From NCBI RefSeq assembly GCF_022014595.1, contig NZ_CP091740.1, positions 1,600,200 through 1,664,199 of the forward strand: DNA of 64,000 nucleotides, in the 5' to 3' direction. Positions 1 to 64,000 of this stretch are shown piece after piece; position 1 is the stretch's first letter; each line of letters begins with the position of its first letter. Below the pieces are notes generated by a model. The model saw only the letters and a list, made by a program, of their open reading frames with translations, searched no databases and was not told where the DNA came from. The translations under genes were made by a program, and so were the position numbers. This DNA is from Solitalea lacus. GTDB taxonomy: Bacteria; Bacteroidota; Bacteroidia; Sphingobacteriales; Sphingobacteriaceae.

Positions 1-324
1 CAGAACTATTATTCAGGTAGTCCTATTTATGCACGTTATTTGTTTGAGCTACGCCATCCAATTACACTTAATCAACAGGCAACTATCTTTGCATTGGCTT
101 TTGCTGAGGCAGGTAACACTTGGAATAATTTCTATACGTTTCAACCGTTTAATGTTAAGCGCTCAGTAGGTGCAGGCGTTCGTATCTTTTTGCCAATTTT
201 TGGTATGTTAGGTTTAGATTACGGTTACGGCTTTGATAGTGTAGCACCAATTCCAGGTGGTGGAAAAGCAAATAAAGGCCAGTTCCACTTCTCTATTGCA
301 CAACAGTTAGGAGCAGGGTTCTAA
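1..324 (+). CDS. bamA: BamA/Omp85 outer membrane assembly protein, C-terminal fragment
   Basis: The reading frame is open from base 1 and ends at TAA 322-324, so about 107 C-terminal residues are visible. They alternate polar and hydrophobic positions as beta-barrel strands do. They include a segment IFLPIFGMLGLDYGYGFD, typical of the last strands of Omp85 proteins, and end in an aromatic residue (GAGF), as outer membrane barrels usually do. The protein inserts beta-barrel proteins into the outer membrane. Two OmpH/Skp periplasmic chaperone genes follow directly, the usual Bacteroidota order after bamA, which supports BamA over TamA or another Omp85 member. The start and the POTRA domains lie outside the window. 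Confidence 0.85.
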   Translation, partial: QNYYSGSPIYARYLFELRHPITLNQQATIFALAFAEAGNTWNNFYTFQPFNVKRSVGAGVRIFLPIFGMLGLDYGYGFDSVAPIPGGGKANKGQFHFSIAQQLGAGF

Positions 325-348
325 TTAAATAGCTTTAAAATAATTCAA

Positions 349-876
349 ATGAAAAGAATTCTTTTAACATTAATGCTTATTACCTCTTTTGGAACTTTGG
401 CTTTAAAAGCTCAGAAAATTGGTTACGTTGATACGGAATATGTGTTAAAGCACATGCCTGAATATACATCTGCTCAAAAACAAATCAATGCATTGTCAGA
501 ACAATGGCAAAAAGAAGTTGACCAGAAGTTTAATGAGGTAGATGCTCTTTATAAAGCATATCAATCTGAGCAAATGCTTTTAACAGATGCTATGCGTAAA
601 AAGCGTGAAGAAGAAATTGTAAAAAAAGAAAAAGAAGCCAAAGATTTTCAAAAGCAAAAGTTTGGTCCTGAAGGTGAGTTATTTGCAAAGCAAAAATCAT
701 TGGTTAAACCCATTCAGGATAAAGTTTATAAGGTAATTGAACAAATTGCTGAAGACGGAATGTATGCTATTATTTTTGATAAGTCAAATGGAATGCTATA
801 TTCGAGCCCGCGTTATGATAAAAGTAACGATGTGCTTGCCAAACTAGGGTTAAAGCCAGGAGAATTTGCCAAGTAA
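349..876 (+). CDS. OmpH/Skp family periplasmic chaperone (first copy)
   Basis: 175 residues. A signal peptide covers roughly residues 1-21 (ending LKAQ). A short beta strand follows (KIGYVDTEYVL), then a long lysine- and glutamate-rich coiled coil (about 40-120), then a C-terminal return segment ending in a small beta element (YAIIFDKSNG). This is the jellyfish-like Skp layout in which a trimer holds unfolded outer membrane proteins in the periplasm. It starts 24 bp after the bamA stop and is followed by a second copy, so the three genes probably form one transcript delivering clients to BamA. The two copies differ clearly in sequence and are an old duplication. Confidence 0.9.
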   Translation: MKRILLTLMLITSFGTLALKAQKIGYVDTEYVLKHMPEYTSAQKQINALSEQWQKEVDQKFNEVDALYKAYQSEQMLLTDAMRKKREEEIVKKEKEAKDFQKQKFGPEGELFAKQKSLVKPIQDKVYKVIEQIAEDGMYAIIFDKSNGMLYSSPRYDKSNDVLAKLGLKPGEFAK

Positions 877-921
877 AAAATATTAACCAAGAGAAAATTT
901 TAAGAAAACTGAAGATTAAAA

Positions 922-1431
922 ATGAAAACAATTAAAGTTTTAGTTGCGGCAGTAGTGCTGTTGATTTTTGCCGGTAATGCTAATGCGCAAGCCAAATTTG
1001 GCCACATTAACGTAAATGAGCTGATTGCTGCAATGCCTGACATTAAAGTTGCTGATAAAGCTGTTCAGGATTTTGGCGCTACTTTAGATTCACAGTTGAA
1101 AACCATGGGTACTGAATATCAGACTAAGGTTGCTGACTTCCAGTCAAAAGAGAAAACTATGACAGAAGCCATTAAAGAAACTAAGATTAAAGAGATTCAG
1201 GATCTAGAGAAAAGAATTGGAGAGTTTCAAGAAAATGCCAGACAGCAGTTGGGTAAGAAACAAGAAGAGGTTTATGCACCGGTATTAAAAAAGGCTGAAG
1301 AAGCTATTAAAACCGTTGCAAAAGAAAACAACATTGCCTATGTTTTCGATTCGAGCAAAGGTGTGTTAATTCAATTCCCTGAAGGAGATAACATTTTACC
1401 ATTGGTTAAAAAGAAATTAGGTATTCAATAA
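922..1431 (+). CDS. OmpH/Skp family periplasmic chaperone (second copy)
   Basis: 169 residues with a signal peptide ending near residue 23 (GNANAQA), the conserved FGHINVNELIAAMP strand, a central charged helical hairpin, and a C-terminal IAYVFDSSKGVL strand. The role is expected to match the preceding copy: chaperoning outer membrane proteins across the periplasm. The gap to the first copy is 45 bp, consistent with one operon. An intrinsic terminator follows at 1447-1481, closing the bamA-ompH-ompH transcript. Which copy is the main chaperone cannot be told from sequence. Confidence 0.9.
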   Translation: MKTIKVLVAAVVLLIFAGNANAQAKFGHINVNELIAAMPDIKVADKAVQDFGATLDSQLKTMGTEYQTKVADFQSKEKTMTEAIKETKIKEIQDLEKRIGEFQENARQQLGKKQEEVYAPVLKKAEEAIKTVAKENNIAYVFDSSKGVLIQFPEGDNILPLVKKKLGIQ

Positions 1432-1446
1432 TCAAAATGTTGAATG

Positions 1447-1481
1447 AAAAAAAGCGAATCGAAAAACGGTTCGCTTTTTTT
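1447..1481 (+). terminator. Intrinsic terminator after the ompH pair
   Basis: The arms AAAGCGAA (1451-1458) and TTCGCTTT (1470-1477) pair perfectly around an 11-nt loop. The hairpin is flanked by A runs on the left and T runs on the right, so it can work in both directions. It would also serve the convergent minus-strand cfa gene. Confidence 0.85.
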
Positions 1482-1491
1482 ATGCTCAGTT

Positions 1492-2634
1492 CTATCTTAT
1501 AGATTCATATACACTTTGGTTTCCTTTTGAAAGAACTAATTGCCATAATTGTGTGTACCTTGCTCTAAACGAACCTGCACAACACAGTAAATAGTACGTC
1601 CACATACGATAAAATCGTTCATCATACTTATCTTTCAACTTAGGCCAATTGGTAACGAAATTTTTATGCCATGCCATTAATGTTTTATCATAATCAGGGC
1701 CAAAATTATGGACATCTTCTATTACCATTAAGTTTTCAAGTGCTTGGCTAATTTGCTTTAAGCTGGGGATTAAACAATTTGGGAAAATATATTTAGAGAT
1801 CCATGGGTCTGAGTGTATGGCAGAGAAATTGGCTCCAATAGTATGTAAAAGGGAAAGACCATCAGGCTTCAAGCATCGGTTTATTAGTTCAAAATAAGTT
1901 CTGTAATTCTTTAATCCTACATGCTCAAACATCCCCAGTGAAACAATTCGATCAAATTGCTTATTTACTTTACGGTAATCGGTTTGAATTAGTTCTATAG
2001 GCAGACCCTTACAAAGTTTCCTTCCCAGTGCCAGCTGCTCGGTTGATACATTTATTCCGGTTACCTTAACTTGATATTTTTCAGCAGCGTATTTGGCAAA
2101 ACTTCCCCAGCCACATCCAATATCTAAAACATGCATGCCTGGTTGTAGATGTAATTTTTTACAGGTCAACTCAAGTTTAGCTTCTTGAGCATCATCCAAT
2201 GTTGTTGCAGATTTCCAGTAGGCACAGGTGTAAGTAAGGCGCTTATCCAGCATTTGGGTAAATAACTCATTTCCTAAATTGTAATGAAATGATGCATTTC
2301 GTGCTGCTTCCCTTATGTTCTGAAAGTTTAACACTTTTGCTTCTAAACCAGCAAGCCGGGTACTCCAGTCAAGTTTTGCTTTTTGTTCCACTCCACTCTC
2401 AAGTAGCTTAGTGAAAAACTCATCAATTCTGGTACAGTCCCACCAACCATCAACATAAGAATCCCCCAAACCTAGAGAGCCATTAGCCAATACTCTTTGG
2501 TAAAAATGTGGATTATTTACTACTATATCGAATGTATTTGTACCATTAACGATTATCCCGGTTCGTTCAATTATAGCTTTAACTTTTCTTTCATAAAATG
2601 AGGTTGCCGGTGTTGCCAATGCAATTGATTTCAT
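1492..2634 (-). CDS. cfa: Cyclopropane-fatty-acyl-phospholipid synthase
   Basis: 380 residues, the usual length for bacterial CFA synthase. The enzyme methylenates unsaturated acyl chains of membrane phospholipids using S-adenosylmethionine. The N-terminal lipid-binding part (about 1-110) contains GLGDSYVDGWWD. The SAM-binding site is VLDIGCGWGSF at about 169-179. Other family blocks are FHYNLGNELF, TYTCAYW, IVSLGMFEHVG and FPNCLIPSL. It stands alone on the minus strand, sharing a bidirectional terminator with the ompH genes. About 210 bp separate it from the divergent gene at 2847. Membrane cyclopropanation is usually linked to stationary phase or acid stress; regulation here is not visible. 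Confidence 0.93.
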   Translation of the reverse strand: MKSIALATPATSFYERKVKAIIERTGIIVNGTNTFDIVVNNPHFYQRVLANGSLGLGDSYVDGWWDCTRIDEFFTKLLESGVEQKAKLDWSTRLAGLEAKVLNFQNIREAARNASFHYNLGNELFTQMLDKRLTYTCAYWKSATTLDDAQEAKLELTCKKLHLQPGMHVLDIGCGWGSFAKYAAEKYQVKVTGINVSTEQLALGRKLCKGLPIELIQTDYRKVNKQFDRIVSLGMFEHVGLKNYRTYFELINRCLKPDGLSLLHTIGANFSAIHSDPWISKYIFPNCLIPSLKQISQALENLMVIEDVHNFGPDYDKTLMAWHKNFVTNWPKLKDKYDERFYRMWTYYLLCCAGSFRARYTQLWQLVLSKGNQSVYESIR

Positions 2635-2846
2635 ATAAGCGTAAGTTTTAAATAGTAGTTATGTAATTGATAAAATTTACCAAATTATGAGCAAAACTCA
2701 ATGAAATTCGTGGGAATTTTATAGGATAAACCTTGGAGACTGTTACATGTTATGTTATTTTATTTCTATAGGATAATAATTACCTTGGGAGATTAAACAA
2801 CAATTAAACCTGATTACTTAAAGTTTTGACGACCAATTAATAAATA

Positions 2847-3521
2847 ATGATGAAATGGGCATTTACTATTAAGCAAAAGATTAAAGCAGCCTCGTTGCTT
2901 GTCCTTGTATTTGTTATTGTCTTGGCTAAGAATATTATAGATCGTAATAATGTTTTGGAGTTAGGAGAATCCTTTTCTGTAGTTTATGAAGATAGATTGC
3001 TGGCTGAAAGTTACATTTATCACTTTGCAGAACATCTATATCAGAAAAAATTAATGTTTAAAAACAATGAGATTACAACAGTGAGTCAGGGTTTAAAAGA
3101 TAAAATAGCTTTTCATAATAGAAGTATTGATAGCATTACTGCATTTTATGATAAAACTACATTAACCAAGAATGAAGCTGTTTATTATAATGAGTTTAAA
3201 AAAGCAGTAACTGAACTAAAAAGAAATGAAGAAACTTATCTGAATAGTTCTTTGCGCCCAGGTGAAACGGCTGTAGCTGTTAATCAGATGAATAAACAGT
3301 TGAATTTAGCATTGCTCAAGTTGAACCAACTTTCGCAAATTCAGATTACAGAAGGCAAATTGTTGAATGATGATTCTAAAAAGATTGTTTCAGGTTCTAA
3401 AATTTTAACTCAATTGGAACTTGGCATATTAATTATCATTGGGTTAATTATACAAGTTCTTATTTTTACCTCTGGAGAAATAGTTGCTAAACAGCCTCCT
3501 CGTCATCCAAGCCTGAATTGA
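2847..3521 (+). CDS. Membrane protein with a 4HB_MCP-like sensor domain only
   Basis: 224 residues. A transmembrane helix lies near the N terminus (about 13-28), then about 160 residues of predicted helices with few aromatic residues, then a second transmembrane helix (about 190-210, LGILIIIGLIIQVLIF) and a short lysine- and proline-containing tail. This matches the periplasmic four-helix-bundle sensor found at the N terminus of methyl-accepting chemotaxis proteins and some kinases. However, no HAMP, methyl-accepting or kinase domain follows. The assignment rests on topology and helix pattern. The function is unknown; it may be a stand-alone sensor or a truncated receptor. Confidence 0.55.
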   Translation: MMKWAFTIKQKIKAASLLVLVFVIVLAKNIIDRNNVLELGESFSVVYEDRLLAESYIYHFAEHLYQKKLMFKNNEITTVSQGLKDKIAFHNRSIDSITAFYDKTTLTKNEAVYYNEFKKAVTELKRNEETYLNSSLRPGETAVAVNQMNKQLNLALLKLNQLSQIQITEGKLLNDDSKKIVSGSKILTQLELGILIIIGLIIQVLIFTSGEIVAKQPPRHPSLN

Positions 3522-3565
3522 TTTTCAGGATATTTTAAGTATTTATCATAAAACCTATTTCTACT

Positions 3566-4450
3566 TTGAAACATTTTTTAAGTTTAGCATTTATGACTTT
3601 TATGTCATTTACTGCTGTGTACGCCCAATCGTTACGTAATCAAATTGAACAAATTTCACAAAAGGCCAGAGGCAATGTTGGAATAGCAGTTCTGAACCTT
3701 GAAAGCGGAGACTCAATAACATTTAATGGAAATTATCATTTTCCTATGCAGAGTGTCTATAAGTTTCCATTAGCCATGGCAGTTTTACATGCCGTAGACA
3801 AAGGAGTGTTAAACCTAAGCCAGAAAATCTATTTAACCAAAAGAGATCTTTTGCCCAATACTTGGAGCCCATTAAGAGATAAATATCCTGCAGCAAATGT
3901 GAATGTTACAATTAAAGAACTATTACATTATACAGTTTCTTTAAGTGATAATAACGGTTGTGATATTTTATTCAGATTGATGGGTGGACCTAAAAAAGTT
4001 GAGGAATATGTGCATGCACTGGGAGTTAAAGAAATTGCGATAGTTGCTACTGAAGAAGAAATGCATCAGGCCTGGGATGTTCAGTATACCAATTGGAGTA
4101 AACCAACTGCAATGCTGCAATTATTCAAATTATTTTATAATAGTAAAGTTTTATCGGATTCAAGCACTAAATTTCTTTGGGACGAAATGGCCAAAAGTCC
4201 TACTGGCATGCAACGTCTGAGAGGGCAGTTGCCTGATAAAACTGTTGTAGCTCACAAAACAGGTACATCGGGGGCAAAGGATGGAATAACTGGAGCCATA
4301 AACGATGCCGGTATAATTGTGCTGCCTAACGGACAACATTTGGCAATCGTAGTTTTTATTTCTAATTCTTTAGCCAATGATAAGGTTCAAGAAGAAGTAA
4401 TAGCAAATATTGCAAAGGCGGTTTGGGATTCGGAACTTGCAAAAAAATAG
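3566..4450 (+). CDS. Class A beta-lactamase, subclass A2-like (CepA/CfxA type)
   Basis: 294 residues, starting at TTG with a signal peptide ending near AVYAQ (residue 21). It should hydrolyse beta-lactam antibiotics in the periplasm. The catalytic motifs are all present: SVYK with nucleophile Ser63 and Lys66, SDN at 127-129, the omega-loop glutamate in TEEEMH (about 163-165), and KTG at 231-233 followed by TSG. The spacing and the stretch MHQAWDVQYTNWSKP resemble the chromosomal cephalosporinases of Bacteroidota (subclass A2). There is no visible resistance cassette or transposon around it, and base composition matches its neighbours, so it looks native rather than acquired. Confidence 0.9.
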   Translation: MKHFLSLAFMTFMSFTAVYAQSLRNQIEQISQKARGNVGIAVLNLESGDSITFNGNYHFPMQSVYKFPLAMAVLHAVDKGVLNLSQKIYLTKRDLLPNTWSPLRDKYPAANVNVTIKELLHYTVSLSDNNGCDILFRLMGGPKKVEEYVHALGVKEIAIVATEEEMHQAWDVQYTNWSKPTAMLQLFKLFYNSKVLSDSSTKFLWDEMAKSPTGMQRLRGQLPDKTVVAHKTGTSGAKDGITGAINDAGIIVLPNGQHLAIVVFISNSLANDKVQEEVIANIAKAVWDSELAKK

Positions 4451-4492
4451 ATTGTCCAAGTAAAATTATTTTTTGAAAAATCTTTTTCGACC

Positions 4493-4520
4493 TGTAACAT
4501 TTTAAAGCTTGTCGTATCTA
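4493..4520 (+). promoter_or_regulatory. ECF-sigma-like promoter upstream of the hydrolase/sigma operon
   Basis: TGTAACAT (4493-4500) is followed, after 13 nt counted from GTAACA to CGTATC, by TCGTATCTA (4512-4520). This resembles ECF-type -35 (GTAAC) and -10 (CGTATC) boxes rather than the housekeeping TAnnTTTG element. It lies 28 bp before the hydrolase start, in an operon that itself encodes an ECF sigma factor, so autoregulation is the simplest reading. The call comes from inspection of one site. Confidence 0.5.
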
Positions 4521-4547
4521 AATGACAAATTTTAAAACATACTAAAA

Positions 4548-5387
4548 ATGAAAAAGATAAAATTTCTACTGATTCTTTTAGGCTTTGTCCTTTTATGCAT
4601 AAACGTGTTTGCTACTGAAAAATCATTTAATGTGGAAATTGCCGGAGATGGAAAACAGACCGTTATCCTTATTCCTGGTTTTACTTGCTCCGGAGATGTT
4701 TGGAATGAAACCATTGTTCATTTAAAACAAAAGTTTAAATGCTATAAACTAACAATGGCTGGTTTCGCAGGTTCAAAGGCACAAGAGAATCCAGCTTTAA
4801 AAAATTGGGAGGAGGATATCGCCAAATTTATTGACGAACAAAAGCTTGTAAAGCCAATTGTTATCGGTCATAGCATGGGTGGAACTTTAGCAATGATGTT
4901 AGCTTCCGATTACCCGGATAAAGTTGGTAAAATAGTGGTTGTTGATGCTATTCCTTGCCTTCCAGCTATGTTTAATCCTACATTTAAGTGCACAGAAAAT
5001 CCTGATTGTTCTCAAATGATAACTACCTATACTCAAATGGATGATGCTAAGTTTGCCCAAAATCAATTGGCAGGCATTAAGCGCTTGGTTGCTGATACTT
5101 CAAAATATAACTTAATTACGAAATGGGGTATTGATACTGACCGCAAAACTTATGGTAAGTTGTTATGCGATCTATCAAATGTTGATTTGCGTGACCGTAT
5201 CGCTTCAATTAGTTGTCCATCGTTGATTTTGCTTGAAGCTCCTTTTAAACAATTTGACTCTGTTATGAAGGTTCAATTTGCAAAACTGAACGGATCAAAA
5301 ATCGCTTACTCTGATAAAGCCTTACATTTTATTATGTATGATGATAAAGAATGGTATTTAAACCAATTGGCTAATTTTCTCAACTAA
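4548..5387 (+). CDS. Exported alpha/beta hydrolase
   Basis: 279 residues with a signal peptide (about 1-22, ending NVFAT). The fold shows the oxyanion strand VILIPGFTCSG and the nucleophile elbow GHSMGG with Ser109. A C-terminal catalytic His is likely at 260 (KALHFIMY). The substrate cannot be inferred; relatives are annotated as esterases or generic hydrolases. It is the first gene after an ECF-like promoter, 12 bp before the sigma factor gene, so it is probably part of that regulon's output. Several cysteines (for example CLP, CTENPDC) fit an exported protein with disulfides. Confidence 0.8.
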   Translation: MKKIKFLLILLGFVLLCINVFATEKSFNVEIAGDGKQTVILIPGFTCSGDVWNETIVHLKQKFKCYKLTMAGFAGSKAQENPALKNWEEDIAKFIDEQKLVKPIVIGHSMGGTLAMMLASDYPDKVGKIVVVDAIPCLPAMFNPTFKCTENPDCSQMITTYTQMDDAKFAQNQLAGIKRLVADTSKYNLITKWGIDTDRKTYGKLLCDLSNVDLRDRIASISCPSLILLEAPFKQFDSVMKVQFAKLNGSKIAYSDKALHFIMYDDKEWYLNQLANFLN

Positions 5388-5399
5388 AAACTATTTTTA

Positions 5400-5897
5400 A
5401 TGACCTTTGAAGAAATCTATCAAGCCTATTCACCGAAAGTGTACAGGTTATGCATGGGGTACGTTAACGATAGTGATTTAGCCAAAGATCTTACCCAAGA
5501 ATCGTTTATATCGGTTTGGCAAAATTTATCTAAGTTCAGGAATGATTCAGCTATAGGTACTTGGATTTTTAGAATTGCTGCAAATAACTGTTTACGGCAA
5601 TTGGAAAAAGAGAAGTGGGTAATGAAAGCAGAATTGCCGACAGAATTAGAAGACGTAATTCAGGAAGGTTCAAATGTACAGGAAAAACTTTTGTTTAAGT
5701 TTATTGCTGAATTGGAGGAAACCGATCGTTTAATCATTTCCCTTGAATTGGAGGAGTTACCTCAGGCTCAAATCGCTGAAATTATAGGCATTTCAGAAGG
5801 GAATATTAGAGTGAAAATTCATCGTATTAAAGAAAAAATCCTTAAAAAATTTCAACAACATGAACAGCTTCAACGATATAAAACAACTTTGGCATAA
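5400..5897 (+). CDS. ECF-subfamily RNA polymerase sigma factor
   Basis: 165 residues, typical for group 4 sigma-70 factors. Region 2 lies at about 5-70 (DLAKDLTQESFISVWQNL, recognising the -10 region). Region 4 lies at about 100-155 with the helix-turn-helix PQAQIAEIIGISEGNIRVKIHRIK (recognising the -35 region). There is no region 1.1 or 3. It overlaps the following membrane protein gene by 38 bp, which implies translational coupling, a common arrangement for a sigma factor and its membrane anti-sigma partner. The promoter at 4493-4520 is a plausible target. Confidence 0.9.
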   Translation: MTFEEIYQAYSPKVYRLCMGYVNDSDLAKDLTQESFISVWQNLSKFRNDSAIGTWIFRIAANNCLRQLEKEKWVMKAELPTELEDVIQEGSNVQEKLLFKFIAELEETDRLIISLELEELPQAQIAEIIGISEGNIRVKIHRIKEKILKKFQQHEQLQRYKTTLA

Positions 5898-6462
5898 GCA
5901 GCCACCCGTTGATTTGCCTGATGTAAAAGAGATTATCGAAAAAGCTCGAAGTTTTAATGCAAAAGCAAGGTTTTCGGTATTAAGGCTAAATATAGTATTG
6001 TCTATTACGATAGCTGTAGTTTTGGGTATTTTAATTTATTTTAAACCTGAATATTTAACCACAAAAATCGGGGTTCTACTTGCAGTTATAGCTATGGTTA
6101 TGGTTATTACCGGGCAAAACAAAATGATAAAAATGTTATTTAAATTTAATTCTTCTGAAGAAAGTAGTCAGCAGTATCTTCAGAATCTTATTTTATACCG
6201 GAATAGGCTGGCCAATTTTCAGCGCCAAACCATGAGTATTTATTTTGCACTTTTATCTTTAGGTATTGGCCTTTATATGATTGAATATACAGTTAGGATG
6301 CAATGGGCATATGCTTTATTAGTTTATTCTATAACTTTTGCATGGATTGCTGTTAATTGGTTTTATTTTCGTCCAAGGCAAATTAAGAAACAACAAGAGA
6401 AGGTCAACGAAATGATAATTCAATTAGAGCGGGTGAGTAGTCAGCTTATTGAAGGAGCTTAA
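5860..6462 (+). CDS. Multi-pass membrane protein, putative anti-sigma factor
   Basis: 200 residues. A short cytoplasmic N-terminal segment (MNSFNDIKQLWHKQP) is followed by about four hydrophobic segments (about 46-62, 68-86, 124-142, 148-166) and a charged C-terminal helix. The 38-bp overlap with the ECF sigma gene and the tryptophan-containing N-terminal tail suggest an anti-sigma role, as in many two-gene ECF modules. No recognised anti-sigma motif such as a zinc-binding HxxxCxxC is present. The call is therefore inferred from context; it could simply be a regulated membrane protein. Confidence 0.5.
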   Translation: MNSFNDIKQLWHKQPPVDLPDVKEIIEKARSFNAKARFSVLRLNIVLSITIAVVLGILIYFKPEYLTTKIGVLLAVIAMVMVITGQNKMIKMLFKFNSSEESSQQYLQNLILYRNRLANFQRQTMSIYFALLSLGIGLYMIEYTVRMQWAYALLVYSITFAWIAVNWFYFRPRQIKKQQEKVNEMIIQLERVSSQLIEGA

Positions 6463-6480
6463 TTTTTAACTGAATTGAAA

Positions 6481-6930
6481 ATGAAAACTGTTTTAAACAA
6501 GGCCGATAATAACGAAATTATAGAGAGAATAAATCAATTAACAGCAGTAACTAAACCACTTTGGGGAATAATGAATGTGGCTCAAATGCTAGCACATTGT
6601 CAGGCACCTATGCGCGTGGCCCTAGAAACCAAGTCTGTTAAACAAAGTTTTGTAGGGTTTTTGTTAGGCGGTTGGGCCAAAAGGCAATTTTTAGGTGATA
6701 AACCTTTTAGAAAGAATTTGCCTACTGATAAAACATTTATTGTCGCCGATGAACGAGATTTTACTAAAGAAAAAGCAAAGATCATTGAAATGCTTACAAG
6801 TTTTGCCGATCAAGGGTCATCCTCGATAATACAGTCAGTACATCCATTTTTTGGTAACATGACAGCTGACGAATGGGGGATGCTTCTCTGGAAGCATCTC
6901 GATCATCATTTGCAGCAGTTTGGTGTATAA
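6481..6930 (+). CDS. DUF1569 (DinB-like four-helix bundle) protein
   Basis: 149 residues from ATG 6481; a TTG at 6475 is possible but less likely. Features match the DUF1569 family of DinB-like folds: WGIMNVAQMLAHCQAPMRVAL, FGNMTADEWGMLLWKHLDHHLQQFGV, with histidines positioned as possible metal ligands (AHC near residue 38, HLDHHL near the end). The biochemical role is unknown; relatives are proposed thiol or metal-dependent enzymes. It lies 18 bp after the putative anti-sigma gene, so it may be the fourth gene of the ECF operon. Confidence 0.75.
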   Translation: MKTVLNKADNNEIIERINQLTAVTKPLWGIMNVAQMLAHCQAPMRVALETKSVKQSFVGFLLGGWAKRQFLGDKPFRKNLPTDKTFIVADERDFTKEKAKIIEMLTSFADQGSSSIIQSVHPFFGNMTADEWGMLLWKHLDHHLQQFGV

Positions 6931-7029
6931 TAAATTACTTGAAGCGTAACGAGTGTGATAAAAACAGAAAATCAATTCTTCCTCACAAACAGATAAGGTA
7001 TATTTACGCCGAAAAATATTTTTACACAG

Positions 7030-8811
7030 ATGAAGTATACTGAAAAACTAAGTGCTATTCGGATGCAAATGCAGCAGAATGGTGTTGATGCCTATATAAT
7101 TCCTTCTTCCGATCCGCATATTAGCGAATATTTACCTGATCATTATAAATGTTTAGAATGGACCTCAGGCTTTACAGGTTCTGCAGGTACATTGGTAATA
7201 ACTCAAAACTTTGCAGGCCTATGGACTGATGCCCGTTATTTTGTTCAGGCAGATGATCAATTGAAAGATTCTGGATTTGAGCTTGTTAAACTAAAAATTC
7301 AACATACGCCTGAATATATCGAATGGTTAACTGAACAACTTTTGAAAGGAGCAACCGTTGCATTTGACGGATGGCTGGCTTCGGCTGAGTTAGTAAAAGT
7401 TATGCGCTCAGGTTTTAACCGATTTAATTTTAAACTGAAAAGCGATGCAGATTTTCTTTCGCCAATTTGGGAAAATCGTCCAGCTTTTTTAAATAATCCA
7501 ACGTTTCTACTGCCTGAGTCAACCACCGGTGAATCTACAGAAAGTAAAATCGCCCGATTAAGAAGTGCAATGCATAAAAATCAGGTTGATTTTCATTTGA
7601 TTTCATCGATGGATGATATTGCCTGGTTATTAAATGTTCGTGGTAGCGATGTAGAATGCAATCCATTAGTATTAAGTCATATAATGGTTTCGGCACAAGA
7701 GGTGGTTTGGTTTGTAAATGACAGCCGTATTGAATCGTTCGACAAAACTACTTTAGCTAATGCTGGGGTTTCAATTAAACCATATGAGGCTTTCACTGCT
7801 GACATTGCACAGATACCTGCTGGTAAAGCTGTATTGATTGACCCTAAAAAACTTTGCCAGCGAGCTTACGAGTCAATTCCTGTAGGTGTGAATATTATAG
7901 AGGGAACAAATCCAACTACTTTATTCAAGGCAATTAAAAACTCTGTCGAGCAAGAACACATTCGTCATACTATGGTGAAAGACGGTGTGGCTATGGTAAA
8001 GTTTTTGAAATGGCTAGAAGAAAATATAGGAAAAATTAAAATTGACGAGATTTCAGCTGCTGAAAAATTACTCGGGTTTCGCGCAGAACAAGTCGGATTT
8101 GTGGGAGAAAGCTTTGGAGCAATCTCGGCCTATAAAGGTCATGCAGCATTGCCACACTACAAATCTACTCCTGAAAGTAATGTGGAGTTGAAACCGGAGG
8201 GTATTTATTTAATTGATTCGGGGGGGCAATATCATACAGGTACCACCGATATAACTCGTACCATATCTTTGGGTAATCCTTCATTTGAAGAGAAGAAAGA
8301 TTATACCCTGGTATTAAAAGGAATGATTGATTTGAGCATGATTCGTTTTCCTGAAGGTACTAAAGGTTATCAAATGGATGCGTTCTCGCGTCAGTGGTTA
8401 TGGAAAGAAGGATACAACTTCGGACATGGTACTGGACATGGAGTTGGTTTCTTTTTAAATGTACACGAAGGCCCTCAGAGCATTAGCATTGCTGGTGGAA
8501 TTAATGTGGCATTTCAACCGGGTATGCTAAACTCAAATGAACCGGGTATTTATCGTCCTGAAAAACATGGTATTCGTATAGAAAATTTAGTTATTTGTCA
8601 GGAAGATGTGAAAACTGAATTTGGTCAGTTTTTGAATTTCGAAACAGTTACTATTTGTCCGATTGATAAATCATTGATTCAAAAAGAACTGTTAAGTGAC
8701 ACGCAATTGAGTTGGTTGAATAATTATCATCTGTTTGTGTTTGATAAACTTTCACCACATTTAACTGCAGAAGAGCAAAGCTGGCTAAAAGAAAAAACAG
8801 CTGCTTTATAA
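7030..8811 (+). CDS. Aminopeptidase P family Xaa-Pro peptidase (long, M24B)
   Basis: 593 residues in three parts: two creatinase-like N-terminal domains (about 1-300), a catalytic M24 pita-bread domain (about 310-530), and a C-terminal M24_C tail of about 60 residues. Metal-ligand motifs are visible: LIDSGGQYHTGTTDITRT (two Asp), GHGTGHGVGFFLNVHEGP (His), NEPGIYRPEKHGIRIEN (two Glu). It should remove N-terminal residues in front of proline in the cytoplasm. The length matches eukaryote-like XPNPEP1-type aminopeptidases, distinct from the shorter relative at 22984. It is a single gene ended by a strong terminator. Confidence 0.93.
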   Translation: MKYTEKLSAIRMQMQQNGVDAYIIPSSDPHISEYLPDHYKCLEWTSGFTGSAGTLVITQNFAGLWTDARYFVQADDQLKDSGFELVKLKIQHTPEYIEWLTEQLLKGATVAFDGWLASAELVKVMRSGFNRFNFKLKSDADFLSPIWENRPAFLNNPTFLLPESTTGESTESKIARLRSAMHKNQVDFHLISSMDDIAWLLNVRGSDVECNPLVLSHIMVSAQEVVWFVNDSRIESFDKTTLANAGVSIKPYEAFTADIAQIPAGKAVLIDPKKLCQRAYESIPVGVNIIEGTNPTTLFKAIKNSVEQEHIRHTMVKDGVAMVKFLKWLEENIGKIKIDEISAAEKLLGFRAEQVGFVGESFGAISAYKGHAALPHYKSTPESNVELKPEGIYLIDSGGQYHTGTTDITRTISLGNPSFEEKKDYTLVLKGMIDLSMIRFPEGTKGYQMDAFSRQWLWKEGYNFGHGTGHGVGFFLNVHEGPQSISIAGGINVAFQPGMLNSNEPGIYRPEKHGIRIENLVICQEDVKTEFGQFLNFETVTICPIDKSLIQKELLSDTQLSWLNNYHLFVFDKLSPHLTAEEQSWLKEKTAAL

Positions 8812-8834
8812 TAAAAGCTATAACCCTATTATTT

Positions 8835-8868
8835 AAACGACCTTTAATGTATTTTAAAGGTCGTTTTT
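8835..8868 (+). terminator. Intrinsic terminator after the long aminopeptidase P gene
   Basis: The perfect 12-bp arms AAACGACCTTTA (8835-8846) and TAAAGGTCGTTT (8855-8866) enclose an 8-nt loop and are followed by a T-rich tract. Confidence 0.85.
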
Positions 8869-8921
8869 ATTTACTTTTGATATGCTTGTATTGTTAGTTT
8901 GAATAAAAAATTAGACGCGCT

Positions 8922-9434
8922 ATGAAACAAGTAAGATGGTTTGATCGGAAATTTGATTTTAATTATGAGGAAAATATCTTTCCTTCTATTGTTGAACGTT
9001 TATTAGGAACGACGCTTAGATTGGAGGATAAATTGTCGAAAATTCCATTAGCTAAGCAAACAATAAAACTCGATAATGAGTGGTCAATATTGGAGCACAT
9101 TGGTCATTTGTCTGATTTAGAACCCTTATGGCAAATTCGCCTTCAAGAGATTTTGGCAGGAAAGGAATTTATGACTGCGGCTGATCTTCAGAATACAAAA
9201 ACAGAGCAAGCGCCTCACAATAACAAAAGCTACACTGAATTGATAGGTGAATTTGCTCAGTTGCGCGAGCAAACATTAAAAATGATTGAACCTCTTGACG
9301 AGAATGAAATCTATAAATCATCACTCCATCCGCGATTAAAAACACCGATGAGAGTGATGGATTTGTTTTTATTTGTGGCGGAGCACGATGATCATCACCT
9401 GGCAAAAATCACAGAACTAAATCGCTTATTATAA
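8922..9434 (+). CDS. DinB family four-helix bundle protein
   Basis: 170 residues. DinB/YfiT-type features are present: LEHIGHLSDLEPLWQ with a candidate metal-binding His, the repeat-like helices LGTTLRLEDKLSKIP and LREQTLKMIEPLDE, and a C-terminal VAEHDDHHLAKITELNRLL carrying the HDDHH cluster. Members bind a divalent metal at a His triad; some are thiol-S-transferases, but most have no known substrate. Despite its name this family is unrelated to DNA polymerase IV. It is a single gene between two non-coding gaps. Confidence 0.8.
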   Translation: MKQVRWFDRKFDFNYEENIFPSIVERLLGTTLRLEDKLSKIPLAKQTIKLDNEWSILEHIGHLSDLEPLWQIRLQEILAGKEFMTAADLQNTKTEQAPHNNKSYTELIGEFAQLREQTLKMIEPLDENEIYKSSLHPRLKTPMRVMDLFLFVAEHDDHHLAKITELNRLL

Positions 9435-9592
9435 TTACTTCATAACTATTAGGTGCGTAAATGTTTTTAATCACGGCTCCAATCTAAACTTTGGATTCGG
9501 TATAAAATAAGAAACCAGTGAATGTCTTTTCCTGACTTCTTATGTTCTAACCCTCACCCGGGTTAGTGAATAAAGTTTATGTTTTTAAAATG

Positions 9593-10045
9593 CTAATCTA
9601 CTTTTTCTGAAATTGATTCATTTCGTTTAACATAATCAGCCAAGCTGGTTCCAATAATATAAGTCCAACCTTCTACAAAGTTTCCTTTTGCAAAATGCGG
9701 ATTGTTTGCTGGGAAGGTTTCAAGTCCTGCATGGGTAAGTTTGAGTTTGGTAGAGGCACCTTCTTCAAACAATTCAAAAGTTACTAATGAGTCACCTTCA
9801 AATCCTTCATAACGCCAGCTATAAGTCAACTTTTTGGGGAATTCAACTTCTTTTACTTCGCAAAGATGAACATAAATGGTTCCTTCGCTTTCTCCGGTAA
9901 AACTAAATTTACATCCAACAATTGGTTCAAAATCAGGTATGTCAAAGTACCATTGCATCATTTTTTTCTTGTTGGTTATCGCATCCCAAACACGTTGAAC
10001 GGGTACGTTAAAGCTTCGTTCAATAACAAAAGGTTCATTTTTCAT
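9593..10045 (-). CDS. SRPBCC (AHSA1-like) domain protein
   Basis: 150 residues with the START/Bet v1-type pattern: FVIERSFNVPVQRVWDAITNKKKMMQWYFD at the start, a central antiparallel sheet, and a C-terminal long helix (NFVEGWTYIIGTSLADYVKR). It probably binds a hydrophobic ligand or a protein; the exact role is unknown. It starts only 6 bp after the stop of an ArsR-type regulator on the same strand. ArsR-SRPBCC two-gene operons are common in bacteria and suggest the pair is coregulated. Confidence 0.82.
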   Translation of the reverse strand: MKNEPFVIERSFNVPVQRVWDAITNKKKMMQWYFDIPDFEPIVGCKFSFTGESEGTIYVHLCEVKEVEFPKKLTYSWRYEGFEGDSLVTFELFEEGASTKLKLTHAGLETFPANNPHFAKGNFVEGWTYIIGTSLADYVKRNESISEKVD

Positions 10046-10051
10046 AACTAC

Positions 10052-10384
10052 TTATTTTAAGGAGGTGTTATTTGTTGATTGATCTGATTTTAAAAAATCA
10101 TTTAAAGCATCAAGTTTATCTGTCCAGAATTTGCGGTATTGTTCAATCCAATCGGCGACCTCACTAAGTGGCTGTAAATTGGCTTTGCAAAAGCGCTCTC
10201 GACCTTGTTGCTTTACAGTAAGCAAGCCGCATTGTGCTAGAATTTTTATATGCTTTGAAATTGCAGGTCGGCTCACCGAAAAGTTTTCGGCTACGGCATT
10301 AAGGTTCAATGGTTGCTTTGATACCAGACTGATAATTTCTCTACGTGTTGGATCAGAAATAGCCTGAAATACATTTCTTCTCAT
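10052..10384 (-). CDS. ArsR-family winged-helix transcriptional regulator
   Basis: 110 residues from ATG at 10384. An upstream in-frame start at 10483 would add 33 residues unlike the family and is rejected. The winged helix is clear: FQAISDPTRREIISLVSK, LNLNAVAENFSVSRPAISKHIKIL (recognition helix), GLLTVKQQGRERFCKAN (wing), then a helical end PLSEVADWIEQYRKFWTDKLDAL. There is no metal-binding Cys cluster, so it belongs to the non-metal branch usually paired with SRPBCC proteins. It probably represses its own two-gene operon with the gene at 9593. Confidence 0.88.
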   Translation of the reverse strand: MRRNVFQAISDPTRREIISLVSKQPLNLNAVAENFSVSRPAISKHIKILAQCGLLTVKQQGRERFCKANLQPLSEVADWIEQYRKFWTDKLDALNDFLKSDQSTNNTSLK

Positions 10385-10582
10385 TGTATTACTATTTGAG
10401 TAACCGAATGGTTTCAAGATTAAATAAAACCGATTGGTTACGCAAATGAATACTGTAATAATATATGTAATCGATGGAGGCATGCAAATTGATAACTATT
10501 TTATTTTTCAGTTATTCCTGCTGACATAGGGTTGTCATTTGCCCTTGGTTATTTTGAATCAACATATAAAAAATATACCACT

Positions 10583-11080
10583 ATGAACACTATTCAAAAG
10601 TTATTGAAAGAAATGGAACAGGAAGCTCAAACTACTCGTAAGATGTTAAGCAGAGTTCCTGATGACAAATACGATTGGAAACCTCATGAAAAAAGCATGA
10701 CCATTAAGCAACTTGCTACCCACATTGCTGAACTACCATTGTGGGTAACCATGACATTGACAACTGATGAACTTGATTTTGCAGCGAACCCATATCAACC
10801 TGAAAACATTACCAAAACCACTGATTTACTAGCTTATTTTGAAAAATCATTAACAAATGGTAAGGAGCATTTGGAAAAGGCTAATGAGGCTTTGCTAGAG
10901 CAAAACTGGACATTACGCAATGGCGAGGAGATTTATTCAACTTCAAGTAAGGAAGAAGTTATCAGAATGACATTTTGTCAAATTGTACATCACCGTGCTC
11001 AATTGGGAGTTTATCTGAGATTGTTAAATATTCCAATTCCTGGTAGTTATGGCCCGAGTGCTGATGATATGAGTTTTTAA
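10583..11080 (+). CDS. DinB family four-helix bundle protein
   Basis: 165 residues from ATG 10583; a TTG at 10532 in the same frame is not preferred. The protein shows the DinB pattern LLSRVPDDKYDWKPHEKSMTIKQLATHIAELP, with the first His ligand in ATHIAE. It ends FCQIVHHRAQLGVYLRLLNIPIPGSYGPSADD with the HHR pair. The GSYGPSADD tail is common in members that purge or bind small thiols, but no substrate can be named. It is followed by a terminator and, 7 nt after its stem, by a group II intron. Confidence 0.87.
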   Translation: MNTIQKLLKEMEQEAQTTRKMLSRVPDDKYDWKPHEKSMTIKQLATHIAELPLWVTMTLTTDELDFAANPYQPENITKTTDLLAYFEKSLTNGKEHLEKANEALLEQNWTLRNGEEIYSTSSKEEVIRMTFCQIVHHRAQLGVYLRLLNIPIPGSYGPSADDMSF

Positions 11081-11090
11081 CATCTTTTTT

Positions 11091-11122
11091 AATCCCCTTT
11101 AAAATCTTAAAGGGGATTAATA
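11091..11122 (+). terminator. Terminator hairpin that marks the site of group II intron 1
   Basis: The arms AATCCCCTTTAA (11091-11102) and TTAAAGGGGATT (11107-11118) form a 12-bp stem with a 4-nt loop, preceded by six Ts. The group IIC intron begins at 11126, 7 nt beyond the stem. Confidence 0.8.
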
Positions 11123-11125
11123 TTA

Positions 11126-12564
11126 GTGCGTCAGGCATGTTTAATAGCTCTAGGGTGCAAGTCCCGAACTCGCTTTGTAGTGGGAAGTGTTAGCCGACGG
11201 CAAGGGTGTCCTTCGCGAGAAGGAATCTGAAGGAAGCCCAAGGCAAACTCTCGAGCCTACGAACAGAAACTGTATAAGAGGCAGTCATGGCAGGATAAGA
11301 TTGCTAAAGAAATCAAAGTCCCACACTACACAGATGCCATGAATGTATATGCAGAGGCTACATGAGAGGAAAGCGATTAGACTTACCCTGAGAGATCTGA
11401 TAACAATCTGGCAGCGGGAGAAGCGCAACCTAAAGCGGAAACAGCTTGCAGGGATGCAAGCACTGGTGTTATCAGAAGTCAGCAGAAGCCATAGTATTCC
11501 AAGTAATGTTGGGAAAAGGGCTGAATGTTAAAATTGGCAAGGAAACAGCTAAATCATTTGAAGCGAAAAAAAAAAAAGCCGAAACACGTAAGAGAACTGT
11601 CTGCATGAGGAAAGGTCGGAAACCGAAAGTAGACTGCAGAAGGAGCTTAGCAGAAAATGAAAGAAACTGACGGAATTGCCCGAATGCGCTATCGGTTAAA
11701 GTAATGCTAGAGAGAATATTCGACAGAAGGAACCTTGAAAGAGCCCTTGTTGCCGTAGAACGCAACCAAGGGGCAGCGGGTATTGACCATCTGCAGAGCG
11801 ATGAACTTCGCCCCTATGTAAATGCCCACTATCAAGCCCTACTGAAAAGTATACTCCAAGGCACTTATGAGCCACAACCCGTGCGGAAAGTAGAAATACG
11901 CAAACCACAGGGCGGCAAAAGGATGCTAGGAATTCCTTGTGTAGTGGACAGGATGCTGCAACAAGCGGTCTCCCAATGGCTAATTCCACAGTACGAACAG
12001 GAATTTAACGAAAACAGCTTTGGTTTCAGGCCTGGTAAGAATGCCCATAAGGCAGTAATGACTGCCCAAAAGTACCTTAACACAGGCCGGGAATGGATAA
12101 TAGAGCTGGATTTGGAGAAATTCTTCGACAAGGTAAACCACCAGCAACTACTGGGTCATCAGAGGCTGGGTAAACTACTTTAAAATCGCCAATGCGAGAA
12201 GTAAAATGGAGAAACTTGATGAATGGTTAAGAACCCGATTGCGAATCAACACCTGGAGGAGATGGAAACGGATACGAACCAAAGTCTCCAACCTAATAAA
12301 ACTCGAAGTAGGAAAATCATTGGCCTATCAGTGGGGCAACACAAGTAAAGGTGCAGCCAGAGTTGCACACAGCCCCATTTTACTTAGAACGCTGAATATC
12401 AGCTACTGGAAAAAGAAAGGCTATTGGGGTTTTCAGCATTATTATTGTCAATGGCAAGCCGATGGGCAACCGTCGTTATTTTAACAAACCGCCGTATACG
12501 AGAACCGTACGTACGGTGGTGTGAGAGGACAGATAGGGAAATAATCCCTATCTTCCTACTCGAT
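11126..12564 (+). mobile_element. Group IIC intron 1, degenerate (internally deleted reverse transcriptase)
   Basis: The 5' end GTGCG fits the group II consensus. Downstream segments are group IIC domain I landmarks: AGGGTGCAAGTCCCGAAC, GGCAAGGGTGTCCTTCGCG, GGAATCTGAAGGAAGC, AACAGAAACTG. Domain V is at 12488-12520 (ACCGCCGTA paired with TACGGTGGT, carrying a CGC triad). The 3' end is CCTACTCGAT. The second intron at 43007 shares these ends, which sets both boundaries. Insertion directly after a terminator stem is the known preference of IIC introns. The RNA core looks complete by eye, but the encoded protein is broken, so mobility would need a partner reverse transcriptase. Confidence 0.85.
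11704..12484 (+). pseudogene. ltrA: Group II intron reverse transcriptase/maturase, internal deletion plus frameshift
   Basis: The N-terminal part reads at 11704-12183. It begins MLERIFDRRNLERAL and has RT blocks NQGAAGID, GGKRMLGIPCVVDRMLQQAV, NSFGFRPGKNAHKAV and WIIELDLEKFFDKVNHQQLL. Around 12150 the frame shifts directly into the maturase domain, read in frame 2 as YWVIRGWVNYFKIANARS and on to QPSLF, ending at 12484. Against the intact 468-residue relative at 45002, roughly 190 residues are missing, including the catalytic YADD block and thumb. The maturase X domain is kept. It cannot be an active enzyme. A run of 12 A at 11566-11577 lies in the upstream intron RNA. Confidence 0.85.
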
Positions 12565-12623
12565 AGAACAATGAACTCTCTCTCATTATTTAAGTATGAT
12601 AGAAGGTTTAAATTTGTAAAATC

Positions 12624-13733
12624 ATGGCAGAAGAGCATTCATCGAATTACCTGCGTAAGATTATTCATATTGATATGGATGCATTTTATGCGTCAGTTGA
12701 ACAACGGGATAATCCTGATTACAGAGGAAAGCCGTTAGTTGTGGGTGGTTTGCCAGAAGGTAGGGGAGGGGTAGTTGCTACTGCTAGCTATGAAGCCCGG
12801 AAGTTTGGAATTCGGTCGGCAATGTCCTCTAAAAGAGCCTTGCATTTATGCCCGGAAGCTATTTTTATTCGTCCCCGCTTTGCAGTTTACAAAGAGGTTT
12901 CTGCTAAGATTCGTGAAATTTTTGAAAGGTATACTGATTTGATAGAGCCTCTCTCGTTAGATGAAGCTTTTTTAGACGTTACATATGATAAGGAAGGTAT
13001 CGGTTCGGCAATTGAAATTGCCAAGTTGATACGTAAAGCAATAAAAGATGAATTAGATTTAACGGCATCGGCGGGTGTATCAATAAATAAATTTGTAGCC
13101 AAAATAGCTTCAGACTTCAATAAACCTGATGGTTTAACGTTTGTTGGTCCTTCGACAGTTGAGAGTTTTATGGAAAAACTGCCGGTGGAAAAATTCTTTG
13201 GAGTAGGTAAAGTGACGGCCGATAAAATGAAGCGGATGAATATTTTTACTGGAGCCGATTTAAAAAAGCTTAGCGAAGAACAGTTAACTCTCCATTTTGG
13301 AAAGATAGGCCGTTTTTTTTATAAAATTGTTAGGGGAATTGATGATCGCCCGGTTCAGCCCAATAGAGAAACAAAATCAGTCGGTGCTGAGGATACTTTT
13401 GCATATGACCTGACTGATATTGATGAAATGAACGCAGAGTTGGATAAAATAGCGCAGGTAGTTTATAATCGTTTACAACGTTATCAATTAAAGTGTCGGA
13501 CTGTTACTCTCAAAATCAAATATCACGACTTCAAACAAATAACTCGAAATCATTCTTTTGCTCAAGGTATTAACGATTGGGCTACCATTGCATTAACAGC
13601 AAAGGAGTTGTTATTAAAAACTGCACCTCAAGAGCATAAAATTAGACTGTTGGGCATTTCTCTCTCAAATTTCTATGAGACACAAGCTTCTATGACAAAA
13701 TTATTTAATCCATCGCAGTTGGAGTTGTTTTGA
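12624..13733 (+). CDS. dinB: DNA polymerase IV (Y family)
   Basis: 369 residues. It is an error-prone translesion polymerase. Palm motifs are IIHIDMDAFYASVEQRDNP (first catalytic Asp) and LSLDEAFLDVT (Asp-Glu pair). Fingers include YEARKFGIRSAMSSKRA, the thumb helix-hairpin-helix is VEKFFGVGKVTADKM, and the little-finger domain is at about 240-350. It ends in NPSQLELF, a good beta-clamp binding motif (QLxLF type). It starts 60 bp after the end of intron 1, whose insertion did not touch the coding sequence. No LexA-type box is recognisable upstream. Confidence 0.95.
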   Translation: MAEEHSSNYLRKIIHIDMDAFYASVEQRDNPDYRGKPLVVGGLPEGRGGVVATASYEARKFGIRSAMSSKRALHLCPEAIFIRPRFAVYKEVSAKIREIFERYTDLIEPLSLDEAFLDVTYDKEGIGSAIEIAKLIRKAIKDELDLTASAGVSINKFVAKIASDFNKPDGLTFVGPSTVESFMEKLPVEKFFGVGKVTADKMKRMNIFTGADLKKLSEEQLTLHFGKIGRFFYKIVRGIDDRPVQPNRETKSVGAEDTFAYDLTDIDEMNAELDKIAQVVYNRLQRYQLKCRTVTLKIKYHDFKQITRNHSFAQGINDWATIALTAKELLLKTAPQEHKIRLLGISLSNFYETQASMTKLFNPSQLELF

Positions 13734-13883
13734 TAAGAGAAGAATGATGGATCGGGATCAATTGTGTTAAGTTAAAAAGTAAGCTGTGTTTTTGTTACAA
13801 ATGGACATCGATAAAAGATGTCTAAACAATTATATTTACAATGTTTGTGATGTTTAATTGATAAAATATTATCTGTTGAATCT

Positions 13884-14990
13884 ATGTCATTGTTTAAATT
13901 TAAATCAATAGTTTTAATAACTGTGTTAACGGCATTAACATTTAAGGTAAATGCCCAGGCAAACAAATTTCAGGTGATTGCTTATTTTTTTGGTGGAACA
14001 GAGCAAGCCAAAACAGTTCCGGCAAATAAGCTAACTCATGTGATTTTTAGTTTTTGTCATTTGAAAGGAAACAAGCTAAATGTAGATAAAGCTGCTGATA
14101 CAGCTACAATTCAACAATTGGTGGCTTTGAAAAAAATAAATCCTAAATTAAAAGTGCTGCTTTCGCTTGGCGGCTGGGGAGGATGCGAAACTTGTTCTAA
14201 TGTGTTTTCAACTAATGAAGGTAGAGGTGAGTTTGCAAAATCGGTAAAACATCTGAACGATTATTTTAAAACGGATGGTATTGATTTGGATTGGGAATAT
14301 CCGGCAATTGAAGGATATCCTGGGCATAAATATAAACCGGAAGATAAAGCTAATTTTACGGCCTTAGTTGCAGAACTCCGTAAAAAATTAGGTAAAAAGC
14401 AACTTATCACTTTTGCCACTGGAGGTTTTCAAAAGTGCCTTGAAGAATCAATTGACTGGAAAGGAGTTATATCAAAGGTCGATTATATTAATTTGATGAG
14501 CTATGATTTGGTAAATGGGGATTCGTTTGTAACAGGTCACCATACAGCCTTGTACTCAACACAAAGTCAAAAAGAGTCAACTGATAATGCTGTTTCATAC
14601 TTGCTGAAACAAGGAGTTCCTTCTTCTCAAATTGTTATAGGCGCAGCGTTTTATGGCCGTGTTTGGGAAAACGTTCCAAATGTAAACAATGGCTTGTATC
14701 AATCGGGTAAATTCAAGTATGGTTTAGATTATGGTAAAATTGTCGAGGAAATACCAAAACAAACAGACTTTGTATACTATTGGGATGAGATTGCCAAGGC
14801 TCCTTTCTACTATAGCGCAGATAAAAAGTTGTTCTTGACTTACGATGATAAAAAATCGATTGAATTAAAAACTAAGTATGTAATGGATAAAAAGTTGGGT
14901 GGAATAATGTTTTGGGAAATTTGTAATGATGCTAAAACGGATGGCCTACTTGATAAGATTGATGACGTAAAGAGAAAGGCTTCAAAATAA
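13884..14990 (+). CDS. Secreted glycoside hydrolase family 18 chitinase-like enzyme
   Basis: 368 residues with a signal peptide ending near KVNAQA (25). The GH18 TIM barrel shows the SLGGWGG strand (94-100) and the catalytic DxxDxDxE motif as DGIDLDWEYP, with Glu138 as proton donor. Further motifs are YINLMSYDL and the C-terminal GGIMFWEICND. It should cleave beta-1,4 bonds of chitin or related GlcNAc polymers. No chitin-binding module or sorting domain is seen. It is a single gene with its own terminator. Confidence 0.9.
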   Translation: MSLFKFKSIVLITVLTALTFKVNAQANKFQVIAYFFGGTEQAKTVPANKLTHVIFSFCHLKGNKLNVDKAADTATIQQLVALKKINPKLKVLLSLGGWGGCETCSNVFSTNEGRGEFAKSVKHLNDYFKTDGIDLDWEYPAIEGYPGHKYKPEDKANFTALVAELRKKLGKKQLITFATGGFQKCLEESIDWKGVISKVDYINLMSYDLVNGDSFVTGHHTALYSTQSQKESTDNAVSYLLKQGVPSSQIVIGAAFYGRVWENVPNVNNGLYQSGKFKYGLDYGKIVEEIPKQTDFVYYWDEIAKAPFYYSADKKLFLTYDDKKSIELKTKYVMDKKLGGIMFWEICNDAKTDGLLDKIDDVKRKASK

Positions 14991-15010
14991 AATTAAGTGT
15001 AAGTTGTACA

Positions 15011-15046
15011 AAAGCGAGGGTTATTAACAGTAACTCTCGCTTTTTG
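15011..15046 (+). terminator. Intrinsic terminator after the GH18 gene
   Basis: AAAGCGAGGGTTA (15011-15023) pairs with TAACTCTCGCTTT (15031-15043) with one G-U pair, followed by Ts. Confidence 0.85.
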
Positions 15047-15247
15047 CGTTTAAATTAAAATAAGTCAGGTAGTTGATATGGTTTAAATATCTTTAAATCA
15101 GTTTGTCGTAAATGTGTAATGGGTAATTTTCCGTAAATTTATGCCGCTTACAGGTTGGTCGCAGTCTATTTAAACCAATTAGGAGTGGATCTCAATGTTT
15201 CTTGTAGCTATCATTCTTCTGTAAAAGCTTCACCGGTTTTTTATAAA

Positions 15248-16246
15248 ATGAATACGTTCGTTTTATATTGTATCTACATTCCGATATGCTTATTTTATTC
15301 CTGTAACTCCAAACAAGCTAAATCAGATAAAACAAAGAATCCTTCCGAAAGTTCAAGCCATATAGATAAGTCAAGTATTTGGAATGCCCCAGATACAACA
15401 CTTATCCCACAAAACGATTCTGGAAGGCTAATTAGTTATGGCCGTGATTTAATTCGCTATACTTCTAAGTATCTAGGGCCTAATGGCTCTGTAATGCAGA
15501 TTTCAAATGGGATGAACTGCCAGAACTGTCATTTAAATGCTGGAACAAAACCCTTTGGAAATAATTATAGTGCCGTAGCATCAACCTTTCCGAAGTTTAG
15601 AGCTCGTTCCGGAACAATTGAATCTATTGAAAAAAGGATAAATGATTGCCTTGAGCGTAGTTTAAATGGGAAGTCACTGGATAGTTCCAGTACAGAAATG
15701 AGAGCAATTGTTGCTTATATGAAATGGTTGGGTCAAGGTGTTGAAAAAGGAAAGACTCCTTTAGGTGCGGGATTGATTGATGTTCCATTTTTAAATCGTC
15801 CGGCAGATTCTGCGAAAGGACAGTTGGTTTATATAAGTAAGTGCGCAAAGTGTCATGGCAATAATGGAGAGGGATGGCGTTCAACAGACAAGAAAGGGTA
15901 TTTGTATCCTCCACTTTGGGGATCTAATAGTTATAATATTGGGGCCGGATTATATCGTTTAAGTCGGTTTGCAGGATTTGTTAAAGCTAATATGCCATAT
16001 GATACGAATTCCAATAACCCTAATTTAACAGATGAGGAAGCTTGGGATATTGCCGCATTTGTAAACAGTAAGCAGCGTCCTATAAAAAGTTATCCTCATG
16101 ATTGGCCCGACAGTTCTTTAAAGCCATTTGATCATCCCTTTGGTCCGTATCATGATAATTTTACCGAGCGTCAGCATAAATACGGCCCATTTCAACCTAT
16201 TCAAGACGAAAATAAAACAAAAAATTCATCAGGAACACGTAAGTAA
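15248..16246 (+). CDS. Dihaem c-type cytochrome lipoprotein, TsdA-like (thiosulfate dehydrogenase/tetrathionate reductase family)
   Basis: 332 residues from ATG 15248; a TTG at 15155 would hide the signal peptide. A lipoprotein signal ends at Cys19 (LFYSC). There are two haem-binding motifs: CQNCH at 91-95 and CAKCH at 199-203. Between them lies the block IEKRINDCLERSLNGKSL followed by EMRAIVAYMKWLGQGV, characteristic of TsdA-type enzymes that join two thiosulfates to tetrathionate or reverse this. The gene is followed 18 bp later by a Tat-exported DsrE-like protein, which strengthens a periplasmic sulfur role. The reaction direction and the distal haem ligand cannot be fixed here. Confidence 0.75.
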   Translation: MNTFVLYCIYIPICLFYSCNSKQAKSDKTKNPSESSSHIDKSSIWNAPDTTLIPQNDSGRLISYGRDLIRYTSKYLGPNGSVMQISNGMNCQNCHLNAGTKPFGNNYSAVASTFPKFRARSGTIESIEKRINDCLERSLNGKSLDSSSTEMRAIVAYMKWLGQGVEKGKTPLGAGLIDVPFLNRPADSAKGQLVYISKCAKCHGNNGEGWRSTDKKGYLYPPLWGSNSYNIGAGLYRLSRFAGFVKANMPYDTNSNNPNLTDEEAWDIAAFVNSKQRPIKSYPHDWPDSSLKPFDHPFGPYHDNFTERQHKYGPFQPIQDENKTKNSSGTRK

Positions 16247-16264
16247 AATCTAAAACCAATAATT

Positions 16265-16966
16265 ATGGATACGCTTAATTTAAATCAACCTACCTCTAGG
16301 AGGAAGTTTTTAGGTAATCTGGCTATTGGTGCAGCCACAGCCGGAGTTGGATCTCTATTTAATCCATTTCAGGCTCAGGCAGGCATTACGATTGACGAGG
16401 CCATGATCAATGATGCCGACACCTGGTTTAACCAAATTAAAGGAAAGCATAAAATTGTATTTGATGTTACAGAACCCAATGGTGTTTTCCCTTTTGCGTG
16501 GCCTAAGATATTTTTATTGACAAACGAAAAAACCGGGACTCCTGCTAAAGAATGTAATGCAGTTGTTGTACTTCGCCATGAAGCCATTCCATATGCGATG
16601 AAGGATGACTTGTGGCTAAAATACAAATTTGGTGAAGTATTTCACGCTGACGATCCTAAAACTAATGCAGCATCTGTTCGTAATCCTTTCTGGCAACCTA
16701 AAGAAGGCGATTTTCAAGTTCCGGGAATTGGCAATGTGAATATAGGCATAAATGAACTACAAGCCAGTGGGGTTATGTTTTGCGTTTGTGATATGGCATT
16801 AACTGTTTATAGTGCTGTTGTTGCACAAAAAATGAACATGGCACCGGCTGATGTGAAAAAAGAATGGGTTGCTGGGGTATTGCCAGGTATTCAGATCGTT
16901 CCATCAGGTGTTTGGGCAGTGGGACGAGCTCAGGAGCGTGGTTGTGGTTATTGTTTCGCGGGATAA
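16265..16966 (+). CDS. Tat-exported DsrE-like protein
   Basis: 233 residues. A twin-arginine signal (SRRKFLG at 11-17, then a hydrophobic stretch ending FQAQAG) predicts folded export. The mature part resembles the DsrE/F-like sulfur-handling fold: KIVFDVTEP near the start, NAVVVLRHEAIPYAM in the middle, then GVMFCVCDMAL and GIQIVPSGVWAVGRAQERGCGYCFAG at the end. The cysteines in FCVCDM and GCGYC are the likely sulfur or metal sites. Paired with the TsdA-like cytochrome upstream it probably acts in periplasmic sulfur transfer or oxidation; this is inferred from context. Confidence 0.7.
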   Translation: MDTLNLNQPTSRRKFLGNLAIGAATAGVGSLFNPFQAQAGITIDEAMINDADTWFNQIKGKHKIVFDVTEPNGVFPFAWPKIFLLTNEKTGTPAKECNAVVVLRHEAIPYAMKDDLWLKYKFGEVFHADDPKTNAASVRNPFWQPKEGDFQVPGIGNVNIGINELQASGVMFCVCDMALTVYSAVVAQKMNMAPADVKKEWVAGVLPGIQIVPSGVWAVGRAQERGCGYCFAG

Positions 16967-17157
16967 GTTTAACTGTTGACTGTAAATAGTGATGATTAAG
17001 ACAAATCGGAAGGTTGTGAGGGGAGTTGTGCGTCATAAATTTCTTATCAATTGCTGAAGAAAGGAAGATGAAAAACGAATTATAAATTCTTTTTCAAATT
17101 TTTCTTGCAGAGCTCCAGTGGGTTAGGTTCGGGTGGAGGAAAAAGGGAGGAAAAGGA

Positions 17158-17188
17158 TTTGGAGGAACGGAAAAGAGTCGTACTTTTG
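17158..17188 (+). promoter_or_regulatory. rRNA promoter P1 (Bacteroidota type)
   Basis: The -33 element TTTG (17158-17161), a 19-nt spacer and the -7 element TACTTTTG (17181-17188) match the Bacteroidota consensus TTTG-N19-TAnnTTTG. Transcription should start a few nucleotides after 17188. Confidence 0.7.
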
Positions 17189-17315
17189 CGCTCCGCAATC
17201 GGAAGGAAGGCGGCAGGTTGAAAAGCTGAAAAGGAGCAAGTAAAAAGAAGATCGAAGGGGTCTTTTTGTAGGTTGCGCGAAACGAAAAAAGCGGTCAAAA
17301 TTATTTTAAAATAAA

Positions 17316-17347
17316 TTTGGCAGAAGAGAAAAAAAGTTTCACCTTTG
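17316..17347 (+). promoter_or_regulatory. rRNA promoter P2 (Bacteroidota type)
   Basis: TTTG (17316-17319), 20-nt spacer, CACCTTTG (17340-17347). The -7 box has one mismatch (C for T at its first base). An AT-rich stretch lies just upstream (17299-17318). Confidence 0.65.
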
Positions 17348-17460
17348 CACTCCCGAAACGACGGGGACGCTGATGAGGAAGTCAACAGCGGAAGAAATTG
17401 AAAAACTGGCCTGAAGAGGAATCGAAAGCAGAAAAGCGAGAAAAAAAAGTTAAAAAAGTT

Positions 17461-17491
17461 CTTGCAGAAGTCAAAAAGATGCTTACCTTTG
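17461..17491 (+). promoter_or_regulatory. rRNA promoter P3 (Bacteroidota type)
   Basis: CTTG (17461-17464), 19-nt spacer, TACCTTTG (17484-17491). It is the promoter nearest to 16S, giving a leader of about 270 nt. It is preceded by an A-rich run that could act like an UP element. Confidence 0.7.
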
Positions 17492-17623
17492 CAGCCCCGC
17501 TGAGACGGAAGGTCGGCAGCGAAAAAGAAGAAAGAAAAAACGACGAAGGATACAGGGAAGTTGCAAGACGAATCGGTTCGACTCCGGTACTATCCACGAC
17601 AGGTTAACAGCGGTTAACCGAAC

Positions 17624-17632
17624 GTTCTTTGA
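17624..17632 (+). promoter_or_regulatory. boxA-like antitermination site, 16S leader
   Basis: GTTCTTTGA. The identical 9-mer occurs again in the spacer just before 23S (19632-19640), the two places where rRNA antitermination boxA sites are expected. Identification is by position and similarity to the boxA consensus. Confidence 0.5.
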
Positions 17633-17707
17633 AGAGATGAGAATAGCGCAGCAAATTGTAGCAATACAATAAGCTAGCATACAATAACTGTCAATCCAAG
17701 AGACAAT

Positions 17708-17741
17708 GGTTCTTCGGAACCACCTGTATCCGCAAGGATAC
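17708..17741 (+). other. Two tetraloop hairpins in the 16S leader
   Basis: GGTTC-TTCG-GAACC (17708-17721) and GTATCC-GCAA-GGATAC (17726-17741) are perfect stems capped by a UUCG and a GNRA tetraloop. They end 22 nt before 16S. They probably help fold or process the precursor rRNA. Confidence 0.6.
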
Positions 17742-17762
17742 AAGGAACAAACTTAAAGTATA

Positions 17763-19282
<1,520 letters not shown>

Positions 19283-19414
19283 TAGAGAAGGATAGCAGTT
19301 ATCACTAGCTGCTGCGCTATACAATCTCATTTCAGACTTCAACAAGAGAAAACCCAAGTACCGGTAGGAAGGGTAGATGAATGAACAAGCCTACTGCCTG
19401 CAGGAACAATCCAA

Positions 19415-19492
19415 AGTCCCGTAGCTCAGTTTGGTTAGAGCACTACACTGATAATGTAGGGGTCAGCAGTTCAAGTCTGCTCGGGACTACCA
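19415..19492 (+). tRNA. tRNA-Ile (GAT), CCA encoded
   Basis: The acceptor arms AGTCCCG and CGGGACT pair perfectly. The D arm GCTCAGTTTGGTTAGAGC, anticodon loop CTGATAA (anticodon GAT) and T loop TTCAAGT are in place. The discriminator A at 19489 is followed by an encoded CCA (19490-19492). It lies in the 16S-23S spacer as usual. Confidence 0.95.
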
Positions 19493-19534
19493 AAGCGCAG
19501 GAAACGATAAAGCGGAAACAAGCGCACTTAACTT

Positions 19535-19608
19535 GGGGAATTAGCTCAGCTGGCTAGAGCACCTGCCTTGCACGCAGGGGGTCAACGGTTCGAATCCGTT
19601 ATTCTCCA
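19535..19608 (+). tRNA. tRNA-Ala (TGC), CCA not encoded
   Basis: The acceptor GGGGAAT pairs with ATTCTCC with a G-U pair. The D arm is GCTCAGCTGGCTAGAGC, the anticodon loop CTTGCAC (anticodon TGC), and the T loop TTCGAAT. The bases after the discriminator A (19608) are CAC, so CCA must be added after transcription. Confidence 0.95.
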
Positions 19609-19631
19609 CACTGAACCAAAGGGTTCATGAA

Positions 19632-19640
19632 GTTCTTTGA
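19632..19640 (+). promoter_or_regulatory. boxA-like antitermination site, 23S spacer
   Basis: GTTCTTTGA, identical to the leader copy at 17624-17632, followed by CATATTG. It lies about 93 nt before the 23S 5' end. Confidence 0.5.
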
Positions 19641-19732
19641 CATATTGAAAGAAGTTACCTGAAAAGGTAAACGAGCAACAGATAGATTAATTTCTATAAT
19701 GTAAGCATTAAGACGCAAGTCTTAGTAATAAA

Positions 19733-22605
<2,873 letters not shown>

Positions 22606-22681
22606 GAAAAGAAAGCCTCGTTTACCAAAAAGCAGCAGTAACTTCTTTCAACAATATGTCGAAACAGAACTGAAAAGATAT

Positions 22682-22791
<110 letters not shown>

Positions 22792-22800
22792 TTTTTATAC

Positions 22801-22835
22801 GAAGGGAACCCCAAAAAGGTTCCCTTTGCTTGTTT
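22801..22835 (+). terminator. rRNA operon terminator
   Basis: AAGGGAACC (22802-22810) pairs with GGTTCCCTT (22818-22826) just after 5S, followed by TGCTTGTTT. Confidence 0.8.
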
Positions 22836-22983
22836 ATAGCCTTTTTATTCTGCCTGCTTTTCCGGTTACCACCAGCTAATACTAAATTAACAATACTTGG
22901 TCGCTATTTGACGAAAGCTATATTTAAATAGTATAGGTCATTAATTTAATCTAGATTTGAGCATTTACCTAGTTACTCATAAC

Positions 22984-24420
22984 ATGTTTAATAAAGAAAC
23001 TTATATCAAAAGACGTAATAAACTAAAAGAACAAGTATCTTCTGGTGTTATATTGCTTTTAGGTAATGACGAAAGCAGTATGAATTATGCTGATAATACG
23101 TATCATTTTAGGCAAGACAGTTCTTTTCTTTATTTTTTTGGGTTAGATATTCCTGGACTGGCTGCTATTATTGATATAGAAAACGACTTCGAAGCAATTT
23201 ATGGTACTGAATTATCAATAGATGACATAGTTTGGATGGGGCCTCAGGATACTTTGCAACAACAAGCATTAAATTATTCAGGTATAAAAAATTTTCACAC
23301 AAAGGCTGAATTAAATAAGTATATAAGTACTATTAAAGAAAAAAAGCGACGTGTTCATTTCTTGCCTCCATATAGACCTGAGAATAAGATAAAGTTGGTT
23401 GAACTATTGGATGTGAAGCTCGATGAAATTAAGGATATAATTTCGGTTAATTTGATTAAAGCAATTATTGAGCAGCGAGAAATTAAATCTGAAGAAGAAA
23501 TTATTGAAATTGAAAAGGCTGTAGGAATCACCAATCAAATGCATTTGACCGCGATGAAAATGGCAAAACCAGGTATTACTGAAGCAGAAATTGCTGCGGC
23601 AGTGCATCAAATTCCTTTAGCTGCTGATTGTAATATTGCCTTCCCAATTATTGCCACTATTAGGGGTGAAGTTTTGCATAATCATCATCATAAAAATATT
23701 CTTAAAGAGGGACAATTGTTTTTACTTGATGCTGGGGCCGAAAGTAAAATGCACTATGCCGGGGATATGTCTCGAACTACTCCTGTAAGTGGAACGTTTA
23801 CGGCACAACAAAAAATCATCTATGATATTTGTCTTACTGCGCATGAGGCTGCTTTACAAAAATGCGGCCCTGGTGTTAAATTCAAAGATGTGCATTTTAC
23901 TGCAGCTACCTCTATAGCAGAGGGGCTTAAGCAGATTGGTTTAATGAAAGGTGATATAAAGGCTGCTGTCGAAGCTGGTGCTCATGCTTTATTCTTCCAA
24001 TGTGGAACAGGACATATGATGGGACTTGATACCCATGATATGGAAGATTTAGGTGAGCAGTTTGTTGGTTATACCGCTGAAGAACCTAAAGAGTTATTAT
24101 TGTTTGGATTGAAATCTTTACGGTTGGGAAAAGTATTAAAGCCGGGAATGGTCGTTACAATTGAGCCAGGTATTTATTTTATACCTGAGTTGATAAAAAT
24201 GTGGAAAGAAGAAAAGCGGTTCATCGAGTTTATTAATTATGACAAAGTTGAAGAATATATAGGTTTTGGCGGACTTAGAAATGAAGACGATGTATTAATT
24301 ACAGAGGATGGATATAGAGTATTTGGTGGATTTGTGCCAAAAACAACTGAGGATATAGAGCGATATAAGGCAGGTGAGAGTTTGGATAGTATTTTAGCCT
24401 CGAAGAAAATTCTTAATTAG
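22984..24420 (+). CDS. Aminopeptidase P family Xaa-Pro peptidase (short, M24B)
   Basis: 478 residues from ATG 22984; TTG 22957 is possible but adds 9 residues not typical of the family. The N-terminal AMP_N domain includes YADNTYHFRQDSSFLYFFG. The catalytic domain is at about 175-470 with LLDAGAESKMHYAGDMSRT (two Asp), FFQCGTGHMMGLDTHD (His), TIEPGIYFIPEL (Glu) and GGLRNEDDVLIT (Glu). It cleaves Xaa-Pro N-termini using two metal ions. It is a different branch from the 593-residue enzyme at 7030, so the organism has both types. A terminator follows. Confidence 0.92.
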   Translation: MFNKETYIKRRNKLKEQVSSGVILLLGNDESSMNYADNTYHFRQDSSFLYFFGLDIPGLAAIIDIENDFEAIYGTELSIDDIVWMGPQDTLQQQALNYSGIKNFHTKAELNKYISTIKEKKRRVHFLPPYRPENKIKLVELLDVKLDEIKDIISVNLIKAIIEQREIKSEEEIIEIEKAVGITNQMHLTAMKMAKPGITEAEIAAAVHQIPLAADCNIAFPIIATIRGEVLHNHHHKNILKEGQLFLLDAGAESKMHYAGDMSRTTPVSGTFTAQQKIIYDICLTAHEAALQKCGPGVKFKDVHFTAATSIAEGLKQIGLMKGDIKAAVEAGAHALFFQCGTGHMMGLDTHDMEDLGEQFVGYTAEEPKELLLFGLKSLRLGKVLKPGMVVTIEPGIYFIPELIKMWKEEKRFIEFINYDKVEEYIGFGGLRNEDDVLITEDGYRVFGGFVPKTTEDIERYKAGESLDSILASKKILN

Positions 24421-24443
24421 CCTTTTGTAATCAATTTGGATTT

Positions 24444-24473
24444 AAGCCGGAGGATAAAACTTTCGGCTTTTTT
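24444..24473 (+). terminator. Intrinsic terminator after the short aminopeptidase P gene
   Basis: AAGCCGGA (24444-24451) pairs with TTCGGCTT (24462-24469) with one G-U pair, followed by six Ts. Confidence 0.75.
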
Positions 24474-24968
24474 GATTCATGGATACCCCTCTTTAAAGTT
24501 TTTTAATGTGGATTTTAACTATTATATTAGGAATATAAGTGGTCATAATTGTTAAGTAAATCATGGCTTATTTTATGCTTTAAATGATCAAATACTTCGA
24601 ATTCTGAATTTATCTACTATATGAAAATGTCGAACAATGTATCTGCCGAGTTCTTCGGCATATTTTGGCTGTTTTTGGGAGAGGGTATGGTATTACGGTT
24701 TTTTAGCCGCTTCCCAATGTTAGTATTCGGGTTTATATTTCCTTATTAAATCAGTTCGCGTATCTCAGCTGTTCTTGTTAGGCAGGGAATTTAGTAGTAT
24801 AATAAACTGAACTTCAGATTTTTGATTAAATGTTATTCTATTTTACTTAATATGAAGAAACTGATAGGTTTTATGATAGACTACAGAGTTTGTAGACTTT
24901 TTCCAAATAATTCCTTAATACAGCAAATAATTTAGTTTCTTTGTAGCTAGAGCCAATAGCAAAGCTGG
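24474..24968 (+). other. Gene-free gap before nuoH
   Basis: About 495 bp, AT-rich, without a credible reading frame. The only structure seen is a hairpin TGCCGA-GTTCT-TCGGCA (24644-24660) followed by TATTTT. TTTCTTTG (24936-24943), 26 bp before nuoH, is one mismatch from a TAnnTTTG -7 box but lacks a good -33 partner. No remnant of nuoA-G is recognisable. Confidence 0.5.
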
Positions 24969-26024
24969 ATGATAATTGCAATCAGTATACTTTTATTTGT
25001 AGTTTTTTATACGTTAGGTGCTGTTTGGGCCGAACGGAAAGTTTCCGCCTTTATTCAAGACAGGTTGGGGCCTATGGAAACTGGAAAGTTTGGCTGGCTG
25101 CAAACAATTGCAGATATAATGAAAATGCTTCAGAAAGAAAGTATTATTCCTAAAGCTGCTGATAAATGGTTATTTGTAATTGCTCCGGTTATTATTTTCG
25201 TTTCTGTTTATATGGGTTTTGCCACTATTCCTGTCGCTCCTGATATTATTGGAAGCGATTCAAATTTGGGTGTTTTTTATGTTCTGGCAATCATTTCAGT
25301 AGAGGTAGTTGGTTTTCTAATGGTAGGCTGGGGGTCTAACAATAAGTATGCTCTTTATGGAGCCACACGATCAGTTGCCCAAATTGTATCATACGAAATT
25401 CCTGCTGGTATTGCAGTTATTTCTGCAGTTATGCTTACCCAAAGTTTGAGTTTGCAGGCTATCACAATCAATCAAGGCATTTTAGCTGCAGAGTCAATTA
25501 AATTTTTGGGTATATGGCAAGTAAATGATATTGGTGGTATTTTGGCATGGAATATTTTTCAAGCACCTCATTTATTGATTGCCTTTGGTATTTATTTTAT
25601 TGCTTCCTTGGCTGAATCCAATAGGACTCCTTTCGATATTCCGGAGGCAGAATCAGAACTGGTTGCCGGTTTTCATATAGAATATACAGGTATCCGTTTT
25701 GCTTTAGTGTTTCTAGCTGAATATGGAATGATGCTATTGGTTTCAATGGTGGCAGTGGTATTGTTTTTGGGAGGTTGGAATTCGATTTTACCAAATATTG
25801 GCCCACTTAAATTGGCCAACTGGACTACTGGGACTTTTTGGGGTATATTTTGGGTTATAAGTAAGTCGATATTGTTAGTGATGGTGCAAATGTGGATTCG
25901 GTGGACCCTTCCTCGTTTCCGTGTAGATAAGCTGATGAGCTTTAATTGGAAATTGTTAACTCCATTAGCTTTTGCATGCTTATTTATTTCTGGAATTTGG
26001 AGATTGGTGGTAATGAACCCTTAA
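24969..26024 (+). CDS. nuoH: NADH-quinone oxidoreductase subunit H
   Basis: 351 residues, eight or so hydrophobic segments. Family motifs are WAERKVSAFIQDRLGPMETGKFGWLQ near the N terminus, ESNRTPFDIPEAESELVAGFH (quinone-site loop) and FRVDKLMSFNWKLL at the end. NuoH forms the quinone-entry chamber linking the peripheral arm to the proton-pumping arm of complex I. It is the first visible gene of a nuoHIJKLMN run. The usual upstream genes nuoA-G are absent from the window. Confidence 0.95.
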   Translation: MIIAISILLFVVFYTLGAVWAERKVSAFIQDRLGPMETGKFGWLQTIADIMKMLQKESIIPKAADKWLFVIAPVIIFVSVYMGFATIPVAPDIIGSDSNLGVFYVLAIISVEVVGFLMVGWGSNNKYALYGATRSVAQIVSYEIPAGIAVISAVMLTQSLSLQAITINQGILAAESIKFLGIWQVNDIGGILAWNIFQAPHLLIAFGIYFIASLAESNRTPFDIPEAESELVAGFHIEYTGIRFALVFLAEYGMMLLVSMVAVVLFLGGWNSILPNIGPLKLANWTTGTFWGIFWVISKSILLVMVQMWIRWTLPRFRVDKLMSFNWKLLTPLAFACLFISGIWRLVVMNP

Positions 26025-26100
26025 AGTAAACTATTGAGTTCATTATAGCTGATAAACTTTATATCGAATTAAAGGAAAACCTTTAGAGAATTTTAAGGTA

Positions 26101-26691
26101 TTGAAATTGAAAAAGAACAGTTCAAATATCATAAGTGGAATAAGGTCGGTGCTGAAGGGGATGTCCTTAACAATACAGCACATTTGGGCGGCCCGAAATG
26201 GCCGAAAACATGGCGGTATTGCTAACGATAAGTATTTTGAGCAGCAGGAAGGGGTGGTTACCATTCAGTATCCTCATCAGCAAATTCCTGTTCCAGAAGT
26301 AGGTCGTTATCAATTGCATGTTGAAATCGATGATTGTGTAGTATGTGATCTTTGTGCAAAAATTTGTCCTGTTGATTGTATTACCATTGAATCTATTAAA
26401 GCAGTTGAAGACATAGGTAAGACTTCAGATGGTACAACCAAACGCTTACACGCATCGAAATTTTTTATAGATCACGCTAAATGCATGTACTGCGGATTAT
26501 GTACAACGGTTTGTCCTACTGAATGCATAACAATGACCAGTGAATATGATGTCAGTGTTTTCGATATAAAAGAAATGGATCGCAAGTTTTCCGTGATGAC
26601 TGAAACTGAAGCTGACGAAAAGAAAATGATGCTCGATAAATACAATACTGAGCGAGCTGCTGCTAAAGCTGCAGCTTTGAAAAAAGGATAA
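26101..26691 (+). CDS. nuoI: NADH-quinone oxidoreductase subunit I (two 4Fe-4S clusters)
   Basis: 196 residues. Two ferredoxin motifs are present: C79-x2-C82-x2-C85-x3-C89 (CVVCDLCAKICP) and C128-x2-C131-x2-C134-x3-C138 (CMYCGLCTTVCP). These hold clusters N6a and N6b, which pass electrons toward quinone. The start is a TTG at 26101; the ATG at 26161 would remove the N-terminal amphipathic helix that precedes the clusters in the family. The gap to nuoH is 76 bp, the largest in the run. Confidence 0.93.
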   Translation: MKLKKNSSNIISGIRSVLKGMSLTIQHIWAARNGRKHGGIANDKYFEQQEGVVTIQYPHQQIPVPEVGRYQLHVEIDDCVVCDLCAKICPVDCITIESIKAVEDIGKTSDGTTKRLHASKFFIDHAKCMYCGLCTTVCPTECITMTSEYDVSVFDIKEMDRKFSVMTETEADEKKMMLDKYNTERAAAKAAALKKG

Positions 26692-26721
26692 GGACCAAGG
26701 TTTAACAAGAACATTAAACAA

Positions 26722-27270
26722 TTGCTAAAGACAGTTTTTTACATTCTAAGTTTTATTACCGTTGCATCTGCAATTTATACAGTAACCTGCCGCAATTTGG
26801 CAAGGGCTGTATTTGTTTTTTTTGCTACTCTTTTTTGCTTGGCCGGTATTTATGTTTTTGCCTTTGCCGACTTTGTCGCGATTACACAAATAATGGTATA
26901 TGTTGGAGGTATTGTGATTCTGATGTTGTTTGGTATTATGCTTTCAAACCGAAAACTGTTTGAAGTTTTAACCGAAACCAAAGCTGAAACCAAGCTATTT
27001 CCAATAAGTGTTTTAGGAGGGATAGCTTTATCACTTTTAGTATTTGCCGGACTATTAAATATAATATGGCTTAGTAACCTAGGTGAGCTTGCTTGGATAA
27101 AAAGCAACATAGCATCCAATATAGCCTATCAGGGTGATGAAAATTCTGCTAACAGTTTAGGTGTTAACTTTATGACATCCTACTTGTTGCCATTCGAAAC
27201 AATTTCGGTGTATTTATTGGCTGTATTAATTGGCGCTGCCTATTTGGCGCGCAGAAAACGTGTAAGATAA
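26722..27270 (+). CDS. nuoJ: NADH-quinone oxidoreductase subunit J
   Basis: 182 residues with five hydrophobic segments. It includes the conserved ADFVAITQIMVYVGGIVILMLF block, whose helix undergoes the pi-bulge transition in complex I. It starts at TTG 26722. Its TAA shares a base with the nuoK ATG (27268-27270 and 27270-27272), a coupling typical of nuoJK. Confidence 0.93.
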   Translation: MLKTVFYILSFITVASAIYTVTCRNLARAVFVFFATLFCLAGIYVFAFADFVAITQIMVYVGGIVILMLFGIMLSNRKLFEVLTETKAETKLFPISVLGGIALSLLVFAGLLNIIWLSNLGELAWIKSNIASNIAYQGDENSANSLGVNFMTSYLLPFETISVYLLAVLIGAAYLARRKRVR

Positions 27271-27584
27271 TGTTGAACGATATACCTCTTGAACATTTTG
27301 TAATTATAAGCGCAGTACTCTTTTGTGCAGGTTTATTTGCTGTGTTAACTAAGAAAAATGCCATAATGGTACTTATTGGTATTGAGATGATGCTAAATGC
27401 AGCTATTTTAAATTTGGTGACTTTTGGCGCATTTGATAAGCATAAAAATGAAGGACAAGTTTTTGCTCTTTTTGCAATAGTATTGGCAGCTGCTGGTGTT
27501 GCAGTTTCGCTCGCAATTATTTTAAATGTGTATCGCCAGTTCAAAACTATTGATCCATCTAAAATTGAAGAGATGAAATACTAA
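27270..27584 (+). CDS. nuoK: NADH-quinone oxidoreductase subunit K
   Basis: 104 residues, three transmembrane helices. Conserved glutamates sit in membrane helices (LIGIEMMLNAAILNLV and the preceding helix). It is a small proton-channel subunit related to MrpC. It overlaps nuoJ by one base. Confidence 0.95.
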   Translation: MLNDIPLEHFVIISAVLFCAGLFAVLTKKNAIMVLIGIEMMLNAAILNLVTFGAFDKHKNEGQVFALFAIVLAAAGVAVSLAIILNVYRQFKTIDPSKIEEMKY

Positions 27585-27644
27585 ATTAATTTCGAGTTTT
27601 AAGAAAGGCTAAATTGGGCTAGTAATCATTTAATTATTAAAAAT

Positions 27645-29666
27645 TTGATTGAAACAGTACAACTAACAATGATAACCGGAGCTGCTTTATTGGCACTTGT
27701 GCTTCCTTTATTATCGTTTTTGATTATTGGTTTTTGGGGTAACCAACTTCCTCGTAAAGGAGATTGGATTGCTGTGTCATTTACTTTTATCAGTTTTGTT
27801 GCATCGTCCTATTGTTTTATCAATACCTGGAATCAAAAGGTTCATCATTTCTCAATCAATTGGCTTAATACGGGAATCATCAAGTTAAGTGCTGGCATTT
27901 CAATTGATAATCTGGCGGCGTTGATGTTAGTGTTGGTTACTTTTATTACCACATTAGTCCTTATTTATTCAATGGAATATATGAAAGGGGAGCGTTATTA
28001 TCATCGCTACTTTTCACACCTGAGTCTTTTTTTATTCTCCATGTTGGGGGTTGTACTGGCAGATTCATTATTGCTTATCTATATATTTTGGGAATTGGTA
28101 GGCTTTTCATCCTATCTTTTAATTGGATTCTGGTTTGATAGAGATACTGCAGCAGCAGCTAATAAAAAGGCTTTTATTGTTAACCGTATTGGTGACATTG
28201 CTTTTTTTGTTGGTATAATGATTTTATTAACCCAGTTCAGAACTCTTGATCTGAACATTTTGTTTGGTGTTGAAGGCAGCGGTGGAATTGTACAACATTC
28301 AAGCACCCATATCAACACAATTGCCGGCTTGTGCATATTTGCTGGAGCTGTAGCAAAATCAGCTCAATTTCCATTACATGTTTGGTTACCGGACGCCATG
28401 GAAGGACCTACCTCGGTTTCTTCACTAATTCATGCTGCTACCATGGTTGCTGCTGGTGTATATTTAACCGCACGGGTGTTTCCGTTGTTTAGTCCGGAGG
28501 CCTTAAATGTAATAGCCATTATCGGAGCATTAACGTCTTTTATGGCAGCTAGCATTGCCTTAACTCAAAATGACCTTAAAAAGGTTTTAGCTTATTCAAC
28601 CATTTCACAGTTGGGAATAATGATGGCGGCTATGGGTATTGGGGCGTGGCCTATGGCTTTGTTTCATTTGGTAACACATGCATTCTTTAAATGTTTATTG
28701 TTCTTAGGGGCCGGCTCAGTTATCCACCAGTTGCATCATGTACAGCATAAGCATCATCTCGATTTCGACCCTCAAGACATGCGGTTAATGGGAGGATTGA
28801 AAAAAGATATGCCAATTACTTATGCTGTGTTTTTGGTTGCTGGTTTAGCACTATCAGGATTGCCATTGTTTTCAGGGTACCTTTCAAAGGACTTAATTCT
28901 AATAGAGGCTTGGTCGTCTAAGCTAATTTTAGTGCCGGTGCTCTTAACCCTTACAACGGTATTTACATCGTTTTATATTTTCAGATTGATTTTCAAAGTC
29001 TTTTGGAGTGAAAATAAATTGGCCGGCCTATACCCGGATTTAAATGTAAAACCGCATGAATCAGGAAGCCTAATGACAGGAACAATGATAGTTTTGGCTG
29101 TATGTTCAACCTTCATAATCTTTTCATTTAATCCAATGCATGGTACCCATTCCTGGGTGATTGAAGGATTAAAAACACCGGTGAATCCCTTAAATTCGCC
29201 AAGTGTTGCTTTAGAAACAGCAGAATTGTGGGTTCCGATTACAACTGTACTTTTTTCATTAGCGATGATTTACCTTGCCTTTAGGGCATATGTTCAACAA
29301 AAAGCAACTTTTCTTTCTGAGCATAATTTTTTCTATAAATTCTCTTTTAATGCATGGTATTTCGACCAGCTATATGCAGTGCTGTTTGTCCAACCGTTGA
29401 TGCGTTTTGCCGGATTTGTGAAATGGTTTGATGTTAAGGTGGTTGATGGAATTGTTAATGGAGCTGCAAATTTAGTACTAGGTTTTTCTGCTATCATTGA
29501 TTGGATAGATAGAAATATCATCGATGGTTTTGTTAATGGATTGGCATTGTTGGTAGGTAAAATCGGTAATTTCTTTAGAGGTTTCCAAACCGGAAGGGTT
29601 CAGAATTATATGGCCCTTGGGGTTCTGGGTTTAATTTTGATTGTTGTTTTGAGTTATATTTTTTGA
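27645..29666 (+). CDS. nuoL: NADH-quinone oxidoreductase subunit L
   Basis: 673 residues, start TTG 27645. An antiporter-like subunit with many transmembrane helices and a long C-terminal lateral helix region ([21 protein letters not shown]). Motifs are [16 protein letters not shown] (channel Glu), [22 protein letters not shown]-like [20 protein letters not shown] (channel Lys) and [21 protein letters not shown]. It is the most distal proton pump of complex I. A 60-bp gap from nuoK may only be a spacer. Confidence 0.95.
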   Translation: [673 protein letters not shown]

Positions 29667-29669
29667 TAG

Positions 29670-31304
29670 ATGACCCTTAGTATACTCATTTTTCTTCCTA
29701 TTGTATTTATGATTTTGGTGGTTGTTTTGCCATCATCACTAAAACATACTTTTAAATACATAACTCTTGGTGTTTCAATTATTCAATTGATTATTGCCGG
29801 TTTCTTGTATTTACATTATGATCAGTCACTGGCCGGTGTGTTTAATGAAAAAACATTTCAGTTTGTTGAGAAGTATTCATGGATAAATCTTAACCTAGGC
29901 TCACTTGGAAAACTTCAAATTCAGTATTTTCTAGGAATTGACGGCGTTAGTGTGGGATTGTTAATACTATCAGCTTTTGTAATGGCTATAGCCGCACTAG
30001 CATCATGGGAAATAAAATCAAATGAAAAAGGCTACTTCTGTCTGTTTTTGTTATTAAATGCAGCTATAATGGGAGTGTTCTGTGCCCTTGATTTCTTCCT
30101 TTTCTATATATTTTATGAATTGATGCTGTTGCCACTTTATTTCCTGATTGGAATTTGGGGTGGAACAAGAAGAGAATATGCCTCCATTAAGTTTTTCCTT
30201 TATACCTTATTGGGCTCAGTATTTATGCTGCTGGTGATAATCGGATTGTATTTTTCGGTAAAGGATCCATCAACAGGAGCACATAGTTTTAATATGCTTT
30301 CAATGATGAATCCTGCTAATTATGTTCCGGGTTCAATTTTTGATATTAATAGTAAAACATTATTGTTTGGTTTTTCACCACGCTTAATTGCTTTTGCCGT
30401 TTTATTTATTGCCTTTGCCATTAAGGTGCCGATTGTACCATTACATACATGGTTACCTGATGCCCACGTTGAGGCTCCAACTCCAATTTCAATCATCCTG
30501 GCAGGGGTTTTATTGAAAATAGGTGGATATGGAATTTTTCGGGTTTGTATTGGAATTTTCCCTGATGGTGCCATTTATTTCAGTTGGATAATAGGCCTGA
30601 TAGGCATTGTATCAATAATTTATGGTGCAATGAGCGCATTAGCTGCAACAGATCTGAAAAGATTGATTGCTTACTCTTCAGTGTCGCACATGGGGTTTGT
30701 TTTATTAGGTATTGCATCAATGACCGTTGAGGGTTTGAGCGGTGCAATGTTCCAAATGATCAGTCATGGTGTACTTTCAAGTATGCTATTCTTTTTAGTG
30801 GGTGTTATTTATAATCGGGTTCATGATCGAGAAATTGCTAACTTCCGCGGGTTATATAACCAGATGCCTGTTTTCTCTGTATTTGTATTCATAGCTTTTT
30901 TTGCCTCTTTGGGTTTACCTGGATTTTCTGCATTTATTGCCGAAGCATTTTCATTGATTGGAGCGTTTAATTCAGCTTCTATCAATCAATTGCTGCCACG
31001 TTGGATGGCTGTTGTCGGTGCGATAGGTATATTATTGGGAGCCTCGTATTTTCTATGGACTTTGCAAAGAATGTTTTTCGGTAAGGCTCGCTTTAAAGGC
31101 GGAGAAGAATGGAGCAAACAATTAACCGATCTTAATTTTAGAGAAGTAGTTGCGCTGAGTCCGATGGCTGTAACAGCCTTAGTTCTCGGGATTTTGCCTT
31201 TCTTGTTTTTTGATATGAGTAATTCCGCTATGCTTGAATTAGTGAATATTACATTGAAAAGTGGAAATCAACAATTAGAAACCTTGAGTAAATTATTAAA
31301 CTAG
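29670..31304 (+). CDS. nuoM: NADH-quinone oxidoreductase subunit M
   Basis: 544 residues. It is an antiporter-like proton-pumping subunit with FYIFYELMLLPLYFLIGIWGG (channel Glu), AFAIKVPIVPLHTWLPDAHVEAPT (channel Lys) and AYSSVSHMGFVLLGI. It begins 3 bp after the nuoL stop and ends 2 bp before nuoN, so translation is tightly coupled. Confidence 0.95.
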   Translation: MTLSILIFLPIVFMILVVVLPSSLKHTFKYITLGVSIIQLIIAGFLYLHYDQSLAGVFNEKTFQFVEKYSWINLNLGSLGKLQIQYFLGIDGVSVGLLILSAFVMAIAALASWEIKSNEKGYFCLFLLLNAAIMGVFCALDFFLFYIFYELMLLPLYFLIGIWGGTRREYASIKFFLYTLLGSVFMLLVIIGLYFSVKDPSTGAHSFNMLSMMNPANYVPGSIFDINSKTLLFGFSPRLIAFAVLFIAFAIKVPIVPLHTWLPDAHVEAPTPISIILAGVLLKIGGYGIFRVCIGIFPDGAIYFSWIIGLIGIVSIIYGAMSALAATDLKRLIAYSSVSHMGFVLLGIASMTVEGLSGAMFQMISHGVLSSMLFFLVGVIYNRVHDREIANFRGLYNQMPVFSVFVFIAFFASLGLPGFSAFIAEAFSLIGAFNSASINQLLPRWMAVVGAIGILLGASYFLWTLQRMFFGKARFKGGEEWSKQLTDLNFREVVALSPMAVTALVLGILPFLFFDMSNSAMLELVNITLKSGNQQLETLSKLLN

Positions 31305-31306
31305 GG

Positions 31307-32821
31307 ATGAAAAACTTCGTTGATATTATTCAGGCTTCAGTTAATGATATTATGGGCAGCTGGATATTTCTTTTGCCGGAAATTTCGTTGGCCTTAGTTT
31401 TCATTATCATGATTTTTGTGGATTTGTTTTGGTCAAAAAAGACCAAGAACATCGTGGCAATTGTAGCTATTTCTGGGCTTTCCATTGTCATATTGGAAAC
31501 TCTTGACCAGTTTTTACTCATTAGGTCTTTTCCTGTTCAGTTGTTCTCAGGTATGATAAAGCTTGATCCTGCAGCTATTTGGTATAAACTGTTGATTCAA
31601 CTTTCCGGTCTTTTATTAATGTTATTTTCACTACGTGATTTTCAGTTGAGAAATACTGAAAAAGGCGGTAGCGAATACTTTAGTTTAATGCTGGTGGTTA
31701 CCCTTGGGCTTAACTTCATGGTTATGGCCCAAAACCTGTTGATGATTTACCTCTCCGTTGAATTTGTTTCAGTTTGTTCATATGTACTTGCTGCATATTT
31801 AACGGGAAACAAACGTTCAGAAGAAGCAGGGATGAAGTATGCCTTGTTTGGGGCTGTAGCTTCAGCTATTATGCTATATGGAATGTCATTGTTGTACGGC
31901 TTTACAGGAACATTAAGCATTTATGACTCCTCATTTTATTCAGGCTTGTCTTCTGTTCATTTTGCTAGTGCATTAATAGCAATTCTCCTAACGGTAGCAG
32001 GTTTATTTTTTAAAATTTCTGCTTATCCAATGCAAGTTTGGGTTCCGGATGTGTATGAAGGTGCGCCTACACCTGTTACTGCATTTTTATCAGTGGCTCC
32101 TAAAGTAGCAGGAATAGCTCTATTAATTACTTTTGTGATATCACTCAACAGTAGTCCTGCATCAGGTTCGATATTCCACCTTTCAGCGGAGAACTTTTTA
32201 GCCGTTATAGCAATCATCACCATGTCGCTTGGTAATTTTTCGGCTTTGTGGCAAAATAATGTAAAAAGACTAATGGCTTACTCAGCGATTGGACACTCCG
32301 GTTTTATTTTAATGGGTGTAGCAGCTTATTCCATGACCGGTCAAAAGGCTATTTTGTTTTTCCTGTTTGTTTATGCGATAGCTAATATTGGAGCTTTTTT
32401 ATCTATAGGATATTTTTCGAACGTTTTTCATTCAGAAGAATTGGATGATTATAAAGGAATGGGGATAAAGTATCCGCTGGTGTCTGCGGCAATGGTTGTT
32501 TTTTTGATAAGTTTAACCGGATTACCTCCAACTGCAGGCTTTGTGGGTAAGTTCTTTATTTTTTCCGCCGCAGTAGAAGCTTATCTTTTAGGTGGCAATA
32601 AGCTACTCCTTATAATGGTAATTTTCGGAGTGGTAAATACAGTTGTTGCATTATTTTATTACCTGAAAATACCTCTAAATTTATATCTACGTAAATCTAA
32701 AACCGAAATTTCATTAGATAAGGGAAATCTGTTTTACTCTGTTTTAATCATTATGCTTGCAGTTTTGACAGTATTCTTAGGTATATTCCCAAATAAGCTT
32801 ATGGGGATGATGAATTGGTAA
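31307..32821 (+). CDS. nuoN: NADH-quinone oxidoreductase subunit N
   Basis: 504 residues, about 14 hydrophobic segments. Motifs are YLSVEFVSVCSYVLAAYL (channel Glu), FFKISAYPMQVWVPDVYEGAPT (channel Lys), AYSAIGHSGFILMG and SLTGLPPTAGFVGKF. It is the third antiporter-like subunit and the last nuo gene of the run. A small gene follows after 6 bp. Confidence 0.95.
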   Translation: MKNFVDIIQASVNDIMGSWIFLLPEISLALVFIIMIFVDLFWSKKTKNIVAIVAISGLSIVILETLDQFLLIRSFPVQLFSGMIKLDPAAIWYKLLIQLSGLLLMLFSLRDFQLRNTEKGGSEYFSLMLVVTLGLNFMVMAQNLLMIYLSVEFVSVCSYVLAAYLTGNKRSEEAGMKYALFGAVASAIMLYGMSLLYGFTGTLSIYDSSFYSGLSSVHFASALIAILLTVAGLFFKISAYPMQVWVPDVYEGAPTPVTAFLSVAPKVAGIALLITFVISLNSSPASGSIFHLSAENFLAVIAIITMSLGNFSALWQNNVKRLMAYSAIGHSGFILMGVAAYSMTGQKAILFFLFVYAIANIGAFLSIGYFSNVFHSEELDDYKGMGIKYPLVSAAMVVFLISLTGLPPTAGFVGKFFIFSAAVEAYLLGGNKLLLIMVIFGVVNTVVALFYYLKIPLNLYLRKSKTEISLDKGNLFYSVLIIMLAVLTVFLGIFPNKLMGMMNW

Positions 32822-32827
32822 GTTATC

Positions 32828-33430
32828 ATGCTGAAAATATATTACAGTTGCTTATCAATATTATGGTTTTTAGGCTTTGGTTTGATAAAAGTTCAATCTC
32901 CTAATACATATCAGTATAAGATAGTTGTAAAGGAAATCTACAAGCCATACAGTTCTAATCGTGATACAATTTACCACTCCTCAGATTATAAACTGACTTG
33001 GAATGATTTCACAGCAACGCCGAACGGTACATTGCCTTTTGTTGCCATGACAAACAGTGGATTTGGGTACCAATGGTCTTCCGTTTCCGATGATAGTTCT
33101 ACAACGATTACAATTTATACCTCAGTTTATTTTATTAAGAGCAAATCATGGGTAAAGCAAGAGGCTAAAACTGCTTACGAACTGGCTCATGAGCAACTTC
33201 ATTTTGACATTACCAGACAAATTGCCAACGGTTTTATTAAGGAATTAAACAATCTTAAAGTGGATGGTAATTTTACACAAACCATACGTCAACTTTATAA
33301 GCGCCATTACAATAAGCTTTTGATCGCTCAAAATCAATACGATGAACAAACTAATCATGGTTTGAGAAAACCTGAACAATTGATATGGAACGAAAAGGTA
33401 AAGAAGGATCTTGAGTTAATCAAATTTTAA
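32828..33430 (+). CDS. DUF922-like exported protein with HExxH zinc-protease motif
   Basis: 200 residues. A hydrophobic N terminus (LSILWFLGFGLIKVQ) suggests export. The core has DYKLTWNDFTATPNG and ending ELAHEQLHFDITRQIANGF, where HEQLH fits the HExxH zincin signature followed by an acidic helix. This pattern matches DUF922, described as putative secreted Zn-dependent proteases. It starts 6 bp after nuoN, so it may be cotranscribed with complex I genes, though no functional link is known. Activity is inferred from the motif only. Confidence 0.65.
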   Translation: MLKIYYSCLSILWFLGFGLIKVQSPNTYQYKIVVKEIYKPYSSNRDTIYHSSDYKLTWNDFTATPNGTLPFVAMTNSGFGYQWSSVSDDSSTTITIYTSVYFIKSKSWVKQEAKTAYELAHEQLHFDITRQIANGFIKELNNLKVDGNFTQTIRQLYKRHYNKLLIAQNQYDEQTNHGLRKPEQLIWNEKVKKDLELIKF

Positions 33431-33649
33431 CCAATACTTCGCTTATTTTAACTACATATGTTTATTTGCCAGCTTCTTTCTTAGGCTCATTAACTGAGAA
33501 TAGTGACGCTTATTTGTCCAATGAATACTATTAGTATACTTCTTTTATCCTGAAAAGTGATTTCTTTTCCCCTGTCTAAAAATTTCTTCTTATAAAATTC
33601 AAGTGGTTATGATTTTGAAAATCAAAAAGTTTACTTTATGTTAGTGGTA

Positions 33650-33666
33650 TAGTATAGAATAGAATA
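33650..33666 (+). promoter_or_regulatory. Candidate operator upstream of susC
   Basis: TAGTATAGAATAGAATA lies 18 bp before the susC start codon. It differs by one base from motifs before the GntR gene (38533) and the GH27 gene (39627). An imperfect -7-like TACTTTAT begins 18 nt upstream (33632). Confidence 0.5.
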
Positions 33667-33683
33667 AACCCAATTTAATTTAT

Positions 33684-36600
33684 ATGAGAACAAAAACTAC
33701 ACTAAAACTGCTAGTACTGTTGGTGTCTGTTTGTGGAGTCCAGATTGGTTCGATAAATCAGTTATACGGCCAATCAGTAAAGCAAACTGAGCTGACAGTA
33801 AAAGGAAAGGTTACCGATGAAAAGGGTGAGGAATTACCCGGCGCTACAGTATTAATTAAAGGAACAAGCAAAGGTACTACCACTGATGTTTCCGGAAGCT
33901 ATACTATTGCTGCTTCAGCAGGCAACACTTTGAGCTTTTCATTTACTGGTTTTGTTACCCGTGAAGTAACGATTGGTAATAATGCTGTAATTAATGTACA
34001 ACTAAAATCTGACTCAAAAGCATTGGAAGAAATAGTCGTTGTTGGCTATGGAACAAAGAAAAAAGTAACGGTAACAGGATCTGTTGCTACCGTTAAGGGG
34101 GGTGACATTAAGCAAAGCCCTTCTGCAAATATTTCAAATTCATTGGCAGGTAGAGCTCCCGGGGTTATTGCCTCCAACCGATCTGGGGAGCCAGGCAATG
34201 ATTTTTCTACGCTATTGATACGTGGAAAAGGAACTTTGAATGATAACAGCCCATTAATTGTAATTGATGGTGTAGCCAACAGAGGCTCTTTTGAACGCTT
34301 AAATCCTGATGATGTAGAAAGTATATCAGTGCTAAAAGATGCATCAGCAGCCATCTATGGAGCTCAAGCAGCAAACGGAGTTATTTTGGTTACAACAAAA
34401 AAAGGAAAATCGGGTAAACCTGTAATTGCCTACAGTGGAAGCTATGGCACAACACAACCAACTCAATTGCCTAATTCTGTAAACGCGGGTCAGTATGCAA
34501 CCTATATAAACGAGGTAAATGATCGTTATGGTAAACCTCACCAGTATACCGAGGCAGATATTCAAAAGTATTACAATGGCAGTGACCCTGTAAATTACCC
34601 CAATACTAACTGGTACGATGCGGTAATTAAAGACAATTCGCTGCAAAGTCGTCATGCATTATCTGTCTCAGGGGGAAATGAAAAAACAGATTTCTTTCTT
34701 TCCGGAGAATATTTAAACCAGGATGGTATTTACCGAAACTCGTCAACCGATTATAAGCAATACAACCTGCGTACCAATGTAAATACTCAGATTTTGCCAA
34801 TTTTAAAAGTGGCGTTTAATCTTTCTGGCCGTTTGGAAGACAGGGACTATTCCAATTACTCAAGTAATAATATTTTCGCGGAAGTATTATCTGCTTATCC
34901 AACTTTGCCAGCTTATTATCCCAATGGACTGCCCGGACCTGGATTGTCAGGAGGGAGAAACCCTGTGTTAATGGCTTCTGGAGCTACAGGATATAACTAC
35001 ACCAATGATTATAACCTGTTGTCAGACTTATCATTTGATATTAAACTTCCATTCATCACCGAAGGGTTGTATGTTGCTGGATTGGCTGCATATGATTTTA
35101 GATTCAGAAATGAAAAGATTTTCAAGGACAACTGGGATGCATATCGCTATAATAGGAATACTAATGAATATGAAAATCTACGCAATTCTATTGGCCCTAT
35201 CAATTTAAGATCTGATTACAGAAATTATCAAATGAAAACCTATAACATTAAGTTAGGTTATAACCGGGTTGTAGGTAATCATGACATAGGTGCTTTTGTA
35301 GCTTATGAGCAAAGTGACAGTTATAATGAAGGCATTTTTGCCTATAGAACAGGCTATTTAAGTAATAAAATTGACCAGATTTTCATTGGTGCAGACAAGG
35401 ATAAGGACAACGGTGGAAATGCTGCGCAAACAGCAAGGCAAAACCTATTTGGACGTTTAAGCTATGGTTATAAGCAAAAATATCTGATCGATTTAGTTTT
35501 GCGCCATGATGGGTCTTACATCTTCCCTAAAGATAAACGTTGGGGGACATTTCCTGGTGTTTCTGCCGCCTGGCGAGTTTCAGAAGAAGCATTTTTCAAA
35601 AATAATGTACATTTCGTTGATCAGTTTAAGCTAAAAGCATCATGGGCTGAATTAGGAAATGATAAAGTGTTGCCATATCAAAATATTCAGCAATACTACT
35701 TGGACGGAGGCTATTATTTTGGATCTGAAGGCGCTCTTGTACAAGGATTGTCGGCTGGAGTTACTCCAAACCCTAATATTACCTGGGAAGTTGCAAGAAC
35801 AAGCAATTTCGGATTTGAATCAACTTTTTGGAATGGTTTGTTAACCTTAAATGCTGATTATTTCATTTCCAACCGTAATAATATTTTAGTTGCTCGCAAC
35901 GCTTCAGTACCAAGCAGTACGGGTTTAAACGGTAAGTTACCTGCCGAAAATATTGGTCGGGTAAACAACAGTGGCATTGAGTTAGAAATTTCTCACCAAC
36001 GAGCTATCAACGAAAACTTCTCCTATAACATTGGAGCCAACTACACGTATACCAAAAATGAGGTGAAGTTTATGGATGAACCAGCTAACGTTCCGGAATG
36101 GCAAAAGAGACAAGGATTTCCTATGGATTCGTGGTTGGTCTATAAAACAGATGGCATTTATCGTACACAAGCCGAGATTGATAATTCTGTGCATTTACCA
36201 AATACCCGTTTGGGTGATTTGCGTTATGTTGACATAAACGGTGATAAGCAAATTACTTCTAATGACAGAATACGAGTTTACGAAGGCCCTACTCCAAGAG
36301 GTATTTATGGCATAACCTTGGGTCTAAATTATAAGGGTATTGGTTTGAACATGTTATGGCAAGGGCAGACAAATGCTCAGCAATTGATTTTGCCTCAACA
36401 AGGAAATGCTATCACTCCGCCCAAATGGTTGTTTGAAGACAGATGGACGACAAGTAATCCAAACGGTTCATATCCTGCCTCTTTTGACCGGAATGATGCT
36501 GTTAATAATCGTTACTCTGATTTTTGGTTGCGTAACGCAGCATTCATACGTTTAAAAAATGTTGAGCTTTCTTACACACTTCCTAAAAGTCTAACCCAAT

Positions 36601-36755
36601 CATTGCATTTGCAAAATGCCCGTGTATTCGTAAATGGGTTTAACCTGTTAACATTTAGTGATATTAAAGATTACGACCCAGAATTGAATAATGTAACCGG
36701 CAGTTATTACCCTCAAACTCGAATTATAAGTGCAGGCGTAAATATTTCACTCTAG
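33684..36755 (+). CDS. SusC/RagA-family TonB-linked outer membrane receptor
   Basis: 1023 residues. A signal peptide is followed by a carboxypeptidase-D-like domain (about 35-115: VKGKVTDEKGEELPGATV). Next come the TonB-box region (about 116-125, LEEIVVVGYG), a plug (about 130-235, SISVLKDASAAIYGAQAANG) and a 22-strand barrel ending in an aromatic-rich strand. It imports oligosaccharides or other ligands across the outer membrane with TonB energy. There is no N-terminal STN domain, so it does not signal to an anti-sigma factor. It is paired with SusD 24 bp downstream; ligand specificity must come from the neighbouring hydrolases. Confidence 0.95.
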   Translation: MRTKTTLKLLVLLVSVCGVQIGSINQLYGQSVKQTELTVKGKVTDEKGEELPGATVLIKGTSKGTTTDVSGSYTIAASAGNTLSFSFTGFVTREVTIGNNAVINVQLKSDSKALEEIVVVGYGTKKKVTVTGSVATVKGGDIKQSPSANISNSLAGRAPGVIASNRSGEPGNDFSTLLIRGKGTLNDNSPLIVIDGVANRGSFERLNPDDVESISVLKDASAAIYGAQAANGVILVTTKKGKSGKPVIAYSGSYGTTQPTQLPNSVNAGQYATYINEVNDRYGKPHQYTEADIQKYYNGSDPVNYPNTNWYDAVIKDNSLQSRHALSVSGGNEKTDFFLSGEYLNQDGIYRNSSTDYKQYNLRTNVNTQILPILKVAFNLSGRLEDRDYSNYSSNNIFAEVLSAYPTLPAYYPNGLPGPGLSGGRNPVLMASGATGYNYTNDYNLLSDLSFDIKLPFITEGLYVAGLAAYDFRFRNEKIFKDNWDAYRYNRNTNEYENLRNSIGPINLRSDYRNYQMKTYNIKLGYNRVVGNHDIGAFVAYEQSDSYNEGIFAYRTGYLSNKIDQIFIGADKDKDNGGNAAQTARQNLFGRLSYGYKQKYLIDLVLRHDGSYIFPKDKRWGTFPGVSAAWRVSEEAFFKNNVHFVDQFKLKASWAELGNDKVLPYQNIQQYYLDGGYYFGSEGALVQGLSAGVTPNPNITWEVARTSNFGFESTFWNGLLTLNADYFISNRNNILVARNASVPSSTGLNGKLPAENIGRVNNSGIELEISHQRAINENFSYNIGANYTYTKNEVKFMDEPANVPEWQKRQGFPMDSWLVYKTDGIYRTQAEIDNSVHLPNTRLGDLRYVDINGDKQITSNDRIRVYEGPTPRGIYGITLGLNYKGIGLNMLWQGQTNAQQLILPQQGNAITPPKWLFEDRWTTSNPNGSYPASFDRNDAVNNRYSDFWLRNAAFIRLKNVELSYTLPKSLTQSLHLQNARVFVNGFNLLTFSDIKDYDPELNNVTGSYYPQTRIISAGVNISL

Positions 36756-36779
36756 TTGTAAGCTCAAAATCTGATAAAA

Positions 36780-38411
36780 ATGAAAAATAAATTATACATA
36801 ATTACTTTAGCTTTTGGTCTATTAACCGGTTTAAGTGCCTGCGAAAAGGATTTTCTTGACAGAAAGCCATTAGACACGTACTCCGAGTTGGATGTGTGGA
36901 CAGATTTAAATTTGGTGCAAACCTATGTTAATTCTAAATATAGAGCCTTGCCCCATGTGTACAATTGGGATGTGGCAAGTGGAACAGGTTTGTCGGCAGC
37001 GTCTGACGAAGGGTATTCCAAATTCAATTACGAAAGTGTATTTCGTTGGAATGACGGAAGTATTACCGCTGATAATCTTTCGATGGATAGTTGGAGTACC
37101 GACTACGGATATATCAGAGACTGTAATATATTTTTTGAGAAGATAGATGGAGTAAGAGGTGAAGAAAGTTTAAAGAAACGTCTAAAAGGTGAGATGAAGG
37201 TGATTAGGGCCTGGTGTTATTTTGATTTGATTTCACGCTATGGAGGAGTACCCCTTATTACTAAAGCTTACACCTTATCGGATACGGCATTTATGGTTAA
37301 GAGGAACACCTATGCTGAGTGTATGAATTTTATAAGTGCAGAGCTTGATGATGCTGTTAATTTATTACCCGCCAATTATAATAGCTCTGATCTTGGTAGA
37401 ATTTCAAAAGGAGCAGCAATGGCACTTAAATCCCGAGCTTTGTTATATGCGGCCAGTCCTTTAAACAATCCTTCAAATGATAAAAACAAGTGGCAGGCTG
37501 CGTCCGATGCCGCTAAAGCAGTTATTGATTTTGCTAATCAGGGCCAATATTCATTATATCAGGGAGCTGATTACAAGCAGATTTTCCTTCAAAAGTTTAA
37601 TTCCGAGATCATTTTGTCTTACGGTATGAATGGCATCAATTGGGAATCATTGTTAGATATTTTCATTAGTCCTAATAGTTATCATGGTTGGTCAGTTTAT
37701 GCTCCTTCGCAAAACCTGGTTGATGCTTTTCAAATGGCTAACGGCAAGTCCATTACTGATCCTGCTTCGGGTTATAATTCTACCAAACCGTATGAAAATA
37801 GAGATCCTCGTTTTTATGCAAGTATTCTTTATAACGGTGCTACCTTTAAAGGGAGGACTGTTGAATATTTTGATGGTGGAATGGACAGCCCTCAGAGTCC
37901 TGTGGAAAACTGGAATGCCACACTTACAGGTTACAATTGGAGAAAATATGCTGATGAGTCAAATGATTTGAATACAAACGGCAGTACACAGAACTGGATT
38001 ATCTTTCGTCTAGCCGAAATATATCTTAATTATGCCGAAGCCCAATTTGAATTGGGAAATGAAGCCACAGCCCTTCAGTATCTTAATTTAGTTCGCAGTA
38101 GAAATAGCGTAAAGATGCCAGCTGTTGTTACCTCTGGTGAATTACTGAAAAACGCAATTCAATTGGAACGAAAAATTGAGCTCTGTTTTGAAGGTCACCG
38201 TTTCTTTGATGTAAGAAGGTGGAAAACGGCTTCGCAAACAGAAAATAAACCATTAAGAGCTGTTAATATTACGAAGAACCTTGATGGATCCTTTAATTAT
38301 ACTTACTATACTTTACAGGAACGTAAGTTTAAGGAGGCTAACTACTTGTTTCCAATACCACAATATGAGCGAGAGAAAAATAAATTGTTAACACAAAATC
38401 CGTTGTATTAA
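36780..38411 (+). CDS. SusD/RagB-family surface glycan-binding lipoprotein
   Basis: 543 residues. A lipoprotein signal ends at Cys21 (LSACEKDFLDRKPLD), the standard SusD start. TPR-like helices follow, with family blocks VIRAWCYFDLISRYGGVPLI, ALKSRALLYAASPLNN, RLAEIYLNYAEAQFELG and ELCFEGHRFFDVRRWK. It acts as the lid over the SusC barrel on the cell surface. It forms an operon with susC and ends at a terminator. Confidence 0.95.
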   Translation: MKNKLYIITLAFGLLTGLSACEKDFLDRKPLDTYSELDVWTDLNLVQTYVNSKYRALPHVYNWDVASGTGLSAASDEGYSKFNYESVFRWNDGSITADNLSMDSWSTDYGYIRDCNIFFEKIDGVRGEESLKKRLKGEMKVIRAWCYFDLISRYGGVPLITKAYTLSDTAFMVKRNTYAECMNFISAELDDAVNLLPANYNSSDLGRISKGAAMALKSRALLYAASPLNNPSNDKNKWQAASDAAKAVIDFANQGQYSLYQGADYKQIFLQKFNSEIILSYGMNGINWESLLDIFISPNSYHGWSVYAPSQNLVDAFQMANGKSITDPASGYNSTKPYENRDPRFYASILYNGATFKGRTVEYFDGGMDSPQSPVENWNATLTGYNWRKYADESNDLNTNGSTQNWIIFRLAEIYLNYAEAQFELGNEATALQYLNLVRSRNSVKMPAVVTSGELLKNAIQLERKIELCFEGHRFFDVRRWKTASQTENKPLRAVNITKNLDGSFNYTYYTLQERKFKEANYLFPIPQYEREKNKLLTQNPLY

Positions 38412-38422
38412 TTGAGTTCATT

Positions 38423-38456
38423 AAAGCAGGATGAATTAATACCATCCTGCTTTTTA
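38423..38456 (+). terminator. Intrinsic terminator after susD
   Basis: AAAGCAGGATG (38423-38433) pairs with CATCCTGCTTT (38443-38453), 9-nt loop, then Ts. Confidence 0.85.
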
Positions 38457-38491
38457 CAATTATGTTTTTATTGAGTTTTCTGATACGTTTC

Positions 38492-38521
38492 TTTGGAGCT
38501 GGTAAAATGTTTCTAAGTTTG
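38492..38521 (+). promoter_or_regulatory. Promoter of the GntR regulator gene
   Basis: The -33 TTTG (38492-38495), 18-nt spacer and -7 TAAGTTTG (38514-38521) match the housekeeping consensus. The operator-like motif starts 12 nt downstream of the -7 box. Confidence 0.6.
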
Positions 38522-38532
38522 TGAAACTGACG

Positions 38533-38549
38533 TAGTATAAAATAGAATA
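38533..38549 (+). promoter_or_regulatory. Candidate operator upstream of the GntR regulator
   Basis: TAGTATAAAATAGAATA, one base different from the susC copy. It overlaps GAATAGTATTC (38545-38555), a perfect 5-bp inverted repeat around one base. It lies between the predicted start of transcription and the start codon, as expected for autorepression. Confidence 0.5.
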
Positions 38550-38559
38550 GTATTCACTT

Positions 38560-39576
38560 ATGCAAAAAGTGTTTGATAAGATTCAGTCTTTAGAAGAAAT
38601 ACCTGGTTTTTCTAAGCATGAGCGCCTTGTGCAGGGCTTTATTAATGCAATTGATGAGAAATTGTTGCGACAAGGGGATATGCTTCCTTCTGTTAATAAC
38701 ATGATTAAGGAAACCGGTTTTGCTCGTGAAACCATTGTAAAAGGATATAAAGAACTAATTGAAAGGGGGATTGTTGAAGCCAAAAACAGAATGGGCTATT
38801 TTGTTGCTAACGAAAATACAAATCAAAAACTTACAATTGCCCTCATTCTGTATGCATTTGATTCAGTTCAGGAAACTTTTTATAATACTTTTAGAGCTGC
38901 GCTAGGGGCTGATGTTCATATCGATATCTATTTTCACAACAATAACATTGAAATATTTGAAACATTGGTAAATAAAGTTGCCGGGCGTTATGGAATGTAT
39001 GTTGTTGCTCCTCTTCCCAATCCGAAAACTGCTGAAATACTTAAAGTATTACCGATAAATAAGTTCTTGATGATTGACCGTTTTGAACAAATGGAAGGTG
39101 ATTTTTCTTATGTTGTTCAGGAGTTTGAGCAATCTACCTACAATGCACTGATCAAACTGAACGATACCATAAAGCAATTTGATGAGTTTGTTTTCTTTTC
39201 TCGGCCTGATTCTGATGCTCCAAAAGAAATATTAGCCTCGTTTAAAAAATATGTTACTGGTATGCAGGTAAATCACTCAATAAAATCAAAATACCTGTCA
39301 GGAAGTGTTGAAAAGGGTAAAGTCTATTTCTTAACAAACGATACTCAAACATGGATGCTGTTAAAAGATTGCAAAAAACAGAATCTTGTTTTAGGTAAAG
39401 ACGTTGGCGTTCTTTCGCAAGATGATGACCCTATTAAAGAGCTCATTTGCGATGGCATTACTACGTATTCAACAGATTTTTCGTTGATGGCTCAAAAAGC
39501 TGCCCGTTTTGTATTAACTCAAGAAAAAGTTAGGGATGTAATTCCTACCATATTAATTCGTCGGAATTCTCTTTAA
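38560..39576 (+). CDS. GntR-family regulator with a periplasmic-binding-like sensor domain
   Basis: 338 residues. The N-terminal winged helix (about 20-88) contains GDMLPSVNNMIKETGFARETIVKGYKELIERGIVEAKNRMGYFV. The C-terminal part (about 90-335) has LacI/PBP-like strands such as KLTIALILYAFDS, GMYVVAPLPN and VGVLSQDDDPIKELICDGITT, so a sugar is probably sensed. This architecture (GntR head, LacI-type body) is common in Bacteroidota sugar loci. Its position inside the locus and the shared operator-like motif suggest that it controls susCD, itself and the GH27 gene. Confidence 0.87.
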   Translation: MQKVFDKIQSLEEIPGFSKHERLVQGFINAIDEKLLRQGDMLPSVNNMIKETGFARETIVKGYKELIERGIVEAKNRMGYFVANENTNQKLTIALILYAFDSVQETFYNTFRAALGADVHIDIYFHNNNIEIFETLVNKVAGRYGMYVVAPLPNPKTAEILKVLPINKFLMIDRFEQMEGDFSYVVQEFEQSTYNALIKLNDTIKQFDEFVFFSRPDSDAPKEILASFKKYVTGMQVNHSIKSKYLSGSVEKGKVYFLTNDTQTWMLLKDCKKQNLVLGKDVGVLSQDDDPIKELICDGITTYSTDFSLMAQKAARFVLTQEKVRDVIPTILIRRNSL

Positions 39577-39610
39577 GGAGAGGGGAATAATAGTAGAAAA
39601 ATAAAAAAAA

Positions 39611-39643
39611 TAGCTTTGTGTTTTAATAATATAGAATAGAATA
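39611..39643 (+). promoter_or_regulatory. Promoter -7 box and candidate operator of the GH27 operon
   Basis: TAGCTTTG (39611-39618) fits TAnnTTTG. TAATATAGAATAGAATA (39627-39643) follows 8 nt later, one base different from the susC copy and sharing an exact 13-mer with it. It ends 9 bp before the start codon. Confidence 0.55.
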
Positions 39644-39652
39644 TAATAGAAT

Positions 39653-40840
39653 ATGTTAAATCTGAATAAAAAAATAATATTGGCATTAACGCTCAGCCTA
39701 ATGGTTTTGACTATAAAGGCTCAGAAATTTGAGGGCTTGGCTCCTAAACCTCCAATGGGCTGGAATAGTTGGAATAAGTTCGGATGCCAGATCAATGAAA
39801 AGATTATAAAAGAAGTTGCAGATGCAATGGCTAGTAATGGAATGAAGGCTGCCGGTTACGAGTATATCGTTGTTGATGACTGTTGGCAAATAGGCAGGGA
39901 CAGTGTAGGAAATATTGTGGCAGATCCTGAACGTTTTCCCTCAGGGATGAAAAGTCTGGTAGATTATGTCCACTCGAAAGGATTAAAATTTGGCATTTAT
40001 TCAGATGCCGGAACGGCAACATGCCAAGGAAGGCCTGGGAGTAGAGGCTACGAATTTCAGGATGCAAGGGCCTATGCGAAATGGGAGGTGGATTACCTGA
40101 AGTATGATTGGTGTTTCCATGGTAAACAAAATTCAGAAGCTTCGTATTCCATAATGAGAGATGCCCTATATAAGGCCGGCAGACCTATGGTTTTAAGCAT
40201 TTGCGAATGGGGCACTACCAAACCTTGGGAATGGGGGAAAAGTGTAGGTCATCTATGGAGAACCACTGAAGATATCATCAACTGCTTTGATTGTAAGAAT
40301 AACTGGGGAGGCCTTGGTGTATTACAAATTATTGATCTTCATACTGAGATTGGCGACTATTCAGGTCCTGATCACTGGAACGATCCTGATATGCTCGAAA
40401 TTGGGAATGGTGTTTTAACCCCTGCCGAAGAACGACTGCATTTAAGCATGTGGGCAATGTTTTCAGCCCCTTTGATGGCAGGAAATGATATCAGGAATAT
40501 TTCGGCCGAAACACTTAAATTACTAACCAATAAAGAAGTACTGGATATTGATCAAGATATACTGGGAATTTCGGCTACACGATGGATGAAATATGGGGAT
40601 TTAGAAATATGGTTTAAACCCTTAAGTGATAATAATTACGCATTTTGTTTAATAAACAGAAGTAACCAATCTATAGCCATCAACCAAGACTTAAAAACCA
40701 CTATCAAGAAATTAAAAGTTGATGATTCATATGTGGTGAGAGATCTTTGGAAACATAAGGATATCGGAACAACCAAAGAGAATATCACGGGTATTATTCC
40801 TGCACATGATGTACTTATGTTAAAGTTAACTAAGAAGTAA
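39653..40840 (+). CDS. Secreted GH27 alpha-galactosidase
   Basis: 395 residues with a signal peptide ending near IKAQ (24). The TIM barrel motifs are PPMGWNSWNKFGC (34-45), YIVVDDCWQ (71-79), KFGIYSDAGTATCQGRPGSRG (112-132, substrate loop) and YLKYDWC with nucleophile Asp152. The acid/base is likely Asp207 in WRTTEDI by its R-x3-D spacing. A C-terminal beta domain covers about 305-395. It removes terminal alpha-1,6-linked galactose, as from raffinose-type sugars or galactomannan. It is the lead gene of a two-gene hydrolase operon under the candidate operator. Confidence 0.92.
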   Translation: MLNLNKKIILALTLSLMVLTIKAQKFEGLAPKPPMGWNSWNKFGCQINEKIIKEVADAMASNGMKAAGYEYIVVDDCWQIGRDSVGNIVADPERFPSGMKSLVDYVHSKGLKFGIYSDAGTATCQGRPGSRGYEFQDARAYAKWEVDYLKYDWCFHGKQNSEASYSIMRDALYKAGRPMVLSICEWGTTKPWEWGKSVGHLWRTTEDIINCFDCKNNWGGLGVLQIIDLHTEIGDYSGPDHWNDPDMLEIGNGVLTPAEERLHLSMWAMFSAPLMAGNDIRNISAETLKLLTNKEVLDIDQDILGISATRWMKYGDLEIWFKPLSDNNYAFCLINRSNQSIAINQDLKTTIKKLKVDDSYVVRDLWKHKDIGTTKENITGIIPAHDVLMLKLTKK

Positions 40841-40876
40841 CGATCTTAAATTTATGGTAAAATAATCATTTACAAA

Positions 40877-42922
40877 ATGCTTCAAATTCTCAGAAATGCC
40901 CTGTTTTTCATCTCATTTTACATCTGTTGTTTTTCAGTTGGCTATGCTCAAACAAATGTTAATCGCTGGCAAATAGAGCCGGATGGAAGTATTTATTGGA
41001 AAATTGCGGGTTCATCATTGCCACATACCGATCATATCGAAATGAGCGGGCAGCAGGTTTCATTATGGTTAAATTACACAGTGGATACAGCTCAGCAATT
41101 AAAGCTAACCCGTACTTTGGTATTTCCATCATTCAGAATGAAACCGAATGATACCCATGCCAGTTTTATGTATTCTTTTAATGATAGCGATTTACCTCGT
41201 TTTTTTATTGATAACAAACCATTAACAGATGACATAATAAACGGACGCCGTTATAACTCTTTTCCGCAAAAAATTACAGGTATTCATCATAATGGAATCA
41301 TGCAGGTGGATAGTAAGCTGAAAAGGGACGGAACGTTGCAGCTAAAAAGGTATTTATACCCTTCTGTGGATAAACCTCTTGTTATCGAAACTTTCGTTTT
41401 TATTAATAATGATAGTAAACCAGTGAAACTGGAGATGGAATATGCATTTCGAGAATTGAAGACAGATACTTCACGAAGTATCAATGGCCCTCATTCACTA
41501 ATCAGTAAAACATTAAATAATGGGGTTGAATGGGTTCAACCAGGCGATTCTGTAACTTTTTCAGTAGGTTATCAGGCTGTAAAAAATGGAATGAAAGAAC
41601 TAAAAGTAGTTCCCCAGGCAGAAAAATTAGCCAGAGAAGCAAGGGTAAAAAGCGTGGCAAGTCTATTACAATTGCAAACACCGGATGAACTACTGAATAC
41701 AGCTTTTTCTTTTGCCAAGTTTAGAGCAGCGGAAAGTATTTTTGCTACCAAAGGAGGGCTCATGCATGCTCCCGGAGGACTATCATATTATGCAGCAATT
41801 TGGGCAAATGACCAAGCTGAATATGTGAACCCGTTTTTTGCTTTTCTTGGTGATTCTATAGCATGTGGATCTGCAATAAATGCTTATAAGTTGTTTGCCA
41901 GTTACATCAACCCAGAGTATAAACCAATACCAAGTTCAATTATTGCCGAAGGCGATGGTTTTTGGAATGGGGCAGGTGATAGGGGAGATCAGGCAATGAT
42001 TGCTTATGGCGCAGTACGCTTTGCTTTAGCTTATGGCAAATCAGAAACGGCAAAACAGTTATGGCCTTTAATTGAGTGGTGTCTGACTTATTGCGATCGA
42101 AAGAAAAACGCTGAGGGAGTAATCACTTCTGATAGCGATGAACTAGAAGGGAGATTTCCTGCAGGAAAAGCTAATTTATGTACCAGTGCTTTATATTATG
42201 ATGCATTGCGGTCTGCGGCATTGTTGAGCGCATCTTTGCAGATGGATAAAAATATTGCCATTGATTATCAAACTAAGGCAAAGGCACTATGCGCTGCTAT
42301 TGAAAAATATTTTGGAGCTACAGTTGAAGGGTTTGAAACCTACCGGTATTTCAAAGAAAATGATGTGTTACGCTCGTGGATATGTATACCATTAACGGTT
42401 ACTATTTATGATAGAAAGAAAGGTACAATTGAAGCGTTGCTGTCTGAAAGATTATGGACGGAAGACGGGCTGGCAACTCAGGCTGGAGACAAAACCTTTT
42501 GGGACCGATCTACACTTTATGCCTTGCGGGGCATGCTAGCCGCAGGAGAAATAGAAAAATCAATGGCTTATTTAAAGTATTACTCTCAACGTCGTTTATT
42601 AGGTGAGCATGTGCCTTACCCGGTTGAAGCGTTCCCGGAAGGAAACCAGCGACATCTTTCAGCGGAGAGTGGGTTATATTGTAGAATTTACACCGAAGGT
42701 TTGTTTGGAATTCGTGCAACCGGTTTAAGGCAGTTTGAAATGACTCCTCGATTACCATCGAATTGGCCATATATGACATTGAAAAATATCCATGCATTTA
42801 ATACCGTATTTGACTTAACAGTTAAGCGTGAAAAGGATAGGAATATTGTGGTGGTAGTACAAAAGGGCAGGGAAAAAAGTTATTCATTAAAAGAAGGTGA
42901 GGGTATAACAATTAATCTTTAA
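40877..42922 (+). CDS. Secreted six-hairpin-type glycoside hydrolase, CAZy family not assigned
   Basis: 681 residues. A signal peptide (ending SVGYAQ) is followed by a beta-sandwich-like N-terminal region (about 25-250) and an alpha/alpha-barrel-like region (about 265-620). The latter has blocks GLMHAPGGLSYYAAIWANDQAEYVNP, EGDGFWNGAGDRGDQAMIAYG, DSDELEGRFPAGKANLCTSA and TLYALRGMLAAGEIEKSMAYL, then a short C-terminal sheet. The layout resembles six-hairpin glycosidases. The conserved Asp and Glu in ANDQAE and SDSDELEG are candidate catalytic residues. It follows the alpha-galactosidase by 36 bp and probably attacks the same glycan. Confidence 0.7.
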   Translation: MLQILRNALFFISFYICCFSVGYAQTNVNRWQIEPDGSIYWKIAGSSLPHTDHIEMSGQQVSLWLNYTVDTAQQLKLTRTLVFPSFRMKPNDTHASFMYSFNDSDLPRFFIDNKPLTDDIINGRRYNSFPQKITGIHHNGIMQVDSKLKRDGTLQLKRYLYPSVDKPLVIETFVFINNDSKPVKLEMEYAFRELKTDTSRSINGPHSLISKTLNNGVEWVQPGDSVTFSVGYQAVKNGMKELKVVPQAEKLAREARVKSVASLLQLQTPDELLNTAFSFAKFRAAESIFATKGGLMHAPGGLSYYAAIWANDQAEYVNPFFAFLGDSIACGSAINAYKLFASYINPEYKPIPSSIIAEGDGFWNGAGDRGDQAMIAYGAVRFALAYGKSETAKQLWPLIEWCLTYCDRKKNAEGVITSDSDELEGRFPAGKANLCTSALYYDALRSAALLSASLQMDKNIAIDYQTKAKALCAAIEKYFGATVEGFETYRYFKENDVLRSWICIPLTVTIYDRKKGTIEALLSERLWTEDGLATQAGDKTFWDRSTLYALRGMLAAGEIEKSMAYLKYYSQRRLLGEHVPYPVEAFPEGNQRHLSAESGLYCRIYTEGLFGIRATGLRQFEMTPRLPSNWPYMTLKNIHAFNTVFDLTVKREKDRNIVVVVQKGREKSYSLKEGEGITINL

Positions 42923-42970
42923 AAGTAATTGACCTTATATTTTGTTTAATTATCTTGTTAACAAATCAGA

Positions 42971-43004
42971 AAAACGGTGTAGTATTTTACTGCACTGTTT
43001 TTTG
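42971..43004 (+). terminator. Terminator hairpin that marks the site of group II intron 2
   Basis: AAAACGGTGTAGTA (42971-42984) pairs with TACTGCACTGTTTT (42988-43001), 14 bp with two G-U pairs, followed by TT. The group IIC intron begins at 43007, 5 nt beyond the stem. Confidence 0.8.
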
Positions 43005-43134
43005 TTGTGTGCCGTGCATATCTATAAACTAGGAGGTGCAAGTCCTCTATGGGGGTCGGTAGTTACCAACCATTAGCCAAGAGCAAGGGTGTCCGTTGCG
43101 AAGCGGAATCTGAAGGCCGTATGTTTGTAAAGGA

Positions 43135-43200
43135 ATAAGTTCCAGGAAGTTATGTAAATTTAAGAAAGAACCCCTAAAATTTTATAACACTGGAACTTAT
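43135..43200 (+). repeat. Inverted repeat overlapping the IS transposase start
   Basis: ATAAGTTCCAG (43135-43145) and CTGGAACTTAT (43190-43200) are perfect 11-nt complements. The right arm includes the first two bases of the ATG at 43199. In RNA this would place the start codon at the base of a stem. Confidence 0.7.
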
Positions 43201-44278
43201 GCAACCACAAGTTAATCAATTAGATTTTAGCGGTCAAAACATTTATGTTGGTTTTGACGTGCACTTAAAAAGCTGGCAGGTTACCGTTATGACTGAACTG
43301 CTCACCCATAAAACCTTTTCGCAGCCACCTAAACCCGAAGTATTACACCAGTATCTCCGGCAGAATTTCCCCGGCGGCACCTATCATTCCGCCTACGAAG
43401 CAGGCTTCTGCGGCTACTGGATCCATAACCGCTTGGAGGCTCTGGGCATTCACTCCATCGTGGTCAATCCTGCCGATATTCCCACCACCGATAAAGAAAA
43501 AGTGCAAAAAGAGGATTCCAGGGATAGCCGTAAAATCGCACACTCATTAAGAAGTGGCGCCTTAATCCCGATTTATGTTCCTTCCAGTAAAACCCTAGAG
43601 GACCGTTGTTTAGTTCGCACCCGGTCCATACTGACCAAGGACCTTGCCCGGTATAAAAACCGGGTAAAATCGTTCCTGTACTTTCATGGCATTGAACTAC
43701 CTGCGCCCTTCACCAAAAAACAGTCCCACTGGTCGAAACCTTTTGTTGATTGGCTGGAAAGCATCGCTATGGCTGAGCAGAGTAGTAAAACGGCCCTGCA
43801 GGCCATGATTTTAGAAGCGAAACATTTGAGAGCCTCTGTATTGCAACTCACCCGGCATTTACTAGAGCTATCAAAAACAGGTACTTACCAGGAAGCCATC
43901 GCTTTACTGCGAAGTATCCCTGGCATCGGATTATTAACGGCCATGACCTTATTAACCGAGCTGGAGACGATTAACCGGTTTAAAAACACGGATCAACTCT
44001 GCAGTTTTATAGGACTCATCCCCTCGACGCATTCAAGTGGGGAAAAAGAACTAGCCGGTACTATCACCCGACGGGGGCATAGCGTGCTGCGCAGCGCCCT
44101 GATTGAAAGTGCATGGGTAGCCGCACGCCTGGATCCGGCACTGACTAAAAGTTTTCATGAGTATTGCCGGCGAATGGAACCGAATAAGGCCATCGTAAGA
44201 ATAGCCCGGAAATTACTCAACAGAATCAGGTATGTATTAATAAACAAACAAGAATATGAGTGTGCAGTGGTTAAATAA
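43199..44278 (+). CDS. IS110-family DEDD transposase (recombinase)
   Basis: 359 residues. The N-terminal RuvC-like DEDD domain has Asp20 (YVGFDVHLKSW), Glu67 (YEAGFCGYW), and Asp106 with Asp109 (KEDSRDSRKIA). The C-terminal Transposase_20 domain begins at LLRSIPGIGLLTAMTLLTEL (about 237) and contains SFIGLIPSTHSSGEKE, whose serine before the glycine (Ser280) is the likely nucleophile. IS110 recombinases insert DNA with an RNA guide encoded by the element. No classical DDE triad is present. Reading frame and motifs are intact, so it may be active. Confidence 0.93.
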   Translation: MQPQVNQLDFSGQNIYVGFDVHLKSWQVTVMTELLTHKTFSQPPKPEVLHQYLRQNFPGGTYHSAYEAGFCGYWIHNRLEALGIHSIVVNPADIPTTDKEKVQKEDSRDSRKIAHSLRSGALIPIYVPSSKTLEDRCLVRTRSILTKDLARYKNRVKSFLYFHGIELPAPFTKKQSHWSKPFVDWLESIAMAEQSSKTALQAMILEAKHLRASVLQLTRHLLELSKTGTYQEAIALLRSIPGIGLLTAMTLLTELETINRFKNTDQLCSFIGLIPSTHSSGEKELAGTITRRGHSVLRSALIESAWVAARLDPALTKSFHEYCRRMEPNKAIVRIARKLLNRIRYVLINKQEYECAVVK

Positions 44279-44291
44279 AACTAAAACGCCA

Positions 44292-44451
44292 TATAAAAAC
44301 ATCCTTTTAATCTGAGACTGATAACACGCTTCCTGCAGTGCTGGTCATTCTGTATCTGCTATCTGAAGGCTACAGCTCACTATCTATAAAAAATTAAACA
44401 CGGCATTGCAGCCCGATTTACCGGTTCTGCTAATAGAAGGATGTTTTTATA
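44292..44451 (+). repeat. Long-range inverted repeat flanking the guide loops
   Basis: TATAAAAACATCCTT (44292-44306) and AAGGATGTTTTTATA (44437-44451) are perfect 15-nt complements. The right arm is also used by the second guide loop, so the two pairings exclude each other. Confidence 0.75.
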
Positions 44452-44455
44452 GGCT
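44307..44455 (+). ncRNA. Candidate bridge (seeker) RNA with target- and donor-binding loops
   Basis: Two successive hairpins with internal loops can be drawn. Loop 1: outer stem 44313-44320/44373-44379 with one bulge, inner stem GCAG (44335-44338)/CTGC (44356-44359). Its right strand ATCTGAAGG (44361-44369) equals the left target flank 43108-43116, and its left strand GCTTCCT (44328-44334) complements AGGAAGC across the right target. Loop 2: outer stem CTATAAAAA (44384-44392)/TTTTTATAG (44444-44452), inner stem GCAG (44408-44411)/CTGC (44427-44430). Its right strand ATAGAAGGA (44433-44441) equals the element's right end 44692-44700, and its left strand ACGGC (44400-44404) complements GCCGT at the left end. 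Ends of the RNA are not known. Confidence 0.72.
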
Positions 44456-44537
44456 TTTAGTTCATTGAAAAGACAGGTGTGTCTGAAGATTCAGGGCAAG
44501 AGAGTTTTCTTTAGCCATTTAGGACAATGAATACAGC

Positions 44538-44564
44538 AAAAAAGCCCCTGTCATTGTGGGGCTT
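44538..44564 (-). terminator. Terminator-like hairpin facing the minus strand in the IS end
   Basis: AAGCCCC (44542-44548) pairs with GGGGCTT (44558-44564). On the minus strand the stem is followed by a run of six T, while the plus-strand side has no T tract. It could stop transcription entering the element from downstream. Confidence 0.5.
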
Positions 44565-45001
44565 CAAAGCTATATTCACCGTCATAAATCCTATTGCTGG
44601 TGAGTTGCTCTCCAGCAGCGCCCACTTCCTCTTCGGATTTATATCACAAAGGTAATCATTAAAAAAACTTCCAGATCTCTTGCTTTACAACATAGAAGGA
44701 AGCTTGAGGCAAATCCCTGAACCGAGGCACACGAACCCTATCAGGCATATCCAGCAGGATGAGATTGCAACACAAATCGAAGTCCAATAACTACCCGGAT
44801 ACTGGAGTGTAAATAAGGCGGTTACATGGGGAGAAAGTGTATAGGTTTACCACGGGAGGTCTGACAGACGTGCGGAAACAAGCAGTATGAAACACGGCTA
44901 ACAATTGCTGTCAGAAGTCAGCAGAGATCAAAGTACGCTGCTACGAGCTAGCAGGGGAAGGGTCGAATCTTAAGAGGTGAGCATCAAATGAAGGTTACTG
45001 T

Positions 45002-46408
45002 ATGAATGGTAGAAAGCAGAAAACGGAGCAAGACACCTGGCAGAGCGGAACTAGGTCGGCAACCGAATCAAGCTCTGGAGGGCAGACATATCTATGGATG
45101 ACTGAAAAAGGAAACACCAACACAACGCAAGGGCAACAAGCCCAACTTTTGGAGTATATACTCTCACCATCCAACCTTAATGCGGCCTACAAACAAGTTA
45201 AGCGTAACGATGGATCAGGCGGGGTTGATGGGATGAGTGTGGAAAAGCTCTTACCCTACTTACAATCCCATCGAGAAGTATTGCTTCATTCACTACAAAA
45301 TGGGAGGTACAAGCCTCAAGCTGTTCGCCGGGTTGAAATACCCAAAGAGAACGACAAAAAGCGAGCTTTAGGCATCCCTACGGTAGTGGATAGAGTCATT
45401 CAGCAGGCAATCACCCAACAATTAACACCTATTTACGAAAAACAGTTCTCGTCCAACAGTTACGGTTTTCGTCCAAAACGCAGTGCTCATCAGGCCATAA
45501 AGCAGTGCCAAACCAACGCAAACGAAGGTTATCGTTACGTTGTGGACATGGATTTGGAGAAATTCTTTGATATTGTTAACCAAAGCAGGCTGATAGAGAT
45601 TTTATCCCGAACCATTGAAGATGGCAGGGTAGTATCATTGATACATAAATACCTAAAAGCAGGCGTAATGGTACAGGGAAAATTTCAAGAGACATCGATG
45701 GGAGTTCCGCAAGGAGGAAACCTAAGTCCGCTGTTGAGCAATGTAATGCTCAACGAACTGGACAAGGAACTAAAGGAAAGAGGACATCGTTTTGTCAGAT
45801 ACGCTGACGACTGTATGGTATTCTGTAAAAGCCGCCGAGCCGCCCAGAGGGTGCTTGTCAGCCTTACCAACTACATCGAACAAAAGCTTTATCTGAAAGT
45901 AAATAGAGAGAAAACCACAGTTGCACACATCAAGGACGTTAAGTTCTTGGGGTATGGATTTTACTTCAACAAAAATGGTTGCAAAATGCGCGCCCATAAG
46001 AAAAGTGTTGAAAAGATGAAAGAGAAAATCCGAGAACTGACCTCACGGAGCAACGGATGGGGCAATGAACGCCGAAAGGAAGCAATAAGACAGTACATCA
46101 CAGGCTGGCTTAACTATTTTCAGCTGGCAGACATGAAAGGATTGTTGGAACGCATAGATGAATGGTATCGAAGAAGAATCAGGTCATTGATATGGAAACA
46201 ATGGAAAAGTATCAAAACCCGAATTAGGAATCTGATAAAACTGGATATCCCGAAAAACAAGGCAAAGGAATACGGCAACACAAGGAAAAGCTACTGGCAC
46301 ATAGCTAATAGTCCAATCCTTAGCAGAAGTATCACCAATGAACGCCTTAAGCAGTCGGGTTACCTGTTCTTTACTGACTACTATCAAAAATTGCGTTGTG
46401 TAAATTAA
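45002..46408 (+). CDS. ltrA: Group IIC intron reverse transcriptase/maturase
   Basis: 468 residues. RT blocks are RNDGSGGVDGMSVEKL, KRALGIPTVVDRVIQQAI, SSNSYGFRPKRSAHQAI, VVDMDLEKFFDIVNQSRL, SMGVPQGGNLSPLLSNVML and the catalytic RYADDCMVFCKS. Thumb and X (maturase) regions follow with YITGWLNYFQLADMKGLLERIDEWYRRRIR and YWHIANSPILSRS. There is no HNH endonuclease domain, as is usual for class C introns. It needs its RNA for splicing and for reverse transcription into target DNA. Unlike its partner at 11704 it is complete and could in principle mobilise the broken intron. Confidence 0.95.
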   Translation: MNGRKQKTEQDTWQSGTRSATESSSGGQTYLWMTEKGNTNTTQGQQAQLLEYILSPSNLNAAYKQVKRNDGSGGVDGMSVEKLLPYLQSHREVLLHSLQNGRYKPQAVRRVEIPKENDKKRALGIPTVVDRVIQQAITQQLTPIYEKQFSSNSYGFRPKRSAHQAIKQCQTNANEGYRYVVDMDLEKFFDIVNQSRLIEILSRTIEDGRVVSLIHKYLKAGVMVQGKFQETSMGVPQGGNLSPLLSNVMLNELDKELKERGHRFVRYADDCMVFCKSRRAAQRVLVSLTNYIEQKLYLKVNREKTTVAHIKDVKFLGYGFYFNKNGCKMRAHKKSVEKMKEKIRELTSRSNGWGNERRKEAIRQYITGWLNYFQLADMKGLLERIDEWYRRRIRSLIWKQWKSIKTRIRNLIKLDIPKNKAKEYGNTRKSYWHIANSPILSRSITNERLKQSGYLFFTDYYQKLRCVN

Positions 46409-46739
46409 GAAACCGCCGTATACCGAACGGTACGTACGGTGGTGTGAGAGGTCGGAAAATGAAATAGGAGGAAAACCTATTTTATTTTCCTCCTACTCGA
46501 TTTGACTAAAGAAGGATTCTGATTAGGGAGAATTAACAATATAATAACAAGTTAATTAAACAATATTAATTTATTGAAGATAAATTGTTTATATGGTTTT
46601 GAATACTCACTAACCTAAAATATTTTGTCGTATCGAGCCCATTTAAATGTCGTTTTGAACCTGTTTTTGGTAAATATTTTAGCGTAGGTTTGTCATAACA
46701 ATAAAATATCTATTCACTCATTATTTCTGAAAAATAAAT

Positions 46740-47165
46740 ATGGAAACATCAGCAAAAACAACAATTACCGTTCAGTCAACAGTAAATGCTCCTGTAGAAA
46801 AAGTGTGGTCAGTTTGGACTTCTCCTGAACATATAACTAAATGGAATAGTGCAAATGATGATTGGCATACTCCGTCAGCTACAAATGATTTAAGAGTAGG
46901 TGGAAAATTTGTTTCGCGCATGGAAGCTAAAGATGGAAGTATGGGCTTCGACTTTGAAGGAACTTATGAAAATGTAAAAACTAACGAGCTGATTGAATAT
47001 GTAATGGGTGATGGCCGTAAAGTAAAGATTGCCTTCAAGAGCGATGAAGGTGTTACAACTGTTACCGAAACATTTGATGCAGAAACTGAGAATTCTCCAG
47101 AGTTACAACAAGCTGGTTGGCAGGCTATTATAGACAACTTTAAAAGGTATACAGAGTCTTTGTAG
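46740..47165 (+). CDS. SRPBCC (AHSA1-like) domain protein
   Basis: 141 residues with the Bet v1/START pattern: ITVQSTVNAPVEKVWSVWTSPEHITKWN at the start, LRVGGKFVSRMEAKDGSMGFDFEG in the sheet, and the C-terminal helix QQAGWQAIIDNFKRYTESL. It is a ligand- or protein-binding fold of unknown role. There is no ArsR partner beside it, unlike the one at 9593. A sequence TAACCT-N12-CGTATC (46611-46634) partly resembles the ECF-type promoter at 4493. Confidence 0.82.
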   Translation: METSAKTTITVQSTVNAPVEKVWSVWTSPEHITKWNSANDDWHTPSATNDLRVGGKFVSRMEAKDGSMGFDFEGTYENVKTNELIEYVMGDGRKVKIAFKSDEGVTTVTETFDAETENSPELQQAGWQAIIDNFKRYTESL

Positions 47166-47244
47166 ATACCTCAAATACGTCTTCTCTTGAAAAGGGGGGA
47201 CGTATTTTAATTTCTTTCTCTTCCAATAATTCCTATTTTTAAGC

Positions 47245-48387
47245 ATGTTGAGTTATTGGGAACATACTTCATTTATTCATTATGATTTTATTGTAGTTGG
47301 AAGTGGTATTGCGGGTTTGTCAACCGCTTGTTGTCTTAAAGAGCGTAAACCCAGTGCTTCAGTTTTAGTATTAGAAAGAGGAATATTTCCTACCGGAGCC
47401 AGTACCAAAAATGCCGGTTTTGCTTGTTTTGGAAATGTTGGTGAAATTACTGATGACTTGCGACATCTAACGGAAGAAAAGTTGTTAAAGCTTTCAATTG
47501 ATCGTTGGGAAGGATTGGGCTTGTTACGCAAGCGCCTAGGGGATAAAATGATTGATTTTCAGCAAAATGGCGGATATGAATTAATTCTTCACACTGATAC
47601 ATACGATTACCTTGCAGGCATTAAACAAGTAAATAGCCTTTTTAAGCCGTATTTTAAAACGGATGTTTTTGCTGAAGATAAGCAAGGGTGTGAACGATTT
47701 GGGTTCAATAAGAATCTGGTGAAAACAATGATCTTTAACTCATTGGAGGGGCAACTTGATACAGGAAAAATGATGAGTTCATTACTTCAATATACTCATC
47801 ATTTGGGAGTGAAAGTGATATCAGGAGCCGAAGTACTTGAAATCAACGAAACTTCACAATCGGTTGAAGTAATGGTTAAAAATCAAGTATTGGGAGAAAA
47901 AGAAGTAATTAACTTTAAAGCTGAAAAAGTAGCTATTTGCACCAACGCATTTAGTAAACGCTTTTTTCCTGATGCTGATTTAGAGCCTGGACGAGGACAA
48001 GTTGTTTGTACCTCAGAAATCCCAAATCTCAAAATTAAAGGAACTTTTAATTTTACCGAAGGGTATTATTATTTCCGTAACATTAATAATCGAATCTTAT
48101 TTGGTGGTGCCCGTAATATTGATTACGATCGGGAAACTACCGAGGAATTTGCTTTAACGGAAATTATTCAACAGCAACTTGAATATTACCTGCGTGAAAT
48201 GATTCTACCTGAAAAAAAATTTACCATTGACTACCGGTGGAGTGGAATCATGGCTTTTGGAAAAGAAATTACGCCTGAAGTGAAAAAAGCCAGCGATCGT
48301 ATTGTCGCAGGATTTCGATTTAACGGCATGGGTGTAGCATTGGGAAGCAAGGTTGCCGAACGCTTAACCGACTTGTTATTAGTATAA
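47245..48387 (+). CDS. FAD-dependent oxidoreductase (DAO family)
   Basis: 380 residues. The N-terminal FAD-binding Rossmann motif is DFIVVGSGIAGLSTACCL (GxGxxG), followed by LERGIFPTGASTKNAGFACFG, typical of the D-amino-acid/glycine oxidase-like (DAO) superfamily. Later blocks are EPGRGQVVCTS-like LEPGRGQVVCTSEIP and YYYFRNINNRILFGGARN. The C-terminal YRWSGIMAFGKEITP and GFRFNGMGVALGSKVAERL complete the FAD site. It probably oxidises an amine or amino acid; the substrate cannot be named. It ends at a bidirectional terminator shared with a convergent gene. Confidence 0.87.
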   Translation: MLSYWEHTSFIHYDFIVVGSGIAGLSTACCLKERKPSASVLVLERGIFPTGASTKNAGFACFGNVGEITDDLRHLTEEKLLKLSIDRWEGLGLLRKRLGDKMIDFQQNGGYELILHTDTYDYLAGIKQVNSLFKPYFKTDVFAEDKQGCERFGFNKNLVKTMIFNSLEGQLDTGKMMSSLLQYTHHLGVKVISGAEVLEINETSQSVEVMVKNQVLGEKEVINFKAEKVAICTNAFSKRFFPDADLEPGRGQVVCTSEIPNLKIKGTFNFTEGYYYFRNINNRILFGGARNIDYDRETTEEFALTEIIQQQLEYYLREMILPEKKFTIDYRWSGIMAFGKEITPEVKKASDRIVAGFRFNGMGVALGSKVAERLTDLLLV

Positions 48388-48404
48388 AGGTGCCATTGTT
48401 CACA

Positions 48405-48432
48405 AAAAAAGCCGAACGAGTCGGCTTTTATA
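48405..48432 (+). terminator. Bidirectional intrinsic terminator
   Basis: AAAAGCCGA (48407-48415) and TCGGCTTTT (48421-48429) form a perfect 9-bp stem around a 5-nt loop, with A and T runs outside. It serves the oxidoreductase and the convergent small gene. Confidence 0.85.
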
Positions 48433-48435
48433 TTT

Positions 48436-48714
48436 TTATGAATCCAAGTTTCCGTAAACATTTCCTATTTGCAGGTCGCTGTCAATTATGCTTTTCCATT
48501 TAGGCACAAACTCGTTGGCAAAAAATGGAGTTTCGGCTTTAAGACATGAAATTTCAATTAAATAATCCTTTTTACGCTCATTTAATACAAATCGCGCAGT
48601 TTTTTTGCCATCATATTGAAACAATAAGATGTTTTCACGTTCAGCAATTAACTCAGCATCTGTTTTTCGGCAAAGCTTAAATACAATTTCTATATTTTCT
48701 ATTACTTCTTCCAT
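48436..48714 (-). CDS. Hypothetical protein, 92 residues
   Basis: 92 residues, acidic, without signal peptide or membrane segment. The composition is that of a small alpha/beta protein (IEIVFKLCRKTDAELIAERENILLFQYDGKKTARFVLN). I do not recognise the family. It is convergent to the oxidoreductase and shares its terminator. Codon use resembles the neighbours, and an intact frame with a terminator suggests a real gene. Confidence 0.6.
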   Translation of the reverse strand: MEEVIENIEIVFKLCRKTDAELIAERENILLFQYDGKKTARFVLNERKKDYLIEISCLKAETPFFANEFVPKWKSIIDSDLQIGNVYGNLDS

Positions 48715-49036
48715 TGTTCATTTTATAGAATAGAGTACAAAGATGCTTTAATTTTTCATAGAGCCAAAGTAGTTGTAAGAGTTGTATTATAGTTTAATAA
48801 GCCTTTCGTCATTGGAAAGCCAAAAGTGTTATGAATAAATTGGGTCAGGAAATTGCCATAGTACAATCTGGTTCGCCGAAATGATTGAAACAAATTGCTT
48901 TCATTGTTTTTTAATTTTAGGTGAACAAAATGCACGAGAAAAGGTTTTAGTTGAAGAACTACTGTTTATTACAGCCTAGCGGCTAAGTGCATAGAAGGGG
49001 ATTACAGTTGTCGTACCCTGTCAAATTAAAATTTCG
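48715..49036 (+). other. Gene-free gap between the 92-residue protein and aguB
   Basis: About 320 bp without credible reading frames. TATAGAATAGAGTA (48724-48737) resembles the glycan-locus operator only in part. Otherwise nothing is recognised until the aguB promoter. Confidence 0.5.
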
Positions 49037-49044
49037 TACTTTTG
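49037..49044 (+). promoter_or_regulatory. Promoter -7 box of the agu genes
   Basis: TACTTTTG matches TAnnTTTG, 24 bp before the GTG start at 49069. It argues against a TTG start at 49042, which would lie inside the promoter. No clear -33 element at the right distance. Confidence 0.55.
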
Positions 49045-49068
49045 CGCGAAAATTTAAACTTTAAAAAA

Positions 49069-49938
49069 GTGGTAAAAGTAGGATTAGTTCAAATGTCGTG
49101 CGCTAAAGAGCCGGCAATAAACCTCGAAAAAGCAATTGCTAAAATTCGCGAGGCCGCAGCAAAGGGGGCTCAAATTGTTTGTTTGCAAGAGCTTTTTACT
49201 TCATTGTATTTTTGCGATGTTGAAGACTACGAAAACTTTAAACTAGCCGAACCAATTCCTGGCCCTTCTACAGATGCTTTGCAAAAGATCGCGGCTGAAT
49301 TAGGAGTTGTTATTATTGCTTCGCTGTTTGAAAAGCGCGCACAAGGATTATATCATAATACTACTGCTGTAATTGATGCAGATGGGGCCTATTTGGGTAA
49401 ATACCGTAAAATGCACATTCCTGATGATCCTGCATATTATGAGAAGTTTTATTTTACTCCAGGCGACTTAGGTTATAAAACATTTAAAACGAAGTTTGCT
49501 ACTCTTGGAGTATTAATTTGCTGGGATCAATGGTACCCAGAAGCGGCCCGTATTACTTCATTAATGGGGGCTGAGATTTTGTTTTATCCAACTGCTATTG
49601 GATGGGCAACTTCTCAGGATGAAGCTACCAATACAGAACAATATAATGCTTGGCAAACCATTCAACGCTCCCATGCAGTTGCAAATGGAGTGCACGTAGT
49701 AAGTGTAAACCGTGTAGGATTTGAACAAGAGGGTTTAATGAAATTCTGGGGAGGATCTTTTGTAAGTAATCCATTTGGCTCACTACTTTACAAAGCGTCT
49801 CATGAGGAAGAAGAAGTTGCAGTGGTTGAAGTTGATCTTAAAAAAAGTGACAGTTATCGTACTCATTGGCCATTCCTTCGTGATCGACGAATTGAAAGTT
49901 ATCAGCCAATTACCAAGCGGTTTATTGATGAGGAATAG
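49069..49938 (+). CDS. aguB: N-carbamoylputrescine amidase
   Basis: 289 residues from GTG 49069. A carbon-nitrogen hydrolase with the Glu-Lys-Cys triad: Glu in CLQELFTSLYF, Lys in YRKMHIPDD, Cys in LICWDQWYPEAAR. It hydrolyses N-carbamoylputrescine to putrescine, ammonia and CO2. The segments DPAYYEKFYFTPGD and SHAVANGVHVVSVNRVG are typical of AguB rather than other nitrilases. The agmatine deiminase gene lies downstream, giving the two-step agmatine-to-putrescine route for polyamine synthesis. Confidence 0.92.
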   Translation: MVKVGLVQMSCAKEPAINLEKAIAKIREAAAKGAQIVCLQELFTSLYFCDVEDYENFKLAEPIPGPSTDALQKIAAELGVVIIASLFEKRAQGLYHNTTAVIDADGAYLGKYRKMHIPDDPAYYEKFYFTPGDLGYKTFKTKFATLGVLICWDQWYPEAARITSLMGAEILFYPTAIGWATSQDEATNTEQYNAWQTIQRSHAVANGVHVVSVNRVGFEQEGLMKFWGGSFVSNPFGSLLYKASHEEEEVAVVEVDLKKSDSYRTHWPFLRDRRIESYQPITKRFIDEE

Positions 49939-49978
49939 TTAAGAGCTAGAAATTCATATTTGAAATAGAAAAGATAAG

Positions 49979-50037
49979 CTTGTCATGCTGAAGAGTGAAG
50001 CTTCTGTTGCAGAAGTATCCTTAGTCAGGATGACAAG
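49979..50037. repeat. Palindromic intergenic repeat between aguB and aguA
   Basis: CTTGTCATGCTGA (49979-49991) and TCAGGATGACAAG (50025-50037) are near-perfect complements, with a second inner inverted pair (GCTTCTG/CAGAAG). It has the look of a dispersed REP-type repeat. It could form a long hairpin in the aguB-aguA transcript. Confidence 0.7.
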
Positions 50038-50064
50038 TTTATATAAATACCTTTGTCTAACTAA

Positions 50065-51132
50065 ATGCAACATGAACTAATTCATATGCAAAATATAAAT
50101 ACTTCTATCCCTTCAGGCTATCATTTTCCTGCCGAATGGGCTAAACATACAGCAACATGGCTTAGCTGGCCTCATAAAGAGGCATCATGGCCTGGTAAAA
50201 TTGATACTATTTATCCCATCTATGCGCAGTTTATTAAAGCTGTTGCCGAAGGCGAGCAGGTTTGCATTAATGTAAACGATGAGCAAATGAAATCATTTGC
50301 CATTACCCAGCTAGAAATACAGGGTGTTGATTTGTCAAAAGTTTCGTTTTTCATTCATCCTACCAATGATGCCTGGTGTCGTGATCATGGTCCTGCGTTT
50401 TTGATTAATCCTGTTGAAAAGAAAAAAATCATTGTTGATTGGGGGTACAATGCTTGGGGTGAGAAGTATCCTCCTTATGATCTGGATGACGTAATCCCTA
50501 CCCGTATAGCAAAACATTACGATATTCCGGTTTTCTATCCTGGTATTGTAATGGAAGGGGGCTCAGTAGATTTTAATGGCGCAGGAACAATTTTAACAAC
50601 AACAGCTTGTTTGTTAAATCAAAACCGTAACCCACATTTAAATCAGGGGCAAATAGAAGAATACCTGCACAAATACTATGGTGCAGAACAAATATTATGG
50701 CTTGGCGATGGTATTGTTGGGGATGATACTGACGGACACATAGATGACATTACCCGATTCGTAAATGAGGATACAGTAGTTACAGTTGTTGAACAGAATA
50801 AGAACGACGAAAACTACCAGCCTTTAAAAGAGAATTTGGATGAATTGAAGAAAATGCGTTTACTTAATGGTAAACAACTTAATATAGTGGAGTTACCTAT
50901 GCCAGATGCCGTGATTTATGAAGATACACGTTTGCCGGCATCATATGCTAACTTCTATATTTCAAATGCCGCAGTGGTGGTGCCAACCTATCGTTGTAAG
51001 CAAGACCAGGCTGCTTTAGATATTTTGACTCAATGTTTTCCTGATAGAAAAGTTATCGGTCTGGATTCTACTGATATAATTTGGGGACTGGGCAGTTTTC
51101 ACTGTTTAAGCCAGCAGGAACCATCAGTGTAA
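50065..51132 (+). CDS. aguA: Agmatine deiminase
   Basis: 355 residues; an internal ATG at 50086 is an alternative start. A guanidino-group-modifying enzyme of the PPAD/AgD family. It converts agmatine to N-carbamoylputrescine plus ammonia, feeding AguB. Motifs are NDAWCRDHGPAFLI, VMEGGSVDFNGAGTILTT, GDDTDGHIDDITRFVN (catalytic Asp and His) and the C-terminal WGLGSFHCLSQQEP with nucleophile Cys347. No signal peptide, so cytoplasmic. Both agu genes are on one strand, 126 bp apart with a palindromic repeat between them. Confidence 0.94.
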   Translation: MQHELIHMQNINTSIPSGYHFPAEWAKHTATWLSWPHKEASWPGKIDTIYPIYAQFIKAVAEGEQVCINVNDEQMKSFAITQLEIQGVDLSKVSFFIHPTNDAWCRDHGPAFLINPVEKKKIIVDWGYNAWGEKYPPYDLDDVIPTRIAKHYDIPVFYPGIVMEGGSVDFNGAGTILTTTACLLNQNRNPHLNQGQIEEYLHKYYGAEQILWLGDGIVGDDTDGHIDDITRFVNEDTVVTVVEQNKNDENYQPLKENLDELKKMRLLNGKQLNIVELPMPDAVIYEDTRLPASYANFYISNAAVVVPTYRCKQDQAALDILTQCFPDRKVIGLDSTDIIWGLGSFHCLSQQEPSV

Positions 51133-51228
51133 ATTAAAGTCCATAGTTGATAGTCTATGGATCATAGTTTAAATAATTGTTATTCAAAAATTGCTATGGT
51201 CTGTAGACTATGGATCATGGACTTTAAT
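51133..51228. repeat. Intergenic inverted repeat with TATGGATCAT motifs
   Basis: ATTAAAGTCCAT (51133-51144) and ATGGACTTTAAT (51217-51228) are perfect complements at the ends. Inside, CTATGGATCAT occurs twice (near 51155 and 51209). The whole gap between aguA and the transporter gene is this repeat. A dispersed intergenic element is likely; it could also act as a weak terminator for aguA. Confidence 0.7.
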
Positions 51229-51233
51229 GATTA

Positions 51234-52247
51234 ATGCTACATAAAGAACCAACACTTATACAACGTATTTTAACCCGATTAGCACAGTTTGGGTTAGACG
51301 GATTTATACTCGGGATTATTTTGGTAATTCTATTAGGAAAATTATTGCCAGGACCGGGAGTGTATGAAGGTGTATTTTCTTTAAAATCTTTTGCTACTTA
51401 TGGAGCTTCATTAATCTTTTTCTTTTATGGGTTAAAGCTCAATAGAGAAAAACTGATTAATGGCTTAAGTAACTGGCGATTGCATTTGATGGTGCAGCTT
51501 TCTACTTATTTGATATTTCCACTTGTAGTTTTCACTGCATTTAAATTTTTTGGCATAAACAGTACTTCTTTGCTCTGGACAGGGGCATTGTTTTTATCGG
51601 CCATACCATCTACAGTATCATCATCAGTGGTTATGGTGTCTATTGCAGGTGGAAACATACCTGCTGCAATTTTTAATGCTAGTATTTCAAGTTTAGTGGG
51701 TGTTTTTTTAACGCCTTTCTGGATGGAAATATTTCTTTCCGCATCATCCGGTACTTTTGATTTTACAGATGTTGTTTTAAAACTGATTTTTCAGGTATTG
51801 ATTCCAGTGATGTTGGGTTTGTGGTTGAATCCTCACCTGGGTAAATTAGCTGATAAATACAGAATGCAATTGCGTTATTTTGATCAATCGGTCATTTTAC
51901 TCATTGTTTATACTTCATTTAGTGAGTCATTTGCCAGCCGTGTTTTTGATGGCTATTCAATATTGGAGTTGATGATGTTAGGTGGCTTGATGATAGCCCT
52001 GTTTTTTGTAGGTTTTTATCTGATTTCTGCCAGTGCTAATCTGTTGAAGTTTAACAGGGCTGATAGAATAACAGCAGTTTTTTGTGGTTCGAAGAAATCG
52101 CTAGTGCACGGAACAGTTATGTCGAAAGTAATTTTTTCAAACGGCGGATCGCTGGGAGTAATTTTGTTGCCTTTAATGATTTACCACGCCATGCAGTTGG
52201 TTATTTGCAGCTTTATTGCTCAAAAGATGATGCGCGAAAAGCACTAA
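51234..52247 (+). CDS. Bile acid:sodium symporter-like membrane transporter
   Basis: 337 residues with about nine hydrophobic segments. The pattern GLKLNREKLINGLSNWRLHL, FLSAIPSTVSSSVVMVSIAGGN and FCGSKKSLVHGTVMSKVIF fits the SBF-like/YfeH branch of the BASS superfamily. These are inner-membrane secondary transporters; the substrate is not known for this branch. It stands alone after the intergenic repeat. Position next to the agu genes does not prove a polyamine link. Confidence 0.8.
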   Translation: MLHKEPTLIQRILTRLAQFGLDGFILGIILVILLGKLLPGPGVYEGVFSLKSFATYGASLIFFFYGLKLNREKLINGLSNWRLHLMVQLSTYLIFPLVVFTAFKFFGINSTSLLWTGALFLSAIPSTVSSSVVMVSIAGGNIPAAIFNASISSLVGVFLTPFWMEIFLSASSGTFDFTDVVLKLIFQVLIPVMLGLWLNPHLGKLADKYRMQLRYFDQSVILLIVYTSFSESFASRVFDGYSILELMMLGGLMIALFFVGFYLISASANLLKFNRADRITAVFCGSKKSLVHGTVMSKVIFSNGGSLGVILLPLMIYHAMQLVICSFIAQKMMREKH

Positions 52248-52431
52248 TAAGTTTTGAATAGAGTTTAATAATGTTAACTATTGATAGTCAGTTAGTTGAT
52301 TTGAATTAATTATTTTACAATAGCACTGTATTTTCTCAAAAACTAATCAGCATAACTCGTGTTTCTTCAATAAATAATTAGTATTTTTGCGACCTTAATT
52401 TTGGAGCTTTCCAGAGGGATAGAATAATTTC

Positions 52432-54333
52432 ATGAGTGACGCGATTAAACACGAGTGCGGAATAGCACTAATCCGATTACGTAAGCCTTTAAGTTATTAT
52501 CACGAGAAGTACGGAACGGCATTGTACGGTTTAAACAAACTGTACTTAATGATGGAAAAACAGGTTAACCGTGGACAAGACGGTGCCGGAATTGCAACCA
52601 TCAAGTTAGATATCGAACCCGGAAATCGATATATAAGCCGTCAGCGCTCAACTTCTTCTAGAGCTGTAACCGAAATCTTCGAATACGTTTTAGGCAAATA
52701 TGCCGATCTTCAACGTAAAAATCCTGAACTACTTAATGATGTACAATGGTTAAAGGAGCATGTGCCTTTTATGGGCGAAGTGTTACTTGGCCACTTGCGT
52801 TATGGTACTCATGGGCAAAACAGCATTGAAAACTGTCACCCATTTTTGCGTCAAAATAACTGGCAAACCCGCAATTTGGTGGTAGCCGGTAATTTTAACA
52901 TGACCAATGTGGATGAACTTTTGGCTCAATTATATGAATTAGGCCAGCATCCTAAAGAAAAAGCTGATACGGTAACAGTGTTGGAAAAAATTGGTCATTT
53001 CTTGGATGACGAGAATCAAAAATTGTTCGATAAGTTTAAGAAGCAAGGATATTCAAATGTCGAGATCTCTAAACTAATTGCTTCGCACATAGATGTTAAT
53101 AAAATTTTAACTCGCTCAGCTAAAACCTGGGATGGGGGATATGCCATTTGTGGATTAATGGGGCACGGAGATGCTTTTGTTATGCGTGACCCTTCAGGTA
53201 TTCGTCCGGCATTTAAATATATCGATGATGAAGTTGTTGTGGTTGCATCAGAGCGCCCTGCAATTCAAACTGCTTTTAATATCCCTGTTGAAGCTATTTC
53301 TGAAGTACAGCCAGGTCATGCTTTAATTATTAAAAAGGATGGCAGTATTTCTGAAGAAATGTTCCGCGATCCGTTGGAACGTAAATCATGTTCGTTCGAG
53401 CGTATTTATTTTTCAAGAGGAAGTGATACCAGTATTTACCAAGAGCGCAAAAAATTAGGTAAACTATTGGTGCCTGCAATTGTTAATTCCATAAATCACG
53501 ATATTCAAAATACAGTATTTTCATTTATTCCGAATACCGCCGAGGTTGCATTTTATGGAATGGTTGAAGGTGTACATGAGCACATTCGCTGCCGTCAGAA
53601 AGACTTGCTAAAAGAAAGCGATAATCTTACCGACGAGCGAATTGATCAAATTTTGAACTTGAAACCTCGCGTTGAAAAATTGGCTATTAAAGATGCTAAG
53701 TTACGCACTTTCATTACCCAAGATTCAGATCGTAATGATTTGGTTAATCATGTGTATGACGTAACGTATGGGGTTGTCAAAAAAGGCGTGGACAATTTGG
53801 TGGCCATTGATGATTCAATAGTACGTGGTACTACTTTAAAACAAAGTATTATCCGTATTCTGGATCGTTTGGGGCCTAAAAAAATCGTAATTGTTTCATC
53901 CGCTCCTCAAATTCGCTATCCAGATTGTTATGGTATTGATATGAGTCGAATGGGTGAGTTTGTGGCATTCCAGGCTGCAATTTCCTTACTGAAAAAGTCA
54001 GGTAAAGAGCAGCTTATTAAAGAAGTTTACGAAAAATGTAAAGCTCAGGAGGGCCTGCCTAAAGAAGATGTTAAAAATTACGTGAAAGAAATTTATGCGC
54101 CGTTTACCGATGAAGAAATCTCGGCTGAAGTTTCACGCATTGTTACTCCTGAAGGCATAAATGCTGAAGTAGAGGTGATTTTCCAATCATTGGATAACTT
54201 GCATATAGCTTGTCCAAACGACTTGGGAGATTGGTATTTCTCAGGAAACTATCCGACACCAGGGGGGAATAAAGTAGTGAATAGGGCATTTATCAACTTT
54301 ATGGAAGGCCGCAATCAGCGTGCATACGCATAA
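52432..54333 (+). CDS. Amidophosphoribosyltransferase-like enzyme, long Bacteroidota form
   Basis: 633 residues, longer than the usual 470-510 of PurF. An N-terminal class II glutamine amidotransferase domain has Cys9 (KHECGIALIR), which would need removal of eight residues to become the N-terminal nucleophile, then GHLRYGTHGQNSIENCHPF and VVAGNFNMTN. The C-terminal phosphoribosyltransferase domain carries the PRPP motif VAIDDSIVRGTTLKQSI and SSAPQIRYPDCYGIDMS. It should make phosphoribosylamine in purine synthesis. Extra segments near 190-230 and after 520 are unexplained. A TATTTTTG -7 box lies at 52382-52389. Confidence 0.82.
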   Translation: MSDAIKHECGIALIRLRKPLSYYHEKYGTALYGLNKLYLMMEKQVNRGQDGAGIATIKLDIEPGNRYISRQRSTSSRAVTEIFEYVLGKYADLQRKNPELLNDVQWLKEHVPFMGEVLLGHLRYGTHGQNSIENCHPFLRQNNWQTRNLVVAGNFNMTNVDELLAQLYELGQHPKEKADTVTVLEKIGHFLDDENQKLFDKFKKQGYSNVEISKLIASHIDVNKILTRSAKTWDGGYAICGLMGHGDAFVMRDPSGIRPAFKYIDDEVVVVASERPAIQTAFNIPVEAISEVQPGHALIIKKDGSISEEMFRDPLERKSCSFERIYFSRGSDTSIYQERKKLGKLLVPAIVNSINHDIQNTVFSFIPNTAEVAFYGMVEGVHEHIRCRQKDLLKESDNLTDERIDQILNLKPRVEKLAIKDAKLRTFITQDSDRNDLVNHVYDVTYGVVKKGVDNLVAIDDSIVRGTTLKQSIIRILDRLGPKKIVIVSSAPQIRYPDCYGIDMSRMGEFVAFQAAISLLKKSGKEQLIKEVYEKCKAQEGLPKEDVKNYVKEIYAPFTDEEISAEVSRIVTPEGINAEVEVIFQSLDNLHIACPNDLGDWYFSGNYPTPGGNKVVNRAFINFMEGRNQRAYA

Positions 54334-54354
54334 GGCTTTTAATAAATAGTTATA

Positions 54355-54393
54355 AAAAAGGACGTATACGGTTGTGTATACGTCCTTTTTTTA
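54355..54393 (+). terminator. Strong bidirectional terminator
   Basis: AAAAAGGACGTATAC (54355-54369) and GTATACGTCCTTTTT (54376-54390) form a perfect 15-bp stem with a 6-nt loop. It ends the PurF-like gene and the convergent VOC gene. Confidence 0.9.
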
Positions 54394-54415
54394 TATTTCA
54401 TTTTTGTAAAAGCTT

Positions 54416-54787
54416 CTAGTGATGTGAATGTAAACCTATTTTGTTTCCTTCAGTGTCTTTAATAAAAGCAAAATATCCGTATTCGGGACTAATGATGGTT
54501 TTGGGTACTAAAATAGAACCTCCAACTTCCTGTACTTTATTGAGAACTTCCATCATATTATCGCCGCAATTAAGATAAATATAAACGCCAGTATCTCCAG
54601 GGTGGTGATTTTTTCCTGAAACGATGGCTCCGCTTACACTTCCTGCTTCACTTGGGAAAAAGCCCATCCGATCTGATCCCATAAGCATTTCAACCATTTC
54701 AAAATTGAGTATGTGCGAGTAGAACTTTTTAGCACGTTCAAAATCCTCCACCGGAATTTCGAACCAATTAATGGCGTGTTTAGACAT
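54416..54787 (-). CDS. VOC superfamily protein (glyoxalase/dioxygenase fold)
   Basis: 123 residues in two beta-alpha-beta-beta-beta modules: HAINWFEIPVEDFERAKKFYSHILNFEMVEM at the start and GGSILVPKTIISPEYGYFAFIKDTEGNKIGLHSHH at the end. A metal-binding His and Glu are plausible (HAINWFEI, IGLHSHH). Enzymatic activity cannot be specified. Convergent with the PurF-like gene and sharing its terminator. Confidence 0.85.
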   Translation of the reverse strand: MSKHAINWFEIPVEDFERAKKFYSHILNFEMVEMLMGSDRMGFFPSEAGSVSGAIVSGKNHHPGDTGVYIYLNCGDNMMEVLNKVQEVGGSILVPKTIISPEYGYFAFIKDTEGNKIGLHSHH

Positions 54788-54877
54788 AGCGTAGTAATTT
54801 AGACAGACACTAATTTACTTAAAATTAGTTAATAGGAGTGTGGGGAAATTTAGGAGAGGTGAATTTTGTCTAACTAT

Positions 54878-55492
54878 TTAAACATGTTTTAAGATCACAG
54901 GGATCAGCAATCTGAATACAGCATACCCAACTATCACCACTCCAGCAGTTTTATTGAGCCACATGATATGTCGTGTATTGATATAACTGCGGTATTTGCT
55001 TACAAAATATGATTTCCCAATATCAGAACTCAGAATTGTTAGAGATGTGGCAGCTAAGAAACCAAGAAGTTCAGGGTGGGTGTATGACTCAGTAAATTTG
55101 GTTGAAATGGTAATCCAATAAAAGAGCATCATTGGGTTTAACATACACATTAAAAAACCCTTGAAAAAGTAGGCTGTATTTTTTAATGCTTTAGTAGGTT
55201 CATTGGAAATTTTTACCTTTTTGAAAATATAATAGCTTCCTATGCCCACTAAAAACGTGCCTCCAATAATGTAGATTATTTGCCGGTATTGCTCTTCAAA
55301 ACCGATAAGTAAGCTGAAAACTACAGCTAAAACTATATAAATAACATCACTTAAAAATACACCAGCAGAAAAGTAAACGCCTGATTTAAAGCCTCTGCTG
55401 ATACTTATTTTTAGTAATGAAAAGAATGTAGGGCCAGTAAGCAATGAAAGCACTAATCCGACAATAATTCCTGAAAAAATGGCCAATAGCAT
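54878..55492 (-). CDS. LysE-family exporter
   Basis: 204 residues from ATG 55492; a GTG at 55528 would add 12 residues rich in Pro and Gly that do not fit. About six transmembrane helices. The N-terminal signature LSLLTGPTFFSLLKISISRGFKSGVYFSAGVFLSDV and the MCMLNPMMLFYW block are typical of LysE/RhtB exporters, which expel amino acids or related metabolites. Here the usual N-P pair in the second repeat is kept (LNPM). Divergent from the deaminase gene at 55590. Confidence 0.85.
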   Translation of the reverse strand: MLLAIFSGIIVGLVLSLLTGPTFFSLLKISISRGFKSGVYFSAGVFLSDVIYIVLAVVFSLLIGFEEQYRQIIYIIGGTFLVGIGSYYIFKKVKISNEPTKALKNTAYFFKGFLMCMLNPMMLFYWITISTKFTESYTHPELLGFLAATSLTILSSDIGKSYFVSKYRSYINTRHIMWLNKTAGVVIVGYAVFRLLIPVILKHV

Positions 55493-55589
55493 TCGTGGGT
55501 TTCCAAAAGGTTTCGGTAAAAATCTCACTTATAAGATAAAAACCCAAATTATTTGTGTTTATTTTGGCACCGAATTGAACTTAGCAGGA

Positions 55590-56084
55590 ATGAAGCGTCC
55601 GGAATTTGATGATATATTTATGAATTTGGCCACGGAGTTGGCAGGCCGTTCACATTGTGTAAAAGCCCATGTTGGAGCAGTGTTGACAAAAGATACCCGT
55701 ATTATTTCTATCGGTTATAATGGCCCTCCTGCCGGGACTCATAATTGTGATGAAGATTGGCCTGAACACGGTTGCCCTCGTGATTCAAAAGGAAGTTGTT
55801 CCCTGGCATTACATGCTGAAGAAAATGCCATCTTATACGCCGTAAAAAATGGAGCTTCGCTGGAAGGCTCTACCCTGTACGTTACGTTATCACCTTGCTT
55901 ACCTTGTGCACGTTTAATTTTTACATCGGGTATTAAAAAAGTTATCTTCTTAAAATCATATGCCGAGTATAAAGGCCTGCCTAGTGATGAAGGAGTTGAT
56001 TTTTTACGACGGTTTGGGGTTGAAGTATCCAAATACTTATCTGTGGATGAAAAAGAGTTGATTCCATCCGCCGTTACTGTTTAA
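55590..56084 (+). CDS. Deoxycytidylate deaminase
   Basis: 164 residues from ATG 55590; an in-frame start at 55479 would overlap the divergent LysE gene and is rejected. The zinc-dependent deaminase signature is LHAEENAI (His and catalytic Glu) and SPCLPCARL (two Cys ligands). The segments IGYNGPPAGTHNCDEDWPEHGCP and KGSCSLALHAEEN are typical of dCMP deaminase/ComEB-type enzymes. It makes dUMP for thymidylate synthesis. Confidence 0.9.
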   Translation: MKRPEFDDIFMNLATELAGRSHCVKAHVGAVLTKDTRIISIGYNGPPAGTHNCDEDWPEHGCPRDSKGSCSLALHAEENAILYAVKNGASLEGSTLYVTLSPCLPCARLIFTSGIKKVIFLKSYAEYKGLPSDEGVDFLRRFGVEVSKYLSVDEKELIPSAVTV

Positions 56085-56207
56085 ATTAAGGGCAATTGGG
56101 GGAAGTCCCTTAAAATAGCATCATCACCTTTGTGGCATAGTGAATTTGGAAAGGCTAATCATTTTCTCTAATTCAAAATCTGCTTCTGAAATCTAAATTC
56201 AAAAGCC

Positions 56208-56215
56208 TATCTTTG
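56208..56215 (+). promoter_or_regulatory. guaA promoter -7 box, 3 nt before the start codon
   Basis: TATCTTTG matches TAnnTTTG exactly. Transcription should begin at about the ATG (56219), implying a leaderless or near-leaderless mRNA. The -33 element is weak (TTCTG near 56184-56188). Confidence 0.6.
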
Positions 56216-56218
56216 CGC

Positions 56219-57748
56219 ATGCTGGAAAAAATTATCATTCTTGATTTCGGTTCTCAGTTTACTCAATTAATTGCCCGTAGAGTTAGAGAACTCAATGTTT
56301 ACTGTGAAATTCATCCTTATAACCACCTTCCTGAATTTGACGAAAGTGTTAAAGGTATAATCTTTTCAGGTTCTCCACACTCAGTTCGAGAAGAAAATGC
56401 CCCTAGTGTTGATTTGTCGCTATTCCATAATAAATATCCCGTGTTAGGAGTTTGTTACGGTGCACAGTTTATAGCACAAAGTATGGGCGGGAATGTATTA
56501 CCCTCAAAAATTCGCGAATATGGTCGTGCAAATTTGAGCACCATCAACAATGATCATGAGCTTTTAAAGGGATTAACCGACAATTCCCAGGTATGGATGT
56601 CGCACGGTGATACTATTTCTGAAGTACCGGAAAATTTTGAAGTTATTGCAAGCACGGATTCAGTTCGAGTTGCTGCCTATCATATTAAAAATACTCAAAC
56701 CTACGGAATTCAGTTTCATCCAGAGGTTACACACTCTTTGGAAGGGAAATTGTTATTAGATAATTTCTTGGTACAGGTTTGTGGATTATCTCAAAACTGG
56801 ACTCCTAACTCATTCATTGAAACTACTATTTCAGATTTACAAAATAAGTTAGGTGATGATAAAGTAGTATTAGGTCTTTCAGGGGGAGTGGACTCAACTG
56901 TAGCAGCTGTATTATTGAACAAAGCAATTGGTAAAAACCTGTATTGTATTTTTGTTGATAACGGCCTGTTGCGTAAAAATGAGTTTGAAAGCGTATTAAA
57001 ACAATACGAAGGAATGGGCTTAAACGTGAAGGGGGTTGATGCTAAACAACGTTTTTATGATGCTTTAGCAGGCTTAAAAGATCCGGAGGCTAAACGTAAA
57101 GCTATTGGTCGTGTATTTATTGAAGTATTTGATGATGAAGCTCATCAAATTGAAAATGTTAAATGGCTAGGTCAGGGTACCATTTATCCTGATGTTATCG
57201 AATCAGTTTCAGTGAAAGGACCTTCAGCTACCATTAAATCACATCATAACGTAGGTGGTTTGCCTGATTTTATGAAACTAAAGGTGGTAGAACCATTACG
57301 TTCATTATTTAAAGATGAGGTGCGCAGGGTTGGAAAAAACTTAGGAATTGCAGATGAGTTATTGGGACGTCATCCTTTCCCTGGGCCAGGTTTAGCAATT
57401 CGTATTTTAGGGGATATTACACCAGAGAAAGTACATATATTGCAACAAGCTGATGCTATTTATATCGATAACCTTCGTTCATCAGGTTTGTATGATAAGG
57501 TGTGGCAGGCTGGTGCAATCTTTTTACCAGTGCAATCAGTGGGTGTGATGGGCGATGAGCGTACCTATGAAAACGTAATCGCTTTACGTGCAGTTGAATC
57601 AGTTGATGGTATGACCGCCGATTGGTGTCATTTACCATATGAGTTATTAGCAAAAATTTCAAACGAAATCATCAATAACGTAAAAGGAATTAACCGCGTT
57701 GTATATGACATCAGTTCTAAACCGCCTGCAACTATTGAGTGGGAATAA
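56219..57748 (+). CDS. guaA: GMP synthase (glutamine-hydrolysing)
   Basis: 509 residues from ATG 56219; the family begins with [11 protein letters not shown] a few residues later, so no further start is possible. The class I glutamine amidotransferase domain (about 1-190) has [10 protein letters not shown] with nucleophile Cys and the His-Glu pair in QFHPEVTHS. The ATP-pyrophosphatase domain has [15 protein letters not shown] (P loop). The C-terminal dimerisation domain ends in PATIEWE, the standard GuaA terminus. It converts XMP to GMP. The last 44 bp overlap the next gene. Confidence 0.96.
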
Positions 57749-58970
57749 TTTTTTCAGTGCGCTGATTTTAGCGGCGGCATTTACAGTTGCTTCTTGTTCA
57801 ACGAAAACAATACAACCTCAAATGCCAACCGGTCCGTCGGCTGAGAAAACGGTTAAAGATGATGATAAAAGAGCTAAGGAACCTGCCGTATTTTCAAGAA
57901 ATGCCAATAAAGAGCCGGTAATTTCATTGGTGTTGCCATTCAATGTTGATAAAATTGATTTATCGACAGCAAGTACCAAAAAAGATCTTGAACCTTCTGC
58001 TGTGGCCCTTGATTTTTATCAAGGCTTCCGCTTGGGTTTGGATTCGGCTACTCAAAATGGCAAGAAAATTAAATTAATGGTTTTTGATAGTAAAGACGAT
58101 ACCGTTGAGGTGCGTAACCTTGCTCGAAAGCAAGCTATCATCAATAGTAATTTAGTGATCGGCCCATTGTATCCGTCAGAAATCCGCTCGTTTAATCCTA
58201 TTGCTGTTCAAAATCAGCAGTACTTTGTGTCTCCTTTGTCGCCGCGTGTGGTTGTAAAAGGCAATCCATATTTCATTGTTCCGGTTTGTCCGATGGAGAT
58301 TCATGCCCGCAAGGCTGCAGAGTTTATCATCAAAAAGTTTGAAACAAACCGACTAATGATTTTAAAAGGACCTGACTCTGACGAAGAGAACTTTGTTAAG
58401 CCATTTAAGGCTGCATTTGAAGAACAAAGTATTGGAACAGCAATAAGTGAGTATCGAACTACTTCTAATACGTTTGATCCGATGGTGAGTAAGCTGGTAA
58501 AAGGGCAGAACAATATCCTGTTGGTTTCATCAGCTAATAAAGCATTTTGGCAAGCTTTATTAAAGTTTCTGGATAAAAATTCTAAGGAATACAGTTTCAC
58601 TGTGTTTGCTTATCCGGGTTCTGAACGTTTGGCAACTTCATTGGGGTTGAAAAATTTGGAGAAGTACAATCTATATTTTACATCTTCATACCATATTGAT
58701 CGTAATGAACCAGGAACTGCCGCTTTTTTTACACGGTATAAGCAAGCATATGCGGTTGAACCTAGCGAGTATGCTATTAAAGGATTCGATATAGGCTTTT
58801 TCTTTGCAAAGCTGCTTTCATCGCATATTACTGATTACGATAAATACATCAACAAGTTTTATAACGGAATTCATAACAATTTTCAATTTGTTAAAACCGA
58901 AAATGGCTTTTTGAACGAAAGCCTGAAGGTATTAAAGGTTGAAAACTCGAAGTTTGTAGAACAGAAATAA
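57705..58970 (+). CDS. Periplasmic-binding-like lipoprotein
   Basis: 421 residues from ATG 57705; a TTG at 57738 would give a more typical signal length and no more than a short overlap with guaA. Lipobox VASC, with the acylated Cys at about residue 31. The mature part (about 80-400) has two PBP type 1 lobes: [60 protein letters not shown] and [16 protein letters not shown]. This is the fold of amino-acid-binding proteins and of LpoA. No permease genes are nearby, so a structural or sensing role is as likely as transport. It shares its last base with the next start. Confidence 0.7.
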
Positions 58971-60142
58971 TGAGGTTCGACAACCAGTTACGTATTGCGG
59001 CATCAATCATAGAAGAATATGCTTTTGAGATGCCGCTTTCTCGTTTTTTAGCAAATTTTTTTCGCAAGAATAAACAAATGGGTTCCAAAGACCGTAAAAT
59101 GGCCTCTGACCTTGTTTATTCATATTTCAGATTAGGACAATCATTGGCTAACCGTTCTATTGACGAGCGGATTTTGGTAGCTCAATTTCTTTGCAAGTCG
59201 TCGTTTACCCCATTACTCGATCAACTACAGCCAGTATTCAACCAAAAAATTGAACTTTCGTTAAACGAGAAGTTTGAATATTTAAAAGAGCTTTATCCTG
59301 AGTTTAATGCGAATCTGATTTTTCCATTTCAAGATAAATTGTCAGAAAGGATTAATAAAGAGGAATTTTGCCTTTCTCACCTTAATCAACCCAGGTTGTT
59401 CATTCGTGTTAGGGAGGGAAAAAGTGAAATGGTGAAAAGTAAATTGCAGGAACTTGAAATTTCTTTTGAACCACTTTCTGAAACTTGTCTTTCATTTAAA
59501 AATACTACTAAGCTCGACCATCTGTTTGAAGGAGTAATTCCCCGTCCATTTGAAATACAAGATTACAGCTCCCAACATACTGCGGTTTACTTTAAGCCAT
59601 TAAATGGGGAAAACTGGTGGGATTGTTGTGCCGCATCCGGAGGGAAATCCTTAATGCTTCATGAGCAGGAGCCTGGTGTTAAACTTTTGGTTTCTGATAT
59701 CAGGGAGAGTATTCTAGCTAACCTTGATGAACGATTTACAGCTGCAGGTATTAGGGGTTATCATAAAAAAGAACTTGATTTAACTAAAAACCTTGATCCA
59801 TATTTACTGAACAGGGAATTTGATGGGATTATCCTGGATGCTCCTTGCAGTGGTTCTGGAACCTGGGGTCGTACGCCTGAAATGATTTCGACCTTTGATC
59901 CAAATAAAATTGAATGGTTCAGCTCTTTGCAAAAACGCATTGCAACAAATGTTGTGAAATGGCTTAAACCAGGCAAACCTCTTATTTATATAACTTGTTC
60001 AGCTTTTCAAAAAGAGAACGAAGAGGTTATGAACTTTATTTGCACTGAATTAGGCTTTGAATGTGAGCGTTTCGAAGTGTTAAAAGGTTACGAAAATGCT
60101 GCTGATACTATGTTCGTTGCCAGATTAATAAAAAAGAAATAA
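58970..60142 (+). CDS. RsmB/NOP2-type RNA cytosine-C5 methyltransferase
   Basis: 390 residues, ATG overlapping the previous TAA by one base. An N-terminal NusB-like helical region (about 1-130) is followed by a Rossmann SAM domain: WWDCCAASGGKSLMLHE (motif I), LLVSDIRESILANLDERF, ILDAPCSGSGTWGRTPEM (motif IV with the releasing Cys) and LIYITCSAFQKENEEV (motif VI with the nucleophilic Cys). It should methylate rRNA or tRNA. The target site cannot be chosen from sequence; the length and N-terminal domain fit RsmB best. Confidence 0.87.
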   Translation: MRFDNQLRIAASIIEEYAFEMPLSRFLANFFRKNKQMGSKDRKMASDLVYSYFRLGQSLANRSIDERILVAQFLCKSSFTPLLDQLQPVFNQKIELSLNEKFEYLKELYPEFNANLIFPFQDKLSERINKEEFCLSHLNQPRLFIRVREGKSEMVKSKLQELEISFEPLSETCLSFKNTTKLDHLFEGVIPRPFEIQDYSSQHTAVYFKPLNGENWWDCCAASGGKSLMLHEQEPGVKLLVSDIRESILANLDERFTAAGIRGYHKKELDLTKNLDPYLLNREFDGIILDAPCSGSGTWGRTPEMISTFDPNKIEWFSSLQKRIATNVVKWLKPGKPLIYITCSAFQKENEEVMNFICTELGFECERFEVLKGYENAADTMFVARLIKKK

Positions 60143-60305
60143 TCTCTCTCTCATTTCCCTGTTTATAGGCATCCTTTCAAATTCTACTGAAATTTCTTCG
60201 TTAAGCTGTTGAAGTTTTTTTGACAGCTTTCTAGCATTAAATCTTTGATTTACGCAAACGTGTGTGTGGGCTTTTAAAAGAGGTTTTCATCTACAGTTAT
60301 TTTTT

Positions 60306-60335
60306 TTTGCTTGATTAATCAGTTTAATATGTTTG
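60306..60335 (+). promoter_or_regulatory. Promoter of the GH89 gene
   Basis: TTTG (60306-60309), 18-nt spacer, TATGTTTG (60328-60335), a match to the housekeeping consensus 26 bp before the start codon. Confidence 0.6.
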
Positions 60336-60360
60336 TTTTGTTGTTTAATAATTATAAACA

Positions 60361-62493
60361 ATGTTTAAGGCAATGGTACGTGTACTATTATTTTGTTTAT
60401 TGATTCCCTCAATCGTTTTAGCAGGCGATTTTCCAGGTGTTGAAGCTTTGGTGAATCGTCGTGTTAAATGGCTGTCTTCCCATATTGTTTTTGAGAAAAT
60501 AAAAGCTGAGAAAGATGTTTACGAGATTAGTTCATCTAATAACAAAGTACTGATCAAAGCGTCAAATGCTAATAGTGCTGCAGTTGGGTTAAATAGATAC
60601 TTGGCTGATTTTTGTCATCGTTCAATGTCGCACATGGGAGACAACTTAACTCCAGTTAACCCATTACCATTAGTTAAGATTCCTGTTAAAGTGGAATCTC
60701 CATTTGAGTATCGCTATGCCTTGAATTATTGTACTCATAACTACACCATGAGCTTTTACACATGGAAAGAATGGGAACGGGAGCTTGATTGGATGGCCTT
60801 GAATGGGGTGAACATGATGTTGGCTATTACCGGAACTGAAGCGGTATGGCAAAATACATTACGTCGGTTGAACTTTAACGAAAAGGAGATTTTGGATTTT
60901 ATTCCAGGGCCAGGCTTTAATGCATGGTGGTTAATGGGAAATCTGGAAGGATGGGGTGGGCCAGTATCTCAAACCTATATAGATCAACAATCAAAGTTAC
61001 AGCTGCAAATTTTGCAACGCATGAAGGTTTTAGGAATTAAGCCTGTTATGCAGGGGTTCTATGGAATGATTCCCACTTCATTGAAAAATATAATGAAGAT
61101 AAATGTTTTGGAGCAAGGGAAATGGGCCGGAGGTTTTCAGCGCCCTGATTTTCTTGTCACGACAGACCCATCCTTTGCTAAGATTGCGGGGACCTATTAT
61201 GAAGAAATGCAAAAATTATATGGAAAGGATATCAAGTTTTTTGGTGGAGATCCTTTTCACGAAGGGGGAAAGACCAATGGAATAGATGTTTCTCAATCGG
61301 CAACAACTATTCAGCAGCAAATGCTACAGTATTTTCCCAATTCTACATGGGTTTTGCAAGGTTGGCAGGTTAACCCTAAAAAAGAATTGCTTTCTAGGTT
61401 GGATAAAAAGCACGTAATGGTTCAAGAGTTATTTGGAGAAAATACTAATAACTGGGAAACTCGGACGGGCTATGAGATGACACCTTTTATTTGGTGCTCA
61501 GTAAATAATTTCGGCGAAAAAGTGGGACTGTATGGCAAATTGCAACGTTTTGCCAATGAAGTGCACAGAGCCGAAAACAGCTCATACCGTCAGTTGATGA
61601 AAGGCATTGGAATTATGCCCGAAGGAATTCATAATAACCCTGTAGTGTATGAACTTATGTTAAATCTGGGCTGGCAAAAGGATAAAGTAGATGTATCGGA
61701 GTGGATTAAAGGTTTTACTTATTCACGCTATGGCAAACAGAATAGTCATATATCAACGGCGTGGCAGGAGTTACTTCAAACTGTTTATAGTAGCTTTTCC
61801 ATTTATCAGGAAGGTCCGAGTGAATCTATCTTTTGTGCGCGGCCATCTTTGAATGTAAAAACGGTATCATCCTGGGGAACACGTAAGCGTAATTATGATG
61901 TTAACAGGTTTAAACTAGCTGTTAAAGAGTTTGCAAAAGCTGCTCCTGATTTTAAAAACAGCGAAACTTATCAAACTGATTTAATCGACTTTGTTCGTCA
62001 GGTGCTTGCCAATCAAGGCGACACAGTTTACAAGAGAATAATTATTGCCTATCAATCCAAAAATATCGAAAATTTTAAGCAGGCTACCGCTGAATTTCTT
62101 CAGTTGATTACAACTCAAGAAGCCTTACTGGGTACTAATGATCATTTTAATTTAGAATGGTGGCTTCAGCAAGCCTATAACATGGGGCAAACTTCGGCAG
62201 ATAGAGCCCTGTTTGTTCTTAATGCCAAGCAACAAATTACTTATTGGGGCCCTGATAATCCTGAAACAGATTTACATGAGTATGCCCATAAGGAATGGGC
62301 CGGTATGTTGGCTTCTTTTTACCTCCCTCGTTGGAAATTGTATTTTGATTATTTGGAGAAGGATTTGAAAGGTGAGAATCCTCAGCCTGTAGATTTTTAT
62401 GCATGGGAAAAGGAATGGACTGAGCAACCCTTTTCACCAAAAAAAACAGAAAGTGGAGATATAATGTCAATTGTTAAAGTTGCTCTGAATTAA
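60361..62493 (+). CDS. GH89 alpha-N-acetylglucosaminidase (NAGLU-like)
   Basis: 710 residues with a signal peptide ending near VLAGD (22). The family's three domains are visible: N-terminal alpha/beta (about 23-110), TIM barrel (about 115-450) with YRYALNYCTHNYTMSFYTWKEWERELDWMALNGVN-type blocks cut here to LNYCTHNYTMSFYTWKEW, FGGDPFHEGG with catalytic Glu301, and MVQELFGENTNNWE, and an all-helical C-terminal domain. It releases terminal alpha-linked GlcNAc, as from mucin-type or heparan glycans. Its downstream neighbours are secreted phosphatase-like enzymes, so a joint role in host or environmental glycan use is plausible. Confidence 0.9.
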   Translation: MFKAMVRVLLFCLLIPSIVLAGDFPGVEALVNRRVKWLSSHIVFEKIKAEKDVYEISSSNNKVLIKASNANSAAVGLNRYLADFCHRSMSHMGDNLTPVNPLPLVKIPVKVESPFEYRYALNYCTHNYTMSFYTWKEWERELDWMALNGVNMMLAITGTEAVWQNTLRRLNFNEKEILDFIPGPGFNAWWLMGNLEGWGGPVSQTYIDQQSKLQLQILQRMKVLGIKPVMQGFYGMIPTSLKNIMKINVLEQGKWAGGFQRPDFLVTTDPSFAKIAGTYYEEMQKLYGKDIKFFGGDPFHEGGKTNGIDVSQSATTIQQQMLQYFPNSTWVLQGWQVNPKKELLSRLDKKHVMVQELFGENTNNWETRTGYEMTPFIWCSVNNFGEKVGLYGKLQRFANEVHRAENSSYRQLMKGIGIMPEGIHNNPVVYELMLNLGWQKDKVDVSEWIKGFTYSRYGKQNSHISTAWQELLQTVYSSFSIYQEGPSESIFCARPSLNVKTVSSWGTRKRNYDVNRFKLAVKEFAKAAPDFKNSETYQTDLIDFVRQVLANQGDTVYKRIIIAYQSKNIENFKQATAEFLQLITTQEALLGTNDHFNLEWWLQQAYNMGQTSADRALFVLNAKQQITYWGPDNPETDLHEYAHKEWAGMLASFYLPRWKLYFDYLEKDLKGENPQPVDFYAWEKEWTEQPFSPKKTESGDIMSIVKVALN

Positions 62494-62550
62494 GACAAAA
62501 TCGTGGTGATTTTAAAAGTAAAATCAAATTCTAAACTAAATACAAAACCA

Positions 62551-63651
62551 ATGAAAGCTAAGAGGATATTTTATTTATTACTCTTTATTGCATGTAATGC
62601 ATTTGCACAACAAGGTACCAAGGTTGCTGGAAAGACAAAAAATGTAATTGTTATATCATTAGATGGCTATCGTTGGAAAGAGCTTTTTCAAGGCGCTGAT
62701 TCAGCTTTACTATTCAATAAAAAATACACGGGTGATTCGGCTTGGACAGTGAAAAAATATTGGGCGTCTACACCAACAGAACGTCGAGAAAAATTAATGC
62801 CTTTCACTTGGAGTTTTATCTCTAGAAAAGGTCAGATTTATGGCAACCGTTCTCTTGGAAACAACGTCGACTTAAAAAATACATATTGGTTTTCATATCC
62901 GGGGAGGAGTGAAACATGGACTGGTTACTTTGACAAAGCAATTAATTCTAATAATAAAATTGATAACCCTAATGAAAACGTGATGGAGTTCATCAATAGA
63001 CAAAAGGGCTTTGAAGGCAAAGTGGCTGCGTTTGCTTCGTGGGATGTGGTAGCATGGATACTGAACCGTAATCGCAATGGTATGTTTGTGAATATTTGGA
63101 GCGAAGATGTAAAAGGGGCAAATCTTACAAAAATGCAAAAGGAAGCTAATGCATTTCAGCATATGATGCCCGATACTTGGGGAGAAGGAGAGCGGTTAGA
63201 TGTTAGTACCTATGCTATGTCTAAAGCTTATTTGATGGCCCAGCATCCACGTTTATTTTATATGGACTTTGGTGATCTGGATTGTTATGCGCATGAAGGT
63301 GACTATGATCAATATTTAGATGCTGCTCATAAAACGGATCGGATGTTCAAAGATCTGTGGGAGTCTTTGCAAAACGACCCATTTTATAAAGATCAAACCA
63401 CGCTATTTGTTTGTACAGACCATGGGCGAGGCTACGGAAGCAAATGGACCGATCATGGTTCCAGTGCTCCACATTCAAATGAAACATATTTAATGGTTAT
63501 TGGTCCTGATTCGAAACCATTAGGAGAAGTAAAGACTACTGGTCAAATCTATCAGAATCAGTTTGCTCAAACAATTGCCAATTTACTGGGCTTTCACTTT
63601 ACAGCCAATCATCCGGTTGGCGAATCAATTAAAACGGTTATTGGGAAATAA
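62551..63651 (+). CDS. Secreted alkaline-phosphatase-superfamily hydrolase/phosphodiesterase
   Basis: 366 residues from ATG 62551; a GTG at 62503 would place 16 extra residues before a normal signal peptide. Signal ends near NAFAQ. Metal-site motifs of the alkaline phosphatase superfamily are VIVISLDGYRWKELF (Asp), DFGDLDCYAHEGDYDQY (Asp, His) and LFVCTDHGRGYGSKWTDHGSSAPH (Asp-His, His). The nucleophile is probably a Thr or Ser in LMPFTWSFI. It could be a nucleotide pyrophosphatase/phosphodiesterase or a sulfatase-like enzyme. It is 57 bp after the GH89 gene. Confidence 0.8.
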   Translation: MKAKRIFYLLLFIACNAFAQQGTKVAGKTKNVIVISLDGYRWKELFQGADSALLFNKKYTGDSAWTVKKYWASTPTERREKLMPFTWSFISRKGQIYGNRSLGNNVDLKNTYWFSYPGRSETWTGYFDKAINSNNKIDNPNENVMEFINRQKGFEGKVAAFASWDVVAWILNRNRNGMFVNIWSEDVKGANLTKMQKEANAFQHMMPDTWGEGERLDVSTYAMSKAYLMAQHPRLFYMDFGDLDCYAHEGDYDQYLDAAHKTDRMFKDLWESLQNDPFYKDQTTLFVCTDHGRGYGSKWTDHGSSAPHSNETYLMVIGPDSKPLGEVKTTGQIYQNQFAQTIANLLGFHFTANHPVGESIKTVIGK

Positions 63652-63668
63652 AAAACTCTTTAAATACA

Positions 63669-64000
63669 ATGAAAAGAAGAGAACTTTTAAAAAATATTGG
63701 ACTTGCTGCAGGTAGTATAGCGCTTAGCGGTGGGGTGGCCATTGCCGGAGAACCAAAGTTAAAAAGAAAGCGAGTGTTGCGTATAGCACATATAACCGAC
63801 GTGCACATTCGTCCGGAGTATGATGCCCCTAACCGCTTTCGAAAGTGTATGGAAGAGATTAAGAAGCATAAAATTGATTTTTTCTTAAACGGAGGTGACA
63901 CTATTTATGCCGCCGATTACAATCATATAACGCGTGAGCGAGTAAATGAGCAATGGACGATTTGGAATGAATTACGTAATGAGCTTAGTTCTTACGAAAT
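63669..64000 (+). CDS. Tat-exported metallophosphoesterase, N-terminal part
   Basis: The frame is open to the window end, giving 110 residues. The N terminus MKRRELLKNIGLAAGSIALSG is a twin-arginine-like signal with KRRELL. The calcineurin-like phosphoesterase metal motifs begin with IAHITDVHIRP (Asp, His) and continue with FFLNGGDTIY (GGD Asp). The rest is cut off. It starts 17 bp after the phosphodiesterase stop, so the two hydrolases and GH89 probably share a transcript. Confidence 0.85.
   Translation, partial: MKRRELLKNIGLAAGSIALSGGVAIAGEPKLKRKRVLRIAHITDVHIRPEYDAPNRFRKCMEEIKKHKIDFFLNGGDTIYAADYNHITRERVNEQWTIWNELRNELSSYE

Follow-up and report, generated by a model that had tools for sequence, protein, structure and literature searches.

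A YAG array of 5-bp period accompanies a family of GntR-LacI regulator genes and is probably their operator at sugar loci of Solitalea and its relatives

What is the short element that recurs in front of three genes of a glycan locus in Solitalea lacus, and which protein might read it? The locus lies in the 64,000-nt stretch of DNA analysed here (the window), and all of its features described below are on the forward strand. It begins with genes for a SusC-type TonB-dependent transporter (33684-36755; TIGR04056) and a SusD-type lipoprotein (36780-38411; PF07980 and PF14322), which presumably form one operon. These are followed by the regulator gene gntR (38560-39576), encoding a 338-aa AraR-like chimera of a GntR winged helix and a LacI-type sensor, and by genes for a GH27 alpha-galactosidase-type enzyme (39653-40840; PF16499 and PF17801) and a 681-aa protein (40877-42922). 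The last of these gave no match in Pfam or NCBIfam, has relatives at 34 related loci (45-77% identity) and is predicted to fold as an (alpha/alpha)6-barrel like those of GH94 and GH65; judged by that model, it possibly represents a glycoside hydrolase or phosphorylase family without earlier description. Together with the GH27 enzyme, it hints at a galactose-containing substrate for the Solitalea locus. An IS110-family transposase gene (43199-44278) lies directly 3' of the locus. The window also holds two group II introns detected with Rfam (11209-12564 and 44680-46501, the second covering a 468-aa ORF at 45002-46408) and a complete rRNA operon (17762-22793; 16S, two tRNAs, 23S and 5S).

A first-pass annotation of this DNA had reported related 17-mers at 33650, 38533 and 39627, preceding susC, gntR and the GH27 gene. 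A check against the sequence confirmed these coordinates, as well as the single mismatch to site 1 that had been reported for site 2 and for site 3. When up to three mismatches were allowed, the window contained 10 matches to the pattern (2.4 expected), a number reached in 0 of 100 shuffles. The annotation would have abandoned its reading had the motif proved frequent genome-wide; in our scan, run as a pattern search, the exact pattern TARTATARAATAGAATA occurred at three places in the 4.4 Mb Solitalea genome (a single contig), all of them at the glycan locus. Allowing up to two mismatches gave 14 places, no more than the 21 obtained with a reversed control pattern. The 17-mer is thus real and present in three copies, but it was drawn too short: it is one form of a wider pentamer array, and all three sites are longer than 17 nt. 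The array before susC reads TGGTA TAGTA TAGAA TAGAA TA (33645-33666), that before gntR reads TAGTA TAAAA TAGAA TAGTA (38533-38552) and that before the GH27 gene reads TAATA TAGAA TAGAA TATAA TAGAA (39627-39651). No palindrome was seen in the 17-mer on inspection by eye.

Both the arrays and the gene order susC-susD-gntR-GH27 are kept in two of the three other Solitalea genomes. In one of these (G002), the motifs are TAGTATAGAATAGAATA before susC, TAGTATAAAATAGAATA before gntR and TAGCATAGAATAGAATA before the GH27 gene; in the other (G001), they are TAGCATAGAATAGAATA, TGGTACAAAATAGAATA and TAGTATAGAATAGAATA, respectively. In the third genome, neither an orthologue of the regulator (at E <= 1e-60) nor the motif (with at most one mismatch) was found.

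The position of the arrays relative to the promoters is also informative. The -7 boxes of gntR (TAAGTTTG, 38514-38521, with a possible -33 TTTG at 38492-38495) and of the GH27 gene (TAGCTTTG, 39611-39618) begin 19 and 16 nt before their sites, in agreement with the interval of 16-19 nt originally given for all three promoters. For susC, that interval probably does not hold: the best candidate is an imperfect box, TATGTTAG (33637-33644, with a possible -33 TTTG at 33614-33617), that begins 13 nt upstream of site 1. This box was chosen by comparison with the sister species, in which it reads TATGTTAG or TATGTTCG, the latter in S. agri. Across 107 sense-strand arrays lying upstream of a gene, the array mostly starts 11-21 nt past the first base of the -7 box (TAnnTTTG). 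Judged from these distances, most arrays would sit just downstream of the expected transcription start. An array over the first transcribed bases is well placed for a repressor that blocks the start or the escape of RNA polymerase.

How far does this arrangement extend beyond Solitalea? Orthologues of the regulator (41-81% identity) were present in 88 of 399 genomes of the family, and we set 83 distinct orthologue loci against 33 at which the GntR-LacI gene is a paralogue (26-34% identity); the two sets were clearly separated by score (at least 281 bits against at most 197 bits). The arrays at the orthologue loci vary, and include (TAGGA)4, (TAGTA)4, TAGAACAGTATAGAATAG, TAGACCAGAATAGACCAG and TAGTGTAGTATAGTGTAG, but they share a YAG every 5 bp. 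Four YAG units with a 5-bp period occurred in non-coding DNA at 64 of the 83 orthologue loci and at only 3 of the 33 paralogue loci, and three units at 73 of the 83. At periods of 3, 4 and 6-13 bp, four-unit YAG series were found at 0-3 loci. Of the 32 triplet classes tried at period 5, YAG scored highest, although this ranking is descriptive, the triplet having been picked after the sequences had been viewed, and the comparisons of period and of locus type are the stronger ones. A tally made without any motif likewise gave prominence to periods 5 and 10 at the orthologue loci. Most arrays have three to five units, four being the commonest number (58 of 107 sense arrays).

At 10 of the 83 orthologue loci, no array was found within the stretch examined. 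Seven of these loci belong to one clade, and in six of the seven genomes an exact array does exist, just beyond that stretch at a distance of 9.7-10.7 kb from gntR. Gene content and gene order vary widely among the 83 loci, whereas gntR and the array persist; susC and susD are the only tracked genes that the majority of these loci have in common. A GH27 gene was detected at only five, and other orthologue loci carry a sodium-solute symporter, a trehalase-like protein or a GH36 enzyme. The galactosides or raffinose-type sugars first suggested as ligands are thus not supported as a trait of the regulator family, and we dropped a family-wide galactoside ligand inferred from gene content.

A few arrays lie beside paralogues, and we regard them as leads only. 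In two related genomes, 5-bp arrays of the type CAGGACAGAGCAGGATAG adjoin a paralogous GntR-LacI gene (L196, at +15 and +3151 from the start of the gntR ORF; L209, at -109), which may mean that the design extends to other regulators of the family. At L183, a five-unit array, CAGACCAGAACAGAACGGAACAG, lies 27 nt upstream of the gntR start; the regulator there is a distant GntR-LacI relative (34% identity) from another family of the class.

Searching the same 399 genomes with the exact pattern YAGDAYAGDAYAGDAYAG linked the array to the regulator in whole genomes. Of the 75 TAG-first matches, 64 were no more than 12 kb away from a regulator orthologue, in stretches that together account for about 0.12% of the sequence. 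TAG-first arrays were present in 63 of the 88 genomes with an orthologue and in 5 of the 311 without one (Fisher 2e-46, uncorrected for relatedness; kinship among the genomes inflates this p-value and the other formal statistics). The linked arrays vary in sequence and precede different genes, in differing gene orders. This co-occurrence supports the earlier proposal of a single regulator that acts through a shared element, with the GntR-type protein as the candidate. The C-first matches behaved differently: 1 of 35 was near an orthologue, and in 16 genomes that were searched again they were mostly far from GntR-LacI paralogues. C-first arrays such as CAGGAYAGTACAGGACAG recur in many genomes without this link, and we set them aside as unrelated and perhaps coding.

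The protein itself is, on its sequence and modelled structure, a GntR winged helix fused to a LacI/GalR-type sensor. The N-terminal winged helix matches PF00392 (residues 23-82, 30.0 bits against a cut-off of 27), and its helices and wing are visible in the AlphaFold model (mean pLDDT 90.8). The C-terminal sensor scores 26.4 bits with PF13377, just below the cut-off of 26.5, and the best fold matches of the model are LacI, PurR and RbsR; no close sequence relative was found in the PDB. The wing motif reads SKNRxGYF in the orthologues and SVPGKGYY in the paralogues. At residue 56, within the recognition helix, every one of the 54 regulators in the groups with TAGWA and TAGAC arrays has R, whereas all 14 regulators with TAGGA arrays have K56 and G60, and two of the three with TAGTG arrays have G56, both together with A60. 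Because array unit types follow the clades of the regulator tree, only two or three events underlie this covariation, which fits a regulator that reads the array but does not prove that it does so.

An array that covers the 5' end of a transcript could instead act in the messenger, where UAG or CAG every 5 nt of the leader would be bound by an RNA-binding protein or would affect translation. Nearly all arrays are in the sense orientation and within the expected 5' leader, and their spacing is like that of TRAP sites, TRAP being a protein that binds (G/U)AG triplets 2-3 nt apart. Orientation, however, speaks for DNA. One clade (L118-L122, five genomes) has an antisense array upstream of gntR. 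It reads CTTATCCTATTCTATTCC or differs little from it, and it follows directly on TACCTTTG, as far from the -7 box as the sense arrays are; at L171, too, gntR is preceded by an array on the opposite strand. A reversed yet equally placed array favours recognition of DNA over RNA. Furthermore, three of the five genomes (L118, L121 and L122) have a second, conserved antisense array, CTGTACTATTCTATAC, between a symporter gene and susC; its distance from the susC start is several hundred bases, which places it upstream of the expected susC promoter, and it is perhaps an auxiliary operator. No TRAP (MtrB) homologue was found in the Solitalea genome with PF02081, which did detect the Bacillus subtilis control, and the array tracks the GntR orthologue from genome to genome. 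We therefore consider action in the messenger improbable.

Could the array belong to another regulator encoded near the gntR orthologue, or to no protein at all? The loci are gene-rich and their annotation is partial, which leaves room for a different DNA-binding protein. Against this stands the persistence of gntR and the array through all the rearrangement of the 83 loci, and neither of the two genes that recur at most of them encodes a regulator. In several lineages, moreover, arrays precede gntR itself, and the unit type changes with the recognition-helix residues of GntR, both of which point back to the GntR-type protein; a neighbouring regulator is accordingly a very improbable owner of the site. 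Least credible is a simple-sequence repeat whose slippage alters copy number, and with it promoter activity, without a dedicated binding protein. Perfect pentamer runs such as (TAGGA)4 and (TAGTA)4 in some species, and a unit number that ranges from 3 to 5, would suit such a repeat. However, the units of an array often differ in their last two bases and yet retain YAG, a pattern not expected from slippage alone, and the arrays are linked to one regulator family.

We thus return to the GntR-LacI protein, and put at about 0.85 the probability, estimated from sequence comparisons, that the chimeric repressor encoded at 38560-39576 has this motif as its operator. The observations behind this are the array and where it lies, its restriction to one locus of the genome, its conservation and the way it accompanies the regulator's orthologues; from them we infer binding, repression, cooperativity and release by ligand. 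The operator would be a tandem array of three to five YAGNN units (here mostly TAGWA) covering the first transcribed bases. Free of ligand, the repressor would occupy the array in a cooperative manner, each unit being half a helical turn from the next, and so block transcription start or promoter escape. Its putative targets are susCD, the GH27 gene with the enzyme gene after it, and gntR itself, and a sugar bound in the LacI-type domain would cause its release. Half-turn spacing places adjacent units on opposite faces of the helix, and by conjecture a four-unit array could seat two dimers, each on units one full turn apart. A more detailed version, in which at least two interleaved dimers occupy opposite faces of the DNA (units 1 and 3, and units 2 and 4), unit number sets the strength of repression, and spacer bases read by residues such as 56 and 60 set specificity, is tentative and somewhat more likely wrong than right.

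Most likely, then, the YAG array is a repressor site, a widespread switch that travels with one repressor-gene family in Pedobacter-like bacteria. It marks likely targets of that family at about 80 differing sugar loci of the Sphingobacteriaceae, and the regulons of many uncharacterized transporters and enzymes may therefore be readable from sequence. If the model is true, this would be a second GntR system with short direct repeats, with a sensor domain unlike that of NanR, and natural variants of protein and site are available for studying how a winged helix reads half-turn repeats.

In the open-access literature, we found no description of an operator with a 5-bp period, nor of GntR or AraR-like operators in Pedobacter, Solitalea or their relatives. 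According to a survey of motifs in the GntR family, palindromes are the norm; this counts against a GntR operator here, the array being non-palindromic, but the survey also lists NanR, NagQ and FarR as exceptions with direct repeats (PMC4494728). NagQ and FarR resemble our regulator in this respect, but they belong to the HutC subfamily and have longer units (TGGTATT and TGTATTAWTT). For MocR-type members, direct-repeat sites separated by two or three helical turns are common (PMC5320631). Among Bacteroides regulators, SusR-like and HTCS proteins also control susCD loci through direct-repeat sites (PMC3878776), although these are two boxes with long spacing and the regulators are unrelated. 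The nearest parallel in operator design is NanR of E. coli, three dimers of which assemble cooperatively on (GGTATA)3, with successive dimers spaced by about half a turn (PMC8012715). Both systems have a GntR-type winged helix, a response to sugar (probable in our case) and at least three short direct repeats at intervals of about half a turn, three to five units being usual among our 107 sense arrays. However, the FadR-type sensor of NanR, in place of which our regulator has a LacI-type one, puts it in another GntR subfamily, and NanR owes its cooperativity to an N-terminal extension and has 6-bp units; here the units are 5-bp YAGNN, three to five in number, and the phylum is Bacteroidota. 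By analogy, the regulator may work like NanR, but it is not NanR. AraR operators are palindromic, whereas the array consists of direct repeats with a 5-bp period and lacks a palindrome with a GT...AC core. What AraR of Bacillus subtilis does share with our regulator is its domain order, as a GntR-LacI/GalR chimera, and the control of sugar genes (PMC4494728, PMC4218819); the regulator is AraR-like by its domains only, and we do not file it as AraR. In summary, the operator design is like that of NanR and the domains are like those of AraR, and by the features compared the regulator is a member of neither subfamily.

What the first reader, a model, noticed from the sequence alone, without database searches (positions are those of the whole stretch)
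44307..44455. Bridge-RNA candidate with readable target and donor guides in an IS110/IS1111-type element
The 3' noncoding end folds into two internal-loop hairpins with the same plan: outer stem, left guide strand, inner GCAG/CTGC stem, right guide strand. In loop 1 the right strand (44361-44369) is a 9-nt identity to the left target flank, and the left strand (44328-44334) is a 7-nt complement across the right target. In loop 2 the right strand (44433-44441) is a 9-nt identity to the element's right end, and the left strand (44400-44404) is a 5-nt complement of its left end. The same geometry in both loops is hard to get by chance. That IS110-family recombinases use such RNAs is established; this RNA, its guides and its target are read here by eye.
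Basis: partly seen in the sequence, partly recalled or inferred. Interest (0 to 1): 0.92.

Follow-up and report, generated by a model that had tools for sequence, protein, structure and literature searches.

The report
Jumping gene guided into group II introns
A small bacterial jumping gene carries an RNA whose loops spell out its landing site and its own end; in relatives the landing-site loop changes together with the landing site, and in this genome it points at a stretch shared by several group II introns.

Summary
The window holds a 1,583-bp IS1111-type element (43117-44699) with a DEDD/PF02371 recombinase. Its downstream non-coding end folds, by comparison of 18 relatives, into two hairpins with guide strands in internal loops. 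The donor loop's left strand is only weakly supported. An 84%-identical second copy in the same genome has new target guides and a matching new site. Eleven near-identical copies share the site CTG(A/C)AGG: eight lie in domain I of three types of group II intron (8 of 16 motif-bearing introns occupied), one at the end of a probable transposase gene, one elsewhere, one inside another copy's own target loop. RNA-guided IS1111/IS110 elements are established, so this is a new member of a known kind with an unusual target. In passing: the element also carries a conserved pseudoknot RNA module that recurs beside transposase genes of unrelated types in Bacteroidota and matched no Rfam family in the loci searched. 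Expression of either RNA was not testable here.

The parts
43117..44699 (+). whole IS1111-type element, 1583 bp (ends ambiguous by the 3-4 nt AGG/AAGG present at both junctions)
   Evidence: comparison of 11 copies; occupied intron L010 against empty introns L081 and L083, no mismatch in the compared 1150 nt 3' of the site
43120..43132 (+). left subterminal inverted repeat TATGTTTGTAAAG; holds TATGTTTG (-7-like box)
   Evidence: sequence; circle-junction scan
43199..44278 (+). 359-aa DEDD recombinase
   Evidence: PF01548 E 2.2e-11, PF02371 E 4.7e-25; NF033542 202 bits, cut-off 140; GLIPSTHSSG motif in the ORF
44284..44458 (+). guide RNA (seekRNA/bridge RNA) region as modelled
   Evidence: alignment A1, fold, pair count, model R2
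44312..44380 (+). hairpin 1 (target loop): outer stem 44312-44321/44373-44380, inner stem GCAG 44335-44338 with CTGC 44356-44359
   Evidence: helices 1 and 2: 4 and 6 pairs with changes on both sides
44328..44334 (+). target guide, left strand GCTTCCT, complement of the right half of the target AGGAAGC
44361..44369 (+). target guide, right strand ATCTGAAGG, identical to the left half of the target
44384..44452 (+). hairpin 2 (donor loop): outer stem CTATAAAAA/TTTTTATAG, inner stem GCAG 44408-44411 with CTGC 44427-44430
   Evidence: helices 3 and 4; the outer helix 3 shows no change on both sides, helix 4 shows 4
44400..44404 (+). donor guide, left strand ACGGC, complement of the element's left end
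   Evidence: weak in relatives
44433..44441 (+). donor guide, right strand ATAGAAGGA, matches the element's right end
44683..44699 (+). right subterminal inverted repeat CTTTACAACATA and right end GAAGG
43007..46501 (+). host group II intron interrupted by the element in domain I; maturase ORF 45002-46408; 3' limit approximate
   Evidence: RF02001, RF01998, RF00029; TIGR04416 430 bits; 5' end by comparison of copies
44502..44654 (-). second structured module, read on the minus strand: TACCTTTG box 44654-44647, outer stem and H-type pseudoknot 44642-44584, terminator-like hairpin with T run 44564-44538 (9-nt loop; not reported by the consensus scan), ATGGCTAAAGAAAACTC 44518-44502

Best explanation
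The region is the guide RNA (seekRNA or bridge RNA) of an active or recently active IS1111-type element. The recombinase binds the RNA (inferred). Hairpin 1 holds the target: its left strand pairs with the top strand of the right half-site, its right strand with the bottom strand of the left half-site. Hairpin 2 does the same with the abutted ends of the element circle (shown by covariation for its right strand only). Strand exchange takes place in the shared AGG core and leaves no duplication (inferred from the literature; the junctions fit). The guides read CTGAAGG^AAGC, part of a domain I stretch shared by three group II intron types of this genome, so the element is found mostly in introns. 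Because the inner stem next to the left guide reads CTGC, the DNA of the target loop itself reads CTGCAGG^AAGC on the other strand, and one copy has inserted there.
For: Guides track flanks across relatives. The divergent copy L018 has new target guides (AACCT, ATAATTAGG) and a site to match, TAATTAGG^TT, with unchanged donor guides. Structure: 96.8% of cells paired, 14 of 33 pairs with changes on both sides, 0 of 500 shuffles on both measures. Model R2 finds the RNA in 12 of 26 distant elements at E <= 0.001 (26 of the 35 distant loci were given). The donor right strand matches the right end over 4.30 of 5 nt against 1.38 for other elements, n = 23, 0 of 100,000 (read by eye). All 11 insertion sites read CTG(A/C)AGG at the left junction. 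8 of 16 introns with the site are occupied, all 16 matching RF02001; 0 of 7 exact CTGMAGGAAGC sites outside introns and outside the element are occupied. The joined ends give TTG-N20-TATGTTTG in 16 of 17 relatives, as expected of a circle that makes its own promoter.
Against: No expression data. The single-sequence fold differs. Right flanks: own is best or tied-best in only 12 of 18, and some matches are near background (L021 left 4 nt; L034 and L035 5 nt on both sides). The permutations ignore kinship of the elements. One measure, further pair types, is not clear of its shuffles (32 against 28.7; 22 of 500 reach it). The donor left strand: own mean 3.41 nt, others 2.91, 77 of 100,000 permutations, and the signal comes from four related elements; one strand (L028) was mis-picked by the script. 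No Rfam family matches. Two of the 11 sites (L014, L016) fit the right guide poorly.
Confidence: 0.94

Rival explanations
1. The 3' end is conserved RNA or DNA with another role (for example a mere end-binding site for the recombinase), and its matches to flanks are chance or target sequence carried along.
For: The minimum-energy fold of the single sequence is different; some relatives match only near background length; the donor left strand is weak.
Against: Guides and flanks change together over 18 elements, 0 of 100,000 permutations; the paired stems covary while the guides vary with the site.
Confidence: 0.03
2. The intron preference is not targeting: the element entered one group II intron once, and the copies were carried by intron retrohoming.
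For: The introns of the window and L015 are identical in the compared parts and both carry the element; nine intact copies, the window's included, are identical and the other two differ from it by 0 and 1 base.
Against: Carrier introns fall into three type A lineages that differ from one another by 55-95 of 1150 nt, plus two other intron types, all with the same insertion point; the intron of L010 has no mismatch to two empty introns over 1150 nt. The guides spell the site.
Confidence: 0.08
3. The preference for introns is a by-product of their copy number and match length: any repeated sequence that fits the guide would do.
For: The genome holds 16 introns with the site (8 occupied) against 7 other exact 11-letter matches outside the element; 3 of 11 insertions are not in introns.
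Against: 0 of those 7 sites are occupied, against 8 of 16 introns; but the 7 lack the GGAAT upstream that the introns share, or most of it, so match length explains this equally well.
Confidence: 0.4

Closest known systems
IS1111-type elements with seekRNA (ISEc11, ISKpn4, ISPst6, ISPa11; PMC11187229)
   Same: downstream non-coding RNA, subterminal inverted repeats, GL-P----SG recombinase motif, order of strand matches, no target duplication; some known targets are themselves repeats (attC, REP)
   Different: target is a group II intron motif; one copy inserted in its own target loop; Bacteroidota-type promoter pattern (recalled consensus) at the joined ends
IS621 and other IS110 bridge RNAs (PMC11208160)
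   Same: two loops, one for target and one for donor, pairing with both strands of each
   Different: in the IS110 group the RNA mostly lies upstream of the recombinase gene; the reversed order of strand matches is reported for ISEc21
ISEc21, an IS110-type element aimed at IS3-family transposase genes (PMC11187229)
   Same: a guided element that lands in other mobile elements
   Different: ISEc21 is of the IS110 type with an upstream RNA and aims at a protein-coding motif

Membership tests
IS1111 group of the IS110 family | DEDD (PF01548) plus PF02371 recombinase | tested here: met
IS1111 group of the IS110 family | GL-P----S(t)G motif in the C-terminal domain (as in PMC11187229) | tested here: met
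   GLIPSTHSSG in the ORF, by eye
IS1111 group of the IS110 family | longer non-coding region downstream of the recombinase gene | tested here: met
   421 nt downstream against 82 nt upstream, from coordinates
IS1111 group of the IS110 family | subterminal inverted repeats of 7-17 bp (range) | tested here: met
   TATGTTTGTAAAG / CTTTACAACATA, differing by one inserted base (by eye)
IS1111 group of the IS110 family | insertion at a specific site without added bases | tested here: met
   occupied L010 against empty L081 and L083
IS1111 seekRNA / bridge RNA | match to the top strand of the target lies 5' of the match to the bottom strand | tested here: met
IS1111 seekRNA / bridge RNA | guides change with the target in relatives | tested here: met
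IS1111 seekRNA / bridge RNA | donor loop, right strand, follows the element's right end | tested here: met
   strands read by eye
IS1111 seekRNA / bridge RNA | donor loop, left strand, follows the element's left end | tested here: inconclusive
   own 3.41 nt, others 2.91, n = 17
IS1111 seekRNA / bridge RNA | RNA is made, processed and bound by the recombinase | not testable with these tools
   needs RNA sequencing and pull-down
IS1111 seekRNA / bridge RNA | circular intermediate | not testable with these tools
   only indirect: promoter-like pattern across the joined ends in 16 of 17

The most novel reading that the evidence does not exclude
The element is an RNA-guided parasite of another RNA-based mobile element: its guide is fixed on a stretch of domain I shared by group II introns of this genome, so each such intron is a landing site. 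It carries a second, undescribed pseudoknot RNA module that also lies beside transposase genes of unrelated types in other Bacteroidota (IS3-like, IS481-like, IS66/Mutator-like, IS30-like), perhaps a shared regulator of transposition.
Probability: 0.5. Interest if true: 0.72.

Novelty: new member of a known kind. Interest (0 to 1): 0.5.

Why it matters
It gives a natural, well-replicated example of guide and target changing together in an IS1111 clade of Bacteroidota, with empty and occupied sites, a retargeted sister copy and a self-insertion in one genome. That makes the rules of guide length, core and mismatch tolerance directly testable. The choice of group II introns shows an RNA-guided DNA element living on a retroelement. 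The self-insertion shows a built-in hazard: the DNA that encodes a guide strand is always a half-site for it.

Tried and rejected
Rfam gave no match at the guide RNA or the pseudoknot module (window; seven module loci, whose five weak hits lie elsewhere) and none at gathering level in 15 loci with relatives or copies. The consensus scan of 43000-44800 found no terminator and one weak sigma-70 promoter, fewer than in shuffles; it allows loops of 3-8 and so passes over the 9-nt-loop hairpin at 44538-44564. The viral-contig scan found no relative of the recombinase, and two exact patterns of the pseudoknot module found nothing there; plasmids gave no match to the module. The single-sequence fold was set aside for the comparative one. 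My regular expression for the donor loop failed, so the donor strands were read by eye with both strands in view; 22 of the 35 distant loci plus the window were used (near-duplicates, L051 and L071, where I saw no clear donor strand, were left out), and all five letters agree in 13 of 23.

Rows left out: L029 (no right end found), L036 and L037 (contig ends) are not in alignment A1. One search lacks L019, L026 and L028 on the left side (contig ends) and L029 on the right. For L023, which has two target hairpins, the second was used, a choice made after seeing that it fits; with the first the overall result is the same (0 of 100,000) but its own matches fall to 4 and 4 nt.

It also left the donor left strand untested; it is now tested and weak.

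Literature: no paper in the library holds 'IS110', 'bridge RNA' and 'group II intron' together. 23 hold 'group II intron', 'insertion sequence' and 'IS110' (15 listed). 7 hold 'IS1111' and 'group II intron'. None of these was opened, so an earlier report of such an insertion is not excluded. For the pseudoknot module searches gave one paper (listing seen, a marine organism's RNAs) and none. Of PMC11187229 I saw the abstract, part 1 of 4 of the Results, sections 9, 12 and 13, and passages; of PMC11208160 the abstract, the opening of the text and passages. The Bacteroidota promoter consensus (TTTG-N19-21-TAnnTTTG) and the names IS3-like, IS481-like and IS30-like are recalled or my reading of Pfam hits.

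Full report
The sequence. The element runs from 43117 to 44699, 1,583 bp. Its left end is CCGTATGTTTGTAAAG and its right end CTTTACAACATAGAAGG, with AGG or AAGG at both junctions. The 359-aa recombinase at 43199-44278 has PF01548 and PF02371, passes the NCBI model for IS110-family RNA-guided transposases (202 bits, cut-off 140) and carries GLIPSTHSSG, the IS1111 form of the SG motif described in PMC11187229.

Copies in the genome. There are eleven near-identical copies and one 84% copy, L018. Nine, the window's included, are intact and identical over all 1,583 bp. The outer L017 copy is interrupted but has no mismatch in its two parts. The inner L017 copy differs at one base. The eleven insertion sites all read CTG(A/C)AGG at the left junction. 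Eight lie in group II introns, each matching RF02001: the window, L009, L010, L012 and L015 in type A; L013 and the outer L017 copy in type B; L011, a weaker match of 53 bits, in type C. L016 lies within the last 13 or so codons of a reading frame that looks like a DDE transposase (PF01609, 19.2 bits, below the cut-off of 23). L014 lies in no reading frame longer than 35 codons. The inner L017 copy lies in the target loop of the outer copy, in opposite orientation: its site is CTGCAGG^AAGC, the complement of the left guide and inner stem.

Occupied and empty sites. The genome has 25 places with CTGMAGGAAGC: 10 are the element's own target loops, 8 are empty introns (all match RF02001) and 7 are other sequences by their context, all empty. 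With the eight occupied ones this makes 16 introns with the site, 8 of them occupied. The pattern read backwards occurs once. The type A lineages are the window with L015 (no mismatch), L010, and L012 with L009 (5 mismatches); between lineages 55-95 of 1150 nt differ, and L010 has no mismatch to the two empty type A introns (one or two gap columns there come from my cut point). With types B and C this makes at least five separate hits on the same point, by my count. Some occupied introns may still have moved with the element inside; the data cannot exclude that for the window and L015.

The test across relatives. Each element's left guide strand was compared with its own and with all other right flanks, and each right strand with left flanks, by longest exact match. 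Right side, n = 18: own mean 7.39 nt, others 3.87. Left side, n = 16: own 6.12, others 3.49. No permutation of 100,000 reached either. Own flank is best or tied-best in 12 of 18 and 14 of 16. A set without near-duplicates gives 7.33 against 3.65 (n = 15) and 6.50 against 3.40 (n = 12), again 0 of 100,000. Examples: L021 GGAATGCA, L028 AGTTCGTGA, L024 AAGACAAT with CCGATAG.

The donor loop. In distant elements the five letters after ATA in the donor loop follow the letters after CATA at the right end (GAAGG, GGAGG, GCAGT, AAAGA, AAAGG, ACAGG, AGAGT among them): mean common prefix 4.30 of 5 against 1.38, n = 23, 0 of 100,000, all five equal in 13 of 23 (read by eye). The left strand is another matter: against the left end its own mean is 3.41 nt, others 2.91, n = 17, 77 of 100,000 permutations; four elements reach 5 nt, the rest 2-3.

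Structure. On 18 sequences the two-hairpin structure has 96.8% of cells paired (shuffles 91.4) and 14 of 33 pairs with changes on both sides (shuffles 6.2), 0 of 500 each; the count of further pair types is reached by 22 of 500. Sliding partners by 1-3 columns drops pairing to 35-51%. The donor hairpin's outer stem is 100% paired but has no change on both sides. A covariance model finds the RNA in 12 of 26 distant elements at E <= 0.001 and not in two other loci of this genome fetched around further PF02371 hits (L096, L097).

Circle promoter. Joining right and left ends gives TTG-N20-TATGTTTG in 16 of 17 relatives with both ends, always with a 20-nt spacer. This fits the recalled Bacteroidota promoter and the published finding that a circle junction makes a promoter.

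How it compares. Of the defining features of the IS1111 group and its seekRNA that could be tested, all were met except the donor left strand, which is inconclusive. Elements aimed at mobile or repeated DNA are known: attC sites, REPs, IS3-family transposase genes. An aim at group II introns was not found, but the listed papers were not opened.

A second RNA module. Between the guide RNA and the right end lies a conserved structure, read on the minus strand: a TAnnTTT box, a 7-bp outer stem enclosing an H-type pseudoknot, a hairpin with a T run, then ATGGCTAAGAAAAC. In 18 IS110-family elements (plus-strand alignment) 94.4% of cells pair and 11 of 18 pairs change on both sides, 0 of 500. In 21 minus-strand sequences, 16 from IS110-family elements and 5 from other loci, it is 91.5% and 11 of 17, 1 of 500. 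In both, the inner helix of the pseudoknot hardly varies, so covariation supports the other two helices only. Upstream box and downstream T run exceed base-shuffled controls: strict TAnnTTTG in 10 of 20 IS110-family loci (shuffles 1.4) and 8 of 33 others (1.3); T run in 18 of 20 (9.1) and 28 of 33 (14.8). Models find the module in 56 of 385 genomes of the class, 24 of 399 of the family (R3) and 8 of 395 of the phylum (R1), own genome included each time. Of 56 loci examined, a pattern placed the module in 48, some doubtfully. There, 12 loci hold one cluster of transposases (IS66/Mutator-like by its representative) and 7 another (IS3-like); in 15 of these 19 the gene converges on the module from 85-112 nt away. 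Three loci have an IS481-like gene just ahead of the module on the same strand, and L104 an IS30-like gene behind it. Its function is unknown; a small regulatory RNA is a guess.

Verdict. A real, well-supported IS1111 guide RNA: a new member of a known kind with an unusual target and a self-insertion.

Noticed in passing
window 44502-44654, minus strand; also L102-L108 and L119-L175: A conserved pseudoknot RNA module (TAnnTTT box, pseudoknot, terminator-like hairpin, ATGGCTAAGAAAAC) is shared by this element and by loci with unrelated transposases in Bacteroidota; 56 of 385 genomes of the class have it, and Rfam gave no match to it in the window or in seven further loci.
   Followed up: partly
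L023 4093-4191 and 4237-4335: A relative has two tandem target hairpins (73% identical, 144 nt apart); only the second fits its own site (8 and 6 nt, against 4 and 4 for the first). Could be a way to change targets.
   Followed up: partly
L050 2640-2741, L051 2648-2773: Two distant relatives also carry a repeated target-hairpin unit (76-79% identical). In L051, by eye, one hairpin's left strand and the other's right strand seem to fit the site.
   Followed up: no
L017 (own genome 849703-851282): A copy of the element sits inside the target loop of another copy, which breaks that copy's guide RNA.
   Followed up: yes
window 43007-46501 and 11209-12564: Group II introns of at least three types occur in this genome; type A copies follow T-rich, terminator-like hairpins by eye.
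   Followed up: partly
L029, L030, L031, L032 (flanks): Four relatives from different genomes share nearly the same left target, TCCG(C/T)AGG after AAG or AAA, and three of them (L029 has no right end) GCAGCGGC on the right, in similar surroundings; no Rfam family in these loci at gathering level.
   Followed up: partly
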